A program made the translations under genes and the position numbers. Shown here piece by piece: positions 1 through 49,777 of a DNA stretch of 49,777 nt. Positions within the stretch are counted from its first letter, which is position 1; every line of letters begins with the position of its first letter. Below the pieces are notes generated by a model, which saw only the letters and a program-made list of their open reading frames with translations, was not told the origin of the DNA and made no database searches. The stretch covers positions 1 through 49,777 of the IMG/VR virus record IMGVR_UViG_3300032731_000119, one strand, 5' to 3'. The DNA is from a virus.

Positions 1-141
1 CTCCCCCGATCTTGCTTCTCGCCTTCTCGGTACTCCCTCATATATTTCTATATAGATATTATATCTCCACAATAAGGACATATCATATGATTACAACACT
101 TATTGCCGCACTTAGGGCAACCTAACTCTTTAGGTAGGTGC
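1..141. repeat. Left copy of exact 141-bp terminal repeat (contig overlap)
   Basis: These 141 bases are repeated exactly, in the same orientation, as the last 141 bases of the window. An exact overlap of this length is what an assembler leaves when a circular or circularly permuted genome is closed. 141 is also a common maximum k-mer size, so this is more likely an assembly overlap than a biological terminal repeat. It makes the leftward genes at 48-2823 the upstream part of the late operon that continues at 49578. Confidence 0.95.
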
Positions 142-203
142 CGACAGGATGTGTCCCAGATGTAAGACATCTTACCACTACACCTGGGACATTCTGTTGT
201 CAT
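48..203 (-). CDS. Multi-cysteine zinc-ribbon protein, 51 aa
   Basis: The protein starts MTTECPRCSGKM and has ten cysteines, including CPRC, CPKCG and CPYCGD pairs, so it probably holds two zinc ribbons. The start is ATG at 203 and the stop is TAG at 50-48. It lies 9 bp downstream of the 213-410 gene on the same strand. It spans the circle junction, so the copy at the right end of the window is cut off. Zinc ribbons of this type bind nucleic acid or protein; the role here is unknown. Confidence in the gene is good, in the function low. Confidence 0.7.
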   Translation of the reverse strand: MTTECPRCSGKMSYIWDTSCRHLPKELGCPKCGNKCCNHMICPYCGDIISI

Positions 204-212
204 TAACTTTTT

Positions 213-410
213 TTAAAATAGGTCATCAGTAATTACGGCATGGTAGGTTGTGCGGGAACAGTCCTTTACACCAGTTGGATGCTCTTTAGTCACTATGCTA
301 AGGTTAAGTCCACACAACAACGCTTTAAGATGAGCTTTTTGTATAGCCAACTGGTTCTCTAATTCCACGATGCGCTCTTCCATCATCAGCCCCCTCTTGC
401 TTAAATCCAT
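213..410 (-). CDS. Hypothetical protein with N-terminal coiled coil, 65 aa
   Basis: Residues about 10-35 (MEERIVELENQLAIQKAHLK) form a short heptad-like helix; the rest is unfamiliar. It is the first gene after an extended -10 promoter candidate at 437-442 and is followed by the zinc-ribbon gene at 48-203. An internal Met at residue 9 or 10 could also serve as start. No family recognised. Confidence 0.55.
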   Translation of the reverse strand: MDLSKRGLMMEERIVELENQLAIQKAHLKALLCGLNLSIVTKEHPTGVKDCSRTTYHAVITDDLF

Positions 411-415
411 CTTTA

Positions 416-482
416 TACCCTTAGGGGTACTCTTAAATTATAACACACTTTCTAGGCAGACTTATACACACTTATGTGTAAA
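416..482 (-). promoter_or_regulatory. Leftward extended -10 promoter candidate with two dyads
   Basis: On the minus strand a TGTTATAAT extended -10 box lies with TATAAT at 442-437. No good -35 is seen at 17-18 bp. Dyads flank it: TACCCCTAAGGGTA at 429-416, where the RNA would start, and CACATAAGTGTG at 478-467, in the -35 area. The layout resembles a regulated promoter for the genes at 213-410 and 48-203 and, across the junction, possibly the structural operon. It sits in the 150-bp gap before the 561-881 gene's stop. Confidence 0.45.
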
Positions 483-560
483 AGTTGATAATTGTATCAG
501 AATGAATAGGTTGCGGGGATCAGTAGGGGGGTTGACAGGTTTTCGGGAAATGTGCTGTTT

Positions 561-881
561 TTAGGGTTTTTCGGATGGATAAAAAATATTAGTATGCCCA
601 CACCTTGAACATTCTAAATATCTCTGGGTACTTTTTATGCTGGCACACCCACAGACTGGACAAACCCCTGTGGATAGCACTGGTGCTAGAAAACCTTCCC
701 TTGAAGTATCCCACACAACCATTGTTTTCTTTTCTCTCCACCACATAGGTATTCGTGGCATATCAGCAACGGATGGTATTTTTAGGTTCTTAGGTTTAGG
801 CCACGGATACCACTTAAGTGGCATAGTTATCATCGTTAAGGGTGAAACACCCAGTACCCCAAGGAACTTACGCCTATCCAC
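561..881 (-). CDS. Small protein with Tat-like signal and zinc ribbon, 106 aa
   Basis: The N terminus (MDRRKFLGVLG, then a hydrophobic stretch to about residue 22) fits a twin-arginine signal: RR-x-F-L followed by an uncharged segment. The C-terminal part has CPVCGCAS and CSRCGH, a four-cysteine zinc ribbon at about residues 74-97. It overlaps the 874-1080 gene by 8 bp, so it is probably translated with it. If exported, it would carry its zinc ribbon across the membrane folded. The gene at 13610-13858 has a similar leader. Tat export is inferred from the motif only. Confidence 0.65.
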   Translation of the reverse strand: MDRRKFLGVLGVSPLTMITMPLKWYPWPKPKNLKIPSVADMPRIPMWWREKKTMVVWDTSREGFLAPVLSTGVCPVCGCASIKSTQRYLECSRCGHTNIFYPSEKP

Positions 882-1080
882 GAGAGTCCTCTATGAGGTC
901 AGTCAAGCTGTAAGCACGGCATCTCTCTGCAAGGCCCTGTATCCGATCTAACTCACCTGGGGAAACAATCGCATACCCACGTTCATATAGTTCCTTAACG
1001 AAAGCAGTTTCCTTAACCATAACCTTGGTCTTATCCTTAGCATAAGCACCAGTTAACTCTAACGCTTTAATCCTATTCAT
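874..1080 (-). CDS. Hypothetical protein, 68 aa
   Basis: It begins MNRIKALELTGAYAKDKTKV; charged and probably mostly helical, with no recognised domain. It overlaps both neighbours (4 bp ATGA-type with 1077-1283, 8 bp with 561-881), so it belongs to a translationally coupled leftward operon. An AAGGAGG-like site precedes the start. Confidence 0.6.
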   Translation of the reverse strand: MNRIKALELTGAYAKDKTKVMVKETAFVKELYERGYAIVSPGELDRIQGLAERCRAYSLTDLIEDSRG

Positions 1081-1283
1081 CTTCCCTCCTTATAACTCTC
1101 TAGACGCTGTGCCAGGGACATAAGCTCATCCTTACTCCTCTTCTCCTCACAGTAACAATTCTGCTCGCACTTAGAACAGAAAGACTCTAGCGTGTAGTCC
1201 CACTCATCATAGTTATACCAGACCTTCCCTAGATACACAGAATCCTGACAACACCTACTCTTGAAATCATTAATATTATTCAT
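1077..1283 (-). CDS. Cysteine-rich hypothetical protein, 68 aa
   Basis: The segment CSKCEQNCYCEEKR at about residues 36-49 plus an earlier CC pair gives a metal-binding look; the C terminus is a charged helix. It is the second gene after the promoter at 1554-1582 and overlaps the next gene by 4 bp. No family recognised. Confidence 0.6.
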   Translation of the reverse strand: MNNINDFKSRCCQDSVYLGKVWYNYDEWDYTLESFCSKCEQNCYCEEKRSKDELMSLAQRLESYKEGR

Positions 1284-1292
1284 TCTTCCACC

Positions 1293-1511
1293 TTAGTCTA
1301 ATTTAAGAACCCTGATCCCATGTTTCGCCAAGTAAACCATACTCTCCGCTATACTGGTTCGCATTTCCCCTAATCCATCCACAACGAACCTATCGCAAGA
1401 CCCTCCCCAAGCATCAATCTTTAAGGCGGTCATCATAGCCGCTAACCCCTCAGCATACATCCTAAAAGCCTCAGATAAATCCATATAGTTCTCCGAATCG
1501 TTGATAGTCAT
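1293..1511 (-). CDS. Hypothetical protein, 72 aa
   Basis: The ATG at 1511 has a GGAGGT Shine-Dalgarno 4-5 bases upstream, which decides the start over the internal Met at residue 10. The protein is helical, with an Ala/Met-rich segment at about residues 16-30. It is the first gene downstream of the strong leftward promoter at 1554-1582. No domain recognised. Confidence 0.6.
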   Translation of the reverse strand: MTINDSENYMDLSEAFRMYAEGLAAMMTALKIDAWGGSCDRFVVDGLGEMRTSIAESMVYLAKHGIRVLKLD

Positions 1512-1553
1512 ATTACCTCCATATACTTCTATAAGATATACGTAATATATAAT

Positions 1554-1582
1554 ATCATAGCACTAAAAACGGGTAAAGTCAA
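1554..1582 (-). promoter_or_regulatory. Strong leftward sigma70-like promoter
   Basis: On the minus strand: -35 TTGACT (1582-1577), 17-bp spacer, -10 TATGAT (1559-1554), preceded by TG to give an extended -10. The spacer begins with TTTACCCG (1577-1570). The same TTTACC core lies inside and near the leftward promoter at 2864-2892, suggesting a common operator. It would drive 1293-1511 and the genes beyond. Confidence 0.7.
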
Positions 1583-2161
1583 GCAATAAAAATAAAATAA
1601 TTTCCCCAAGAAAAGGCTCCTTTCTCCCCTTACGGGATAGAATCATATAGAAGTGCCATATGCTGTAAATTTATTATCTATATTAGAACCCAGGTTATCT
1701 CCACATACAAAACCCCATTGGGGGGTATTGGGTGTATCCATCTCTTGGGTACATGGGATATAGGAGCAATGGAAGGGGAATCTATCCTATCCAATACAAT
1801 CCATAAGGATGAAGCATCCATTGGATGTGCGGATTATCACCCATCCCCACCCCGAGAGAATAGTATATGCCGGGCACTTGGGATGAGGTAGATTTTTGGG
1901 GATAATCTATTGAGTTTAGATTAGTAAGGACTTAAATACTTAAATGGTTGTGGGGATAAAAGAATAGGACAGTTTTACATCTTGTCCAGGATGATAGAAT
2001 AGTTACTTACTTTGATAATACTCTGCTAAACGTTCATATCCTTTACGGTCACTCATTACTCTATTGTGATTCATATCACAGCAAGGCTTACATACTGGAT
2101 TAACCATGTAATCAGCTATTGCTTGCAGGATCTAATCCATTCCATCTTGATAACATAATTA
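1583..2161. other. Long non-coding stretch with GGGATA repeats
   Basis: About 580 bp without a convincing gene apart from a possible 34-codon ORF (complement 2003-2107). GGGATA occurs on the plus strand at 1634, 1755, 1899 and 1953, and there are short dyads such as CATCCATTGGATG near 1817. No tRNA-like cloverleaf or T-loop was found. It could be a replication origin, a packaging region or an untranslated leader; the sequence does not decide. Confidence 0.45.
2003..2107 (-). CDS. Possible 34-aa ORF (doubtful)
   Basis: The ORF runs from ATG at 2107 to TAA at 2005-2003 and encodes a peptide containing NPVCKPCCDMNHNR. The composition looks protein-like and the open frame extends upstream of the ATG to a TAG, but no Shine-Dalgarno precedes the ATG. 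It may be the remnant of a longer zinc-binding gene. Confidence 0.25.
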   Translation of the reverse strand: MVNPVCKPCCDMNHNRVMSDRKGYERLAEYYQSK

Positions 2162-2377
2162 CTATTCTTTACTATCCCTACTATTCCTTTCAAAATCTGT
2201 ATTTTCTATCAATTCATACATTTCCATCAATCCGCAAACGTATCCTCTTGAAAATTCATCTGTTTTATTTTCCTCTTTCTCTCTTTTAAATAGATTTTTT
2301 TCTGATTGCTCGAATAGATTGCTTATATAAAGCAATACCTCTTGTTTGACTCTTTCACTTGTTATCTCTTTATTCAT
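2162..2377 (-). CDS. Hypothetical helical protein, 71 aa
   Basis: It begins MNKEITSERVKQEVLLYI and is charged and helical throughout. An AGGAGG-type site precedes the start and it is 15 bp downstream of 2393-2629. No family recognised. It is probably co-transcribed from the promoter at 2864-2892. Confidence 0.6.
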   Translation of the reverse strand: MNKEITSERVKQEVLLYISNLFEQSEKNLFKREKEENKTDEFSRGYVCGLMEMYELIENTDFERNSRDSKE

Positions 2378-2392
2378 TGTTATTCCTCCTTT

Positions 2393-2629
2393 CTAGTCTA
2401 ATCGATACAATATTGTATCATCATTTAGATATCCATTAAACCCATAAATTGCTACCTCATCCGTGCTACCTGTTAAGGTTATTCGCTGATTTTGAGTCTT
2501 AACTATTTGAGAAACCATAACCTTATCAAAGGATGATAACTCTTGATATACATCTACTATTGTAGGATCTCCGATAATTGTTACTGTATCGGAGCTCCTT
2601 ACATCTTTATATCTTATCTTTTTATTCAT
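2393..2629 (-). CDS. Hypothetical beta-rich protein, 78 aa
   Basis: It begins MNKKIRYKDVRSSDTVTI. Alternating hydrophobic segments (TVTIIGDPTIVDVY, RITLTGSTDEVAIYG) suggest a small beta-barrel. A purine-rich ribosome site (GAGGAGAATAAC) lies just upstream. It is the second gene of the leftward unit that starts at 2823. Confidence 0.6.
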   Translation of the reverse strand: MNKKIRYKDVRSSDTVTIIGDPTIVDVYQELSSFDKVMVSQIVKTQNQRITLTGSTDEVAIYGFNGYLNDDTILYRLD

Positions 2630-2658
2630 TGTTATTCTCCTCTTTTTTACTTGCGGAT

Positions 2659-2823
2659 TTATGAGATTCGCTGTTCTAGGAAAGCATCATAAATATAAGC
2701 TATACGATCCCTTTTCAATATCATCTTTTTAAACATTCTAGCTGATTTTCTTTTTTTTGCTATAATGCTTGTCATGCTCCCGTTTGAAGTCTCCCAAAAT
2801 ACAATGTACCTGTTAAATTTCAT
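2659..2823 (-). CDS. Basic hypothetical protein, 54 aa
   Basis: The ATG at 2823 has a perfect AGGAGG seven bases upstream, and TAA closes at 2661-2659. The product starts MKFNRYIVFWETSNGS and has a strongly basic middle (AKKRKSARMFKKMILKRDR). It is the first gene of the leftward unit, about 40 bp from the promoter at 2864-2892. The basic helix could bind nucleic acid; a regulatory role is only a guess from the position. Confidence 0.65.
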   Translation of the reverse strand: MKFNRYIVFWETSNGSMTSIIAKKRKSARMFKKMILKRDRIAYIYDAFLEQRIS

Positions 2824-2863
2824 TTTAAAACCTCCTATTCTTTCTGTCTTATTTGATACTATA

Positions 2864-2892
2864 ATTATACAAGTTTACCGGCAAAAATACAA
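2864..2892 (-). promoter_or_regulatory. Leftward promoter of the divergent control region
   Basis: On the minus strand: -35 TTGTAT (2892-2887), exactly 17-bp spacer, -10 TATAAT (2869-2864). It lies 41 bp from the ATG at 2823. Its spacer contains GGTAAA, the reverse complement of the TTTACC motif at 2874-2879. It is back to back with the rightward promoter at 2998-3026. Confidence 0.7.
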
Positions 2893-2935
2893 TAGGTAAA
2901 TTGATATAAATACATATATATTGATATATTTTACC
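2874..2935. promoter_or_regulatory. Operator-like cluster of TTTACC half-sites
   Basis: TTTACC (2874-2879) and its inverse GGTAAA (2895-2900) form an inverted pair across the leftward -35; a third TTTACC lies at 2930-2935. Two TTGATATA direct repeats (2901-2908, 2921-2928) are spaced 20 bp apart, two helical turns. The same TTTACC core recurs in the 1554-1582 promoter. Repressor or activator sites are inferred; the XRE protein at 13877-14254 is a candidate ligand. Confidence 0.5.
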
Positions 2936-2997
2936 CTGGAAACACAATTTATAACTGGTTGTATATGAATACAAAAGAAAGAAAAAGAAAAAAAGGG

Positions 2998-3026
2998 TTG
3001 ACTTTTTTCCTATAATCGGTTAGAAT
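2998..3026 (+). promoter_or_regulatory. Rightward early promoter
   Basis: -35 TTGACT (2998-3003), 17-bp spacer, -10 TAGAAT (3021-3026). It lies 43 bp upstream of the first rightward gene at 3069, which has its own AGGAGG site. The sequence TATAATCGGTTAGAAT across the spacer and -10 resembles sequence at the promoter candidate at 5503-5531. Confidence 0.7.
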
Positions 3027-3068
3027 TATAGACAGAATTAACAGATTCTTTTATAGGAGGAAAGAAAA

Positions 3069-3215
3069 ATGAAACAGAATAACAAATGGTACAAAACACT
3101 CTATGACTGGGACAAACCTGGTAAGGTAAAAAATGTAGAATGTATCGAACACTCTTATACTTGGTCGGGAAAAATTAGGTATTGTGTCTTATGTGGGAAA
3201 AAAGAAAATGATTGA
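3069..3215 (+). CDS. Small zinc-knuckle-like protein, 48 aa
   Basis: ATG at 3069 follows TAGGAGG by eight bases. The product starts MKQNNKWYKTLYDWDKPGK and ends with a C-x6-H-x11-C-x2-C arrangement (CIEH then YCVLCGKKEN), as in short zinc fingers. It is the first gene of the rightward operon and overlaps the next start by 8 bp. As the first gene it is likely made very early; its function is unknown. Confidence 0.65.
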   Translation: MKQNNKWYKTLYDWDKPGKVKNVECIEHSYTWSGKIRYCVLCGKKEND

Positions 3216-3333
3216 AGGATTAGTTAGGCTACTCTTCCTCTCTCTGGGATGTACCGTTTTTTACTTGGGTTTACTCTGCATTTTTGACATTATGAAGGGT
3301 TCTGACGAACCAAAAGAAAAAAAGGAGGAATGA
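3208..3333 (+). CDS. Single-span membrane protein, 41 aa
   Basis: It begins MIEGLVRLLFLSLGC, with one hydrophobic helix at about residues 4-27 and a charged tail (EPKEKKEE). Its ATG overlaps the previous stop (ATGATTGA), so it is probably translationally coupled. It ends one base before the next ATG. Small phage membrane proteins of this position often act on the host envelope, but nothing here shows that. Confidence 0.6.
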   Translation: MIEGLVRLLFLSLGCTVFYLGLLCIFDIMKGSDEPKEKKEE

Positions 3334-3334
3334 A

Positions 3335-3538
3335 ATGGAAAATTGGAGATCCGACAAAAATCAATGTCCATCTTGTGAGGCCATGATGATTCAAGGTGTT
3401 TATTGTCATGAGTCTGGGTGTCCAGACAAGTGGAGGAATGAAACACACGAATGTAAATGGTGCGGTAGCCAATTTGTTCCTGACGCCCCCGATCAATCCT
3501 ACTGTTGTGAGGAATGTGGAATAAGCTATAATGCTTAG
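3335..3538 (+). CDS. Double zinc-ribbon protein, 67 aa
   Basis: Cysteines pair as CPSC, CHESGCP, CKWCGSQF and CCEECG, two treble-clef or ribbon modules. The second resembles the CxWCGxxF...YCCxxC pattern common in small phage and bacterial zinc proteins. AGGAGG sits just upstream. Nucleic-acid or protein binding is plausible. Confidence 0.65.
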   Translation: MENWRSDKNQCPSCEAMMIQGVYCHESGCPDKWRNETHECKWCGSQFVPDAPDQSYCCEECGISYNA

Positions 3539-3549
3539 AGAGGATTAAA

Positions 3550-3843
3550 ATGGATAAAATCAGCGGATGTTGGACTATTCAACTATTTGGCATGAATCAT
3601 TGTCGAGGATGTGAGTTTTTAAATTCAAAAGAGTGTGGAGGGGAGTCCATTAGACAGTTAATATTATCTAATCAATCCAAGGAAAGATTAAAAGAAAGAA
3701 AAATGAAGGAAGAAAAAAATAAAGATGAGTTGGTTGGTTGGCTTAAAAATATAATAGCCTTTTTCCGTTCCCGCTTAACGTGGCGAGAAGAAGACGAAAA
3801 AGCCTATCAACAAATAAAATCATTGATAGAGAAGGAGGAATAA
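3550..3843 (+). CDS. Cys-rich N-terminus plus DELVxW/RLTWR helical domain, 97 aa
   Basis: Residues about 7-30 have a C-H-C-C-C metal-site look (NHCRGCEFLNSKECGG). After a basic linker, residues about 58-96 (DELVGWLKN...RLTWREEDEKAYQQIK) closely match the gene at 11836-12021, so both carry the same helical module. The domain is not recognised from known families. It lies in the early operon with an aGAGGATTaaaATG start. Confidence 0.65.
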   Translation: MDKISGCWTIQLFGMNHCRGCEFLNSKECGGESIRQLILSNQSKERLKERKMKEEKNKDELVGWLKNIIAFFRSRLTWREEDEKAYQQIKSLIEKEE

Positions 3844-3844
3844 A

Positions 3845-3898
3845 ATGACAGAGACATTTTATAATCTATACTGTCCTACAGGAGGACAAAATGTGTGA
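3845..3898 (+). CDS. 17-codon ORF, duplicated start of the next gene
   Basis: It encodes MTETFYNLYCPTGGQNV, very like the first residues of the gene at 3891 (MCETYSNLYCPNC). It starts two bases after the 3843 stop, and its stop overlaps the next ATG. A Shine-Dalgarno precedes both starts (GGAGG at 3834-3838; GGAGG at 3881-3885, which lies inside this ORF). It is either a truncated duplicate or a leader peptide coupling translation. Confidence 0.4.
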   Translation: MTETFYNLYCPTGGQNV

Positions 3899-4115
3899 AA
3901 CCTATTCTAACTTGTATTGCCCTAATTGCCGTGAAATTATGGGCTTTGAATGTTCAGGATCTGGTAACTCTGGAAACTGTACTAAATGCGAATTTGCATT
4001 TACTGGCCGATTTTCTAGAGCTTTAATGGACAAAAGAACCAAGGAAAAGAAACACGCTGATGGCTTTCATGCTCTTTATGATGTTATTAGACCAGATAAA
4101 TTTGATTTGCTTTAA
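3891..4115 (+). CDS. Zinc-ribbon hypothetical protein, 74 aa
   Basis: CPNC (residues 10-13) and CTKC (about 30-33) form a four-cysteine ribbon; the C-terminal half is helical and basic. GGAGG lies five bases before the ATG, inside the preceding 17-codon ORF. No function recognised. Confidence 0.65.
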   Translation: MCETYSNLYCPNCREIMGFECSGSGNSGNCTKCEFAFTGRFSRALMDKRTKEKKHADGFHALYDVIRPDKFDLL

Positions 4116-4153
4116 CTTATGTAAGCATACGGAGATTTTGAAGGAGGAATAAA

Positions 4154-4558
4154 ATGTGTTTATACTCAGTATCTAAAACTAAATCAATTAAGAACGGAAC
4201 GGGCTACAAGGTATTTCAATTGAAGGAGGGGGGTCTATATGGTTGGTTTATGGGAAATATTACCCTGCCATATCCAAAAAAGAAATGGGTACATGAAAAG
4301 GCATATCGTGATTGTTGCAGTTTTGAATATTTACAAGCGGATAGAGAAAAATTAGCGGAGAATGGGTACAAAACGGGCTTCCATATTTTTAAATTACGAA
4401 AAGATGCAATGCTATGGAAAACAGTCAAAACGGATATCGTTTGCAAAGTACAATATCGGAAAGTAGTAGCAACGGGACAACAAGTCCACAATTCGAATCC
4501 CTTAAAACCATATACCACTAAACCTGTTGTTGTCGCAAAGGAAATTAGGGTACTCTAA
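4154..4558 (+). CDS. Hypothetical protein starting Met-Cys, 134 aa
   Basis: It begins MCLYSVSKTKSIKNGTGYKV and contains aromatic-rich segments (GGLYGWFMGN, PYPKKKWVHEKAYRD). It is one of a broad set of phage proteins that start MC and have a GYKVF element, which have no assigned role. A free N-terminal Cys after Met removal would resemble an N-terminal nucleophile, but that is speculative. AAGGAGG lies upstream. Confidence 0.6.
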   Translation: MCLYSVSKTKSIKNGTGYKVFQLKEGGLYGWFMGNITLPYPKKKWVHEKAYRDCCSFEYLQADREKLAENGYKTGFHIFKLRKDAMLWKTVKTDIVCKVQYRKVVATGQQVHNSNPLKPYTTKPVVVAKEIRVL

Positions 4559-4559
4559 A

Positions 4560-4760
4560 ATGATTATCGAAATTTCAAAGTATTTTATATGTTTTATAAT
4601 AGTCTCTTTAGGGTTTGTCTCTATATCCCTGTTTATTGGTTGGGTGACCGAACAAATAGAAACCAATAATTATGCTAGTTGGGTAGACTACATTGTTGTT
4701 ATAATTATTTGTGGTGTGTTAGGTTTTATTGCGTATCAAGCATATTTGGAGATCTTTTAA
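4560..4760 (+). CDS. Two-helix membrane protein, 66 aa
   Basis: The start at 4560 immediately follows the previous stop (TAAAATG). Two hydrophobic helices lie at about residues 6-28 and 43-63, joined by a polar loop (TEQIETNNYASW). Hairpin-like membrane proteins of this size can be holins or superinfection-exclusion proteins; its place in the early operon argues against a holin. Confidence 0.6.
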   Translation: MIIEISKYFICFIIVSLGFVSISLFIGWVTEQIETNNYASWVDYIVVIIICGVLGFIAYQAYLEIF

Positions 4761-4774
4761 GAAAGGAGAATAAA

Positions 4775-5236
4775 ATGAGAGATTGTAAAAAATGTAAACA
4801 CTATGGAGGACATACTGTCTTGAAGGAACAAGGTTGGATTGACTCCGGTGTACCTATTCCATTTCCATGCGTGAAGTGTGTCAGACACTACTTTTCACCG
4901 CCTAATCCTTTATTGCGGGATAATTTTAAATCAGATGAATTAAAGAAGGGGGGAATGGAAGATGATTTTGTGATATGTCATTGTTGTGGTGGCGATACGT
5001 TTTATAGCATTAAAGGAGGGCTTAAGTGTTTAAATTGTAAGATTTTATTTGATCCACACACTAAAAAAGCGATTATCTTTGAATCTGTTGAAAATTCCCA
5101 AAAATCCCTAGATCTACGGATTAAAATGCTTGAAACAAGGATGAAGATGCTAGAAATTGTAACACCCACGAGGGAAGAAATACAGAAAGACTTATGGGAC
5201 AGAATGTATTTATCAGAACGAGACAAGGAGGACTAA
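4775..5236 (+). CDS. Zinc-binding protein with C-terminal coiled coil, 153 aa
   Basis: The ATG at 4775 is chosen because AAAGGAG precedes it by eight bases. The N-terminal part has CKKCKHYGGH and CVKCVRHY, a typical CxxC-KHY small-domain pattern. A second ribbon is CHCCGG...CLNC (about residues 70-90). The C terminus is a helix rich in Leu/Met heptads (SLDLRIKMLETRMKMLEI). Two zinc modules and a dimerising helix suggest a nucleic-acid-binding dimer; no known family assigned. Confidence 0.65.
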   Translation: MRDCKKCKHYGGHTVLKEQGWIDSGVPIPFPCVKCVRHYFSPPNPLLRDNFKSDELKKGGMEDDFVICHCCGGDTFYSIKGGLKCLNCKILFDPHTKKAIIFESVENSQKSLDLRIKMLETRMKMLEIVTPTREEIQKDLWDRMYLSERDKED

Positions 5237-5506
5237 TTGATTAGATTCATAGACCTGGGCGATCAGATATTGGAAGGGGAAAAGATGTTTGCGTGGTATA
5301 ATACCGTGACAGACACATTTGAGGAATACTCTGGTAATCAGAGATGGAGTAGTTGGGAGGAATTTAAGGAGGATTTTGCCTTTCACTTCCCGACTATTCC
5401 AGCGATAATTGATGAAATGTCATCAAGTGATAAGTTGGATAGGCTAGAAAGATACAAAGGATTATTCAAGTGGGAAGGGGTTATGTTTCTCAAAGAAAAC
5501 CCTTGA
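5237..5506 (+). CDS. Hypothetical acidic protein, 89 aa
   Basis: A TTG start at 5237 directly follows the preceding TAA and has AAGGAGG five bases upstream. An ATG at 5285 (MFAWYNTV) with AAGGGG is the alternative. The product has aromatic segments (FEEYSGNQRWSSWEEF) and is acidic. Its 3' end overlaps the promoter candidate at 5503. Confidence 0.55.
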   Translation: MIRFIDLGDQILEGEKMFAWYNTVTDTFEEYSGNQRWSSWEEFKEDFAFHFPTIPAIIDEMSSSDKLDRLERYKGLFKWEGVMFLKENP

Positions 5507-5531
5507 CTTTTATAACCAGTTAGACTAAACT
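5503..5531 (+). promoter_or_regulatory. Secondary rightward promoter candidate
   Basis: -35 TTGACT (5503-5508) and, at 17 bp, TAAACT (5526-5531). The interval has ATAACCAGTTAGACT, very similar to ATAATCGGTTAGAAT in the 2998-3026 promoter. It lies 38 bp before the ATG at 5569. It may be a second early promoter under the same control. Confidence 0.5.
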
Positions 5532-5568
5532 AGAGTATATTAAAGGAGAACTAAAAAAGGAGGAAAAA

Positions 5569-5736
5569 ATGGAAGAAGAAAAAGAGCGTGGATGGCTGGT
5601 TAAGATTTTGAACCGTTACTGTCCATATTTGTGTTTTGATAATAATGAGTATGATGGCTGTGGTCACAATTCAAGGATGAAGGGTGACGACAGATGTTCA
5701 CGGGAAAAATGTCCACTTACCTTGAAGGAGGAATAA
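5569..5736 (+). CDS. Cysteine-rich small protein, 55 aa
   Basis: ATG at 5569 follows AAGGAGG by six bases. The product starts MEEEKERGWLVKILNRYC and has six cysteines (YCPYLC, GCGH, RCSREKCP). It probably forms a compact metal-bound fold. It is the first gene after the promoter candidate at 5503 and ends two bases before the next ATG. Confidence 0.6.
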   Translation: MEEEKERGWLVKILNRYCPYLCFDNNEYDGCGHNSRMKGDDRCSREKCPLTLKEE

Positions 5737-5738
5737 AA

Positions 5739-5942
5739 ATGACAAAGAAAGAAACAGCCGACATTTTATACGATACCTATGAAAGAAACTTTAAAGAAGC
5801 CATACCGCCCATTAGTTTTGGTGTATTCCTTGAGCAGATGGGTCGTGAAATAGTGGAGTTTGAAATACCCGAACCAGAAACAAAGGAAATGAAGGAAATT
5901 ATAGAAGATAATATACGCACAGACCATTGTGATTTTTCATGA
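5739..5942 (+). CDS. Acidic hypothetical protein, 67 aa
   Basis: The start at 5739 (MTKKETADILYDTYERN) is chosen from the AAGGAGG eight to nine bases upstream; an upstream in-frame ATG at 5694 lies within the previous gene. The C terminus is acidic (EPETKEMKEIIEDN). No family recognised. Confidence 0.6.
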   Translation: MTKKETADILYDTYERNFKEAIPPISFGVFLEQMGREIVEFEIPEPETKEMKEIIEDNIRTDHCDFS

Positions 5943-6062
5943 TATATTCTTATGCGGGTTTTTCCTATCTCACGATCTATCGCCTGATAGGTTTTTACCG
6001 CTTCTTAGGGCAGAGGGAGGACTCAGGGCCTCCCCTGTCCGCCTCCTAATTAAGGGAATAAA
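5943..6062 (+). terminator. Intergenic region with weak terminator-like hairpins
   Basis: Within the 120-bp gap, CTATC-GCCT-GATAG at about 5979-5992 is followed by GTTTTT, and GGGAGG...CCTCCC at about 6013-6032 forms a second stem. Both stems are short. This is the largest gap in the early operon before the DNA-metabolism genes, so partial termination or processing is plausible. Confidence 0.35.
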
Positions 6063-6635
6063 ATGAAATACGATGAATATGACGGATACGACCAAAGAGA
6101 AAAGATTAAAGATTTCGATAAAGTATTTAAAATAGGAGAAATAACTATGGAAAAGCAAATTAAAGAGATTAAAAAAGAGGAAACAGAATGGGGAGAACGA
6201 ATCACCCTAACCTTTACAGACGGCAAAATTAATAGCTGTATCCTGGGAGATAAAGCACCAGCAGACTTCAGCGACACGATGAAAGGGTTTAAAGAGGGAG
6301 ATCGTGGGGACTTTACATTAACTCAAAGTAAAAAGAACCCTAAGTACTGGAACATTACTGGTGCTGTTAAAGTTATCCGTGACGACATGGATGAAACCCC
6401 ACTCGATGACACCCCTGTTCCCTCTACTACGCCCGTCACACCCAGCCCACCTAAAGAGAAATACGTTAAACCCGTAGATGAAGCGATGCACCAGAAAAAC
6501 CGCAGTATGGCACTGGCATACGCTAAGGATATGGGAGTAGCATGGATAAACCAGGGTAAAAAGTTTGGGTGTAAAGAAATAGCTGAACTAGCTAATTCAT
6601 TCGCACAGTACATAGAGATAGGGTCTTGGGAGTAG
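6063..6635 (+). CDS. OB-fold-like putative single-strand DNA-binding protein, 190 aa
   Basis: Residues about 30-105 alternate short beta strands (ERITLTFTDGK, GDRGDFTLTQSK, KYWNITGAVKV) in an OB-fold-like order. A Pro/Thr linker with acidic residues follows (about 112-135), then a helical domain (MHQKNRSMALAYAKDMG...IAELANSFAQYIE). The layout fits metagenomic phage proteins proposed to bind ssDNA. Starts at 6063 (AAGGGA) or 6147 (MEKQIKEIK, TAGGAG) are both possible. It sits directly upstream of a Cas4-like nuclease and in the replication block. Function is inferred. Confidence 0.5.
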   Translation: MKYDEYDGYDQREKIKDFDKVFKIGEITMEKQIKEIKKEETEWGERITLTFTDGKINSCILGDKAPADFSDTMKGFKEGDRGDFTLTQSKKNPKYWNITGAVKVIRDDMDETPLDDTPVPSTTPVTPSPPKEKYVKPVDEAMHQKNRSMALAYAKDMGVAWINQGKKFGCKEIAELANSFAQYIEIGSWE

Positions 6636-6639
6636 TGCC

Positions 6640-6816
6640 GTGAAAGATGATATACTAATGGAACTGTTTTCTGATCTAAATAAAATTTGTGAAGCACAAC
6701 AAAATAGAATAGAAACACTCGAAAAGCAAATACGGGGTCTTATGAATTGTTTTAGGGATATTAGAGACTCCTATAAGGAGAAAAAAAAATGGCCTTAAAA
6801 GGATTAATCTGTCCTA
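6640..6816 (+). CDS. Coiled-coil small protein, 58 aa
   Basis: GTG at 6640 follows GGGAG by seven bases and the frame runs to TAA at 6814, overlapping the next gene by 28 bp. The product (KDDILMELFSDLNKICEAQQ...) is a heptad-like helix. The long overlap makes it less certain, but the frame is open only when begun at this ribosome site. Confidence 0.45.
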
Positions 6817-7652
6817 ATGGTTTAGAGGTTACTTTTGATTTGTGCTTTAATTCCCCTCCGTGCAAGGAACGCTGTCACCCTCTACCTGTGCTCATGTCTC
6901 TAGAAGATGGCAGGGTATTCTTCCCTAATAGTTGGTCAACTACTGAGATGCTACAGCCTCCACAAATAGCTATTCTTAAACGTACCCACGATTATTATAT
7001 GCTACCAGATGACTTGATGTTTGCTACTTTCGGTACAGCGTGGCATAAACTAATTGAAGACACAAAAGGTAGGCTAGGTCACAACATGACCCGTGTCTTT
7101 TTAGATTCACCAACTCATTTTTCTGGGCACATTTTCCTATTCGAGGAGGAAAACTACTTTGAAGAAGAGGTGCTGGATGGTGTGTACTTAACTGGTACCC
7201 CCGATTTGTACGATGTAGATAGAAACATATTGTATGACTTCAAAACAACTAAGTATTACTACACTCTCAAATACATAATGGAAAAGGGATGGGATAAGGC
7301 TGATACTACATACCACTGGCAAATTAACATTTACCGCCGATTTAAGTATCCCACAGCTAAAATGAAGATGTATTGCCTGGTCAAAGATTATGCCCGTAAT
7401 ATGGCAGAGAAGGGTATACACCCTACTATGAACCTAACCGTGCCTCTAATAGCCGATGATGACGTAGATAACCTAGTTAAGAAGCGATTGGGACATTTAA
7501 CCGACTGTATGGATAACGACAATAATCCAAGGCCGTGCTTAACGTCTGAAATGTGGATTAGCAAGAAGGGCGTACCTCTAAGGTGTACCGAGTATTGTGC
7601 CGTCAATAAATTCTGTCCCCAGTATGAGGAATACATGGAAAATGGAAGTTAA
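6789..7652 (+). CDS. Cas4/RecB-like PD-(D/E)XK nuclease, 287 aa
   Basis: The nuclease core is readable in order: GTAWH (His86), GTPD (Asp139), DFKT (Asp150, Lys152) and QINIYR (Gln178, Tyr182), the motif set of RecB/Cas4 nucleases. Three C-terminal cysteines (CTEYCAVNKFC, residues 266, 270, 276), with cysteines near the N terminus (19, 25, 29), match the Cas4/AddB-type 4Fe-4S arrangement. Such phage nucleases process DNA ends for recombination. It is flanked by the OB-like protein and, a little further on, the HNH-like protein and the ATPase. No cas1/cas2 or array is nearby, so a CRISPR role is unlikely. Catalytic residues appear intact. Confidence 0.75.
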   Translation: MALKGLICPNGLEVTFDLCFNSPPCKERCHPLPVLMSLEDGRVFFPNSWSTTEMLQPPQIAILKRTHDYYMLPDDLMFATFGTAWHKLIEDTKGRLGHNMTRVFLDSPTHFSGHIFLFEEENYFEEEVLDGVYLTGTPDLYDVDRNILYDFKTTKYYYTLKYIMEKGWDKADTTYHWQINIYRRFKYPTAKMKMYCLVKDYARNMAEKGIHPTMNLTVPLIADDDVDNLVKKRLGHLTDCMDNDNNPRPCLTSEMWISKKGVPLRCTEYCAVNKFCPQYEEYMENGS

Positions 7653-7794
7653 TACAAATAATACAGAGAAGTACACGGAAGGGGAAAGAGAATTGATAGA
7701 ACGTATTATCTGTGACGAGTTTTGGTATCAACTAGGCGATAAATCTATAGGATATGTCGTTGATGTTATAATCAGATTTAGTAGAGAAGAATAG
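7642..7794 (+). CDS. Small acidic protein, 50 aa
   Basis: ATG at 7642 (MEVNTNNTEKYTEGERELIE) overlaps the nuclease gene by 11 bp, implying coupled translation. It is acidic and helical with no known domain. It may be an accessory of the nuclease, but only proximity supports that. Confidence 0.5.
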   Translation: MEVNTNNTEKYTEGERELIERIICDEFWYQLGDKSIGYVVDVIIRFSREE

Positions 7795-7804
7795 GGAGGA
7801 TTAA

Positions 7805-7969
7805 ATGAATACAAAATTCATGTTTTGGTGTGGTTTTGTGGTAGCGATTGTCAATATATTTGCTCTGGTGGCAGATATTGTGACCAGGAACTACATGCTA
7901 GCGATTGTTCATGGGGTATGTGCTATTACATGCGGGGCACTCGCTATTTATTGGTTTGGGCAAGAGTAA
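7805..7969 (+). CDS. Two-helix membrane protein, 54 aa
   Basis: ATG at 7805 follows GGGAGG by six bases. Hydrophobic helices at about residues 4-25 and 31-50 are separated by a short polar turn (VTRNY). No family assigned. Confidence 0.55.
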   Translation: MNTKFMFWCGFVVAIVNIFALVADIVTRNYMLAIVHGVCAITCGALAIYWFGQE

Positions 7970-7977
7970 AAATATAA

Positions 7978-8670
7978 ATGACTAAAATACAAGCCTTTAA
8001 AGAACCTAAAAACAAAGCCAAGATAGATATGGCGCGGCAGGTAGTCGACAGATTAGTCAACTGTAGACAAGAGGCTACCAAGAATATCCTTGAAGTAGGG
8101 ATGTGTCTAAATTTAGTGTATGTTCAAAAACTGTGGAAGTACCTGGACTGTGAACACTGGAAGGAGTTTCTAGGATCTATCGAAATGCCGTACTCATCAG
8201 CTAGAGATGCTATGGGACTGTACTCGTTTTTTGTAGAAGAACACCAACTACCAATAGAGGAACTAGCTACATTGGGCAGAAGAAAGTTACAAATACTCCT
8301 ACCATACCTCAAAAAGCACCCGAATGAGATTAGTCAGGTTGGTGAATTCGAGGGGTTATTACACTACGCTACTGAGTGGTCGGTAAGTGATACTATCAAT
8401 GAGGTACGGCAATTAGAGGGTAAAGAACCTATGAGTCCCCGTGATTCTAACCAGTTAGAGGGAGAACTTGTGTGCGTCAATCACCCTAACCGAAAAGCAG
8501 TTAAGCACCACTTCCCACTTAGGCGTAGGCGATTAACAAAAGAGGAACTTAAATACAAGTGGTTACCAGTCTGTCCTGAGTGTCATAACGAAACCGAGCA
8601 CAGAGAGAAAGACTGGCTATGGGAGAATAAGGTTAATATCTTTGACTACTTCTATGAGGGTAAAAAATGA
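7978..8670 (+). CDS. DNA-binding-like N-terminal domain fused to HNH-like zinc domain, 230 aa
   Basis: The first about 155 residues are helical, reminiscent of DUF3102/ParB-type HTH proteins. The C-terminal 70 residues have CVNHPN (Cys166), KHHFPLRRRR (His177, His178), then CPECHNETEH (Cys199, Cys202, His203, His208). This resembles an HNH endonuclease or a related treble clef, with the expected HH...C-x2-CH spacing. A DNA-cleaving or replication-initiation role is plausible. It ends 150 bp before the ATPase gene with inverted repeats between, so it could act on that site. Start ATG 7978 has only a weak ribosome site. Confidence 0.6.
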   Translation: MTKIQAFKEPKNKAKIDMARQVVDRLVNCRQEATKNILEVGMCLNLVYVQKLWKYLDCEHWKEFLGSIEMPYSSARDAMGLYSFFVEEHQLPIEELATLGRRKLQILLPYLKKHPNEISQVGEFEGLLHYATEWSVSDTINEVRQLEGKEPMSPRDSNQLEGELVCVNHPNRKAVKHHFPLRRRRLTKEELKYKWLPVCPECHNETEHREKDWLWENKVNIFDYFYEGKK

Positions 8671-8820
8671 GCACGCCTGGCATATTGGTGTCTGTGTTGT
8701 TTTCTTTCTCTTCTCTTAGAGAGTGTCTATATACACTCTCCTTCTTATTCTTCTTCTTATATATCTTAATAGATTCTTATAAGAATAAGAGATCGTATAT
8801 ATATAGGGAGGGTTGTCACT
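8671..8820. other. Intergenic region rich in inverted repeats; possible terminator or origin
   Basis: GAGAGTGT (8719-8726) pairs perfectly with ACACTCTC (8733-8740) around a 6-base loop and is followed by a pyrimidine-rich tract. ATTCTTATAAGAAT (8773-8786) is a perfect 14-bp palindrome, followed by alternating TATATATATA. The region is AT-rich and lies between the HNH-like fusion and the ATPase. The first hairpin could terminate transcription; the set could also form a replication origin. Confidence 0.45.
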
Positions 8821-9825
8821 TTGCTTGAAAACTGGAAGTTTCTGATGCAAGTCCAAGCCGTCCTTAGTGAAGAAAAGAACGACAAATGGAAGGTTAACAG
8901 GGTAATCTCTATTGCCCGTGAGAACTTTGGACAGGATTCAAAGAATCTGACTAAAGAAATTAGGGAGTGGATACTGACCACAAACGGCTACTTTACGACT
9001 CTAGATTTATATACCGGACTACATTTGGCTACGAGGAAGGATAAAAAACACGCTGTAACTGTGCTGCTGAGAGAGATAAGGGCTAAGAGAATAGAGCGTC
9101 ATTATGAGAAGAATGGTATCTATAGGCGTGTAGAGGACGACCTGCTTGAACTAGACTGGAAGGGTGCTATAGTTAAACCGATGGACATAGACTGGCCTCT
9201 AGGTATTGGAGAGTTCTTCACCACTTATAGAAAAAATATCTTCCTGGTAACTGGTACTCCCGATGCTGGGAAAACAGCTTTCTTCTACGACTTTATTAAA
9301 CGCAACCAGGCTAAACATAAGATTAACCTCTACAAGAGTGAGGAGATGGAAGCTGATATTAAGAACAGGTTATCTAAGCATGAGGACATGAAGATTGAAG
9401 ATTGGGACTTTAAGGTGTACTCGCACGATCATAACTTTGCTCATGTTATAGATCCTGATGCTGTGAGTGTAATAGATTATATAGATCTGAATAACGAAAT
9501 GTTTAAGATTGGCTTGTATATAAGAGAGATATATAATAAAATAAAAGAGGGCAAGGGTATATGCCTGATTGGATTACAGAAGAAGTTTAATCAGGACATG
9601 GGATATGGACTGGAGTTTGGTATGAAGATACCTAGATTGTATTTAAGTATCGAAGCTGGTACGGCAAAAATCTTAAAGTGTAAAGATAGGAGGCATGATG
9701 ATGATAATGCTACGGGTAAGATATTGAAATATAAACTGGTCGGGGGTTGGAAGTTTATGCCTCAGACGGGGTGGTACAGACCAGAGGATGAAAAATTAGC
9801 GTCTGACGCATGGGGGAAAAGATGA
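8821..9825 (+). CDS. RecA/DnaB-like ATPase, probable replicative helicase or loader, 334 aa
   Basis: Walker A is GTPDAGKT (Gly145-Thr152). A conserved Glu pair follows in YKSEEM (174-175), as in DnaB/RecA-fold ATPases, and Walker B-like hydrophobics end in VIDYID (Asp219, Asp222). The N-terminal about 110 residues look like one or two winged helices (WILTTNGYFTTLDLYTGL), a DNA-binding addition. The start is TTG at 8821, eight bases after GGGAGGG. With no DNA polymerase or primase seen, it is the best replication protein candidate, possibly recruiting host enzymes. It could equally be a recombination ATPase. Confidence 0.65.
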   Translation: MLENWKFLMQVQAVLSEEKNDKWKVNRVISIARENFGQDSKNLTKEIREWILTTNGYFTTLDLYTGLHLATRKDKKHAVTVLLREIRAKRIERHYEKNGIYRRVEDDLLELDWKGAIVKPMDIDWPLGIGEFFTTYRKNIFLVTGTPDAGKTAFFYDFIKRNQAKHKINLYKSEEMEADIKNRLSKHEDMKIEDWDFKVYSHDHNFAHVIDPDAVSVIDYIDLNNEMFKIGLYIREIYNKIKEGKGICLIGLQKKFNQDMGYGLEFGMKIPRLYLSIEAGTAKILKCKDRRHDDDNATGKILKYKLVGGWKFMPQTGWYRPEDEKLASDAWGKR

Positions 9826-9887
9826 GGAAACTTAGAAAATTTAATCTACCGTGGCCTCGTGATTACGTTACGGCAGTATACCAATGA
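9822..9887 (+). CDS. Basic mini-protein, 21 aa (doubtful)
   Basis: ATG at 9822 overlaps the ATPase stop and the TGA overlaps the next ATG (9884), so it forms an overlapping chain. The product is a short basic peptide (MRKLRKFNLPWPRDYV). It may serve only to couple translation. Confidence 0.35.
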   Translation: MRKLRKFNLPWPRDYVTAVYQ

Positions 9888-10051
9888 TTAAGGTAAGCGA
9901 TTGCTGTGGGGCTAAGATTGAAGCAGATCTTCGCTATATTCAATATGTCGATAATGGAATTAAAGAACACATCTGTTGCAAATGCTACGAGCGATGCAAG
10001 CCTATAAACTCTAGAGATTTCTTGGAAAAGGAGGATAAGGGGAATAAATAA
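9884..10051 (+). CDS. Zinc-ribbon protein, 55 aa
   Basis: It begins MIKVSDCCGAKIEAD and has CCKCYERC, the CCGA...CxxC pattern of small zinc ribbons. Stop and start overlap with the neighbours on both sides. Function not known. Confidence 0.6.
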   Translation: MIKVSDCCGAKIEADLRYIQYVDNGIKEHICCKCYERCKPINSRDFLEKEDKGNK

Positions 10052-10239
10052 TGAGAGAATATGCACATATAACAATCACCGAAGATAGGGTGGTAACCAA
10101 GTCCAGGGCAGGGACAAACGATGACTTGGAAACCGATGTCCAATACTTTGCTAATGATATGCACTTGGATTGGATAATACGGAGTATCAAGGGAGCATAC
10201 CGTCAAGTAGTACTTGACGATAAGAGGAGTAAAAAATGA
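10051..10239 (+). CDS. Hypothetical protein, 62 aa
   Basis: It begins MREYAHITITEDRVVTKSRA; a beta-strand start and a helical second half (MHLDWIIRSIKGAYR). It follows AAGGGG and overlaps the next gene by 4 bp. No family recognised. Confidence 0.55.
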   Translation: MREYAHITITEDRVVTKSRAGTNDDLETDVQYFANDMHLDWIIRSIKGAYRQVVLDDKRSKK

Positions 10240-10433
10240 TAAAAGTATATTGTGATAAATGTATGGAAGATGTAGACCCAGGTGGTGAGTATTATTGTCA
10301 GGGTTGCATAGCTAGACTAGAGAAAGAGGTCGAACAACTCGGGGAAGAGGTTATACGCCTGGAAAAGAAATATAAGGAAGGACTAGCAGAGATAGAACGT
10401 AAAGTATTTAGACCTACACCCCAGGAGGAGTAA
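10236..10433 (+). CDS. Zinc ribbon plus coiled coil, 65 aa
   Basis: CDKCMED and CQGC form a ribbon in the first 24 residues; the rest is a heptad helix (ARLEKEVEQLGEEVIRLEKK). This ribbon-plus-coiled-coil design suggests a dimer. It overlaps the upstream gene by 4 bp. Confidence 0.6.
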   Translation: MIKVYCDKCMEDVDPGGEYYCQGCIARLEKEVEQLGEEVIRLEKKYKEGLAEIERKVFRPTPQEE

Positions 10434-10436
10434 ACC

Positions 10437-10595
10437 ATGAGTGAGAAGCTACTAAAGCAGAAGCCTGTGTCTAGGGATAGTGTGGATAAATGGGCATTAG
10501 AACTATCGGAGATGAACTATTGGGATAGCGAAGATATGGAAGAACTTATAATACGTATGCTCACCGAGCTAGGGCATGAGGTGGAGAAAACATGA
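10437..10595 (+). CDS. Hypothetical protein, 52 aa
   Basis: ATG at 10437 has GGAGGAG seven bases upstream, and the TGA overlaps the next ATG by 4 bp. It is helical and acidic (MNYWDSEDMEELIIRMLTEL). No family recognised. Confidence 0.55.
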   Translation: MSEKLLKQKPVSRDSVDKWALELSEMNYWDSEDMEELIIRMLTELGHEVEKT

Positions 10596-11374
10596 AACTA
10601 TTTGATGGTTTAAAATTAGTATTCCTAACAGACCTTCACTTAGAGACTTTGCCTACCCGTACTGGATGGGAACCTGCTACTGCACCGTGCTTGGATACTG
10701 CACTTAATTTCTGCGAGGACTTCAAACCTGACATCACCATACTTGGTGGTGATATCATGAATTTTGATGAGATCTCAGAGCATACAAAAGATAAACCGTT
10801 ACTTCGTGAGGGGCGTAGGTTGAAACATGACTTCGATTATGGAAATGAAGTCCTGGATAGAGTGGATAAGTTTACTAAGGGAGATAAGATATTCCAAGAA
10901 GGGAACCACGAAATACGATTTGCACGATGGGTTGAAAGAAATCCAAGTGTCGAGGGTTTAGTTAGTATTGAACAAAACTTAAAGCTCAAAGAACGTGGGT
11001 ATAAAGTAATAAAAGAAAACGTCATCTACAAAGTAGGTCACGCTAGGTTTTTTCACGGACTTTATACAAATAAATATCATAGTGCCAAAACCGTAGAGGT
11101 CGTTGGGGATAATATTTTTTATGGTCACACACATTCGGTTCAGGTTTTCTCTAAACACAACTATGAACAGAACCCTATAATCGGTTATAATGTTGGTTCA
11201 CTATGTGAGCTTCGCCCCTTCTATGGTCGAAATAGACCTAACCAATGGGTTAATGCGTTCGGTGTGTTTTACTTCTCTGGAAGCGGACACTTTACCTTTT
11301 ATAATCCTATAATAATTCGGGGACAATTTTGGTGGAACGGAAAGTTATACACCCCAGAAGGGAGGAAAAAATGA
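10592..11374 (+). CDS. Calcineurin-like metallophosphoesterase, 260 aa
   Basis: All metal-site motifs are present: TDLH (Asp14, His16), GGD (Asp54), GNHE (Asn105, His106), FHG (His155) and GHTH (His179, His181). This family binds two metal ions and includes phosphatases and Mre11/SbcD-type DNA nucleases. The size is near the minimal catalytic domain, with no SbcD capping domain. Its place in the DNA-metabolism operon suggests a nuclease or a nucleotide/RNA phosphatase. Stop and start overlap with both neighbours. Confidence 0.8.
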   Translation: MKLFDGLKLVFLTDLHLETLPTRTGWEPATAPCLDTALNFCEDFKPDITILGGDIMNFDEISEHTKDKPLLREGRRLKHDFDYGNEVLDRVDKFTKGDKIFQEGNHEIRFARWVERNPSVEGLVSIEQNLKLKERGYKVIKENVIYKVGHARFFHGLYTNKYHSAKTVEVVGDNIFYGHTHSVQVFSKHNYEQNPIIGYNVGSLCELRPFYGRNRPNQWVNAFGVFYFSGSGHFTFYNPIIIRGQFWWNGKLYTPEGRKK

Positions 11375-11577
11375 AATACTACGAAGAAGGATGGCTTGCA
11401 GAAGTTTATTTAGTAAAAAATCTTTCTAAAAAAGATTGGGAAGGGTACCGATTGAAAGTAATTAGAACTCTTACACCGTCTCCAACATTTAATTCTATTG
11501 ATGATGGCGAAGTATTCCAATGTGGATATAACCCAAAATACGGCGGTTACATGAAATCATGGAGGATAACAGCATGA
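11371..11577 (+). CDS. Hypothetical protein, 68 aa
   Basis: ATG at 11371 (MKYYEEGWLAEVYLVKN) overlaps the phosphoesterase stop and has GGGAGG seven bases upstream. The sequence alternates beta strands (WEGYRLKVIRTL, GEVFQCGYN). No family recognised. Confidence 0.55.
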   Translation: MKYYEEGWLAEVYLVKNLSKKDWEGYRLKVIRTLTPSPTFNSIDDGEVFQCGYNPKYGGYMKSWRITA

Positions 11578-11864
11578 ATACTAAACAACACGGTAGATGG
11601 TGGTCGTGGAAGTATATGACGGAGCAAGAGTCTATCTCCAGGTTACCGCAAAAACAGATGTGTATGGGTACCGCCCCAAGGTTAGATGAGTTCATTCCTG
11701 GTGGGTGGGTACGTGGGCATCAGCCTCTGTGTATAAAGTGTGTTAATGATTGTATGATATTATTAGGTGATGAAGGTACTAAACAGTCGGTTATATGCTT
11801 TGATTTTTCTACTGGAAATTATAAAGGAGTAAGCCATGAGCGAGAAACAGCTTTCAAGGGATGA
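11574..11864 (+). CDS. Hypothetical protein, 96 aa
   Basis: ATG at 11574 overlaps the preceding stop (ATGA). The product starts MNTKQHGRWWSWKYMTEQES and has a CIKCVNDC motif near the middle, possibly metal binding. Its 3' end overlaps the next gene by 29 bp. Confidence 0.5.
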   Translation: MNTKQHGRWWSWKYMTEQESISRLPQKQMCMGTAPRLDEFIPGGWVRGHQPLCIKCVNDCMILLGDEGTKQSVICFDFSTGNYKGVSHERETAFKG

Positions 11865-12021
11865 GTTGGTTGTGTGGTTTGATGGTATAACATGGAAATC
11901 TCGTTACCGTTTAACGTGGAGAGACAATGACGAGCAGGCCTATCAGCAAATCAGGGCGAAGTTGGAGGAGAAAACTTACGCTGAATTTACAGAAGGAGTA
12001 AGCCTTGACCAAGGAATGTAA
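11836..12021 (+). CDS. Paralog of the DELVxW/RLTWR module, 61 aa
   Basis: ATG at 11836 follows AAAGGAGTAAGCC. Residues about 8-44 (DELVVWFDG...RLTWRDNDEQAYQQIR) match the C-terminal part of the 3550-3843 product. Here the module stands alone without the cysteine domain. Function unknown. Confidence 0.6.
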   Translation: MSEKQLSRDELVVWFDGITWKSRYRLTWRDNDEQAYQQIRAKLEEKTYAEFTEGVSLDQGM

Positions 12022-12103
12022 AGAATGTGGCATCTGCCACCGTACCCACGGAAAAACGGGTAAACCTTTAAAGATACAGGAACACCACCTGGATAAGGAG
12101 TAA
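12005..12103 (+). CDS. Mini zinc-knuckle protein, 32 aa
   Basis: The TTG at 12005 follows AAGGAGTAAGCC exactly as the ATG at 11836 does, which supports this start. The product, starting MTKECKECGICHRTHG, has three Cys and several His residues. TAA at 12101-12103 is four bases before the next ATG. Confidence 0.5.
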   Translation: MTKECKECGICHRTHGKTGKPLKIQEHHLDKE

Positions 12104-12106
12104 ATC

Positions 12107-12337
12107 ATGACTAAAGTAATACAGGCTCACCATCTATTCACCAAAAATCAGTTCGATAAGTACCTTAAAGATTTAACGGGCAGTATCACAAAGGGTGAAC
12201 ATGAAATACTGAGTAAAATTCAATGGTACACACGAGGGGAGGTAAGCAAAGATTTTATTTGGGCGTTAAAAGTATTCGTATCCATATATGAACCATTGGC
12301 TATAGACCAATCATTATTTAAGAAGGATAAAGTATGA
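12107..12337 (+). CDS. Hypothetical protein, 76 aa
   Basis: It begins MTKVIQAHHLFTKNQFDKYL and is largely helical. AAGGAGTAAATC precedes the ATG. It overlaps the next gene by 4 bp. No family recognised. Confidence 0.6.
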   Translation: MTKVIQAHHLFTKNQFDKYLKDLTGSITKGEHEILSKIQWYTRGEVSKDFIWALKVFVSIYEPLAIDQSLFKKDKV

Positions 12338-12660
12338 GTAAAACAACTAAGATAACTACTGAGTGGGACGAAACCACAGTCGATGATTTGCGTAAAGCCG
12401 TAGAAAACCAACCTCCACAGCTTAATAGACCAGTGGAAGTGACGTGGGAAGATACCCAGGGCAAGGGGGGATGGAGGACACAGGAAGAAATGCAGGAGAT
12501 GTTAAAGAGTGCCTTCACCATACGTACCATAGGCTACCTAGTCGGGGACAATAAAGAACGCATAGCACTAACAACGGGTATAAGTGAGGACGGTAACTAC
12601 ATGGACATAACTACTATCCCCCGTCCGTGTGTTAAGAATATTAAATATTTAGATGAATAA
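12334..12660 (+). CDS. Conserved phage hypothetical (GGW...IRTIGYLV...DITTIPR), 108 aa
   Basis: The pattern VTWEDT-GGWRTQEEM-FTIRTIGYLVGDNKE-ITTIPR is familiar from small, widespread phage proteins with no assigned function. It looks like an alpha/beta fold. Overlaps the upstream gene by 4 bp; a weak AGGA site precedes it. Confidence 0.65.
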   Translation: MSKTTKITTEWDETTVDDLRKAVENQPPQLNRPVEVTWEDTQGKGGWRTQEEMQEMLKSAFTIRTIGYLVGDNKERIALTTGISEDGNYMDITTIPRPCVKNIKYLDE

Positions 12661-12679
12661 TTTAATTTAGGAGGAAATT

Positions 12680-12844
12680 ATGACAACAGAAGAAAGGCTC
12701 ATTAAATTAGAGCAAGAGGTTAATGCGTTGTTTCATCACTTGAACAAGGAAGCCGTGTGGCAAAGAAGTAGTCGGACGGGCGTGGATGAGCATCCGTTTA
12801 TGGAACGGGCAATTGTTATTGATTGTGACCTTAGACGAAGGTGA
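12680..12844 (+). CDS. Hypothetical protein, 54 aa
   Basis: ATG at 12680 follows TTAGGAGGAAATT, a strong ribosome site. The product begins MTTEERLIKLEQEVNALF, a heptad helix, then a polar tail. No family recognised. Confidence 0.6.
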   Translation: MTTEERLIKLEQEVNALFHHLNKEAVWQRSSRTGVDEHPFMERAIVIDCDLRRR

Positions 12845-12860
12845 AAGCAAGGAGTAAGAA

Positions 12861-12941
12861 ATGGGTGTAACAACAATGGAATTAAGCCACCCTGAATACC
12901 TCAAGGTCTATCGCACTAAAAAAGGAGTTAAAAATGAATAA
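12861..12941 (+). CDS. Mini-protein, 26 aa
   Basis: ATG at 12861 sits behind AAGGAGTAAGAA, the operon's recurring start cassette. The stop overlaps the next ATG by 8 bp. The product (MGVTTMELSHPEYLKVYRTK) has no known relatives. Confidence 0.4.
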   Translation: MGVTTMELSHPEYLKVYRTKKGVKNE

Positions 12942-13182
12942 GGGAAAGATAACTCACAAACATCTATTGTCTATCGTGAAAAGATTTGCTACTGATTATA
13001 CTCCATTTGGTAACGACGACAGGGAAACGCCTAATTGGGGTTCGGACTGTTCGGCAGGATGTCAGTTTAATATTCCACTAGAACATGAATACGGAACAGA
13101 TTGGGGAGTGTGTTGCAATCCATTGGCTCGCAGATGTGGGCTATTAACCTTTGAGCATCAGGGTTGCAGGAAGTTTAAATAA
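12934..13182 (+). CDS. Cys-rich protein with DWGVCxNP...LLTFEHQGC motif, 82 aa
   Basis: Cysteines at DCSAGC, GVCCNP, RRCG and HQGC frame a W/G-rich core. The DWGVC-x-NP...GLLTFEHQGC pattern recurs in uncharacterised bacterial and phage proteins. It probably binds one metal. An AAAAAAGGAGTT site precedes the ATG. Confidence 0.65.
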   Translation: MNKGKITHKHLLSIVKRFATDYTPFGNDDRETPNWGSDCSAGCQFNIPLEHEYGTDWGVCCNPLARRCGLLTFEHQGCRKFK

Positions 13183-13225
13183 AAAAAGGAGTAAGAAATA
13201 AGAAACATTTATAAGGAGGGATGAC

Positions 13226-13429
13226 ATGCAAAAGGAACCAAGAGATGGTTTTACCAGAGAAGAACTACAAGAACTTAAAACTAGGGCTGTTCAAATGGCT
13301 GATATTGAAGGACTCAATTTCTATTGGCAGCGGGCGTATATTCGCCTTGCCGACGCAGCCGACCATTTGGATGCTATGATGGCACGGTGTACTCATTATT
13401 CACTAAATGAAGGAGTAAGAAATAAGTGA
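13226..13429 (+). CDS. Hypothetical helical protein, 67 aa
   Basis: It begins MQKEPRDGFTREELQELKTR, then amphipathic helices (FYWQRAYIRLADAADHLDAM). AAGGAGGGATGAC precedes the ATG. No family recognised. Confidence 0.6.
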   Translation: MQKEPRDGFTREELQELKTRAVQMADIEGLNFYWQRAYIRLADAADHLDAMMARCTHYSLNEGVRNK

Positions 13430-13439
13430 AACATTAAAA

Positions 13440-13610
13440 ATGGGTTTATGTGAATTAACTATTTATTTAGATAAGCTTGTAGAGGTATATAAGTCAGAAA
13501 TTGGGTGGGATCCTCTTCTGGAACAAGCTACAAAAGAAATTAAGGAAAGGTTGCAAAATAAGGGGGGTAAAATGACAAATGAAGAAATATTAACACAAAG
13601 GAGTAAATAA
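13440..13610 (+). CDS. Hypothetical protein, 56 aa
   Basis: ATG at 13440 (MGLCELTIYLDKLVEVYKSE) has no close Shine-Dalgarno; the frame is open to TAA at 13608-13610, overlapping the next start by 1 bp. Helical. The preceding 30 bp carry an AAGGAGTAAGAAATAAG copy like that at 13186. Confidence 0.45.
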   Translation: MGLCELTIYLDKLVEVYKSEIGWDPLLEQATKEIKERLQNKGGKMTNEEILTQRSK

Positions 13611-13858
13611 TGAATAGACGTAGTTTTATTCAAAATTCTACAATGGCTGGATTTGCTGCGTTCCTCTTTCCGTTACGCAAGCCTAAAACCCATAAGATTA
13701 AAGTCCCAAATCGTACAATTCCAGCACTTCACACGCTTGAAGGGTTGTGTATATTTGGTGGTGGGAATGAACAAGTTATCAGGTTTAAGTTCGATAAACC
13801 GATAACGCTTATTACTGGTGATACAATTGTGATTAAATATAAAGCTACGGCGATATAA
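13610..13858 (+). CDS. Small protein with Tat-like leader, 82 aa
   Basis: The N terminus MNRRSFIQNSTMAGFAAFLF matches a twin-arginine signal (RR-x-F-I plus a weakly hydrophobic segment). The mature part is beta-rich (NEQVIRFKFDKPITLITGDT), reminiscent of a small sandwich domain. AAAGGAGTAAATA precedes the ATG. It parallels the Tat-like protein at 561-881, which is in the opposite operon. Export is inferred from the leader only. Confidence 0.6.
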   Translation: MNRRSFIQNSTMAGFAAFLFPLRKPKTHKIKVPNRTIPALHTLEGLCIFGGGNEQVIRFKFDKPITLITGDTIVIKYKATAI

Positions 13859-13876
13859 AATCCGCCAGTAAATAAA

Positions 13877-14254
13877 ATGATACACTGTATGTACTGTAGC
13901 GAAGAAGTAAAGGGTAACCTAGATCCTGCAAGGAGAGTTGTGTGTGGGCACTGTACTCTACGTATGGTTTTATACGTGCGTAACCTAGAAGAAGAAACGG
14001 GGATCAAAATAGTAGACTCTACACATTATGCTCTAGCATCCACACGCAGAAGAACAAAGAAGGAACGCATAAATCTTAGCAAGGAACTGGAAAGTGCACG
14101 TAAATCACGTGGCTGGAGCTTGCGTCAGTTAGCCGATTACCTTGAATTAGGGCATACATACGTGACACGAATGGAACAGGGGGTTAAGCCACTGAATCAA
14201 AAGGCTTTAGAGTTTATAAAATTAGTAAATAGGAAGGGTGTCCCTTTAAAATGA
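13877..14254 (+). CDS. XRE-family regulator with N-terminal zinc ribbon, 125 aa
   Basis: Residues about 70-116 form an XRE/Cro-type HTH: LESARKSRGWSLRQLADYLE, then LGHTYVTRMEQGV, the canonical helix 2-turn-helix 3 and the E-x-G end. The N terminus adds CMYC (4, 7) and CGHC (23, 26), a zinc ribbon. It is the only clear helix-turn-helix repressor in the window, so it is a candidate to bind the operator-like repeats at 2874-2935. There is no integrase, so it need not imply lysogeny. Confidence 0.75.
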   Translation: MIHCMYCSEEVKGNLDPARRVVCGHCTLRMVLYVRNLEEETGIKIVDSTHYALASTRRRTKKERINLSKELESARKSRGWSLRQLADYLELGHTYVTRMEQGVKPLNQKALEFIKLVNRKGVPLK

Positions 14255-14307
14255 ATGAAGTGGGTAAGGGTAGGTGTTTTTGGGTGAACAATCGGTGTTG
14301 CAAATAA
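14251..14307 (+). CDS. 18-codon ORF (doubtful)
   Basis: ATG at 14251 overlaps the regulator's stop (ATGA). The peptide is MNEVGKGRCFWVNNRCCK. The following 67 bp up to 14374 show no gene. Translation is plausible by coupling only. Confidence 0.25.
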   Translation: MNEVGKGRCFWVNNRCCK

Positions 14308-14374
14308 AGGGTTTAACTGTTGTGAAATGGCCTAAAAATGGGTGGTCACGGACTTTTTATGTAAGGAGTCAGAA

Positions 14375-14530
14375 ATGAACGAAAAAGTACTAAGTGAACT
14401 CAAAGATGTAAAGAGATTACTTAAATACCTAGTCAAGGTAGAACGTATGCGACACGGTGGTAGGTTCTCGGCTAGTATCAATAAGTCCCTGCCGAATATA
14501 GAGGATATACTTTCGGAGAAAGAAGAGTGA
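14375..14530 (+). CDS. Basic hypothetical protein, 51 aa
   Basis: ATG at 14375 follows GTAAGGAGTCAGAA, so this start is preferred to 14342. It begins MNEKVLSELKDVKRLLKYLV; a helix followed by a basic segment (ERMRHGGRFSAS). Confidence 0.55.
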   Translation: MNEKVLSELKDVKRLLKYLVKVERMRHGGRFSASINKSLPNIEDILSEKEE

Positions 14531-14655
14531 CTATACTGACCTGTGAACATTGTGGTAAGAAGATAGAAAGGGGGGACTGTTTGGTTCTGAAGAAACTTAA
14601 TGGGTATATTTTTATACATCAAAAGTGTGAAAAGGAATATATGGAGGGAAAATGA
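14527..14655 (+). CDS. Small zinc-finger-like protein, 42 aa
   Basis: GTG at 14527 overlaps the previous stop, with GGAG 11-12 bases upstream. CEHCGKKIERGDC...CEKEY gives the C-x2-C...C...C spacing of a LIM-like knuckle. It overlaps the next ATG by 4 bp. Confidence 0.5.
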   Translation: MTILTCEHCGKKIERGDCLVLKKLNGYIFIHQKCEKEYMEGK

Positions 14656-14873
14656 TTAAACCGTATGTCCCAAAGATAGAATTACGGATACGTTCTATAG
14701 AGGACAATTATACTAAGGTTATAAATGACGGGGACTGGCTGTATCTAAATGCCCCCGACAAAGAGGATGAACCATATATTGGACTATCTTTTAGGAAACG
14801 GCTATTTCGGAAACCCATATTGCACGTATGGCTTAATCCGTGGAAGATGGAAAAGCATAAGGTTATGTTTTAG
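14652..14873 (+). CDS. Hypothetical protein, 73 aa
   Basis: It begins MIKPYVPKIELRIRSIEDNY and appears beta-rich with basic and aromatic residues (HVWLNPWKMEKHK). GGAGG precedes the ATG. No family recognised. Confidence 0.55.
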   Translation: MIKPYVPKIELRIRSIEDNYTKVINDGDWLYLNAPDKEDEPYIGLSFRKRLFRKPILHVWLNPWKMEKHKVMF

Positions 14874-14916
14874 ATTTTAATGCTTTCAAAAAATTTCTCG
14901 TATTTCTGGAGGACAA

Positions 14917-15294
14917 ATGGACACCAGTAAAGAATATATCAAGATGTGTAATTGTGAAGAGGTACAGGCTGAACATTACAGCCGTGGGGTTCGTACTGGG
15001 GATTATATTTTTAACGGTAAGGTTGTTGAAGTGTGGGAAATTGCTAGTAATTGGGTATTACAAGAGCGTGACCTTTGGATACCCCGCCAAGACCAGATTC
15101 AGGAGATGGTTCAGGGAAGTTGGTGGTGTAGTTTTTGTAATATATCATATTGGATAGAAAAGCACTTTCCGTATGCCATAGATGAAATACATCCCGAGGT
15201 GTTGTTGACCTCGTATGAACAGCTATGGTTAGCTTTCTATATGTACGAAAAGCACAATAAGATATGGGACGGCGGGAAATGGGAGGAAGAATGA
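14917..15294 (+). CDS. Conserved phage hypothetical (YIKMC...WIPRQDQIQEM), 125 aa
   Basis: The opening KEYIKMC, the GDY element and WIPRQDQIQEMV are a pattern seen in many phage proteins of unknown function. CSFC and the aromatic C-terminal half (EQLWLAFYMYEKHNKIWDG) complete it. GGAGG lies seven bases before the ATG. Confidence 0.65.
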   Translation: MDTSKEYIKMCNCEEVQAEHYSRGVRTGDYIFNGKVVEVWEIASNWVLQERDLWIPRQDQIQEMVQGSWWCSFCNISYWIEKHFPYAIDEIHPEVLLTSYEQLWLAFYMYEKHNKIWDGGKWEEE

Positions 15295-15339
15295 AAGAAA
15301 AGACTATAGGGATAGTTAAATGAAGGAAAAGACTATAGG
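15291..15339 (+). repeat. Duplicated gene start (29-bp period)
   Basis: ATGAARGAAAAGACTATAGG occurs at 15291-15310 and again at 15320-15339. The first copy reads MKEKTIGIVK then TGA (15291-15323), which overlaps the real ATG at 15320. The first copy has GGGAGGAAGA upstream, so ribosomes may load there and re-initiate. Confidence 0.6.
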
Positions 15340-15655
15340 TGGTAACAAGGGGTGGCTAGTACCTGACGATAAGGTACCCCATTTTTTCGTCACCTACCGT
15401 CCTCAGTGGGAGAAGGTACGCATACAGCGTGTGTTTAAAAAGAAGAAGGGACTAATAGAGTTCCAGCAACAGAAGATCCGTGAGTTTGAACGTAAGAAGG
15501 GGCGGTACCAGGTAGGGTTTACATTACCGTTTGATATTATAGAGGATTTACGGGAGGTACTTTCAATGATACATAAACTACACAGTGGGGAACAGTCTAA
15601 TCTTTTAAGCGATTCCGATAAACTGGAACAAGATATTAAAAAGTTTGGAGTATAA
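15320..15655 (+). CDS. Basic hypothetical protein, 111 aa
   Basis: It begins MKEKTIGGNKGWLVPDDKV. A basic helix (IEFQQQKIREFERKKGRY) follows a short beta region; the C terminus is helical. Its start is coupled to the duplicated leader at 15291. No family recognised. Confidence 0.6.
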   Translation: MKEKTIGGNKGWLVPDDKVPHFFVTYRPQWEKVRIQRVFKKKKGLIEFQQQKIREFERKKGRYQVGFTLPFDIIEDLREVLSMIHKLHSGEQSNLLSDSDKLEQDIKKFGV

Positions 15656-15657
15656 GA

Positions 15658-15882
15658 ATGAGGAAAGATGTAAAGGTTTATAATTTATTTGAGTCTATTG
15701 ATTCATATTTGGATTTGAGTCTTAATGTAGGGGATAGGATTAGAATTTCTGTTGGTGATAAACACTTATATACGGTTAAGACTATAGAATCAAGCAGAAT
15801 TGTTGTTTATCGGTATATTAGGTATCCTGAGGTTATTTGGGATTGGATTATTAAAAAATTCAAGGGGTCTAGTACCCAGTAA
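15658..15882 (+). CDS. Hypothetical protein, 74 aa, last rightward gene
   Basis: It begins MRKDVKVYNLFESIDSYLDL with a beta-rich middle (GDRIRISVGDKHLYTVKTI). Its stop overlaps the 3' end of the large terminase gene by 14 bp, tail to tail, so there is no room for a separate terminator. Confidence 0.6.
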   Translation: MRKDVKVYNLFESIDSYLDLSLNVGDRIRISVGDKHLYTVKTIESSRIVVYRYIRYPEVIWDWIIKKFKGSSTQ

Positions 15883-17467
15883 CAGCATTTCTGCCACGTA
15901 TTATCTCGTAGTACATATCCTCATTAGAAGTACTTGTTTCCTCACGCTTCTTCCTAGACCAGTACAGTTTATTAATCTTTCCCAACATATCTATCAAGTC
16001 CACAGTCAACCCATGCGGGTAATTCTTAACCTCACCTATCAACTCCTTCATAGCACTATGGATATATATCTCACCATTAAACATGGGATTAATAACAGCC
16101 TGTATGTCATCATCCTTACAACCCTTCCTTACATCAGGGGGCATGGGCGAGATAGGTAGGGCTATCCCACGCTTCCTTCGTGCCTCTACTATGTCTTTAT
16201 ATATGTACTGCTGTGCCCCGACTGTCTCAATACGCCACATCCGTGGGTTCTGCTGCTTATGAGCTTTAAACACCTGGTCTAAGAAATGTTCGGGTGCTTT
16301 AAGTTTTCCTGCCCACGTATATGTTACGAATTTTTTTAGCGAATTTTGGGGCTGACCTCCGATTAAAATAGCATTACGAGATCCCGCCTTCGATAGTTTA
16401 GTCTCAGCAAACCCTCCAGGGTCTATCATTCCATACAACGGAATGTCTTTCAACACGAACACTTCTTCGTCATCATTACACACTAGACAGTACCCTTCAT
16501 CCCTCTCTTCAAGGTGGTAGAACTTTAACCAGGCGTAGTCAAACTTATTTAATCCCGATGCACGTTTGGGATTGTTCATATGTTGTGCCCAGAAGATAGC
16601 ATCCTGTTCAGGGTTAGCCATCATGTCCAGGTAATACTTAGTTGTACTCTTACCTCCAGGTGCACCCTCCCAGTTGGATTCCATGTGGTTAGCATCGGGG
16701 TCTTGTAACCACTTAACATTATCTGTGTCCTCTAGTGCCTCGTCTTTAAGGCACGGTACTATCATCCATTTGAACTCAGGGTACTTCTCCAGGACGTATG
16801 TACCGTAGTCCCCTGGCCCCCAGAACGTACAGATTAACTGTATAGTTGAACCATCTGGTGACATATAGTTAGGGTTATCTAATAGTTCCTTAGTGTTATC
16901 GTGCCACCGCATAACTCTCTCTAGTTCTACTGGTGAGTCAATGTGTTTCTGCCCCACTGGATCATCAATGAATAAGAAATCATAATGACCTGACTGTGCC
17001 GCACCACCCACACCTATAGATGTGATAGATGCTTCCTTGTAAGGTATGCCACGGGGGAGGTCAGCGTACTTCTGTGACCACCTGTTTCTCTTAGTGTACG
17101 CCTGGTCTAGTACCTGGAGTTCAGGGTAGAGTTTACGAAGGACTGTGTTGTTAAGTACCTGGTGTTGGATAAACCACTGAAACCTACAGGCTATGTCCTC
17201 GTTCTGTGAGGCTATTAATGTGCGGACGTTGTTGTTCTGTAGGTAATTCCACACAGTCCCCCACTCGGTAAACACGGTAGACTTCAGCCAGTTACGGGGT
17301 TCAAAGATTGCTTTGCGTTTTATGGTTTGGTCTTGGAAGAAGTCACAGAGGGGTTTATGTATGTGCTCAGAGATACACCCGCCCTGTTCTACAAATCCAC
17401 CTACTAGCTTAACGAAGTGGAAGAAGGAACGGTCACATAATGCTCTAAGAAATTCAATGCTTGCCAT
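15869..17467 (-). CDS. terL: Large terminase subunit, 532 aa
   Basis: It packages phage DNA into the prohead using ATP and cuts it. A Walker A variant (PRNWLKST, residues 57-64) and a Walker B IDD (167-169, after DFLF) mark the ATPase. Between them is the EASITSIGVGGA motif, common in terminases. The nuclease domain begins around residue 350 with YGMIDPGG (first Asp). It is the last gene of the late operon, as in T7, overlapping the small subunit gene by 14 bp. The Walker A lacks the usual G-x4-GKT but keeps K-S/T, as many phage terminases do. Confidence 0.9.
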   Translation of the reverse strand: MASIEFLRALCDRSFFHFVKLVGGFVEQGGCISEHIHKPLCDFFQDQTIKRKAIFEPRNWLKSTVFTEWGTVWNYLQNNNVRTLIASQNEDIACRFQWFIQHQVLNNTVLRKLYPELQVLDQAYTKRNRWSQKYADLPRGIPYKEASITSIGVGGAAQSGHYDFLFIDDPVGQKHIDSPVELERVMRWHDNTKELLDNPNYMSPDGSTIQLICTFWGPGDYGTYVLEKYPEFKWMIVPCLKDEALEDTDNVKWLQDPDANHMESNWEGAPGGKSTTKYYLDMMANPEQDAIFWAQHMNNPKRASGLNKFDYAWLKFYHLEERDEGYCLVCNDDEEVFVLKDIPLYGMIDPGGFAETKLSKAGSRNAILIGGQPQNSLKKFVTYTWAGKLKAPEHFLDQVFKAHKQQNPRMWRIETVGAQQYIYKDIVEARRKRGIALPISPMPPDVRKGCKDDDIQAVINPMFNGEIYIHSAMKELIGEVKNYPHGLTVDLIDMLGKINKLYWSRKKREETSTSNEDMYYEIIRGRNAVTGY

Positions 17468-17750
17468 TCAGAAGTTCATCCAGTCTTTTGTTCTCATCGG
17501 TAGTTAGTTCTCTAGTAGCCTGTTGTTCCCCTTTAGTGGGAGCTTGGGTGGTTGCTCGTTCGGGCTGTAATCCACCAACCATACGGGCGATAGTTTTAAT
17601 GGCATCTATCCTGTCTTTATCTTTGGCGGTTTTACTGTCACGTACGGACTGCGCTACCTTTAGATTGGTTTCCATCTCAGTTTTAAAGTGTTTCTCACGG
17701 AACGCTACTATAGCTTTAACCTTTGCTAATTTCTCAATCTTCTCTGTCAT
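17454..17750 (-). CDS. terS: Probable small terminase subunit, 98 aa
   Basis: It is helical and charged (MTEKIEKLAKVKAIVAFREK), with a disordered polar linker and a C-terminal acidic helix (TTDENKRLDELLNG). No clear HTH is visible. Assignment rests on size, helicity and the 14-bp overlap with the large terminase, where the small subunit is expected. Confidence 0.55.
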   Translation of the reverse strand: MTEKIEKLAKVKAIVAFREKHFKTEMETNLKVAQSVRDSKTAKDKDRIDAIKTIARMVGGLQPERATTQAPTKGEQQATRELTTDENKRLDELLNGKH

Positions 17751-17751
17751 A

Positions 17752-17943
17752 TCAGGTTCCTAAGAAGAACATCTTTAGTGCGTACCCTAGCATACCGAGG
17801 ATAACAGTTGCCTCAACACCGATTATCCACCTCTGTATGTGTGGTAAGTCGTTGCTAACTACCCTTTGAATCAAAGTCTCTAGTGCCGTTAAGCGATGTT
17901 CACATTTAACTTGTTGTCCTTCCTCACAGTCTTTCATTGTCAT
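17752..17943 (-). CDS. XhlA-like membrane protein, 63 aa
   Basis: An amphipathic helix (HRLTALETLIQRVVSNDLP) precedes one C-terminal transmembrane helix (about residues 40-61). This is the layout of XhlA/hemolysin-type holin partners. It lies in the lysis-terminase block and its start overlaps the 17940-18137 gene by 4 bp. It may be a holin or holin-associated protein. Confidence 0.5.
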   Translation of the reverse strand: MTMKDCEEGQQVKCEHRLTALETLIQRVVSNDLPHIQRWIIGVEATVILGMLGYALKMFFLGT

Positions 17944-18137
17944 TCCCTTTCTTCCTTTATGTTAAATTCTTTACGTTCCGACCACTCCTGTTTCTTGCCG
18001 TCATTCCACGTAGATACGGGGCGTAAGTACCCTACTATCCGTGAGTACACATCCACATGGGCATTACACCCAGTGTGAGTACACTTAGCTATTAGTTTAG
18101 TCCCACAGTCAGGACAATGTGTTGGTTTATGACTCAC
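17940..18137 (-). CDS. Orphan NrdD-C-terminus-like zinc protein, 65 aa
   Basis: CPDCG (8, 11) and two later cysteines (19, 24) form a zinc site. It is followed by YSRIVGYLRPVSTWNDGKK (about 31-49). That pattern (R-x-x-GY-x-x-P-V-x-x-W-N-x-GK) is the C-terminal end of class III anaerobic ribonucleotide reductase (NrdD). The catalytic domain is absent, so it cannot be a reductase by itself. The gene sits between lysis-type genes, overlapping both by 4 bp. It may interact with host NrdD or be a reused zinc module. Confidence 0.65.
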   Translation of the reverse strand: MSHKPTHCPDCGTKLIAKCTHTGCNAHVDVYSRIVGYLRPVSTWNDGKKQEWSERKEFNIKEERE

Positions 18138-18754
18138 TTTATTACCTGTACGGCTATAACTCCACCAAGTCCGAGGACTATAATAGACTTAACACTACTT
18201 ATAAACTTCTGTCCCGATAATTTCTTCTCTGCAATTCCTAGTCTTTGTATGCAGAGTGCATGCAGTTGTTGTTCGTTTACATACAGGTCTTGATACTCTA
18301 CGGTTATCTTTAGTTGTGCATTGTATTTCTCATTAAGGCTAAAAATAACACTATCCTGCTCTGCTATTATCACTTCAGCTAGTGTAAACTTTTCCTTCCA
18401 CAAGTTAACTTGACTTAACAGGTTGTCTACTCTCTCTGTGTCCGATTCTAACAGGTTATAAGCCTCGGTAACCTCTATTATATCAGCATCCTTTGACTCT
18501 AACTCAGAGTTCTTGTCACCGATAACCTTTAACGCACCCTTTATAGTCTCACTTAATTGTTTAATGTAATCGTTCTGGGCGGTTATTATTATCTCAGCAT
18601 CCGACTTTCGTTTGGCAGCGATGATAAGTAAAGCATCGTACTTACCTTTAAGTTCGCTGTACCCGTCATGTATATTACACGCCTCATACCCTGACCAAAG
18701 TAGAGCCAATAAGACTATACTAACGATGACGTATGCCCCGTACCGTTTAATCAT
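18134..18754 (-). CDS. Membrane-anchored coiled-coil protein, spanin candidate, 206 aa
   Basis: An N-terminal transmembrane helix (about 6-21) is followed by a long coiled coil (about 30-165) and a second hydrophobic helix at the C terminus (about 188-205). The layout resembles Rz-type inner-membrane spanins, and the C-terminal helix suggests a protein spanning both membranes. A spanin would imply a Gram-negative host. No lipobox partner gene was found nearby. Confidence 0.5.
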   Translation of the reverse strand: MIKRYGAYVIVSIVLLALLWSGYEACNIHDGYSELKGKYDALLIIAAKRKSDAEIIITAQNDYIKQLSETIKGALKVIGDKNSELESKDADIIEVTEAYNLLESDTERVDNLLSQVNLWKEKFTLAEVIIAEQDSVIFSLNEKYNAQLKITVEYQDLYVNEQQLHALCIQRLGIAEKKLSGQKFISSVKSIIVLGLGGVIAVQVIK

Positions 18755-19245
18755 TTTATCATCCCTAGTAAGGGTGCTAGTCTTTGTATGCTTTCCCAGT
18801 CAATAGATTGTTTTAATTCTGGTGTGAAGGCTTTCTTTCCTGGATGCTGTGCCATGTAGGTCCAGTTACCAGATGACCCCATGTAATCCTTGAAGCGTTG
18901 AATATGGTCAGAGGTTACGTCCTTATCCGAACCGACAATACCCCTCGCAGCCTCTATAGACCTGGGGTCCCAAGAGTCTCCCTCTGACGTACCTCCCTGA
19001 CCCCAAATTGTAAGGGATCGTAAATCGTTAAGTTGTGTTTCATATGGGAGTTCATCCCAACGAGTGCCTGGGCCTTGTCCGACTTCCCTTTGCCATCCTT
19101 CCCCAGCAGGATTCCTCCATATCTTTTTTCCCTCATGTAAGCCACCAGGGAACGCTGTCCCCTGACTCAGAGTGGGTTGTCCCTGTGGAATTTGCCGTCT
19201 AAGCATCCTCATCATCATTAGATAAGGTATGGATGTTGGAATCAT
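18751..19245 (-). CDS. Hypothetical virion-associated protein, 164 aa
   Basis: The sequence is Gly/Gln-rich at the N terminus (RRQIPQGQPTLSQGTAFPGG) and more ordered at the C terminus. It resembles neighbouring low-complexity proteins at 23490-25814 in composition. Overlaps the spanin candidate by 4 bp. No family recognised. Confidence 0.55.
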   Translation of the reverse strand: MIPTSIPYLMMMRMLRRQIPQGQPTLSQGTAFPGGLHEGKKIWRNPAGEGWQREVGQGPGTRWDELPYETQLNDLRSLTIWGQGGTSEGDSWDPRSIEAARGIVGSDKDVTSDHIQRFKDYMGSSGNWTYMAQHPGKKAFTPELKQSIDWESIQRLAPLLGMIK

Positions 19246-19268
19246 GTTAACACCACTTCTTATTTAGA

Positions 19269-19481
19269 CTAATCATTGGAGTCACCCCGTTCTTTGGGGG
19301 GAGAGTTGAATGACTTATGGTGCATGGTAGCACGTTTAGTTAAGTATGCTATAGTTATAGGTACGACACAACCCACGGCAACTAAATCTAGCGGGTACTC
19401 TGTCACAAAACATGACTTAATAAAGCCGAGTACTGTAACAATACCTAAGCTAATGAGAAACGCCTGCCATGCTTTAATCAT
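19269..19481 (-). CDS. Two-helix membrane protein, holin candidate, 70 aa
   Basis: Hydrophobic helices at about residues 5-25 and 31-47 are joined by a short polar turn, with a charged C terminus (HHKSFNSPPKERGDSND). This is a class II holin-like layout. It overlaps the large internal virion gene by 4 bp. Confidence 0.5.
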   Translation of the reverse strand: MIKAWQAFLISLGIVTVLGFIKSCFVTEYPLDLVAVGCVVPITIAYLTKRATMHHKSFNSPPKERGDSND

Positions 19482-22400
19482 TTTTTCTCTAACCTACCTA
19501 TTATTTCCTTAACTTTCTTCTGGAATACATCGATACGCTCATTGGCTTCCTTGTCATTCCTTGGTGGTGCTTGACCAGCCATGTATTTAAAAAGTGATTG
19601 GAGTTCCCGTATCTCATATCCTACCCGCCTTTCTTCGGGCGACCGAGTGTACGGTAAAGAAAACCAACGTAATATACTCCCACCTATTTTACCAACGTCC
19701 TTCTGTAGTGCCTTATATGAGGCTGCTCTCTTTTCTGTCTGCCCCATGCCTTCAAATTCCCGCAATACCCCCACGATACGGGTGGCTGAATATTTAACTA
19801 CATCTTTAGCAATCTCAGCTTTAGAGTCAAACGGATTATAGATAGCCGTAAACTCTACTGACTTATTGCCTGAAATTTCGTGTGCTAATTGCCAAGCAGG
19901 GTGTAACTCCCACTTAGCACGATCAAGGAAAGCACCTATTTTATCTTCCTCCGTGGGTATCCCCTTGAATCTGTGATAAAATCGTAGATAGATATTATCA
20001 GGGGATGCTGTATGTAGCACAAGTTCCTTTTCCTCACCTTCTATAGTAACAGTCTTTTTATACTTTAAGCCAAATTGGTCTTGCTTGAAACCTAATTTAG
20101 ATAGAGTAATATGACGTAATAATATACCACTAGCCAACCCTACTAATGCTTTAGACATAGCCTTAGAGTGTGGGGATACCTTACCTGCCTTGAGTATCAT
20201 TTTCCCTGTACTAGATACCATCTCAGCCTGTGCGGAAGCCATCGCAATCTTAAATGACGGAGTGAAGAATATCTTATTCATCCATTTACGGGTCTTTGGT
20301 GGGATAGAGGCATAGTCACCGTGCATCTTAGCTGTAAGCTGTGCGGCCTCACGGGGAGCAAAATCTTTCATACGATAATAGTGGTGGGTAATCATACGGA
20401 TGAAGTTATCTCCATACCATGCTAAGTCCCAGGATAAGTGATAAGGATTAACCCCATACTTTTTAAGTCGCTTTAAGAATTTATTGCCATCAATCATACC
20501 CTTTATTTGCTTGGCATAACTGTTGAACCCAGGTGTAAATGGAGTAGAAAACGCCCCGTTAGCACTCGCTTCCCAGTAGTCCATGTCCCTATTCTTCATG
20601 GACTTTGCTGCCCTAAAGATAGCTTTGGGTGTCTTGAGGCTTCGTACAGACCCAGACCACCATGCTTGCTTTATGTCATAGGCGGGCAAAAACAGGGGGT
20701 TATAAAACTGCATCATCTTTATGCCACCCAATACTGCCCCGCCCTTACCTAGTCCAAGACCGAATTTTCTCCTAGATAGATTTTTTTCAAAGTAGTCTAC
20801 AAACACAGGGTGTGCCTTATACTTTTTTAGGGTAGGGAAATATCGAGATGGTAACCCCTGAAAATCTTTAGGTGCACCTTCAGACAGCTTCACTAAACCC
20901 TCTTGTTTAGCACTTTGGATTATATCAGCTATTGCTAACTTGTGCCCCACCTTATGACTATAGGCAGCCATGACATTCCTAATGTCCACATCAGCAGGTT
21001 TGATAACCTTCTTTTCCAATAGGTACTTAGCCAGTGATTCTATGTCGTATGTTTTTCTGTTCTTAAAAAACTGGCTGATTAATATGTGTGAATCTTCTGG
21101 TCTACTCTGCCACAAATCTTCCATCCACGTTCTAGGAATATGAACATACTGTAGATCTGACTTTTTAATAAAGTTAATAGCCGTATTAATATCTTGAAGG
21201 TCTTGTTTAATTTTAATGGCATCTGTTTTAGAAACATCCTTCTTGCCTAAGCGTTTCATCTGGGAAAGTCTCATAGACTCCAGGTCTTTCAGTTGACTTG
21301 CAGGCCATTCAGCAGGTACATCTCTTTTCTTTAGTTCCTGTTTGTAATAATCAAAAAACTCCCTAACTTTTCTTTGTGGTTCTAAGAGTTTTTGCCGTTC
21401 TGTTGGAATCATCTTAGCAAGCTTTGTTGGTGTAGACGCTGTATAGGTTAAGGTTTCATAGTCCTTGGGTTTCAACTTAGATTGTTCTACTTGTTTTATA
21501 AAATGGGAACCTCGCTTTAATTCCGTAGACCTAGTGGGGTGATACAGTTTAAAGGATTGACCTGTCTTGGGGGCATCTATCCTCTTAAACCGAGGTTCTA
21601 CCTGTAACCCATCTATTATCTTTTCACCTACAGCTTTGATCGCTTTCGTGGCGGGTGGGCCAGTGTAATATTCCTTCAGTTCTGGGGCTGTTGTTTTCTG
21701 TAAGTCTCCCGCAACCTCAAACTCCTCTGCTTTCTTAAGACTTTCCTTGATACCCTTAACATCTTTCTCTATTCCCTTTTTATATTGCTCGGAGAACTCT
21801 CCTGCCTTAACCTTCTCTACCTTCCCTGACTTCTCGTATGCCTTTATTTGTTCTGTTTCTGTTAGTGGTTGTTTGACAGGGGGTTTTACTTTAGTGGGTA
21901 ATTTTTCTGGTATTGTTTTAGGTTTAGCCTGTGTTTTAATAACAACCGTATCAGGTATCTGCTGAATTTGCTGCTTCATCGGTGGTGGGGCTTCTGATTT
22001 CTCAGCCAATTTTTTAAACAGTTTAGATGGTATTGCCTTTCCTTGTTCGACTGTGCGTTGGATAGCCTTCTTAGCCCCACCTTTTAAGTGAGGTAGTAAA
22101 GTTAGAAGTGCCGCCTCTGAAGCGAATGTAAGCATGGCCTGGGTTTCAGGGTCACCCTCTGCCATTTTTTCAGTACCCTTCTCAGTTAACCATCCTAACG
22201 CTGCGAATGGTGACATGGCTATATCTGTGTACACCTTTCCTTTTTCAGTAGTTGGTTCGTGGGTCATGAATTGAGAGATGTTTTGCGATATGTCCCTTGC
22301 CTCTTGCCACGACTTACCACCAAAAGTTTTAGCACCTAATCCACCAGCCCAAGAAACTGGGAACGAGGCAAGTCCACTCATAGCACTGACTCCCGCCTCG

Positions 22401-22666
22401 CCCAATCCAACAATGTGCTCGCCTGCTTGTTTTAGAGGAGTTGTCAACTTCCTGGCTACATCAGCAAGTGTATCCTTTGCTATCTCACCATAGGGCAACC
22501 CCCTTGGTTTCTCCTTCTCTCTTAATGAACCGATGGAACGCAAGTGGTTCTCTAGTGGGTCAGCCATAGTTTCAGGTGTGGGGTCTGGAATATTTAGTGA
22601 GTCTTTTTTACGAACCGCACCAATAGATTCCATATGAGATGTAAGATAATCTTCTTCTTGTATCAT
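19478..22666 (-). CDS. Large putative DNA-ejection (internal virion) protein, 1062 aa
   Basis: The N-terminal region is Ala/Gly-rich and amphipathic (about residues 60-200), as in ejected internal virion proteins. A long Lys/Pro-rich linker follows (about 210-390), then a mainly helical C-terminal two-thirds with many basic residues. Size and position (between tail fibres and terminase) match T7 gp16-like ejection proteins. No transglycosylase motif was recognised. It overlaps both neighbours by 4 bp. Confidence 0.6.
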   Translation of the reverse strand: MIQEEDYLTSHMESIGAVRKKDSLNIPDPTPETMADPLENHLRSIGSLREKEKPRGLPYGEIAKDTLADVARKLTTPLKQAGEHIVGLGEAGVSAMSGLASFPVSWAGGLGAKTFGGKSWQEARDISQNISQFMTHEPTTEKGKVYTDIAMSPFAALGWLTEKGTEKMAEGDPETQAMLTFASEAALLTLLPHLKGGAKKAIQRTVEQGKAIPSKLFKKLAEKSEAPPPMKQQIQQIPDTVVIKTQAKPKTIPEKLPTKVKPPVKQPLTETEQIKAYEKSGKVEKVKAGEFSEQYKKGIEKDVKGIKESLKKAEEFEVAGDLQKTTAPELKEYYTGPPATKAIKAVGEKIIDGLQVEPRFKRIDAPKTGQSFKLYHPTRSTELKRGSHFIKQVEQSKLKPKDYETLTYTASTPTKLAKMIPTERQKLLEPQRKVREFFDYYKQELKKRDVPAEWPASQLKDLESMRLSQMKRLGKKDVSKTDAIKIKQDLQDINTAINFIKKSDLQYVHIPRTWMEDLWQSRPEDSHILISQFFKNRKTYDIESLAKYLLEKKVIKPADVDIRNVMAAYSHKVGHKLAIADIIQSAKQEGLVKLSEGAPKDFQGLPSRYFPTLKKYKAHPVFVDYFEKNLSRRKFGLGLGKGGAVLGGIKMMQFYNPLFLPAYDIKQAWWSGSVRSLKTPKAIFRAAKSMKNRDMDYWEASANGAFSTPFTPGFNSYAKQIKGMIDGNKFLKRLKKYGVNPYHLSWDLAWYGDNFIRMITHHYYRMKDFAPREAAQLTAKMHGDYASIPPKTRKWMNKIFFTPSFKIAMASAQAEMVSSTGKMILKAGKVSPHSKAMSKALVGLASGILLRHITLSKLGFKQDQFGLKYKKTVTIEGEEKELVLHTASPDNIYLRFYHRFKGIPTEEDKIGAFLDRAKWELHPAWQLAHEISGNKSVEFTAIYNPFDSKAEIAKDVVKYSATRIVGVLREFEGMGQTEKRAASYKALQKDVGKIGGSILRWFSLPYTRSPEERRVGYEIRELQSLFKYMAGQAPPRNDKEANERIDVFQKKVKEIIGRLEKK

Positions 22667-23487
22667 TGGTTTGAAATAATTTTCATAGCCTCTTGCCTTG
22701 CTTCCTCTTGTGTGTACAGTTTCTCTGTCTGGGGGTTAATCCATTGTTCACTCACTATTCGTTTTACATAATTAGATAATTCTAAGTTGGTATCCTTGGC
22801 TATCTTACCAAACTTCGAGTTGATTCCAACTAATTCTTTACGAATATCCCTATCTATACTACCTTCAAGTAATTCACCAGATATTTCAGATGCCCTATTA
22901 CGCATAATCTGTAATCGTGAAAGGACTACATTATCTAAAGGGTCTTTCTTTGCTAGGTAGTTATTAATCTTAGTCTCACGGGAACGTATCTCTGCATCTA
23001 GTCTAGATACTACTTTATTAGCGAATGACACATCCTTTGGTCGTTGTTTTCCTGTCGTTGGGGAAAACTTACCTGTACCCGCACCCCTGGCTCGGGCCTC
23101 TGCTTCAGTCTCTATTTCCCCAGGTGTTTTTGGAGGTGTGGTAGGCTTGAAGCCAGTAGCTCTGTTATGTGATTTACGTGGTGAAAATCCCAGTCGTATT
23201 CCTTCGTCATATTTTTCCCGATAGGTTGACGGTTTTGGTGGTACTGGAGGTTCTTGCATTTTTTCAATCTGTGCTTTACGGTACTCGTCTTGTGAACGCA
23301 ACTGGTCTTGTGCTAATTGATATTCTTTTTCCTGCCACTTCTGTTTATCCCCCATCTGTTTCATTGTCATAACCATATTCAACAACTGCTGAAACTTCTG
23401 GTCACGACCCTGCTCTTTTTGTGTAAAATACTGACCTGGATCTGTACTCCCCCCATAATATCTTCCTGCTCCTGCTCCATATGGCAT
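22663..23487 (-). CDS. Internal virion-like protein, 274 aa
   Basis: The start at 23487 (MPYGAGAGRYYGG) is chosen because GGGGAGG lies five bases upstream; an in-frame start at 23553 lies inside the previous gene. The N-terminal part is Gly/Gln-rich, the middle is helical (KWQEKEYQLAQDQLRSQDEY), the C-terminal 100 residues look folded. It is probably a second ejection protein. Confidence 0.5.
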   Translation of the reverse strand: MPYGAGAGRYYGGSTDPGQYFTQKEQGRDQKFQQLLNMVMTMKQMGDKQKWQEKEYQLAQDQLRSQDEYRKAQIEKMQEPPVPPKPSTYREKYDEGIRLGFSPRKSHNRATGFKPTTPPKTPGEIETEAEARARGAGTGKFSPTTGKQRPKDVSFANKVVSRLDAEIRSRETKINNYLAKKDPLDNVVLSRLQIMRNRASEISGELLEGSIDRDIRKELVGINSKFGKIAKDTNLELSNYVKRIVSEQWINPQTEKLYTQEEARQEAMKIISNQ

Positions 23488-23489
23488 CA

Positions 23490-23723
23490 TTACCTCCCCT
23501 GGTATGGTGATTGTGTTAACCCCATAGGTGCTTGGGGTAGTTGCTGATTCCACTGTGAACCGAATCTAGGTGCACCCATCTGAGTCGGTCCCATCTGCTG
23601 TCCTTGTTGTCCCTGCTGCCCCATCATCTTTTTCATCATCATCATCTGCATGAACTGGTATATTAAATCCTGTACCCCACCTGCATAGTCAGGTGAGCTT
23701 GAATATGGATTATAGAAAGACAT
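23490..23723 (-). CDS. Met/Gln-rich small protein, 77 aa
   Basis: The core is a run of MMMMKKMMGQQGQQGQQMG with flanking Pro/Gln. The composition is like the neighbouring genes and suggests a disordered or amphipathic virion protein. GGAGGTTAAT precedes the start. Confidence 0.5.
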   Translation of the reverse strand: MSFYNPYSSSPDYAGGVQDLIYQFMQMMMMKKMMGQQGQQGQQMGPTQMGAPRFGSQWNQQLPQAPMGLTQSPYQGR

Positions 23724-23733
23724 ATTAACCTCC

Positions 23734-25224
23734 TTATCCGAATGGACTCCAACCTAAACCTGCCGCACCCGCAGCCGCAGTTCCACCTAAGCCAAGGAGT
23801 TGTCCAAATAGACTAGGTTGATACTGCTGATACCCCATCTGACTAGGCTGTTGTCCGAACTGCATACCGTAATTCATATACGGATTATTCTCAGGTGACA
23901 TCCTCATGTAATCCTGGTACTGTCTATTAAGGGCTGACTGGTCTTGCCCATACATCTGTGAACCCATACCCATCATCCTCTGTGACCAGTCCATAGGTAG
24001 ATTAGCGTACTGCTGTCCCAGTCCTGCAAGTCCACCTGCCGCACTTAGTCCTCTATCCTTTGCCGACTCTGTTAGTCCTGCACCGCCTGCACCGAACTGA
24101 TACATCTGTGGCAAAGCCTGCATCTGTCGTCCCCGTGCAGACTCCTGTGCTCCTAGTTCCTGACCTGTCCACTGAGCACCTAGTTGTCCCATCTTCTCTG
24201 CGGCTATACGTTTACTCGCTTGGTCGTGTACCGTTGAGTATCTTAGCCCTTCCACACCTGCCTGTTCACCTGCCTGCTTAATAGAATCTACTATGTCCTG
24301 CTGTACCACTCCCTTAGATGCCTGATATGCAGGTTCAAACGATGTGGGCATACCAGTCTGTGCCATCTGATTAGCTACATTACTACCTTGACCCCATTGC
24401 CACGGCATCTGTGTAGGTGCACCCTGTGCGAAATTAGTCATAACATCCGAGGCTGTATTCATCTGTTGTGGGTACTGAAACTGTCCACCCTGCTGTTGGT
24501 AGTTAGGATACTGTTGCTGTGCGTCTAGCCCCCTGATATTAGCCTGTTGAGAAGTAGGGTATGGTTGCTGTGCTTGTTGTTGTCCCATCTGCCAAGGTTC
24601 TATACCTACCTGTTGCCCTGGGTCAGAACCCCCACCAGGCCCACCTGTTGGATACCATTCTGATTCTGGAACACCTTTAGCAATTAAGTCGGCTCTCTGT
24701 TCGTTAGTATAGAAATCTTGTTTCCATTTTTCATAGTTATCACCTAGGGGTGGGGCCATAGGTCTACCCTTATCTCCACCACCCATCTGGTCGGCAGTTT
24801 GGGGTACTGGTTGCTGTAGTGGCTGTTGCTGCTGTCCCTGATTGAAATACTGACTATAATCAGCCGCAGGTTGCTGTTGTCTTGCCCCTACACCCAAACC
24901 TTGTGCCTGTCTCTGTCTCCTCTCTTTACCACTAAACCTATCACCGTAATATTCCTGCCAAGTAGAACCCATCTGTGGAGTCAATGACGATAAGTCCCCA
25001 CCCTGAGCGTATAGTTTATTAACAGTAGGTTTATCCTGCCATCCATATTCAGGACTATTTATTACATGAGCACCCCAAGCAGGTGACCTAGACCACTGGT
25101 CATCACCCACATTAGGTTGAGCCAACTCACCCCATTTAGTCCACGGTTGAGCGTTACCTAACTGTTGTTGAGCCGCACCCTGACCCTGGTTAGGGTCTTG
25201 CCATAGTTTATTCATGTCTATCAT
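23734..25224 (-). CDS. Gln/Gly-rich internal virion-like protein, 496 aa
   Basis: The ATG at 25224 (MIDMNKLWQDPNQGQG) overlaps the previous stop and has AAGGGG seven bases upstream. The first 250 residues are low complexity (Q, G, P). A central segment (KGVVQQDIVDSIKQAGEQAG...KRIAAEKMGQLGAQ) is an Ala/Gln-rich amphipathic helix of the kind found in ejected phage proteins. The C terminus is Gly/Ala-rich. Role as an ejection protein is inferred from composition and position. Confidence 0.55.
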   Translation of the reverse strand: MIDMNKLWQDPNQGQGAAQQQLGNAQPWTKWGELAQPNVGDDQWSRSPAWGAHVINSPEYGWQDKPTVNKLYAQGGDLSSLTPQMGSTWQEYYGDRFSGKERRQRQAQGLGVGARQQQPAADYSQYFNQGQQQQPLQQPVPQTADQMGGGDKGRPMAPPLGDNYEKWKQDFYTNEQRADLIAKGVPESEWYPTGGPGGGSDPGQQVGIEPWQMGQQQAQQPYPTSQQANIRGLDAQQQYPNYQQQGGQFQYPQQMNTASDVMTNFAQGAPTQMPWQWGQGSNVANQMAQTGMPTSFEPAYQASKGVVQQDIVDSIKQAGEQAGVEGLRYSTVHDQASKRIAAEKMGQLGAQWTGQELGAQESARGRQMQALPQMYQFGAGGAGLTESAKDRGLSAAGGLAGLGQQYANLPMDWSQRMMGMGSQMYGQDQSALNRQYQDYMRMSPENNPYMNYGMQFGQQPSQMGYQQYQPSLFGQLLGLGGTAAAGAAGLGWSPFG

Positions 25225-25814
25225 TTTTTCCCCTTTTGCTGTGCCGCCCACGCAGCTAAAGCAGCCTCGGCACCAGGCCGTACTATGTATTCCCCTTTAC
25301 CCGTAGGTCTATAGAACCGTCTATTACCAGCAGGCATCTCAGGGGGTGGGGTACTACCAACGCCAGGCCATGTGTAATTCATATTCCCTGGGCCGCCAGG
25401 TAAGTCTCTAATAATATCTGTAGTCTCTTTAGGTAAAGGATACTGTGTACTCGGCCCCCAAGGGTCGTTACTAAATATATCATTAGGGTTACTACCAGGG
25501 CCGCCACTTGTGTAACTAGTGGGTGCGTAAGGGTCTACATTAGGTTGCTGTGGTGGTCGTAATGGGCCTAGATTACCCTGTCCTCCACCGCCTCCTGCAC
25601 CACCTTGTCCATATCCTCCGTAACCACCCATACCCATCATGGTATTCATAGCGGCAGATTGACCTGGGTTTGCCCCTGCCGATAGTTGACCAGGGAACGG
25701 TGTCGCACCACGCCCTAACCCCTGTGCAATCATAGGCCCAAGTACATTCATCATCCCCTGTACCTGCGGTGACTGCATGTTTTGCATTTCTAAAGGAGAA
25801 CCTTGACAGCACAT
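25221..25814 (-). CDS. Gly/Pro-rich virion-associated protein, 197 aa
   Basis: The N terminus is CCQGSPLEMQNMQ and the middle is a run of Gly with Tyr (GGYGGYGQGGAGGGGGQG), then Pro-rich segments. Disordered character. Overlaps the next gene by 4 bp. No family recognised. Confidence 0.5.
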   Translation of the reverse strand: MCCQGSPLEMQNMQSPQVQGMMNVLGPMIAQGLGRGATPFPGQLSAGANPGQSAAMNTMMGMGGYGGYGQGGAGGGGGQGNLGPLRPPQQPNVDPYAPTSYTSGGPGSNPNDIFSNDPWGPSTQYPLPKETTDIIRDLPGGPGNMNYTWPGVGSTPPPEMPAGNRRFYRPTGKGEYIVRPGAEAALAAWAAQQKGKK

Positions 25815-25816
25815 AA

Positions 25817-26380
25817 TTATTTCCTCCGTTTTTTCTTCTTCTTTTCAGACTTCGTGGGTCTTTCAGTAATTTCCGTTATTCCCAATAGGTGATTTATATA
25901 ATATTTACCGTCCCATAAGAAATCGTTATGTCTATCACCTTCGTATTTAAACCCCGCTATCATAGCCATCTTGACTATACGTGGGTCGGGACTCTCAGTA
26001 GATAATCTCTTTAAGTGCATAACGTCCATAAATAGTTTAAAGAAATCTTTTACTTCCCGTGCGAATGTTACACCCCATAGTTTAGGATCGAACAACTTAA
26101 ACATCACGTTACACTTAAAATGCGGTACCATACCTGTCATACCTAAGAGTGCCTGCATGTTTCCCACTTCATAGAACACACTACATGGGTCTTGCATGTA
26201 CGCATATAACATCCTGTACACATAGTCATAATTGCGGTACTCATCAGAAAGGTTTAGTCTACCTTCCATTAAGTACCGTGCCACCAACTTCATCTTATTA
26301 TCATCTGGTGAGAAAATTGATAATAACGGTGACGGGTTTATCAACCTGGCATACTCTGGACTCGAAGCAGTTGCTACCAT
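25817..26380 (-). CDS. GNAT-like phage protein, 187 aa
   Basis: The order of elements (VFYEVGNMQALLGMTGM, beta strand with MFKLFDPKLWG, a helix, then SPDPRIVKMAMIAGFKYEGDRH) fits a GNAT-type acetyltransferase fold, where the A-x-x-x-GF-x-x-EG end is typical. A similar protein occurs in phage head or tail blocks (DUF2824-like). The C terminus is basic (KSEKKKKKRRK). Assignment is tentative. Confidence 0.5.
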   Translation of the reverse strand: MVATASSPEYARLINPSPLLSIFSPDDNKMKLVARYLMEGRLNLSDEYRNYDYVYRMLYAYMQDPCSVFYEVGNMQALLGMTGMVPHFKCNVMFKLFDPKLWGVTFAREVKDFFKLFMDVMHLKRLSTESPDPRIVKMAMIAGFKYEGDRHNDFLWDGKYYINHLLGITEITERPTKSEKKKKKRRK

Positions 26381-26381
26381 A

Positions 26382-26843
26382 TTAACCGTACCATCTATTC
26401 CCTTCTATCCATTTTTTTGATGCCCGTGGTGTAATAACAAACCCGTTGTCTATATGAATAAACGTGGCAGTATCCTTATACACACCCATGCGTAATTCAG
26501 GATGTAGTTCTTCTAACAGGTTAGACATATCAGTTACTTCTTTAACGTCCTTACATTCACAGTCTATTGCTAACCCAAAAACGTGGACACTTAACGGTGA
26601 TGCGTACCCTGCCGAAACTAATTGTTTATTATAATCAGGGCAACGGTACCCACTGTTAATAGGTATCGCCCTTCCCCATTCCTTGCGTAAATTACCAAAC
26701 ATCTCAAAGAGTTCGGCATACATGTATGGTAACTCAGGCTTCAGGTGGTCTAGGTTCCACTGTATATCAGGCGGTAAAGCATGACAGTGTGAGCACTCAT
26801 ACTCTGAGCGTAAAATATATTCAGAAATGTATTTAGTCATCAT
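26382..26843 (-). CDS. Peptidase M15 family endolysin, 153 aa
   Basis: It carries the zinc-peptidase motif set: SGYRCPDYN (65-72), SVHVFGLAID with His87 and Asp94, and FIHID with His130. That is the M15A D-Ala-D-Ala carboxypeptidase/L,D-endopeptidase site, which cuts the peptide cross-links of peptidoglycan. An upstream CSHCHALPP segment is an additional metal-like feature. It overlaps the glycosidase-like gene by 11 bp. It is probably the endolysin, with the holin and spanin candidates at 17.7-19.5 kb. Confidence 0.8.
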   Translation of the reverse strand: MMTKYISEYILRSEYECSHCHALPPDIQWNLDHLKPELPYMYAELFEMFGNLRKEWGRAIPINSGYRCPDYNKQLVSAGYASPLSVHVFGLAIDCECKDVKEVTDMSNLLEELHPELRMGVYKDTATFIHIDNGFVITPRASKKWIEGNRWYG

Positions 26844-27816
26844 ACCCTATGTGCTGAAACCATGCCCTACGCATAGCCCTCATGTGATCCCACGGCATAT
26901 CATTAAACCTACCGTGTGTGTTAAGTTCGTATCCCTTATGTTTCTTATATAGTATCTCCTTCACTAAGGCGAACACTACAGCAGGACTAGGAAGTTTTTC
27001 CCCATCACCACTGGGTAGCCACTTAGTGAACGGCCTGAAGAAATTACCGTGACTTTCCCAGAAATCATCTATGTCTGCTATACTGTGCTTAGAGTACGAG
27101 AAATATATGTTGATTAATTTCTTGTAGAACATATACATATCAAGAGATGTTAGTCTACGTTTTTTACTAACCCCAAGTTCTTTTAATAGTTTCCCGTATA
27201 TCCTGTGCCACTTAAACCCTGCCTGTCCTTCGTTACATATCTCATAATGTATGTACGGTGAGTTGTAATCCAACTCTCCTACTATTCTCCTAATGTATTG
27301 TTCCAAGTATTTACCAGTGCTTACTGCTTCTGGACGGTCTAGGTGTTCATACCAATGATAGAGACTCTGTTTTTCGGCACGAGTATCGTTACAATTATTC
27401 TTACCGTTCCACCAGTGGGCGTTCCAGAACCCTGGGCGTGACACATGGGTAGAACAGTTATCTATAAGTGTTAGAATGACTGTAATCTGACGGTCTGTGA
27501 AATACTGTACCCTTCGTTTAAGGGTTTCCATGTGTGCAGGATTGGGTTGCTCCAGGTCGAACTCTCCGTCCCAGTTTTTAAGAAACGGGAATTGTAGATT
27601 AGGTATAGTGTGAGGTTCCCATACTCCTGCACTAAAGAATCGTATAGCGTTTCCAAACTTACGCTTACTCATCCTCTCTGCTAACTTCTCTACCTTGTAG
27701 TCCAACATCTTCTTAGAGATACCCAGTGCGGGTAAAAATACGGGCATAATATATATACCCTGGCGTTGGTATGTTAACTCTTTAGGTAGTTTAGTTAATT
27801 TAGCTAGTGTAGTCAT
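26833..27816 (-). CDS. Predicted clan GH-A (cellulase-like) glycoside hydrolase, 327 aa
   Basis: Elements of a (beta/alpha)8 barrel are readable: NAIRFFSAGVWEP (about 56-68), VILTLIDNCSTH with FWNAHWWNG (about 113-137), and YIHYEICNEGQAG ending in Asn195-Glu196, the classical acid/base NE of clan GH-A enzymes such as GH5. The nucleophile is not obvious (Glu254 in WESHG or Glu297 are candidates). It lies between the beta-helix tail fibre and the M15 endolysin, so it may be a capsule depolymerase or a second lytic enzyme. The family is not assigned with certainty. Confidence 0.6.
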   Translation of the reverse strand: MTTLAKLTKLPKELTYQRQGIYIMPVFLPALGISKKMLDYKVEKLAERMSKRKFGNAIRFFSAGVWEPHTIPNLQFPFLKNWDGEFDLEQPNPAHMETLKRRVQYFTDRQITVILTLIDNCSTHVSRPGFWNAHWWNGKNNCNDTRAEKQSLYHWYEHLDRPEAVSTGKYLEQYIRRIVGELDYNSPYIHYEICNEGQAGFKWHRIYGKLLKELGVSKKRRLTSLDMYMFYKKLINIYFSYSKHSIADIDDFWESHGNFFRPFTKWLPSGDGEKLPSPAVVFALVKEILYKKHKGYELNTHGRFNDMPWDHMRAMRRAWFQHIGYDD

Positions 27817-30800
27817 TCCTATTTCCTTCTAATGCTTTTATTTTATTTTCTAAATTTTTAATCTTATCATGCAGTTGCTTTACTGCAACGTATGTTATAT
27901 CAGACTTGGCACCCAACTTATCATAGTATCCATCATCATTCTTGTGTATCAGATATGGGTACTTATCATGTATGGCTTTTAAGTCCATACGCTCATGTCC
28001 GTGCTTGTCCATCGTTCCGCTTCCAGTGTGAAGTATATCCTCTATTACTGACAAACCATCTCTCTGTAGCATAATTTCACAAGTACCATCAGTCACACAA
28101 CCAGTAACGGCTAAGGCTTGACTATCATCTAGGGTAGCCGCTAGATTTCCACGAGTAGAGAATCTTATTTGACTCCCAGCAACATCACCCGCTAACAACC
28201 ATATCCTACCAGGAGTGCTTCCATGACTATTTCCATATACACCCACACTTCCACCGTAAGCGTCCCCCCAGTATATTCCACCACTGAAAGTTAGTGAGCT
28301 ACTAGCGTCAGCTTGTTTAATACTATGTACGTCATCCGTAATGACGATACTTGTAAAAGGAGAACCTCCACCTCCAGTAGCCCCCAGTGTGATGTAATCC
28401 CCATTATCTGTATAAGACATAGAACCATCAACTCTAAGAACACCATCAGCAGAAGAAGCTCCTAAGAAACCAGGTGTTGAATCGCCGTCTACCGCAACCA
28501 TCCTTGGTTCGTGAACATGAACCGTACCGCTCATACGACTAGTTATCTGAGAGTAGGTCGTTTGCCATACATTACTTATTCTGTATGTATTATTCCAACA
28601 ATGTACCGCATTTCCAGAGTTAGTAATAAAATTAGTGGAGTCTATAAATGTATTACCCACGACAGTTGTGTTTAAGGTGCTATTACTATACACATGGGCT
28701 GCTGGTGCGGCACTACCGCCATCTAGGTGATTCCCTTCTATCCATGTGCTATAACAATTATATAAATCTATCGTTCCATTTGTAGCTACACAGTTTTCAA
28801 AGTAGTTTCCAGTTAATCTAGCATTTCGTATGCCATGTGTGGTGCTGTATAACTTAACTGCGTATCCACCACCAAGTTGTTGAAACGCATTACCAGTAAT
28901 ATTAATATTAGCACTTGGAAAAGTAGCTGAACTATTGTATATATATATTCCATAAAAACTATTAGCACCATGAGTTGTCCCAGATGTAATGCTGTTTTTA
29001 TTTATATTAAGAATATTGGCGTAATAGTCCATATATATAGCATGGGTATTACCCACAAACTCGTTAGCTTCTATTATAGCGTGTTCTGATGAGGCATCCA
29101 CTCCATCATGGCGTATTCCATGTGTAAAACCAGTGTACTGGTCGAACCCTATTTTACAATCTCGTATGGTGTACTTCGTAACATTGTTTGTAAAATAAAT
29201 AGCATCAGTACCGCTACCACCAACTTGGTCGTACATACCAAGTTTCTCCCAAGTCCACCAATCACCACCAGAGGGTATTTCAAATAATTTACCAGAACCA
29301 GTAAATCTGATTATAGAACCACGTTTATTATCCCCCATAAATGTTAAATAATTCTTACCAGAAAGAGATAGCGTAGCTGATACATCGTAGGTGGTGCTAC
29401 TTTCTGGAAAGTATATAGTGTCCCCATTAGACGCTGCTGTTATAGCTGCTTGCACTGACCCGTAATCTTCTACATTAATATAAATTCCAGTTGTGGCTGG
29501 TGTACTATAACTACCAGTACCATTTAGATACTGAGTAGCACTATTACTTAACTTAGGACATAACCCATGCTTAGATGTACTTACGTTTAGGTCTGTATTA
29601 TCATCAGGAGTACCTAAGTTATCTAACGTAATATCTCCCTCGTGTTGAGTGATCGAAGCAGAGGATATATTATCAGCATGTATAGTTGTAGCCGCAACAT
29701 CAGCAGCCCAAGCATAATGTTCCGCAGTTACAAAATCAGTAAAGGAATCATGGCTCAAGGCGTATATGTTAGACGGTGTACTTATAGTTAAATCATTAAT
29801 TGTCCCATCACCAGTAACGGCTAAGTCATTAGCTATGGTTATATCACCTGTACCATAGTCGGCAACCAACGTATTATTCCATGAACCATCATAATACTGA
29901 AATACTAAATCCTCATCACCACTAGAGTTAAGTGTACCAAACTTCCACTTATCTACTGTTGCTGTACGTAGTCGTATCTCAGTTGTGTAGCTTGTAGAGT
30001 CCCCCCTGTCGATATATAACGCTGCATTATTAGCAGAGTCTATTGTAAGATTCGGAGCGGTAGCACCTGTTATCCTCATAGTCCCTGGACATGCTATATT
30101 ATCACTATCATCAACAATTACGCTACTGTCCTGTATAGTGGCACCACCCGCACCATCCCACCGTACAATAGCATGGTCGGTAGATGAACCAGGTAGAGTT
30201 ATAGAACCTGTAGGGTCATCCCAACTCAAGTTACCAGATCCGTCTGTCTTTATATACTGACTTGCCGTACCGTCAGTTGTCGGTAGTGTGAGTGTGTAAT
30301 TAGCTGAGATACTCGGTGAGGTTATAGATATTTTATGGGCAGAACCATCGTATATTTCAAGTGTACCAGTCTGTGCTGAAGCACCTAATGTTACAGTGCC
30401 ACCCGTTGCCGTCAACTTAACCAACGAAGGACTGGCTGTAGTTCTTAGGTCTTGGTTAAAATCGTACCCGTCTACTTGGTCTACATTAAGATTACTTACA
30501 ACCGTTGTAGATGTGATGGTCATAGGTGCGGTACCTATAGCCACATCAGAAATTAAGGTTTGTGCGGTAAGTGAATACGAACCTATGTCCCAGTTAGCTG
30601 AGACTCCCCTAGTGCCGTCTGCCTTTAGGTAGTGTGTATGGTCATCATCAGCTAAGCCAGTTAATGCACCGTGGTCAACACTTCCCCCACCACCTGCGAC
30701 TGTAGCCCAAGAAAGACTACCTGAACCATCGGTGGCTAGAACCTGAGCACTAGAACCATCTGCGGCAGGCAATACATAGGTCACGGAAGCCGAAGGACTC

Positions 30801-30904
30801 CCTGCTGCTATAGTGGTATCGTATGTACCGCCCTCTAATGTTAGAGATGACCCAGAGAGACTACCTTGAGTAGCTAAATCTTCAGGTTCTATCTTTATTC
30901 CCAT
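27800..30904 (-). CDS. Tailspike/fibre with pectate-lyase-like beta-helix, 1034 aa
   Basis: The N-terminal third has fibre repeats and a DHTHYLKADGT segment (87-97). Residues about 470-775 read as a right-handed beta-helix: DYGSVQAAITAASNGDTIYF, then rungs with NxxxG and DNxxxN-like turns (GIYIYNSSATF, ITGNAF). The C terminus (about 940-1034) has a helical segment (VKQLHDKIKNLENKIKALEG) like a trimerising or intramolecular-chaperone end. It likely binds or cleaves host surface polysaccharide. Catalytic residues are not identified. Confidence 0.75.
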   Translation of the reverse strand: MGIKIEPEDLATQGSLSGSSLTLEGGTYDTTIAAGSPSASVTYVLPAADGSSAQVLATDGSGSLSWATVAGGGGSVDHGALTGLADDDHTHYLKADGTRGVSANWDIGSYSLTAQTLISDVAIGTAPMTITSTTVVSNLNVDQVDGYDFNQDLRTTASPSLVKLTATGGTVTLGASAQTGTLEIYDGSAHKISITSPSISANYTLTLPTTDGTASQYIKTDGSGNLSWDDPTGSITLPGSSTDHAIVRWDGAGGATIQDSSVIVDDSDNIACPGTMRITGATAPNLTIDSANNAALYIDRGDSTSYTTEIRLRTATVDKWKFGTLNSSGDEDLVFQYYDGSWNNTLVADYGTGDITIANDLAVTGDGTINDLTISTPSNIYALSHDSFTDFVTAEHYAWAADVAATTIHADNISSASITQHEGDITLDNLGTPDDNTDLNVSTSKHGLCPKLSNSATQYLNGTGSYSTPATTGIYINVEDYGSVQAAITAASNGDTIYFPESSTTYDVSATLSLSGKNYLTFMGDNKRGSIIRFTGSGKLFEIPSGGDWWTWEKLGMYDQVGGSGTDAIYFTNNVTKYTIRDCKIGFDQYTGFTHGIRHDGVDASSEHAIIEANEFVGNTHAIYMDYYANILNINKNSITSGTTHGANSFYGIYIYNSSATFPSANINITGNAFQQLGGGYAVKLYSTTHGIRNARLTGNYFENCVATNGTIDLYNCYSTWIEGNHLDGGSAAPAAHVYSNSTLNTTVVGNTFIDSTNFITNSGNAVHCWNNTYRISNVWQTTYSQITSRMSGTVHVHEPRMVAVDGDSTPGFLGASSADGVLRVDGSMSYTDNGDYITLGATGGGGSPFTSIVITDDVHSIKQADASSSLTFSGGIYWGDAYGGSVGVYGNSHGSTPGRIWLLAGDVAGSQIRFSTRGNLAATLDDSQALAVTGCVTDGTCEIMLQRDGLSVIEDILHTGSGTMDKHGHERMDLKAIHDKYPYLIHKNDDGYYDKLGAKSDITYVAVKQLHDKIKNLENKIKALEGNRNDYTS

Positions 30905-30917
30905 ATTTTAAATCTCA

Positions 30918-31187
30918 TTATTTATTAAACGGGTTGTCTTTTTCTCTCTGTTTCCTATTTTTATACTGCGGTTGACTCATGGCGAGATTAACAACACCAT
31001 CTTCAGAAGCGGGCAATTGTTTTATTTTTGGACAATTCATTAACTTCGGTATCCACTCACGGAGAAATCGTTTTTTACATTGATTAACCTTACCTTTCTT
31101 TGCTTGTTGAAACCAATCATCGATGCCTAATAAATCATTCTCTAAATATTTTACATCCATCTCTGATAGATTAATTGTTATTTCCAT
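30918..31187 (-). CDS. Small conserved phage protein near fibres, 89 aa
   Basis: It begins MEITINLSEMDVKYLENDLLG. The W-F-x-x-A-K-K-G-K...CKKRFLREWIPKL pattern matches small phage proteins found next to fibres. Function unknown. It lies between the two large fibre genes. Confidence 0.6.
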   Translation of the reverse strand: MEITINLSEMDVKYLENDLLGIDDWFQQAKKGKVNQCKKRFLREWIPKLMNCPKIKQLPASEDGVVNLAMSQPQYKNRKQREKDNPFNK

Positions 31188-31197
31188 GCGAAATCTC

Positions 31198-32505
31198 CTA
31201 ACATACTAAAAATCCAGAGAATGTTGTCCAAGATGCTTTTACGTCAACTATGTCTGTACCATTAGCTATATATATATTTACATAGGAAGTATCAGCGGCA
31301 TCCATGTCACATAAACTAGAGCCGCTATACGTCATTGTCCCCCCCGTGTGGACAAGACTTGGGTTGACTAGGTTAAAATAATAACTACGATTTGATGTGT
31401 ATATCTGAACATAACCATATGTTTCTGCCGCAGTCTGCCCATCAACCCAAATAGTCGTGGCAAGAAAATATGTTCCAGTCACGGGGGCAGTAAATATATC
31501 CCCAGAAAAATCTACGTTTTGATCTGTAATCTCGGTATCAAAATCAACCCTAGCCTCAGTTCCACCACCAGTTACATTATTATCTTGTGCCGAATTATAA
31601 GCCAAAAAACAAGGTTGGGAAGTATTAGTTACCTCACCCGTTGCCGCTATAGAGATTCGTGTGACATCAGAGGTTTCAAACCCTAGAGAGTAAGCGTCTG
31701 TATTTCCCAATGTCCTAGCCGCACCACCTGCCTCACCGCCATCTGAAAAATCTCCACCACCTGCGGCGGCAGCCCACTTAACACCTAGCGTCTGTGCTGA
31801 ATCAGCCGTCAGAACATGGGTGTTTGTTCCTACACCTAAAGCCTGTGGGTCAGTAGTCCCATCCCCTACTAACATAGACCCCTTAACCGTCACATTAAGG
31901 GGGGTAATAGCACCAGTACCAGAGCCGAGTAATACATACCCATCGTTTAGAGATGCCGCACCTGTGCCGCCCTGGTCTACCGCTACCGTAGTACCTTGCC
32001 ATGTACCCGTAGCTATGGTTCCTACAACCGTAAGGTTAACCAGTGAATCAATGGCGGCCTCTAGGGTAGTCTCCGTGGTTGCATCTATAGCGTCTATATT
32101 CTGTAAAGTTAGAGTACCCGATGAGTCACTAAACGGTGTAGATGTCCCTACGACTACTCCAGTGTTACCTACTGTTACTTGTGCAAACTGGACACTAGAC
32201 CCCGTAGCTATATCCTGTGGAGTTGAAAGAGTTATGGAATTAGCAGCGTGTGTAACAGTTATTTGGTTAGACGTTCCTAATGCCTGTTTATATTCCCATG
32301 CTGACGCACCTGAGTTTACACCCACCACATAATTAGCCGTACCTATAGTGGATAAACCACCAAGGCTTAGTGTTCTATTAGCCGATAAGTCACCCCCACC
32401 TGCCAATGGCGTAGTTGTAGATATAGTTGTAGATGATATAGTTAGACTAGGCTTATTGGAAATCTTATTCCAATCAGCCGCTACAGGAACTAAATCTATA
32501 GTCAT
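31198..32505 (-). CDS. Tail fibre with C-terminal C1q-like domain, 435 aa
   Basis: Residues about 1-250 carry fibre repeats, including VDQGGTGAAS (about 172-181). Residues about 295-435 look like a C1q/TNF jelly roll: FLAYNSAQDNNVTGGGT, VDFDTE, FTAPVTGTYFLATT, ending in FSGFLVC. Bacterial and phage C1q domains form trimeric tips that bind ligands. Overlaps the 32502-32837 gene by 4 bp. Confidence 0.75.
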   Translation of the reverse strand: MTIDLVPVAADWNKISNKPSLTISSTTISTTTPLAGGGDLSANRTLSLGGLSTIGTANYVVGVNSGASAWEYKQALGTSNQITVTHAANSITLSTPQDIATGSSVQFAQVTVGNTGVVVGTSTPFSDSSGTLTLQNIDAIDATTETTLEAAIDSLVNLTVVGTIATGTWQGTTVAVDQGGTGAASLNDGYVLLGSGTGAITPLNVTVKGSMLVGDGTTDPQALGVGTNTHVLTADSAQTLGVKWAAAAGGGDFSDGGEAGGAARTLGNTDAYSLGFETSDVTRISIAATGEVTNTSQPCFLAYNSAQDNNVTGGGTEARVDFDTEITDQNVDFSGDIFTAPVTGTYFLATTIWVDGQTAAETYGYVQIYTSNRSYYFNLVNPSLVHTGGTMTYSGSSLCDMDAADTSYVNIYIANGTDIVDVKASWTTFSGFLVC

Positions 32506-32837
32506 GTCCTTTCCATACCCCCACCTGTTACCGCTAAGCTGGATGCTGCCGAAGCCTCACCCTGTAGAGTGTCTCCTGCCGTAGTTAATGGTATCCAACC
32601 ATCCCAAGTTAAAACGCCGTTACCTGGAATAGATGTACTACCAATAAGTAAATACGCATCACCAACACTCTGTCCATTAGGTACTACCCATATCTCTACA
32701 GTCCGTGCCGATGCGTTAGCGTTGGCTATAGTCATGTGTTTAAACTCAAACACAGTAGCTGCCGACAATGTATATAAAGTAGTCTGACTTCCACTAGCTA
32801 ATTGAGATGGGCCTATCCTTGCTGTAGTTAATGCCAT
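32502..32837 (-). CDS. Beta-sandwich fibre/tail protein, 111 aa
   Basis: It begins MALTTARIGPSQLASGSQTT. The pattern TIANANASARTVEIWVVPNGQ...AYLLIGSTSIPGN is common in small phage structural proteins. Probably a fibre connector or decoration. Overlaps the C1q fibre. Confidence 0.6.
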   Translation of the reverse strand: MALTTARIGPSQLASGSQTTLYTLSAATVFEFKHMTIANANASARTVEIWVVPNGQSVGDAYLLIGSTSIPGNGVLTWDGWIPLTTAGDTLQGEASAASSLAVTGGGMERT

Positions 32838-32838
32838 T

Positions 32839-33345
32839 TCATCCCCCTAGTAAGATCGCCCACATAATAGCATCTTCAGCGTCTACTGTAACGCTTCCCG
32901 TGCTGTTTGTTATCCCTACGCCTTCACCTGCCGATAGAGTTGCCTTCGCCAATGTACTACCTGTTGTATTTCCAATAAGCAACTGACCATTTGTAAATGT
33001 CGTCTGCCCAGACCCTCCCTGGTCAACGGGCATCGTGCCTGACGATGTTAATATTTTACTTGCATCTGAGAATACAGGTTTACTAGCCGTAAGTGCAGAC
33101 ACCCCAAGTTCTGAGGTTACCGTAAAATCTGTGGCACTTACTGTGTTTATCTCTAGGTTCTCAAAGTCCTCTAGTCTATCAACCGCTTCTTCTACACTCT
33201 CCTGATAATGAATATCAAGGTGGTCTTTAACCTTATTTACCTTTTCAACTAATTCATCAATCTTCTCATCTGATTGTTTTATACTTTTCTTATCTATCTT
33301 CTTTACGTTAGGAGAGGTATATTCTTTTATCCGTTGTACGCTCAT
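32839..33345 (-). CDS. Coiled-coil fibre protein, 168 aa
   Basis: A coiled coil (about residues 15-65, IDELVEKVNKVKDHLDIHYQ) is followed by a VDQGGSGQTTF repeat like that in the C1q fibre. This shared VDQGG-S/T-G motif suggests the proteins are of one fibre family or assemble together. Overlaps the FN3 protein by 4 bp. Confidence 0.6.
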   Translation of the reverse strand: MSVQRIKEYTSPNVKKIDKKSIKQSDEKIDELVEKVNKVKDHLDIHYQESVEEAVDRLEDFENLEINTVSATDFTVTSELGVSALTASKPVFSDASKILTSSGTMPVDQGGSGQTTFTNGQLLIGNTTGSTLAKATLSAGEGVGITNSTGSVTVDAEDAIMWAILLGG

Positions 33346-34241
33346 ACCGTATCCCAGTGCTCCCCTGCTTCCTCAAACTCTATCTCTAAACCTAACCACT
33401 TAAACGTGGTACTAGCCGAGCCGTGAGTTATCTTCGGTATTACCTTATAGCCCGATAAATGAAAATAAAACATCGCACTCTTAGTTGTTCCAGCACCACT
33501 ACCTATGTTTCTCTGTTGGCTGACCCATGTTACACCGCCATCTACACTCAATGATACGGTAACATCTATTGCCTCTAAGTCCTCGTAGTATAGTTTAGCA
33601 CCCCAGTATGTTTTCCATAAGTCTGTAACCTCTGGAAACTGGTCGCCAAAATCAGCATCCTTACCCTGCCATGCCGTAGATACAACACTCCCGCCATCAC
33701 CTTTATAATCCAGTGAATGTAGGTGTGTAGTTCCATTAGCCGTACCAAGATAATACGCATGGTTAGTCTGGATAGTCTGCGTGCTCGATACAGCTTCACT
33801 TGTGGTTACCGTGTCGGTTATCGTACTAGGTACAGAATCAGTGCTTGTTATAGACTCTGTTATTGCAACGTACTCAGTTACAGTATCATCTTCTGTTCCG
33901 TAGATACTATCTGAATCTACTGTAGACGTTGTGGATGTATCGCTTTCAGCACTTGTCCAACAAGTAGCCGTATCCACATTAGACGGGCCTTCCCAGGTAG
34001 TGTACTTCCCATACACTCTGTAATAATACGTGGTGTTGGCATCGGGAGAAGAATGTGTATAGTTCTCTGCTGCCCCTCCCAATCTACGAAGGTCACTATA
34101 TGTACTCCCATCTGTAGAGTATTGTATTAAAATACGAGAGTACGATCCCGCAGCAGGGTTATAGTTATTGTCCCATGTCAAATATATGGTACTAGACGAT
34201 GTGGAGGTAGCACTTAAACTTGTGGGTGCCCAACTAGCCAT
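33342..34241 (-). CDS. FN3-domain tail protein, 299 aa
   Basis: Residues about 1-95 form a fibronectin type III domain (PTSLSATSTSSSTIYLTWD...YYYRVYGKYTTWEGPSN). A Thr/Ser-rich linker (about 98-160) leads to a C-terminal beta domain (VSLSVDGGVTWVSQQRN). FN3 domains are common in phage tails as surface-binding spacers. It overlaps the stabilisation protein by one base. Confidence 0.7.
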   Translation of the reverse strand: MASWAPTSLSATSTSSSTIYLTWDNNYNPAAGSYSRILIQYSTDGSTYSDLRRLGGAAENYTHSSPDANTTYYYRVYGKYTTWEGPSNVDTATCWTSAESDTSTTSTVDSDSIYGTEDDTVTEYVAITESITSTDSVPSTITDTVTTSEAVSSTQTIQTNHAYYLGTANGTTHLHSLDYKGDGGSVVSTAWQGKDADFGDQFPEVTDLWKTYWGAKLYYEDLEAIDVTVSLSVDGGVTWVSQQRNIGSGAGTTKSAMFYFHLSGYKVIPKITHGSASTTFKWLGLEIEFEEAGEHWDTV

Positions 34242-35539
34242 TATAAAGCTCCCCTACCAGCCGCAGTAATCTCATCAGCGAAACTAAACGCTGACCATTC
34301 CTGTGACTTGTAGTTCCACACAAACGCAAACTGCCCCTCACTTGTAGAGGCAAACCAACAAATAATATTCAAGTCAGTATCAACATACGACCATATCTTC
34401 TCAGCCTCAGTGTTATCAACTATGTCAAATAACTTATCCTCTATCCCATCACCTATGGGTTCTGCAACATCAGCACGTATCTCATAAAAGTTATCACTTC
34501 CTAAAAAGGCGTTACGCCCCATGTACTCAGCTATAGAGTACGGTGCGATACAACCAATGCCAGGACGTTGCCGTGGGAATCGTATGGGTGCAGTCGATAC
34601 ACTTGTCCTTGAACCTAATATAATACTCTCACGTAAGTAAACTATTAACCCCCCACCAACAACACCTAGCCCAGTTAAATACTCACCCGAACCTATGAAT
34701 ATATTACTACCCGCACTTGTATCATCAGAAGAATTGAAAGTGTTAGGATCTCCCTCACCTGACCACGCTAGTCCCAACGGGTCACGGGTACTTCCATAGT
34801 CAGCTATAATTAATCTATTAGCGTATGCTTTACAGTACCGTGCCTTGATAGCCACAGCCCCACTAGCCGATGTATCGCAGTCAGCCGCATACCCTGCCCC
34901 ACTCCATGCCTGTACGTTAGTGTTTCCATTGGTGAAACAGAACTGGTTATCGACTATAGCGTGTTGCCATCGTGTGTTACTGGGTGTGGTATATATTTTA
35001 CGCCCGACATACGTTTCAGACATAGCACCTGTAGTGCCTCCATAACTGGCAGTTAAGGTTATCTGGGTATTGGTGTCTACTGTTAAAATAGTTGCCCATG
35101 TAGCATCTGGTTCTACTGCAGCCGTTAAATCCGTAGCTAAAACGAACTTATCACCTGCTGCCAGGTTGGTACTCCAAACCGTAGAATCCCCTGTAACAAC
35201 AGCACCAGTGATATTGGTTACAGTACCAGTAGTGTAGGCAGCCGTTTTGAGTGACCATGTATTAGACCCAGAGGTTTCCTTCTTCATTAAGTCGGCACCA
35301 TTTAAGAACATAGTATTCCGTGTACCGTCTTTGAGTTGAAATATAGCGACAGTCTGTACCGCATCACCTGCTGTTAGACTCCTGTCGGCAGTATGGTACC
35401 CTGGCTTTTTCTGGATACTGTGTTGGTCTAAGAGTATGTTTTTAGTAGGCCATGTTGCCATAGAGAATGGCGTGTGAAGTACAGGGAAGTCCGTTCTCAG
35501 ACCGTTTTCCAGGGGTCTAAAGAAATATCTCTTTCGCAT
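34241..35539 (-). CDS. Tail stabilisation protein (P22 gp10/T7 gp12-like), 432 aa
   Basis: The N terminus (FFRPLENGLRTDFPVLHTPF, then KNILLDQHSIQKKPGY) is the usual opening of podoviral stabilisation/tail-nozzle proteins, followed by repeated beta-rich blades. It would attach to the adaptor and hold the fibres. A GSNTWSLKT...VFVW-type propeller pattern is suggestive. Its place between adaptor and fibres supports the role. Confidence 0.65.
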   Translation of the reverse strand: MRKRYFFRPLENGLRTDFPVLHTPFSMATWPTKNILLDQHSIQKKPGYHTADRSLTAGDAVQTVAIFQLKDGTRNTMFLNGADLMKKETSGSNTWSLKTAAYTTGTVTNITGAVVTGDSTVWSTNLAAGDKFVLATDLTAAVEPDATWATILTVDTNTQITLTASYGGTTGAMSETYVGRKIYTTPSNTRWQHAIVDNQFCFTNGNTNVQAWSGAGYAADCDTSASGAVAIKARYCKAYANRLIIADYGSTRDPLGLAWSGEGDPNTFNSSDDTSAGSNIFIGSGEYLTGLGVVGGGLIVYLRESIILGSRTSVSTAPIRFPRQRPGIGCIAPYSIAEYMGRNAFLGSDNFYEIRADVAEPIGDGIEDKLFDIVDNTEAEKIWSYVDTDLNIICWFASTSEGQFAFVWNYKSQEWSAFSFADEITAAGRGAL

Positions 35540-35545
35540 CTCACT

Positions 35546-35926
35546 CTAAGCGAAAGCGACTTTATATGTCAAAGTATATGTATCGCCACTCGATACACTC
35601 TTTGTAGGTGATAGTACCGACCTAGCTAAGAGACTACCTGCTGCCGTGGCGTTAAATATACCAACCTCCCCTATAACGACTGTACCAGTAACAGTCCATG
35701 CTTTAACAAATTGTAGGGTATCGTTAGATACAGTTGTTGTGGCTTGAGTTACGGTAGCTGCTGCCCGTGCCAACCCTGAAGTCGTAGTTTCTGCCCCTAG
35801 AGTTGTATTACCTGCGGCTACAGCAGTAGTACCCGTGCCTACAGCAAGGTAACTGTACGCAGCTATTGTGTTAACATCACCAACTAAATCAGTAATACCA
35901 TCTTTTCCTGCGGTAGTAACACTCAT
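35546..35926 (-). CDS. Tail-associated beta protein, 126 aa
   Basis: It begins MSVTTAGKDGITDLVGDVNT, with a GTGTTAVAAGNTTLGAE...GLARAAATVTQ pattern found in many small phage tail proteins. It may be a collar or fibre-base component. Overlaps the upstream zinc-ribbon gene by 4 bp. Confidence 0.6.
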   Translation of the reverse strand: MSVTTAGKDGITDLVGDVNTIAAYSYLAVGTGTTAVAAGNTTLGAETTTSGLARAAATVTQATTTVSNDTLQFVKAWTVTGTVVIGEVGIFNATAAGSLLARSVLSPTKSVSSGDTYTLTYKVAFA

Positions 35927-36084
35927 CTTCCCTCCTTGAAATCATATATAGATATGACCTCTGTTTTAAAGTGTCTCGATGTGTCCCCACATTTTAGACA
36001 CGGTTTCCTTTCTTTTGAGTAAATAGGTTCACCACATTTACTACAGAACACTAAGTCCTTAACTACACCTTCATTTGTAGGCAT
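35923..36084 (-). CDS. Zinc-ribbon protein, 53 aa
   Basis: The start at 36084 (MPTNEGVVKDLVFCSKCGEP) is preferred. It gives CSKCGEP and CLKCGDT, one four-cysteine ribbon. It overlaps the adaptor gene by 14 bp and the next gene by 4 bp. Unusual within a structural block. Confidence 0.6.
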   Translation of the reverse strand: MPTNEGVVKDLVFCSKCGEPIYSKERKPCLKCGDTSRHFKTEVISIYDFKEGR

Positions 36085-36778
36085 CTTGATTACTCGACAT
36101 CCAAGAACTATCAGCAGATAACAGTGCATCCCTATCTCGTTCCTCACGAGCATAAATGTTAATTAAACCAGACACCATATCAACCCATTCCTCTTTCTCA
36201 TCCCTGGCTTCTTTGTACCGTTTTAGTCGCTGTAAACTCTGTATAACAGCCAGTTTCAAAATAGGTTCATCCCACTCCTCACCCAACTCGGTAGTGATAT
36301 AGGTAGTACCGTCCAGTTTATCTATCTTCTTAACGTAGTAGATAGTCAACGCATAAGCATCGTCAGGTGTCTTATAGAGATATAGACTAGACCCACGCCT
36401 TGCCCACTCGGTAGGTTCACCCTCAGCGTCAGTGTCAGCACGACCCGTGTATCCCTTATATTGCTTCCAGCCAATATTCTCTAATACAGTATCATTAGTT
36501 CTGTCCCATATACCCTCTACGTATAAAGAATCACCAGGTACATCAACATAGGCAACCCCATCAGTGGTTGATTGTGAAGCATCGTCAGTGTGTAACGGTG
36601 GGAAGTAAAAGTCACGCTTTAAACCCCAGAACTTATGTTTTGTAGTTAAAGTCAGGTACGCTGTATTAATCCACCTGCCATACAAATTGGATAAATCTGT
36701 ATGACTTTCTAAGTCTGTACGTTCACCCAACTCAAACTTTAGCTGACTTTTGAACTCGCTGAATGTATAATCCCCCAT
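36071..36778 (-). CDS. Head-tail adaptor protein, 235 aa
   Basis: A helical N terminus (TFSEFKSQLKFELGERTD...WINTAYLTLTTKHKFW) is followed by a beta region and then helices. The pattern resembles phage adaptor proteins (T7 gp11/P22 gp4-like). The order portal, capsid, adaptor, stabilisation protein fits. It is the first gene after the GroES-like gene. Confidence 0.6.
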   Translation of the reverse strand: MGDYTFSEFKSQLKFELGERTDLESHTDLSNLYGRWINTAYLTLTTKHKFWGLKRDFYFPPLHTDDASQSTTDGVAYVDVPGDSLYVEGIWDRTNDTVLENIGWKQYKGYTGRADTDAEGEPTEWARRGSSLYLYKTPDDAYALTIYYVKKIDKLDGTTYITTELGEEWDEPILKLAVIQSLQRLKRYKEARDEKEEWVDMVSGLINIYAREERDRDALLSADSSWMSSNQDAYK

Positions 36779-36790
36779 GATTTATCTCCA

Positions 36791-37072
36791 TCATTCCTCG
36801 TACTTAGCCAGTACCTCAGTCTCCCTGCATATCCTATGTTTCTCACCGTCTTTATACGATGAATCGGATATAAGGAATAAATGTGCACCAGTAAACGCTG
36901 AAATCAGAATTTTATCCCCTTTCTCTATAGTCTTACACTTAGGCCCGACCTCATGCACTACAGCCTCACGGGTACGTTGCTCGTGTCGTTCGGATAATAG
37001 TATAGAACCTATCCTGTCAGACACAGGCAGCCACTCGTAATAAATGTTGTCCTCAACTGGAAATATCTTCAT
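36791..37072 (-). CDS. GroES-like co-chaperonin, 93 aa
   Basis: The start at 37072 (MKIFPVEDNIYYEW) has GGGGAG six bases upstream. The sequence lines up with GroES: a short strand start, then GSILLSE (22-28) in the place of the mobile-loop GGIVL segment, and TREAVVHEVG (34-43) in the place of TRGEVLAVG. Next comes GDKILISAFTG (52-62), matching the GD-x-V-x-F segment. T4 gp31 is the known phage example, needed to fold its capsid protein. A hydrophobic ILL tripeptide is kept, as expected for GroEL binding. It sits in the head-to-tail gene block, consistent with capsid or tail folding by host GroEL. Confidence 0.75.
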   Translation of the reverse strand: MKIFPVEDNIYYEWLPVSDRIGSILLSERHEQRTREAVVHEVGPKCKTIEKGDKILISAFTGAHLFLISDSSYKDGEKHRICRETEVLAKYEE

Positions 37073-37092
37073 ACAATCTCCCCTATTCTTTG

Positions 37093-37341
37093 CTAATCTG
37101 TTAATTGACGTTCTTTTATATCTAAATGTGCCGCATCTTCCCACCCCTTCTTAAACCGCCACGTGAAGTGAGGATTGCAGTACCAGCGACCACGATACTT
37201 AGACATCTTACTCTCAGGCCATAAGCAACCACCGCCAGTTATCTCTGCATCATTCATAGATATTCCACCACATACATGACACTTCCTGCGTGGTTCCTCA
37301 AAGACTTTAGTGAGATCTGGTTCCTCTACCCTAATTGTCAT
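37093..37341 (-). CDS. Zinc-binding hypothetical protein, 82 aa
   Basis: The start at 37341 overlaps the previous stop. CHVCGG and YCNPHF, with another Cys (GGGCLWPE), make a zinc site in the middle. The C terminus is charged. No function recognised; it precedes the GroES-like gene. Confidence 0.55.
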   Translation of the reverse strand: MTIRVEEPDLTKVFEEPRRKCHVCGGISMNDAEITGGGCLWPESKMSKYRGRWYCNPHFTWRFKKGWEDAAHLDIKERQLTD

Positions 37342-37937
37342 TTTATATATATCCGAGCAGTACAACTTGCCGATAAGCCAAACATCCCTAGATTATAAAA
37401 CCTGCGTCCCGAATCACCCCAGTCTAACACCTCAGCCTGGATCAACTTCGCACCCGTATCACCAGTAGGTGAAACCATAACCATACAACTCTCTGGTGTA
37501 TAAATTTTGATACTGTAGGTTTTAGTTGTTTCATTTGTTAATGCGTTTTGAGCATACGCTACATCCACATAATGTTTACTTCCATCCACAGCAGTTATAT
37601 AGAACCACCCTAGATTATTTCCACTCTCAGGAGATTCATGTACGTGCAACCAGTCCCCAACACTTGCACCAGTAAATACTGCACCAGAAGCAGGGTCGGT
37701 AATCCTATATGTAGACGTAACTGTAAACGTTAGTGACCCCACATTCACAGTCGGTGTTGCGTTCGGTTTTAGCGTTTTAAATGTAACACCATCTCCAGTA
37801 GCAGCAGGTGTTAATATAACTTTCCTCATAACAATAGGCATTAAACCAGAGTTTGGATTATCGTGATCTTTAAACGATAGTATGTCGTCTGCATCCAACT
37901 CCCATAACCGTCCCGTGTCATTGAATGTATTTGCCAT
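37338..37937 (-). CDS. Putative head-associated protein, 199 aa
   Basis: It begins MANTFNDTGRLWELDADDIL and is mainly beta with a T/S-rich centre. The GVTFKTL...VTSTYRITDPASG elements look like virion beta-sandwich repeats. Position suggests a head or connector component. No family recognised. Confidence 0.5.
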   Translation of the reverse strand: MANTFNDTGRLWELDADDILSFKDHDNPNSGLMPIVMRKVILTPAATGDGVTFKTLKPNATPTVNVGSLTFTVTSTYRITDPASGAVFTGASVGDWLHVHESPESGNNLGWFYITAVDGSKHYVDVAYAQNALTNETTKTYSIKIYTPESCMVMVSPTGDTGAKLIQAEVLDWGDSGRRFYNLGMFGLSASCTARIYIK

Positions 37938-37949
37938 TGTTTTCCCCTA

Positions 37950-38192
37950 TTAAAATCCTCGTTTCTTTAATCGTTTAGAAGTACGACTAGCCGTCTTAGG
38001 TGCAAACCGCTTTGCTACCTTACCACGGATACGTGCTGTTGCTCGTACTTTTTGCTTCGGGTTTAATCCAGGACGGGCAGCTATTTTTTTTGCTACCTTT
38101 GCGTCTATGCGAGTATCTGCACGTTTTTTGACACGCCCAGCAATACGCTTCATTTGCCGTTGCTGTTTCTTAGTATGATTTACTTGTGGCAT
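37950..38192 (-). CDS. Very basic Lys/Arg-rich protein, 80 aa
   Basis: Lys and Arg make up a large part (HTKKQQRQMKRIAGRVKKRA, then KVRATARIRGKVAKRFAPK), with repeated R-x-x-K patterns. Such proteins condense or tether DNA. In a head gene block this could be an internal DNA-associated protein, as with the basic ORF near the portal (48486-48614). Confidence 0.6.
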   Translation of the reverse strand: MPQVNHTKKQQRQMKRIAGRVKKRADTRIDAKVAKKIAARPGLNPKQKVRATARIRGKVAKRFAPKTASRTSKRLKKRGF

Positions 38193-38208
38193 ATTTTCCT
38201 CCTTGTTC

Positions 38209-38592
38209 TTAAAAATATCCCAGTGCCTTTAGTTGATTCTTAATAAACTCATCCTCTTCCCAAAGGTGTACGGGATAAAATAACATTCTGTTTTTTCTCT
38301 TTAAAAGAATCTTAGTCCAATACTCATTCTCAGCCATCTTGTCAAAGGTGACTAACCAATCACACATCTTGCATTTGTACGCAATCTTAAACAACATAGT
38401 AACTGGCGATACATTATTCCCCTTCTTTTCTATCTCCATTAGAGACAGACGAGGTGTCATAGCAGTACCACAAAAATTGCATATAATATCGTTCTTGGGC
38501 ATAAAGCCCATTTCATCGTTTGACTTCTCCCAGTTGGGAGGTTCTCTACCGTTCCCTTTATGCGATTTAAACTTGTTGACTCGCTTTGTCAT
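38209..38592 (-). CDS. Zinc-ribbon protein A, 127 aa
   Basis: A ribbon is formed by CNFCGTAM and KCKMCDWL. Overlaps the upstream gene by 26 bp. The 38567-38827 gene has the same shape (CIFCGSEM...KC..C..W), so the two look like tandem paralogs. An alternative start at Met28 lies within. Confidence 0.6.
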   Translation of the reverse strand: MTKRVNKFKSHKGNGREPPNWEKSNDEMGFMPKNDIICNFCGTAMTPRLSLMEIEKKGNNVSPVTMLFKIAYKCKMCDWLVTFDKMAENEYWTKILLKRKNRMLFYPVHLWEEDEFIKNQLKALGYF

Positions 38593-38827
38593 AATCTTCC
38601 TTAGTTACTGGGACACCGAAAACGGAGTTCCAACCACAGTCCTCATTAGGACACTTAACCACAATATCTAAAGCGTGAGCTATAGGGCTTTCATCTTCTT
38701 CCCAAGGATGTAGATGAAACTGTTGTAATCGTGTAAACGCAGCCTCCATCTCAGAACCGCAAAATATACAATATGGAATAAAGTCTGCCTCCATTACGCT
38801 TTCGGCATCCCCAGTAAACTTCCACAT
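38567..38827 (-). CDS. Zinc-ribbon protein B, 86 aa
   Basis: CIFCGSEM and KCPNEDCGW form the ribbon; LHPWEEDE precedes the second pair. It resembles zinc-ribbon protein A (HLWEEDE), a duplicated unit. Function unknown. Confidence 0.6.
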   Translation of the reverse strand: MWKFTGDAESVMEADFIPYCIFCGSEMEAAFTRLQQFHLHPWEEDESPIAHALDIVVKCPNEDCGWNSVFGVPVTKEDYDKASQQV

Positions 38828-38842
38828 TCTAGTTAGTCTGAT

Positions 38843-39109
38843 TTAGTTAACCTTCGCTTTAGATGCCCTAGAATTTCCCTTAGGAGGTTCCTCTTCTGTA
38901 GGCCCAATATCTACATAGCCCGCCAGTAATTCATCAACCACCCGATTATCACCCTGAAGTCTTGTCTGCTCTGTTACAATTTCAGCGAGGTTACGTTGTA
39001 TTGCAGCCTGCTTTTCGGCTTCCTGTTTGCGTAAAGCCTCCAGTTTGTCGAACTGCTGCTGAATCATAGCCTTCTTCTCTTGTAACTTAGCCTTTGTTAC
39101 TTCTGACAT
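38843..39109 (-). CDS. Coiled-coil protein, 88 aa
   Basis: A long heptad helix (LQEKKAMIQQQFDKLEALRK) covers about residues 8-60, then a Pro/Lys tail. Could be a scaffold-like or assembly helper; no family recognised. Confidence 0.55.
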   Translation of the reverse strand: MSEVTKAKLQEKKAMIQQQFDKLEALRKQEAEKQAAIQRNLAEIVTEQTRLQGDNRVVDELLAGYVDIGPTEEEPPKGNSRASKAKVN

Positions 39110-39141
39110 TTAAAAAACTCCTAATATAAATTTACCCGTTA

Positions 39142-39666
39142 TCAGGGTATTTTCTGATACAGTTGATTCCACTCATATCCATATAAACCAGCATGAACCC
39201 CATTCGTAAAAAGACTCGTTCCTCCATATATAGTAACGTCTATCCCTTTACCCATAGCCATGCCTAACCAAAACTCTATACATGCACGTTGTTCTCTGTA
39301 CTCATCTTTCAGCACCAACGGTACGCCATATAAATGAATAGTCGTTGCCCCCTCGTAGATGGCATACGCTATCATGTAAGCTATGCTGTTCGTGAAATAT
39401 TTAGATGGCATCTCATCTATTGGAAATAATGTGGCATTAGGTAGCCGTTCATCTTTCTCTACTGTAATAACAGGAATATCGAGTTCCTGCATTTTCTCCA
39501 ATACCTCTTCTCCATACGTAGCAGTTTGTAACCACTCGTCAATGGGGTGCATAGAGAATATGAGTTTCACGGGTCGTTTCAACACGATAGCGTTCATGCT
39601 CCATGTTTCTCCCTCCATTGGAGCTTTCTTCCAACTTGAGCCTAACCCGATAATATTTACTTTCAT
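39142..39666 (-). CDS. Rossmann-like phage protein (YG...EYR.QRACIEFWLG), 174 aa
   Basis: The start at 39666 (MKVNIIGLGSSWKKAPMEGE) follows AAAAGG. A Rossmann-type beta-alpha start (NIIGLGSS) and a C-terminal TTIHLYGVPLV...YREQRACIEFWLG pattern recur in many uncharacterised phage proteins. They resemble small glycosyltransferase or nucleotide-binding folds (DUF115-like). No catalytic residue is assigned. Confidence 0.55.
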   Translation of the reverse strand: MKVNIIGLGSSWKKAPMEGETWSMNAIVLKRPVKLIFSMHPIDEWLQTATYGEEVLEKMQELDIPVITVEKDERLPNATLFPIDEMPSKYFTNSIAYMIAYAIYEGATTIHLYGVPLVLKDEYREQRACIEFWLGMAMGKGIDVTIYGGTSLFTNGVHAGLYGYEWNQLYQKIP

Positions 39667-39680
39667 AGCACCTTTTAAAA

Positions 39681-39707
39681 GGATTGGGGGGCAAAAGCCC
39701 CCCATCC
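39681..39707 (-). terminator. GC-rich hairpin after the large fibre gene
   Basis: TGGGGGGC pairs with GCCCCCCA around a TTTT loop (minus strand), extended by GGA/TCC with one bulge, then TTTT. It sits between the fibre stop (39719) and the ATG at 39666. It may act as an intrinsic terminator or attenuator that lowers downstream expression, like T7 T-phi in a late operon. Confidence 0.5.
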
Positions 39708-39718
39708 ATATAAATCTA

Positions 39719-42700
39719 TTAACTTGTAGCGGTTTCTAACACAGATTCAGTTCCAGCAGTATCGAATTGATTAGCAAGCCAATGTGTTGAATCAACACAT
39801 ATAGCACGAACCAGAGTATTACCAGCAACCGAACTTGAAGCGTCATCCGAATCAGCACTTTTTTGACCATTAAGATATTCAGTAGTAGAGTCGTTAGCGA
39901 TCAGTTCATACCCAGTAGCCCCAACGTATAACCACACAACATTTCCCACCACACAGGCAGGTAATTCAACATAATGAGTAGCAGTTCCAGAAGATGTAAC
40001 CGCAACAAAAGTAGTTCCAGCAGGAACCGCAGCAGAAGCCTTCGTTGCACTAGAGGTTACCGCCACAGCCGAACTCTGTTGTCCAGCAGTAAATGTAACC
40101 TTCTCATCAAATATACTATGTCCACTAGATACGTTAAGTGCTCCACCAGTCGCTACGGCATCTATCTGTACTAAGTACGCATTTGTCTGTGCACTTCCTG
40201 TACTCTGAACAAACCTAGCACAAGCACCTTCAGCAGAACTTATAGGTTGTCCAGCATGGTCAACGAATAATGCGGCAGCACCAGCATTGTTTAAAACCTT
40301 GGTATTAACATGGAGACAACCAGTATCATTAGCACCATCCCAACCGTTAGTTGTACTTCCATCAACATGAATCATCTGACCTACTTGAGCATCCAGTCCA
40401 GTGAGTTTTAAGTTAATGTCCGCTACAGCACCAGTTTCGATTAGCAACCCATCGTTATTAGTTGTGTTAATATCCACCGCAAAAGCATCGGCAGCGTTAG
40501 CGCCAGTCTCAGTTATCCGTAAGCATGAACCCCTAGCATTGGCAGCAACAGAACCAGAACCAGCAATTAGTACGTTTGAAGAATTAGCATGAGCCATAGT
40601 TCCGTCATTCTTGACATGCAACATACCCACACCATCATTACCGAGCCAGTTGTTAGTCACACCGTCAATGAGAACCTGACTAACTACCGAACTAGCACAG
40701 GTAACAACTTCTATACCCTGTGAGTCAGCTTCGCCCGTAGTTACCTTTAACGCAGCACCAGCACCCTGATGGGTTACAACTATTGAATCCGAATCAGTAG
40801 ATGTATCTATTCCAGTCACGGTAAGTAGTGCTCCACTAGAGTCAGCACCAGTAAGTGTTACGGGAACATCAGTAAACGTACAGGTTTCAGAACCAGCATT
40901 AAATGTAACCAGATCGCCAGCCGTAGCCGACTGCCAAATCAAATCCAGACCATTAGTTCCAGATGCACCTATTGTAAACGCACCCGAAGCATGGTCATTA
41001 ACCTCATCCAATAACAACGCATCACTCGCAGCATCAAGTCTGTAGTCGCAGTTTGTCTGGTCAAACAGAATAGATGTGTCGATAAGTATCAACTCTCCAT
41101 CTGTATTACCATTCATGTCATACCACATATGCTTACCAGCATTTTCACCAAAGAATGTAACATCTACGCCAGTACCAGCCACACCAAAGTTAACATCTCC
41201 TAGAATGTCAGATTGCCCAGCATTGATTTTCAATGCGTAGTCATTAGTAGAATTAAGATACATAGCATATACGATTCCAGCACCTGCCGTCCCTGTGTGG
41301 TCAATCCTTAAAGCCGCACCATCTGTAGCATTTACCACATTTCCACTTGTAACAATCTCAACCGCAAAACTCGCAGCAGCGTTAGTACCAGATGAAACCA
41401 CACGAAGTAAATTTCCGCCAGCAGCTAAGGCACCGCTTGAATTAATTTCTACCGTACCTTCATCAGAGGCAGCGGTAGCAGCACCGCTAACATAAAAAAG
41501 TCTTTCGGCTTCCTGGTTTGTGGCTAAACAATGAATACCGTACCCAGTTCTCGCAGTAGCAGCATGCATGTAAAGTGCAGGTTCGTCACCATCGTGGAGT
41601 AAGTCAATACCCCAGGCAGCACCAGTAGCATCCTGTATTACTTCCAGAGCCTTACTGGTTCCTGTAGTATGATTATTATGTACCAGTAATGTCGATACAC
41701 TCTGTCCGCTAAAGTTTGTAATTATGTGCGAACCTATGTTAGAGTCAGAATCAATTTCAATTTTTCCATCTTCAAGCTGGATATGACCCTTAGTTACAGT
41801 AATCATATCAGTAGCATCAAGACCAGCTATCTCAACCTCACCATATCGTTTAATAGCAAACTGTACTCCAGACCTATCGCAAGTTAAGAAATTCCCAGTA
41901 GTAATAACATCAGCATCTAAAGCAAGTAGCACCTGGTCGGTTAATCCACCACCATCAATAAGAGCCAACGGCCCCCCAGAATTAATTAGAGAGTCGTTGG
42001 TAACACTAAAACTCGTAGCGGCATCAGCGTCAGTAACGGTTATAGAACCGTCAGCAAGTGTTAAGTCTCCCGTAACCGAAGGATTGAGTACGGTACCAGT
42101 AGCAAGTTGACTTAGAGTATAAGCACCAACTGTGGTGTCATAGAAATTTAATGTACTACCATCGAACTCTATATACGCATCTGATATACCCGATACACCA
42201 AGTCCAATACGACCAACAGAACTTGTACCGTCAGCACCAAGTATAACATTTCCAGTTGTAAGTAGATTCTCCGCACCAAAATCAATATCCGCACCAGCCG
42301 ATGTGATTGTTCCAGCACTAGGTAATATGATATTTCCACCGAAGGTAGTCTCTGTTGCAGTAATAGTCTGCTCGGCAGTACCAGCGATTTCCAAAGTCAA
42401 TGAGCCAGCAGCTCTGTTGATACTTCCAGCAGTAACTTCACCAGTCGTATTAACATCAAGATCCTGAGCCAACGTCACAGCAGCAGCAGCTACCGTCACA
42501 ACTGCGGTTCCAGCAATTTCCAGGGTCAAATTTCCACTAGCACGATTAACGCTACCTGCCGTCACTTCTCCCGTAGTATTAACATCTAAGTTTCCACCTA
42601 ACGTGGTTGCTGAAGATGTAACACTAACCTCTGCCGTCCCAGCAATCTCTAATGTTAGAGTTCCAGTCGTCCTGTTAATACTTCCACAAGTAAGTTCACC

Positions 42701-43201
42701 AGTTACTATATCAGCACTTGTTCCTGTAATAGAACCTGCGCCAGCGATATTGTCTCCACTGAAGTTAATGTCTCCACCAGCCGCAGCCAAGTACAAGTCG
42801 TCAGCCATAGCAGCGATAGTAGCATTTGAACCATCGTGATAAAATTCTATCTTATCAAGTGTAGCAGCACCACCAACCCGTAGACAGTTTCCCAGCCCAG
42901 TAGCAGCAGCACTATCTATAAAAGTCCCCCCATCAAATGCCCCGTCTAATGTCGAAACGCCAGTACCAATTACAGTACCTTCACCATCCTGATTTGTGGG
43001 TATAGCCGTACCATATCGTAAAGCACTGGCACTGTCAGGCCATATATATACCTCACCAACAACACCACTATCATCCACTTCCTGTAAACATAGTATCCCA
43101 GGCTTATTAGCCGCAGCCTGTGCGGGAATAGCAAGGATAGCTTGCTTGTCGTTTTTGCGTGATCCTATAAAAATCACGTCTAAATCTGTTAAAACAGCCA
43201 T
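39719..43201 (-). CDS. Large repetitive virion fibre, 1160 aa
   Basis: The ATG at 43201 (MAVLTDLDVIFIGS) has AGGAGA upstream; the upstream ATG at 43237 is less likely. Residues about 168-296 are three 43-aa repeats (G-x-x-T-x-G-S-I/V-N-R...LTLEIAGTA). The middle has many AAALFVDHAG-, VIDHTG- and GLDLIWQS-like beta turns, and the C terminus (about 1010-1120) ends in a compact domain (LPACVVGNVVWLYVGATGYE). It follows the capsid gene directly, so it may be a head fibre or long tail fibre. Beta-solenoid structure is inferred. Confidence 0.6.
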   Translation of the reverse strand: MAVLTDLDVIFIGSRKNDKQAILAIPAQAAANKPGILCLQEVDDSGVVGEVYIWPDSASALRYGTAIPTNQDGEGTVIGTGVSTLDGAFDGGTFIDSAAATGLGNCLRVGGAATLDKIEFYHDGSNATIAAMADDLYLAAAGGDINFSGDNIAGAGSITGTSADIVTGELTCGSINRTTGTLTLEIAGTAEVSVTSSATTLGGNLDVNTTGEVTAGSVNRASGNLTLEIAGTAVVTVAAAAVTLAQDLDVNTTGEVTAGSINRAAGSLTLEIAGTAEQTITATETTFGGNIILPSAGTITSAGADIDFGAENLLTTGNVILGADGTSSVGRIGLGVSGISDAYIEFDGSTLNFYDTTVGAYTLSQLATGTVLNPSVTGDLTLADGSITVTDADAATSFSVTNDSLINSGGPLALIDGGGLTDQVLLALDADVITTGNFLTCDRSGVQFAIKRYGEVEIAGLDATDMITVTKGHIQLEDGKIEIDSDSNIGSHIITNFSGQSVSTLLVHNNHTTGTSKALEVIQDATGAAWGIDLLHDGDEPALYMHAATARTGYGIHCLATNQEAERLFYVSGAATAASDEGTVEINSSGALAAGGNLLRVVSSGTNAAASFAVEIVTSGNVVNATDGAALRIDHTGTAGAGIVYAMYLNSTNDYALKINAGQSDILGDVNFGVAGTGVDVTFFGENAGKHMWYDMNGNTDGELILIDTSILFDQTNCDYRLDAASDALLLDEVNDHASGAFTIGASGTNGLDLIWQSATAGDLVTFNAGSETCTFTDVPVTLTGADSSGALLTVTGIDTSTDSDSIVVTHQGAGAALKVTTGEADSQGIEVVTCASSVVSQVLIDGVTNNWLGNDGVGMLHVKNDGTMAHANSSNVLIAGSGSVAANARGSCLRITETGANAADAFAVDINTTNNDGLLIETGAVADINLKLTGLDAQVGQMIHVDGSTTNGWDGANDTGCLHVNTKVLNNAGAAALFVDHAGQPISSAEGACARFVQSTGSAQTNAYLVQIDAVATGGALNVSSGHSIFDEKVTFTAGQQSSAVAVTSSATKASAAVPAGTTFVAVTSSGTATHYVELPACVVGNVVWLYVGATGYELIANDSTTEYLNGQKSADSDDASSSVAGNTLVRAICVDSTHWLANQFDTAGTESVLETATS
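42314..42700 (-). repeat. Three tandem 43-codon repeats in the fibre gene
   Basis: Units begin GELTCGSINR, GEVTAGSVNR and GEVTAGSINR, and each contains LTLEIAGTA; the third diverges at the end. Each is 129 bp. Such repeats often expand or contract by recombination and set fibre length. Confidence 0.75.
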
Positions 43202-43253
43202 TTTTTCTTTTCTCCTATATCCAACCCCCTCCACCAATAGGAGTAGGTTTCGA

Positions 43254-43272
43254 GGGGCACCCTAGTTGCCCC
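43254..43272 (-). terminator. GC-rich hairpin after the major capsid gene
   Basis: GGGGCA pairs with TGCCCC (minus strand, loop of 7) in the 145-bp gap between the capsid stop and the fibre start. It lacks a downstream U-run on the minus strand. The position matches the T7 terminator after gene 10, but function is uncertain. Confidence 0.35.
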
Positions 43273-43346
43273 CCGTTTTATTGTCCGTATCACTAAGGAA
43301 TACATATTTTCTTTGTAACTACTTTATTGTCAGTTACTTAGCCTTT

Positions 43347-44264
43347 CTAAGTATTGCCAATAAACACGCACCTCGGATCTCCAAAACCAAAATCATACAG
43401 ACTCACTGATGTTACAATTGTATCATCTGTGGTATCTGGTGCATCTTTAGTTTTAAAGTTTGGTTTCTGTGAAGAAAAGACATTAACATCAAATAGAGGG
43501 TCTTTCTTCGCCAGTATTCCCCACGCAGTTGTAGCAGACAGCCTAATATTAGGATACTGCTCTAGTCCCCACTTGGTATAAGGGTTCTTCGTGTTAGACT
43601 GTTCCCAAGGCATCCCTTTACTGCCGAACAGTTCATCAACGGTGAACATGAGTGTAGGTTCAAAATAAATCTTATCAGGTGTCGCCCCGATAACCTCACC
43701 CTGGTCATCAACCATCATCTTGAAGTAGTATAACGCAGACTCTATAGAAGTCGTGCTGATAGCAGCAGACTGTATATTGTTATACGTAGTCGCACCAGCA
43801 TCTTTACAAGTGTGTAAAGCATATCCCAATACCTGAGAGTCATACCCAGTGTATGTAGCAGTAGGGCTATTCCAAAGCCCGTGTACCTGCTTATCCTTCT
43901 GAAGTTTCATTACCCTGGAAAGACTGGACGTTAGTTTCTTCATCAGCCCGATTCTGTTAAACTTCTTCATCTCCATAGTAATCCTGAAACCAGTCCCGAA
44001 TTTTTCCTGAGTGTAATCCTTGGTGTCTGGACTAGGAATGTCTTGAATTGGAACATTAGCACCTTCAGCTACTGCCTCAGCGTCACCCAAGCCAGCCATA
44101 CGCATATCCCTCTCGATATACATATCAGTGCTTATGTCATTGAACATTCCAGGCCACATAACATCAATAGATGCCGTAGTGGTATCAAAGACCTTTCGCA
44201 GTCCCCCACGTAAGGCATCATTATCTGTAGTTGTATCCCATCCTGTTTGGATTGAATCTGCCAT
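43347..44264 (-). CDS. Major capsid protein, 305 aa
   Basis: The pattern DAEAVAEGANVPIQDIPSPD near residue 60-80, then alpha/beta blocks ending in DPRCVFIGNT, is typical of HK97-fold capsid proteins without a separate delta domain. It follows the decoration-like gene with GGAG upstream. Length is near the 300-350 residues usual for this class. Confidence 0.8.
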   Translation of the reverse strand: MADSIQTGWDTTTDNDALRGGLRKVFDTTTASIDVMWPGMFNDISTDMYIERDMRMAGLGDAEAVAEGANVPIQDIPSPDTKDYTQEKFGTGFRITMEMKKFNRIGLMKKLTSSLSRVMKLQKDKQVHGLWNSPTATYTGYDSQVLGYALHTCKDAGATTYNNIQSAAISTTSIESALYYFKMMVDDQGEVIGATPDKIYFEPTLMFTVDELFGSKGMPWEQSNTKNPYTKWGLEQYPNIRLSATTAWGILAKKDPLFDVNVFSSQKPNFKTKDAPDTTDDTIVTSVSLYDFGFGDPRCVFIGNT

Positions 44265-44275
44265 TTATTATCTCC

Positions 44276-44704
44276 TTACGCTATCGACTGACAGGCAGTC
44301 GCTTGGAACCGAACAAGAACTCTTTTGTTAGCCCCGTAACCATCCCTTTCGTCATCCTTTAGGATTATTACATCACCAGTACCCCCAGTAGCTACTCCTG
44401 AAGCATTAGGCGTAAAGTCCAGTGCGGCCTCTACACCCGTACCAGTATTGGCAAGCGTACCGATATAGTCAGCTTCCCATACCTGTGTCGGGTCAACTAA
44501 GGACACATTAACTCTAGCATCTTCAGTACCCGTGGCAGCCGACTGTGCTATCCCAAGAATAGTACCATTATCTGCTATCACGAGTCGTCCACTAGATAAC
44601 TTAACGGGGTCATTAGCATACCAATCATTCGCAGAACCGCTTGTTTCATCAAACGGCAGTATGTGTGGGTTTCCCGATTTTAATTTAAATCCATGTGCAG
44701 CCAT
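44276..44704 (-). CDS. Head decoration-like protein, 142 aa
   Basis: It begins MAAHGFKLKSGNPHILPFDE, with LSSGRLVIADNGTILGIAQSA, a pattern of phage head-decoration and DUF2190-like proteins. It lies directly upstream of the capsid gene and follows AAAGAGGAG. It probably binds the capsid surface. Confidence 0.65.
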   Translation of the reverse strand: MAAHGFKLKSGNPHILPFDETSGSANDWYANDPVKLSSGRLVIADNGTILGIAQSAATGTEDARVNVSLVDPTQVWEADYIGTLANTGTGVEAALDFTPNASGVATGGTGDVIILKDDERDGYGANKRVLVRFQATACQSIA

Positions 44705-44738
44705 TTTTTCTCCTCTTTAGATTTTTATGGCTATGGGA

Positions 44739-45215
44739 CTATATTCCGATGAGGTCATGTAGGATTTGGTCATTTACTTCCGCACCTAACTTTTTAGTTT
44801 CAGATTTAAAACGTCTTGCTTCTCCCTCTCGCTGTACGAGGTCAGCTTTTAATTCCACTTTCCGCTTTTCGATAAAGTCTGAAATAGAAATCTTCATAAG
44901 AATTAAATCACCGTGTTCATAATGGTTCTCGCCATTAGGTACACAACCTTCAGGCCAGTAACCATCATCTACGGTGACAAGTGAAAATCTCCACTTAACC
45001 TGCCAATCACGAATGTCCTTTATCTCGTTTCTGTTCCATACGAACTTATAGTCAGGTCGAATAGAAGCGTCCATCTTGTAGTCAAACGGTACGTATTTCC
45101 TTATCTCGTGCCACCCTTCGGGAAGTTGTCTGTCACTCTGGAGGTCTTTCCACTCTTCAGGTGGAACACCAGATCTCCTCATATCAACTATTCTAATATC
45201 TGGTAAGAAAATCAT
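44739..45215 (-). CDS. Hypothetical protein, 158 aa
   Basis: The N-terminal region is beta-like (MIFLPDIRIVDMRRSGVPPE) and the C-terminal third is a helix (IEKRKVELKADLVQREGEAR). It overlaps the scaffold-like gene by 4 bp. Lies between scaffold and decoration genes, so possibly an assembly factor. Confidence 0.5.
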   Translation of the reverse strand: MIFLPDIRIVDMRRSGVPPEEWKDLQSDRQLPEGWHEIRKYVPFDYKMDASIRPDYKFVWNRNEIKDIRDWQVKWRFSLVTVDDGYWPEGCVPNGENHYEHGDLILMKISISDFIEKRKVELKADLVQREGEARRFKSETKKLGAEVNDQILHDLIGI

Positions 45216-46018
45216 AGTGCCTTCCTCCTTCGCTCATCTCTTTCCTTCTTGATGGCCTCCTTCATGTCATCATCAGTCATCCCTAATTTTTTAGCCAATA
45301 AACGAGCATTAGTGTTTAGGCTCACGGTTTCAGGCTCGTCAACCGTCCGTGGCTTAACTGAGGATGGTGTCTCTGTAGCGGGCATAGTAGTCGGATTAGT
45401 CACGCCAGTAGCGGATTTTTTAAACCCACTCTTTTTGTTGCGTATCATAGAAGTGGCGTGAAACCAAGTTTCAGGGTCACGCAGTTCACGGGGGTCTATA
45501 TTCCCCTGTGACCTAACAACCCATCCTTCCATTAGTTGAGCTACTTCATCGCCGATACCCTCGAATAAATCGGGGCGTTTCTCAATGGCGTTCTTTTGCC
45601 CTTCCATGAAAGCAGTCCTGGTTTCATACACCCTACGTTGACCTTCTTCCTGTTGGCGTTTCTGCTCGTACTGTGTAATCCGCTTTTCAACAAGCCTATC
45701 GACAGCTTTTGGATCTGTCCAATCATAGTCCTCCTTTACCTCAGTTTCCTGTGGTGCAGGCTGTGATTGTTGCTGTCGTGGTTGGTTACGATAGAAGGCT
45801 GTTTCGTTGCGTAAAGAACCCAACTCCTCGCCTTGCCGTGTTATCGTAGCCTCCCTATCCTCTAACATCTTTGCAATATCCGCAGCCGTTTTTCCCTGAT
45901 ACTTCTCTGGAAGTTCAGGGGGTTGCGTCTCTTGCTCCTCTGTTTTTGGGGCTTCCTCAGAAGGCGGATCCTGGGTGGATTCGTTCTCTTCGGGAAGTGC
46001 TCCCTGTTCTAAAGTCAT
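45212..46018 (-). CDS. Scaffolding-like protein, 268 aa
   Basis: Acidic N terminus (TLEQGALPEENESTQDPPSE), coiled-coil middle (ADIAKMLEDREATITRQGEE, then KRITQYEQKRQQEEGQR) and a basic C-terminal tail (KEAIKKERDERRRKAL). This charge pattern is that of scaffolding proteins between portal and capsid genes. AAGGGGGAA precedes the start. Confidence 0.65.
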   Translation of the reverse strand: MTLEQGALPEENESTQDPPSEEAPKTEEQETQPPELPEKYQGKTAADIAKMLEDREATITRQGEELGSLRNETAFYRNQPRQQQSQPAPQETEVKEDYDWTDPKAVDRLVEKRITQYEQKRQQEEGQRRVYETRTAFMEGQKNAIEKRPDLFEGIGDEVAQLMEGWVVRSQGNIDPRELRDPETWFHATSMIRNKKSGFKKSATGVTNPTTMPATETPSSVKPRTVDEPETVSLNTNARLLAKKLGMTDDDMKEAIKKERDERRRKAL

Positions 46019-46043
46019 ATATTCCCCCTTTTACGTATTTATA

Positions 46044-46059
46044 GAGGTCGTAAGACCTC
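46044..46059 (-). other. Perfect 6-bp hairpin before the scaffold gene
   Basis: GAGGTC-TTAC-GACCTC (minus strand) lies 25 bp before the scaffold start and after the 46071-46310 stop. The stem contains a GGAGGT sequence, so it might sequester a ribosome site or mark an RNA processing point. It lacks a U-tract. Confidence 0.4.
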
Positions 46060-46070
46060 CCATAGACGGC

Positions 46071-46310
46071 TCAAGAGTGAGTCCCCGTCTTTGCTCTTAA
46101 TTCGTTTCTCAGGGTAGTAGGTAATCCCAATATCATTTTTATACCAGCAACCTGTCCCTGATGGTATCTAACATCTTCTCTTTTAGTCTCGCAATTAAGT
46201 GATTCCCGATTTCGTAGTTTCTGAACCTTATCTATAAACTTCTTAAAGAAATGCGAGTTTATAATATCATCGGCTTCACCAGCCGCAAACTTATCGTCCT
46301 GTTCACTCAT
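46071..46310 (-). CDS. Hypothetical protein, 79 aa
   Basis: It begins MSEQDDKFAAGEADDIINSH and is helical and charged. A phage-wide SEQ...GQVAGIKMIL pattern is possible. Its start is adjacent to the end of the 46311-46511 gene. Confidence 0.55.
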   Translation of the reverse strand: MSEQDDKFAAGEADDIINSHFFKKFIDKVQKLRNRESLNCETKREDVRYHQGQVAGIKMILGLPTTLRNELRAKTGTHS

Positions 46311-46511
46311 TTATTCGTGAAACTCCAAGATAAAAACTAATTCAAAGTTAAATAGTCCAATAAAAAACGCCCACGAACACATTGTAGACAGTTTTTGACG
46401 TGATACAGATAAAGAGAATAGGTGAAATTCATAAATACGTATTCGAGAACCTTTTTTCCCACGATTTTTCCAATAGTGTGTAAAAGCGAATATTTTTCTT
46501 TGTAACTTCAT
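46311..46511 (-). CDS. HYWK-motif small protein A, 66 aa
   Basis: FAFTHYWKNRGKK then IRIYEFHLFSL; the C-terminal part is hydrophobic (FFIGLFNFELVFILEF). It resembles the 49112-49300 product (FGFFHYWKHN...). Overlaps the portal gene by 4 bp. Function unknown. Confidence 0.5.
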   Translation of the reverse strand: MKLQRKIFAFTHYWKNRGKKGSRIRIYEFHLFSLSVSRQKLSTMCSWAFFIGLFNFELVFILEFHE

Positions 46512-48529
46512 TGTGGTTGTCCTTGTGTCGGTGGCTGTTCACCTCCACCCCCTTGTCCTTCACCTCCACCTTCAGGAGGTGGTTGCATACCCGACATTGT
46601 CATAGCCTGCGGTATATTAACCACATCAGCTATCTTTAGCACCATGCTCTCTGGGTCTATCGTATCCATATCCCTAAGCATATTCTCTAATTCTTTTTCA
46701 TCTATCTCACTAACTTTAACAAGTAACTGTTTAAACGATGCAGGTAAGTACGGTGACTCCATAGCCTGTACCATGCTTCCGAGATTAGTGTGGTACTGTT
46801 CAAGTAATGCGTACCGTTGCTGTGCAACCTCACGGCGTACCTCAGTGTTTAATAACTCGTTAGAGGCAGCAACCTTAACATTAATACCATCCCTCAAATA
46901 CTCAACGGGGTAATTAATGGTCTTTCTCTCAGGTTCACCTTTACCGTCTTTAGAGTAATATGAGTGTGTCGGCTGATACTGTGCCGAAAACTCCAAATAC
47001 ATCATACCCAACTCAGATATTTTATCCCTGTAATTGTCAATTCCAAACTTGAACTTCTTATTTGCTTCCTGTACCCGACTCAGCATTTCCTTAAATACTG
47101 GTCTATCAGCAGTAGGTTGACCCAAAATATCGGGAGTAACCCCAGTAGCTTTATTTGCGTAATCAAGTAACCTACCCTCTTCAGGTAAGATGGTGTAGGT
47201 CTGGTCAGAATATCTAAACTCATATATGGCTTCCTTCGGGTCAGTGTCGGTACTAACCTTCATTCCAGGTATTATTTTGTTAATATCTATACCCTGCCCA
47301 GATTGAACGAATAATACTGGACTATTAATCTGTACCAGTCTATCCAGGTACATATTATGCAAAGAGTCTATCTGAAGTTGTAATTTCTCCAAAATCTCGC
47401 AAGTACCCTCACCATCGAAGCAAAACTCTACAGGATTGAAGATTAAGTCGATAAACGGCCTAAAACCATTAAATATCGGGTTATAGATACATCTTAAGAT
47501 GGTATTAGTGCCACGGTGGAAGGTAACTACAATATCATCCTCTTCACCGTCCTCATCAACGTCATATCTAAGCCATAGCTCCCATATCTCTATTTTGTCC
47601 ATCAAATGCTCTGGTACTTCTTTGTGTTGCTCAGTAATCCTGTCTTTTTTAGTTTCATCCAACTCATCTGGTACAGTTAGGTTATCAGCCGCTATTTCAT
47701 CATATAACCCCTGACGAACCTTCATCTCTATATCAGGCATACGATGATACGTTCTAAACCCAATAAAGAAGGCTTCCTGAATACTTATAGAATCAGATGA
47801 CTGAACATAGTCCTCTCTAGAGATAGGAAAGATGTCTGCCCCCTCATACGAGGTGACAACTTCCTTAATAGCGTCCTGCCCACCCTTTAGTTTGAATGTG
47901 GGTATATTAGGGTCGTTACTCTCTTCTTCTTTAGCGTATCGTGTTACTGTTCTCTTTTTACTTACAGGCCACATCTTTAAGATGCCAGTACCACTTTTAA
48001 TTGACTGCTGTGTAGGTGAAAAGAGTTTCTTCTTTAGATTAACAACTTCCATCGCCCACCAGTTAAGGTCATCCTCCAACATAGGAGCTATCTGCTGGAA
48101 CATCTCGTTTTTCTGAGGATCTCCCGTATCTTTAGGTTCTACGATGAATACTTTAGGGCGATTATGTAAACCGTCTAGTACTCTAACAGATATAGCCTCT
48201 GTATTTATCCTGGTTATAGGTATAGCTACGTTGGCACATTTGGGGTATGGTATATTCTTTGTGTCACGCTGACCACGGTATAGTTTTTGCCATTCACTGA
48301 GTTTATCTATCCGTGGCTGTTGGTTCTTTATTTCCTGCTCTAGCCACTCGCCCAGGTCGTGTGATAGTTTATCCCGTAGGTTCTCACCAGAAGATTTGAG
48401 CTTTTTATCTAACTTAACATCCATACCTCCCTGGAATCCGACTATATCGGACTTAGTGGCTTCAAGGAGGTCTAATATTTTAGACTTATTTCCTTTTTTT
48501 TGGACTTCTTTTACTGACTTTTTTGGCAT
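46508..48529 (-). CDS. Portal protein, 673 aa
   Basis: Long protein with a KSGTGILKMWP segment (about 175-185) and P-V-x-F-C-F-D-G-x-G (about 370-378), then YLDRLVQINSPVLFV and a Gly/Pro/Gln-rich C terminus (about 640-673). These match podoviral portal proteins. The portal forms the 12-mer DNA gate and contacts the terminase. It is first among the head genes, as in T7. Confidence 0.7.
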   Translation of the reverse strand: MPKKSVKEVQKKGNKSKILDLLEATKSDIVGFQGGMDVKLDKKLKSSGENLRDKLSHDLGEWLEQEIKNQQPRIDKLSEWQKLYRGQRDTKNIPYPKCANVAIPITRINTEAISVRVLDGLHNRPKVFIVEPKDTGDPQKNEMFQQIAPMLEDDLNWWAMEVVNLKKKLFSPTQQSIKSGTGILKMWPVSKKRTVTRYAKEEESNDPNIPTFKLKGGQDAIKEVVTSYEGADIFPISREDYVQSSDSISIQEAFFIGFRTYHRMPDIEMKVRQGLYDEIAADNLTVPDELDETKKDRITEQHKEVPEHLMDKIEIWELWLRYDVDEDGEEDDIVVTFHRGTNTILRCIYNPIFNGFRPFIDLIFNPVEFCFDGEGTCEILEKLQLQIDSLHNMYLDRLVQINSPVLFVQSGQGIDINKIIPGMKVSTDTDPKEAIYEFRYSDQTYTILPEEGRLLDYANKATGVTPDILGQPTADRPVFKEMLSRVQEANKKFKFGIDNYRDKISELGMMYLEFSAQYQPTHSYYSKDGKGEPERKTINYPVEYLRDGINVKVAASNELLNTEVRREVAQQRYALLEQYHTNLGSMVQAMESPYLPASFKQLLVKVSEIDEKELENMLRDMDTIDPESMVLKIADVVNIPQAMTMSGMQPPPEGGGEGQGGGGEQPPTQGQPQ

Positions 48530-48614
48530 TTCTTTTCCGTTTTTTCCGTTTCATACCACGCAGCATATCCCTATTAGGCGTGGTGTCTAGTTTTGTACTG
48601 ATTATTCCTGGCAT
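48486..48614 (-). CDS. Basic 42-aa ORF overlapping the portal start
   Basis: ATG at 48614 overlaps the previous stop (TAATG) and TAA closes at 48488-48486, inside the portal N-terminal region. The product is MPGIISTKLDTTP followed by a strongly basic tail (RKKRKRNAKKVSKRSP). It could be a DNA-binding virion protein or a translational coupler for the portal. Confidence 0.5.
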   Translation of the reverse strand: MPGIISTKLDTTPNRDMLRGMKRKKRKRNAKKVSKRSPKKRK

Positions 48615-48913
48615 TAATCCATATAAGTTTTATAATGTGCTAGTATCTTCTCTAGCCATTTCATTGTAGCTATATCCATTTCTTTTCTATTTTTAGATGG
48701 GTCTTTATAACGCCACTTCTTATTCTCGTCTAAACTCTGCTTCAATTTCTTACTGAGGACTTTACAGAATAAGTTACCCTTCTTTTTGTAAAACTGCTTA
48801 CCTTTCCGATACTCGATAAAAAGAGCACCATCCTCATTAGCGTACCCCTTAACAAGGCTTCCATCCTTACCCCAAAACCCAGAACCAAGTACACCATCCA
48901 TAATTTCTGTCAT
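48614..48913 (-). CDS. Hypothetical basic protein, 99 aa
   Basis: It begins MTEIMDGVLGSGFWGKDGSL with a Lys-rich middle (FYKKKGNLFCKVLSKKLKQS). No family recognised. It is upstream of the portal in the leftward unit. Confidence 0.55.
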   Translation of the reverse strand: MTEIMDGVLGSGFWGKDGSLVKGYANEDGALFIEYRKGKQFYKKKGNLFCKVLSKKLKQSLDENKKWRYKDPSKNRKEMDIATMKWLEKILAHYKTYMD

Positions 48914-48922
48914 TATATCTTC

Positions 48923-49108
48923 CTATATATCCGTATATACAACTATATTGTCTGGTTTATCTTTTTTACGTGATGTCCAGATAGGAAGTTCGTACCAATC
49001 AGAACCAGTGGGTACGTTCTTTTTCTTTTGCCGTGCCTCAATTTTCTCACCCTGTGCGAGTACATAAGCGACACTCTCTTTATCACAGCCACAAATAGGA
49101 CATCTCAT
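48923..49108 (-). CDS. Zinc-finger hypothetical protein, 61 aa
   Basis: CPICGC at the N terminus gives half a ribbon; no second pair is visible. The rest is charged and ends with NIVVYTDI. Function unknown. Confidence 0.55.
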   Translation of the reverse strand: MRCPICGCDKESVAYVLAQGEKIEARQKKKNVPTGSDWYELPIWTSRKKDKPDNIVVYTDI

Positions 49109-49111
49109 TTC

Positions 49112-49300
49112 TTACCTCTTCCCCCACTCTATAACAAAAGCAAACCCCAGTAAGTCTAAAGTAAACGCATAATCTGTCCAGAAGTCAGGCTGTGCTGGTA
49201 TATACTCAAAACCCAGTATAGGTAACTCAAAGTGTTGGTTATGCTTCCAGTAATGGAAAAACCCGAAGTTTATAAAGAATCTCCTAGTGCGTATCTTCAC
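49112..49300 (-). CDS. HYWK-motif small protein B, 62 aa
   Basis: FFINFGFFHYWKHNQHFELP then ILGFEYIPAQP and a hydrophobic C terminus. The FxHYWK core is shared with 46311-46511. Similar small proteins occur in other phages with no known role. Overlaps the next upstream gene by 4 bp. Confidence 0.55.
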   Translation of the reverse strand: MKIRTRRFFINFGFFHYWKHNQHFELPILGFEYIPAQPDFWTDYAFTLDLLGFAFVIEWGKR

Positions 49301-49578
49301 TTCTCTATAATTTCTCCAACAATGGGAATCTCGTCCCCCTCTGGGACTATCGGTAAATCTGGGTGACTAAAATACAATATTAATTTATCTGGACAAGTTG
49401 GATGATGTCTTGCATCAATAAAATTTATGTCCTTACGGAATATCCCACTCTTTGCCTCTATACAGACAACCCTGCTCTCCATGTGCTCCTCACCAGGATA
49501 CCACCCATCTTTTGCCAGATACTCCAGTGCTTCTGGTGAGTTTTCACCACTATAGTGATAATTTGGTACTTTACTCAT
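49297..49578 (-). CDS. Hypothetical protein, 93 aa
   Basis: It begins MSKVPNYHYSGENSPEALEY, with C-terminal beta elements (LILYFSHPDLPIVPEGDEIP). No family recognised. It is the first gene past the circle junction in the leftward direction. Confidence 0.55.
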   Translation of the reverse strand: MSKVPNYHYSGENSPEALEYLAKDGWYPGEEHMESRVVCIEAKSGIFRKDINFIDARHHPTCPDKLILYFSHPDLPIVPEGDEIPIVGEIIEK

Positions 49579-49620
49579 AGTAAACCCCTAATAGACCCAG
49601 ACATCCCCCTGTTCTCGTCA

Positions 49621-49677
49621 TCACGATGGGTCTGAACTCCCCCGATCTTGCTTCTCGCCTTCTCGGTACTCCCTCAT
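49621..49677 (-). CDS. 18-codon ORF spanning the junction (doubtful)
   Basis: ATG at 49677 encodes MREYREGEKQDRGSSDPS and stops at 49623-49621. No other gene fills the 105-bp gap between the zinc-ribbon gene and the 49578 start. Translation is unproven. Confidence 0.2.
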   Translation of the reverse strand: MREYREGEKQDRGSSDPS

Positions 49678-49777
49678 ATATTTCTATATAGATATTATAT
49701 CTCCACAATAAGGACATATCATATGATTACAACACTTATTGCCGCACTTAGGGCAACCTAACTCTTTAGGTAGGTGC
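49637..49777. repeat. Right copy of exact 141-bp terminal repeat
   Basis: Identical to 1-141. It holds the 3' part of the zinc-ribbon gene (48-203) as complement 49684-49777, which is cut off at the window end. It should be dropped when the circular genome is drawn. Confidence 0.95.

Follow-up and report, generated by a model that had tools for sequence, protein, structure and literature searches.

A divergent GroES-like gene directly upstream of the head-tail adaptor gene in a podovirus-like virus and its uncultivated relatives

The GroES-like gene and its neighbourhood

The DNA analysed here, hereafter the window, comprises the 49,777 bases of a virus record in IMG/VR. Translation of its minus strand yielded a GroES-like product of 93 residues, encoded by 93 codons from the ATG at 37072 down to 36791. 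This confirmed the product that the first-pass annotation had placed at 36791-37072 and fixed its strand as minus; the plus-strand frame over the same positions is full of stops. A good Shine-Dalgarno/ribosome-binding site (AATAGGGGAGATTGTATG) is located 6-7 bases 5' of the ATG, and 12 bases separate the end of the gene from the ATG of the next gene, an adaptor. Both sequence elements on which the earlier reading had been based, an ILL tripeptide and a TREAVVHEVG segment, were found in the product, at residues 24-26 and 34-43, respectively. A plus-strand ORF at 36777-37040 (87 aa) was taken as an antisense artefact. The GroES-like gene follows the capsid genes and directly precedes the adaptor gene, among the following features:

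36791..37072, minus strand: GroES/Cpn10-like co-chaperonin, 93 aa (Pfam Cpn10, PHROG 3188, fold match, five syntenic relatives)
36968..37024, minus strand: mobile-loop segment, about residues 17-35, with ILL at 24-26 (low pLDDT at 19-32 and 20-29; six-member tripeptide alignment)
36071..36778, minus strand: SU10-type head-tail adaptor, 235 aa, directly downstream of the GroES-like gene (Pfam SU10_adaptor, 7.2e-12; same neighbour in all relatives)
35546..35926, minus strand: Gp80-like fiber/tail protein, 126 aa (Pfam Gp80, 1.8e-7)
34241..35539, minus strand: nozzle-like virion structural protein, 432 aa (PHROG 3287 virion structural protein, 7.9e-26)
37093..37365, minus strand: small protein with a CxxC...CxxH motif, encoded upstream of the GroES-like gene, 90 aa if counted from the called TTG start (counterparts of 170-176 aa in this position in the relatives)
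43347..44264, minus strand: major capsid protein, 305 aa, candidate substrate (Pfam Phage_capsid_4, 3.6e-12)
46508..48529, minus strand: portal protein, 673 aa (PHROG 1216, 1.1e-21)

The name "nozzle" is suggested by gene order, and the CxxC...CxxH gene probably starts at an internal ATG. Elsewhere in the window, the nearest annotated matches of the terminase (15869-17467, minus strand) include the archaeal viruses Methanomicrobiales vir526 and ANMV-1 as well as a Manatee Spring phage, at 24-31% identity, while the presence of a peptidase M15 gene (26382-26843) points to a bacterial host. Beside the peptidase gene, in the tail gene region, the product of 26833-27816 (minus strand) weakly resembled cellulase (GH5), scoring slightly below the cut-off.

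Homology to GroES and predicted fold

The 93-aa protein matched Pfam Cpn10 (PF00166) with 24.4 bits, above the gathering score of 21.1 (E 3e-5), and PHROG 3188, "co-chaperonin GroES", at 4.3e-6. A profile built from the five relatives only gave it 56 bits (E 4e-16), whereas the best of 2000 composition-matched shuffles reached 7 bits. Among 283 window ORFs of 40 aa or more, no other one exceeded 5 bits against this profile, and the Cpn10 search within the record returned a single Cpn10; a second, overlooked GroES between portal and scaffold, the slot used in some other phages, was thus rejected. Scanned member by member, all six members of the clade matched Pfam Cpn10 at E <= 1 (best 6.6e-14), and the six-member family profile matched GroES chains among the solved structures, down to 6e-9. 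Searches with the single sequence gave no phage record in tblastn and, in phmmer against the PDB, GroES only at E 1.2; the BLAST failure is attributable to the divergence of the protein. The score against the NCBIfam GroES equivalogs (21 bits) did not reach the cut-off of 119, indicating that the protein is related to GroES but is not of the standard cellular type. By profile comparison, the gene is a real, divergent GroES/Cpn10 homologue, and its resemblance to GroES is not due to chance.

The structure of the monomer was predicted with AlphaFold from the six sequences (pLDDT 80, pTM 0.74). Of the five models, only two came out as confident, owing to the shallow alignment. The best structural match was the M. 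tuberculosis Cpn10 (Z 11.0, rmsd 2.6 over 75 residues), followed by T. thermophilus Cpn10 (Z 10.4, rmsd 1.9, 72 residues), T4 gp31 (Z 10.0, rmsd 3.6, 88 residues), and Xanthomonas GroES (Z 10.0, rmsd 1.4, 66 residues). Most Cpn10 chains scored Z 8.3-11 against the model, as compared with 7.3 or less for the GroES-like domains of dehydrogenases. Cpn10s and gp31 also headed the Foldseek list of an earlier AlphaFold model, and the nearest predicted structures in a viral library were proteins named GroES. The low-confidence stretch, residues 19-32 in one model and 20-29 in the other, falls at the site expected for the mobile loop, in agreement with the loop proposed earlier for residues 17-34. The monomer model therefore predicts, with moderate confidence, a GroES beta-barrel fold. 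Together with the Cpn10 profile match, the first-ranked Cpn10/gp31 fold upheld the initial proposal of a phage GroES-like co-chaperonin within the virion gene block.

Conservation in uncultivated relatives and anatomy of the loop and roof

Two relatives were found in IMG/VR via the terminase, and alignment of the nozzle protein yielded four more related contigs and, in addition, one remote match. Pattern scans of viral contigs with the 93-aa protein, the adaptor and the capsid protein retrieved no relatives; the six GroES sequences, once aligned, diverged too much for such a scan. A nozzle-family scan of bacterial and archaeal genomes detected neither a provirus nor a host link.

Five uncultivated relatives have contigs that extend over the corresponding position, and in each of them a Cpn10-family gene immediately precedes the SU10-type adaptor gene. 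Four of these genes (in G001, G002, G005, and G006) matched Cpn10 above the cut-off. In the fifth relative, G004, the slot is occupied by a 111-aa protein (L015 3294-3629), which was missed in the whole-record Cpn10 search and was counted at E <= 1 in the member-wise Pfam scan. G003 was left out of this count, as its contig (L014) begins only 136 bases before the adaptor. The window protein shares roughly 25-40% identity with its five relatives, and only seven residues are invariant across the clade. The best-conserved member, that of G005, is an ordinary GroES at 4e-15.

A hydrophobic-x-hydrophobic tripeptide is kept in the loop of all six members: ILL in the window, IYM, IIL, IVL, and IWL in four relatives, and LEL in the L015 protein. 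The last-mentioned protein has a rebuilt, longer mobile loop (SKRIERVDGTNVDLELPEV) without the GG-I motif. The window loop is not lengthened; it lacks the usual GroES GG and reads G-S-I-L-L. The loss of the GG in the window and the rebuilt loop of L015 imply that binding to GroEL may be specialised. Only PKCKTIEK separates the VG core motif of the window protein from GD, indicating that the GroES roof hairpin is missing; solved GroES, aligned to the family, has seven extra residues there. The hairpin is absent in five of the six members, with G002 alone carrying clearly more residues at this point. It is not a strict requirement of Cpn10 proteins, as gp31 also lacks it.

The CxxC...CxxH gene upstream of the GroES-like gene is also kept in the relatives, with the exception of G006, in which no counterpart was found. 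Its product measures 170-176 aa in the relatives (L018 3999-4514; L005 1768-2280; L015 2754-3284), and the short window protein lacks a central insert of about 80 residues, which suggests the gain or loss of an internal module in this zinc-finger-like protein. A 187-aa protein of an unknown family in the virion block (39142-39705, minus strand) has a counterpart in G005 (L018 1538-2116) with 58% identity, making it the best-conserved local gene, above the adaptor or nozzle.

Proposed function and comparison with known co-chaperonins

The protein is probably a phage co-chaperonin homologous to GroES that acts on host GroEL and supports the folding of virion proteins. We infer a ring of seven copies in which the mobile loops would bind the apical domains of host GroEL via the ILL tripeptide, replacing host GroES. 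Inside the chamber closed in this way, virion proteins made late in infection would fold, the simplest clients being the capsid protein or its neighbours. Neither the window nor its five relatives, whose records may be fragments, gave a Cpn60 (GroEL) hit when searched; with no phage-encoded GroEL, capping of the host GroEL is the likely mode. T4 gp31 is the precedent for a phage co-chaperonin acting with host GroEL (PMC6318259).

Counting against this reading, the GG is lost from the window loop and the loop of L015 is rebuilt, and the GroES-like gene adjoins the adaptor gene and not the capsid gene. Moreover, the capsid protein of the window is only about 33 kDa (305 aa). T4 gp23 is a protein of 56 kDa, and the enlarged-cage argument made for gp31 thus does not carry over. 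A roofless Cpn10 clade specialised for one head-tail connector client, namely the adaptor or nozzle directly downstream, instead of a general or capsid-specific one, is a minor but conceivable variant.

It is improbable that the Cpn10-fold protein has given up its role with GroEL and now acts at the head-tail joint, as a structural or assembly factor working with the adaptor encoded beside it. The gene's place immediately next to the adaptor gene in every relative that covers the site, the erosion of the loop motif in the window and its rebuilding in L015, and a very weak match to PHROG 931, head morphogenesis (0.052), are consistent with such a role. However, the tripeptide and the disordered loop have been retained in a clade that keeps so few invariant residues, and the G005 protein is still an ordinary GroES. 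A modulator role, in which the protein would bind host GroEL so as to block or divert it, for instance by depriving host proteins of folding, and not to fold phage proteins, is quite unlikely: a divergent GroES that binds GroEL would presumably also compete with host GroES, and gp31 does compete for GroEL (PMC6318259), but the gene sits in the late virion block and not among early takeover genes. That the likeness arose by chance, or that the protein is a different small beta-barrel, for instance an ADH_N (GroES-like) domain, has been largely refuted by profile and synteny and is extremely unlikely, since the weak ADH_N match in two members (best E 0.013) and the dehydrogenase domains lower in the fold lists are set against far better Cpn10 matches in both sequence and fold, a free-standing protein of 93 aa, and shuffles that never came near its score.

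The preferred reading, a co-chaperonin working with host GroEL, describes a kind of gene that is already known. The first-pass annotation had considered phage co-chaperonins rare, a view that did not hold: a GroES-like query against a phage collection returned at least 104 records with a GroES-like stretch, some of them short unannotated contigs or near-bacterial GroES and a few possibly bacterial contamination, and GroES is one of the 13 core genes of HTVC023P-type podoviruses (PMC9599517). The podovirus-like virion block, regarded earlier as a new context, is likewise familiar. In Pelagibacter phage HTVC027P and Roseobacter phage CRP-902, a GroES gene precedes the capsid gene by a few genes. 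MW202796 carries one in the interval from portal to capsid, and in the P22-like PBR31 and MW202674 the terminase follows immediately after it. Given these annotated small phages and the HTVC023P core gene, phage co-chaperonins in such a block, including those of short-tailed phages, are already known; new here are only the divergent clade and its precise location, with the capsid genes preceding it and the adaptor immediately following. The clade adds a divergent, syntenically fixed co-chaperonin to those of short-tailed phages, and the small genome (about 50 kb) offers a place to ask why a roofless GroES is kept when a normal cage suffices for the capsid protein.

Compared with bacterial GroES/Cpn10 (PF00166), the window protein shares the fold, the strand order, the mobile loop with a hydrophobic tripeptide, the conserved VG...GD core, and the C-terminal E-[IV]-L/M segment. 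It differs in its identity of about 20%, the missing roof hairpin, the lost loop GG, and additional residues (around 69-76) that precede the last strands. The likeness to T4 gp31 lies in a phage-encoded Cpn10 fold without roof loops and in the lack of a phage GroEL in the window record or the relatives, which may be fragments. Identity to gp31 is 17-18%, the window genome is far smaller than that of T4, and its capsid protein is well below the size of gp23. In gp31, the absence of roof loops leads to a wider opening, and the mobile loop has 22 residues versus 16 in GroES (PMC6318259); the loop of the window protein shows no such lengthening. The genomes of the HTVC023P-type pelagiphages and CRP-901-type Roseobacter phages, 50-60 kb long, are likewise of the podovirus type and carry GroES within the block of head genes (PMC9599517, PMC10149686). 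Their GroES gene is located upstream of the capsid protein gene, whereas that of the window is downstream and touches the adaptor gene, and the inserts that separate VG from GD are longer in their proteins. Manatee Spring phage MW202796 and the P22-like PBR31 and MW202674 are likewise small phages with a Cpn10 beside the portal, capsid, or terminase gene, but in a different slot and with 18-26% identity to the window protein.
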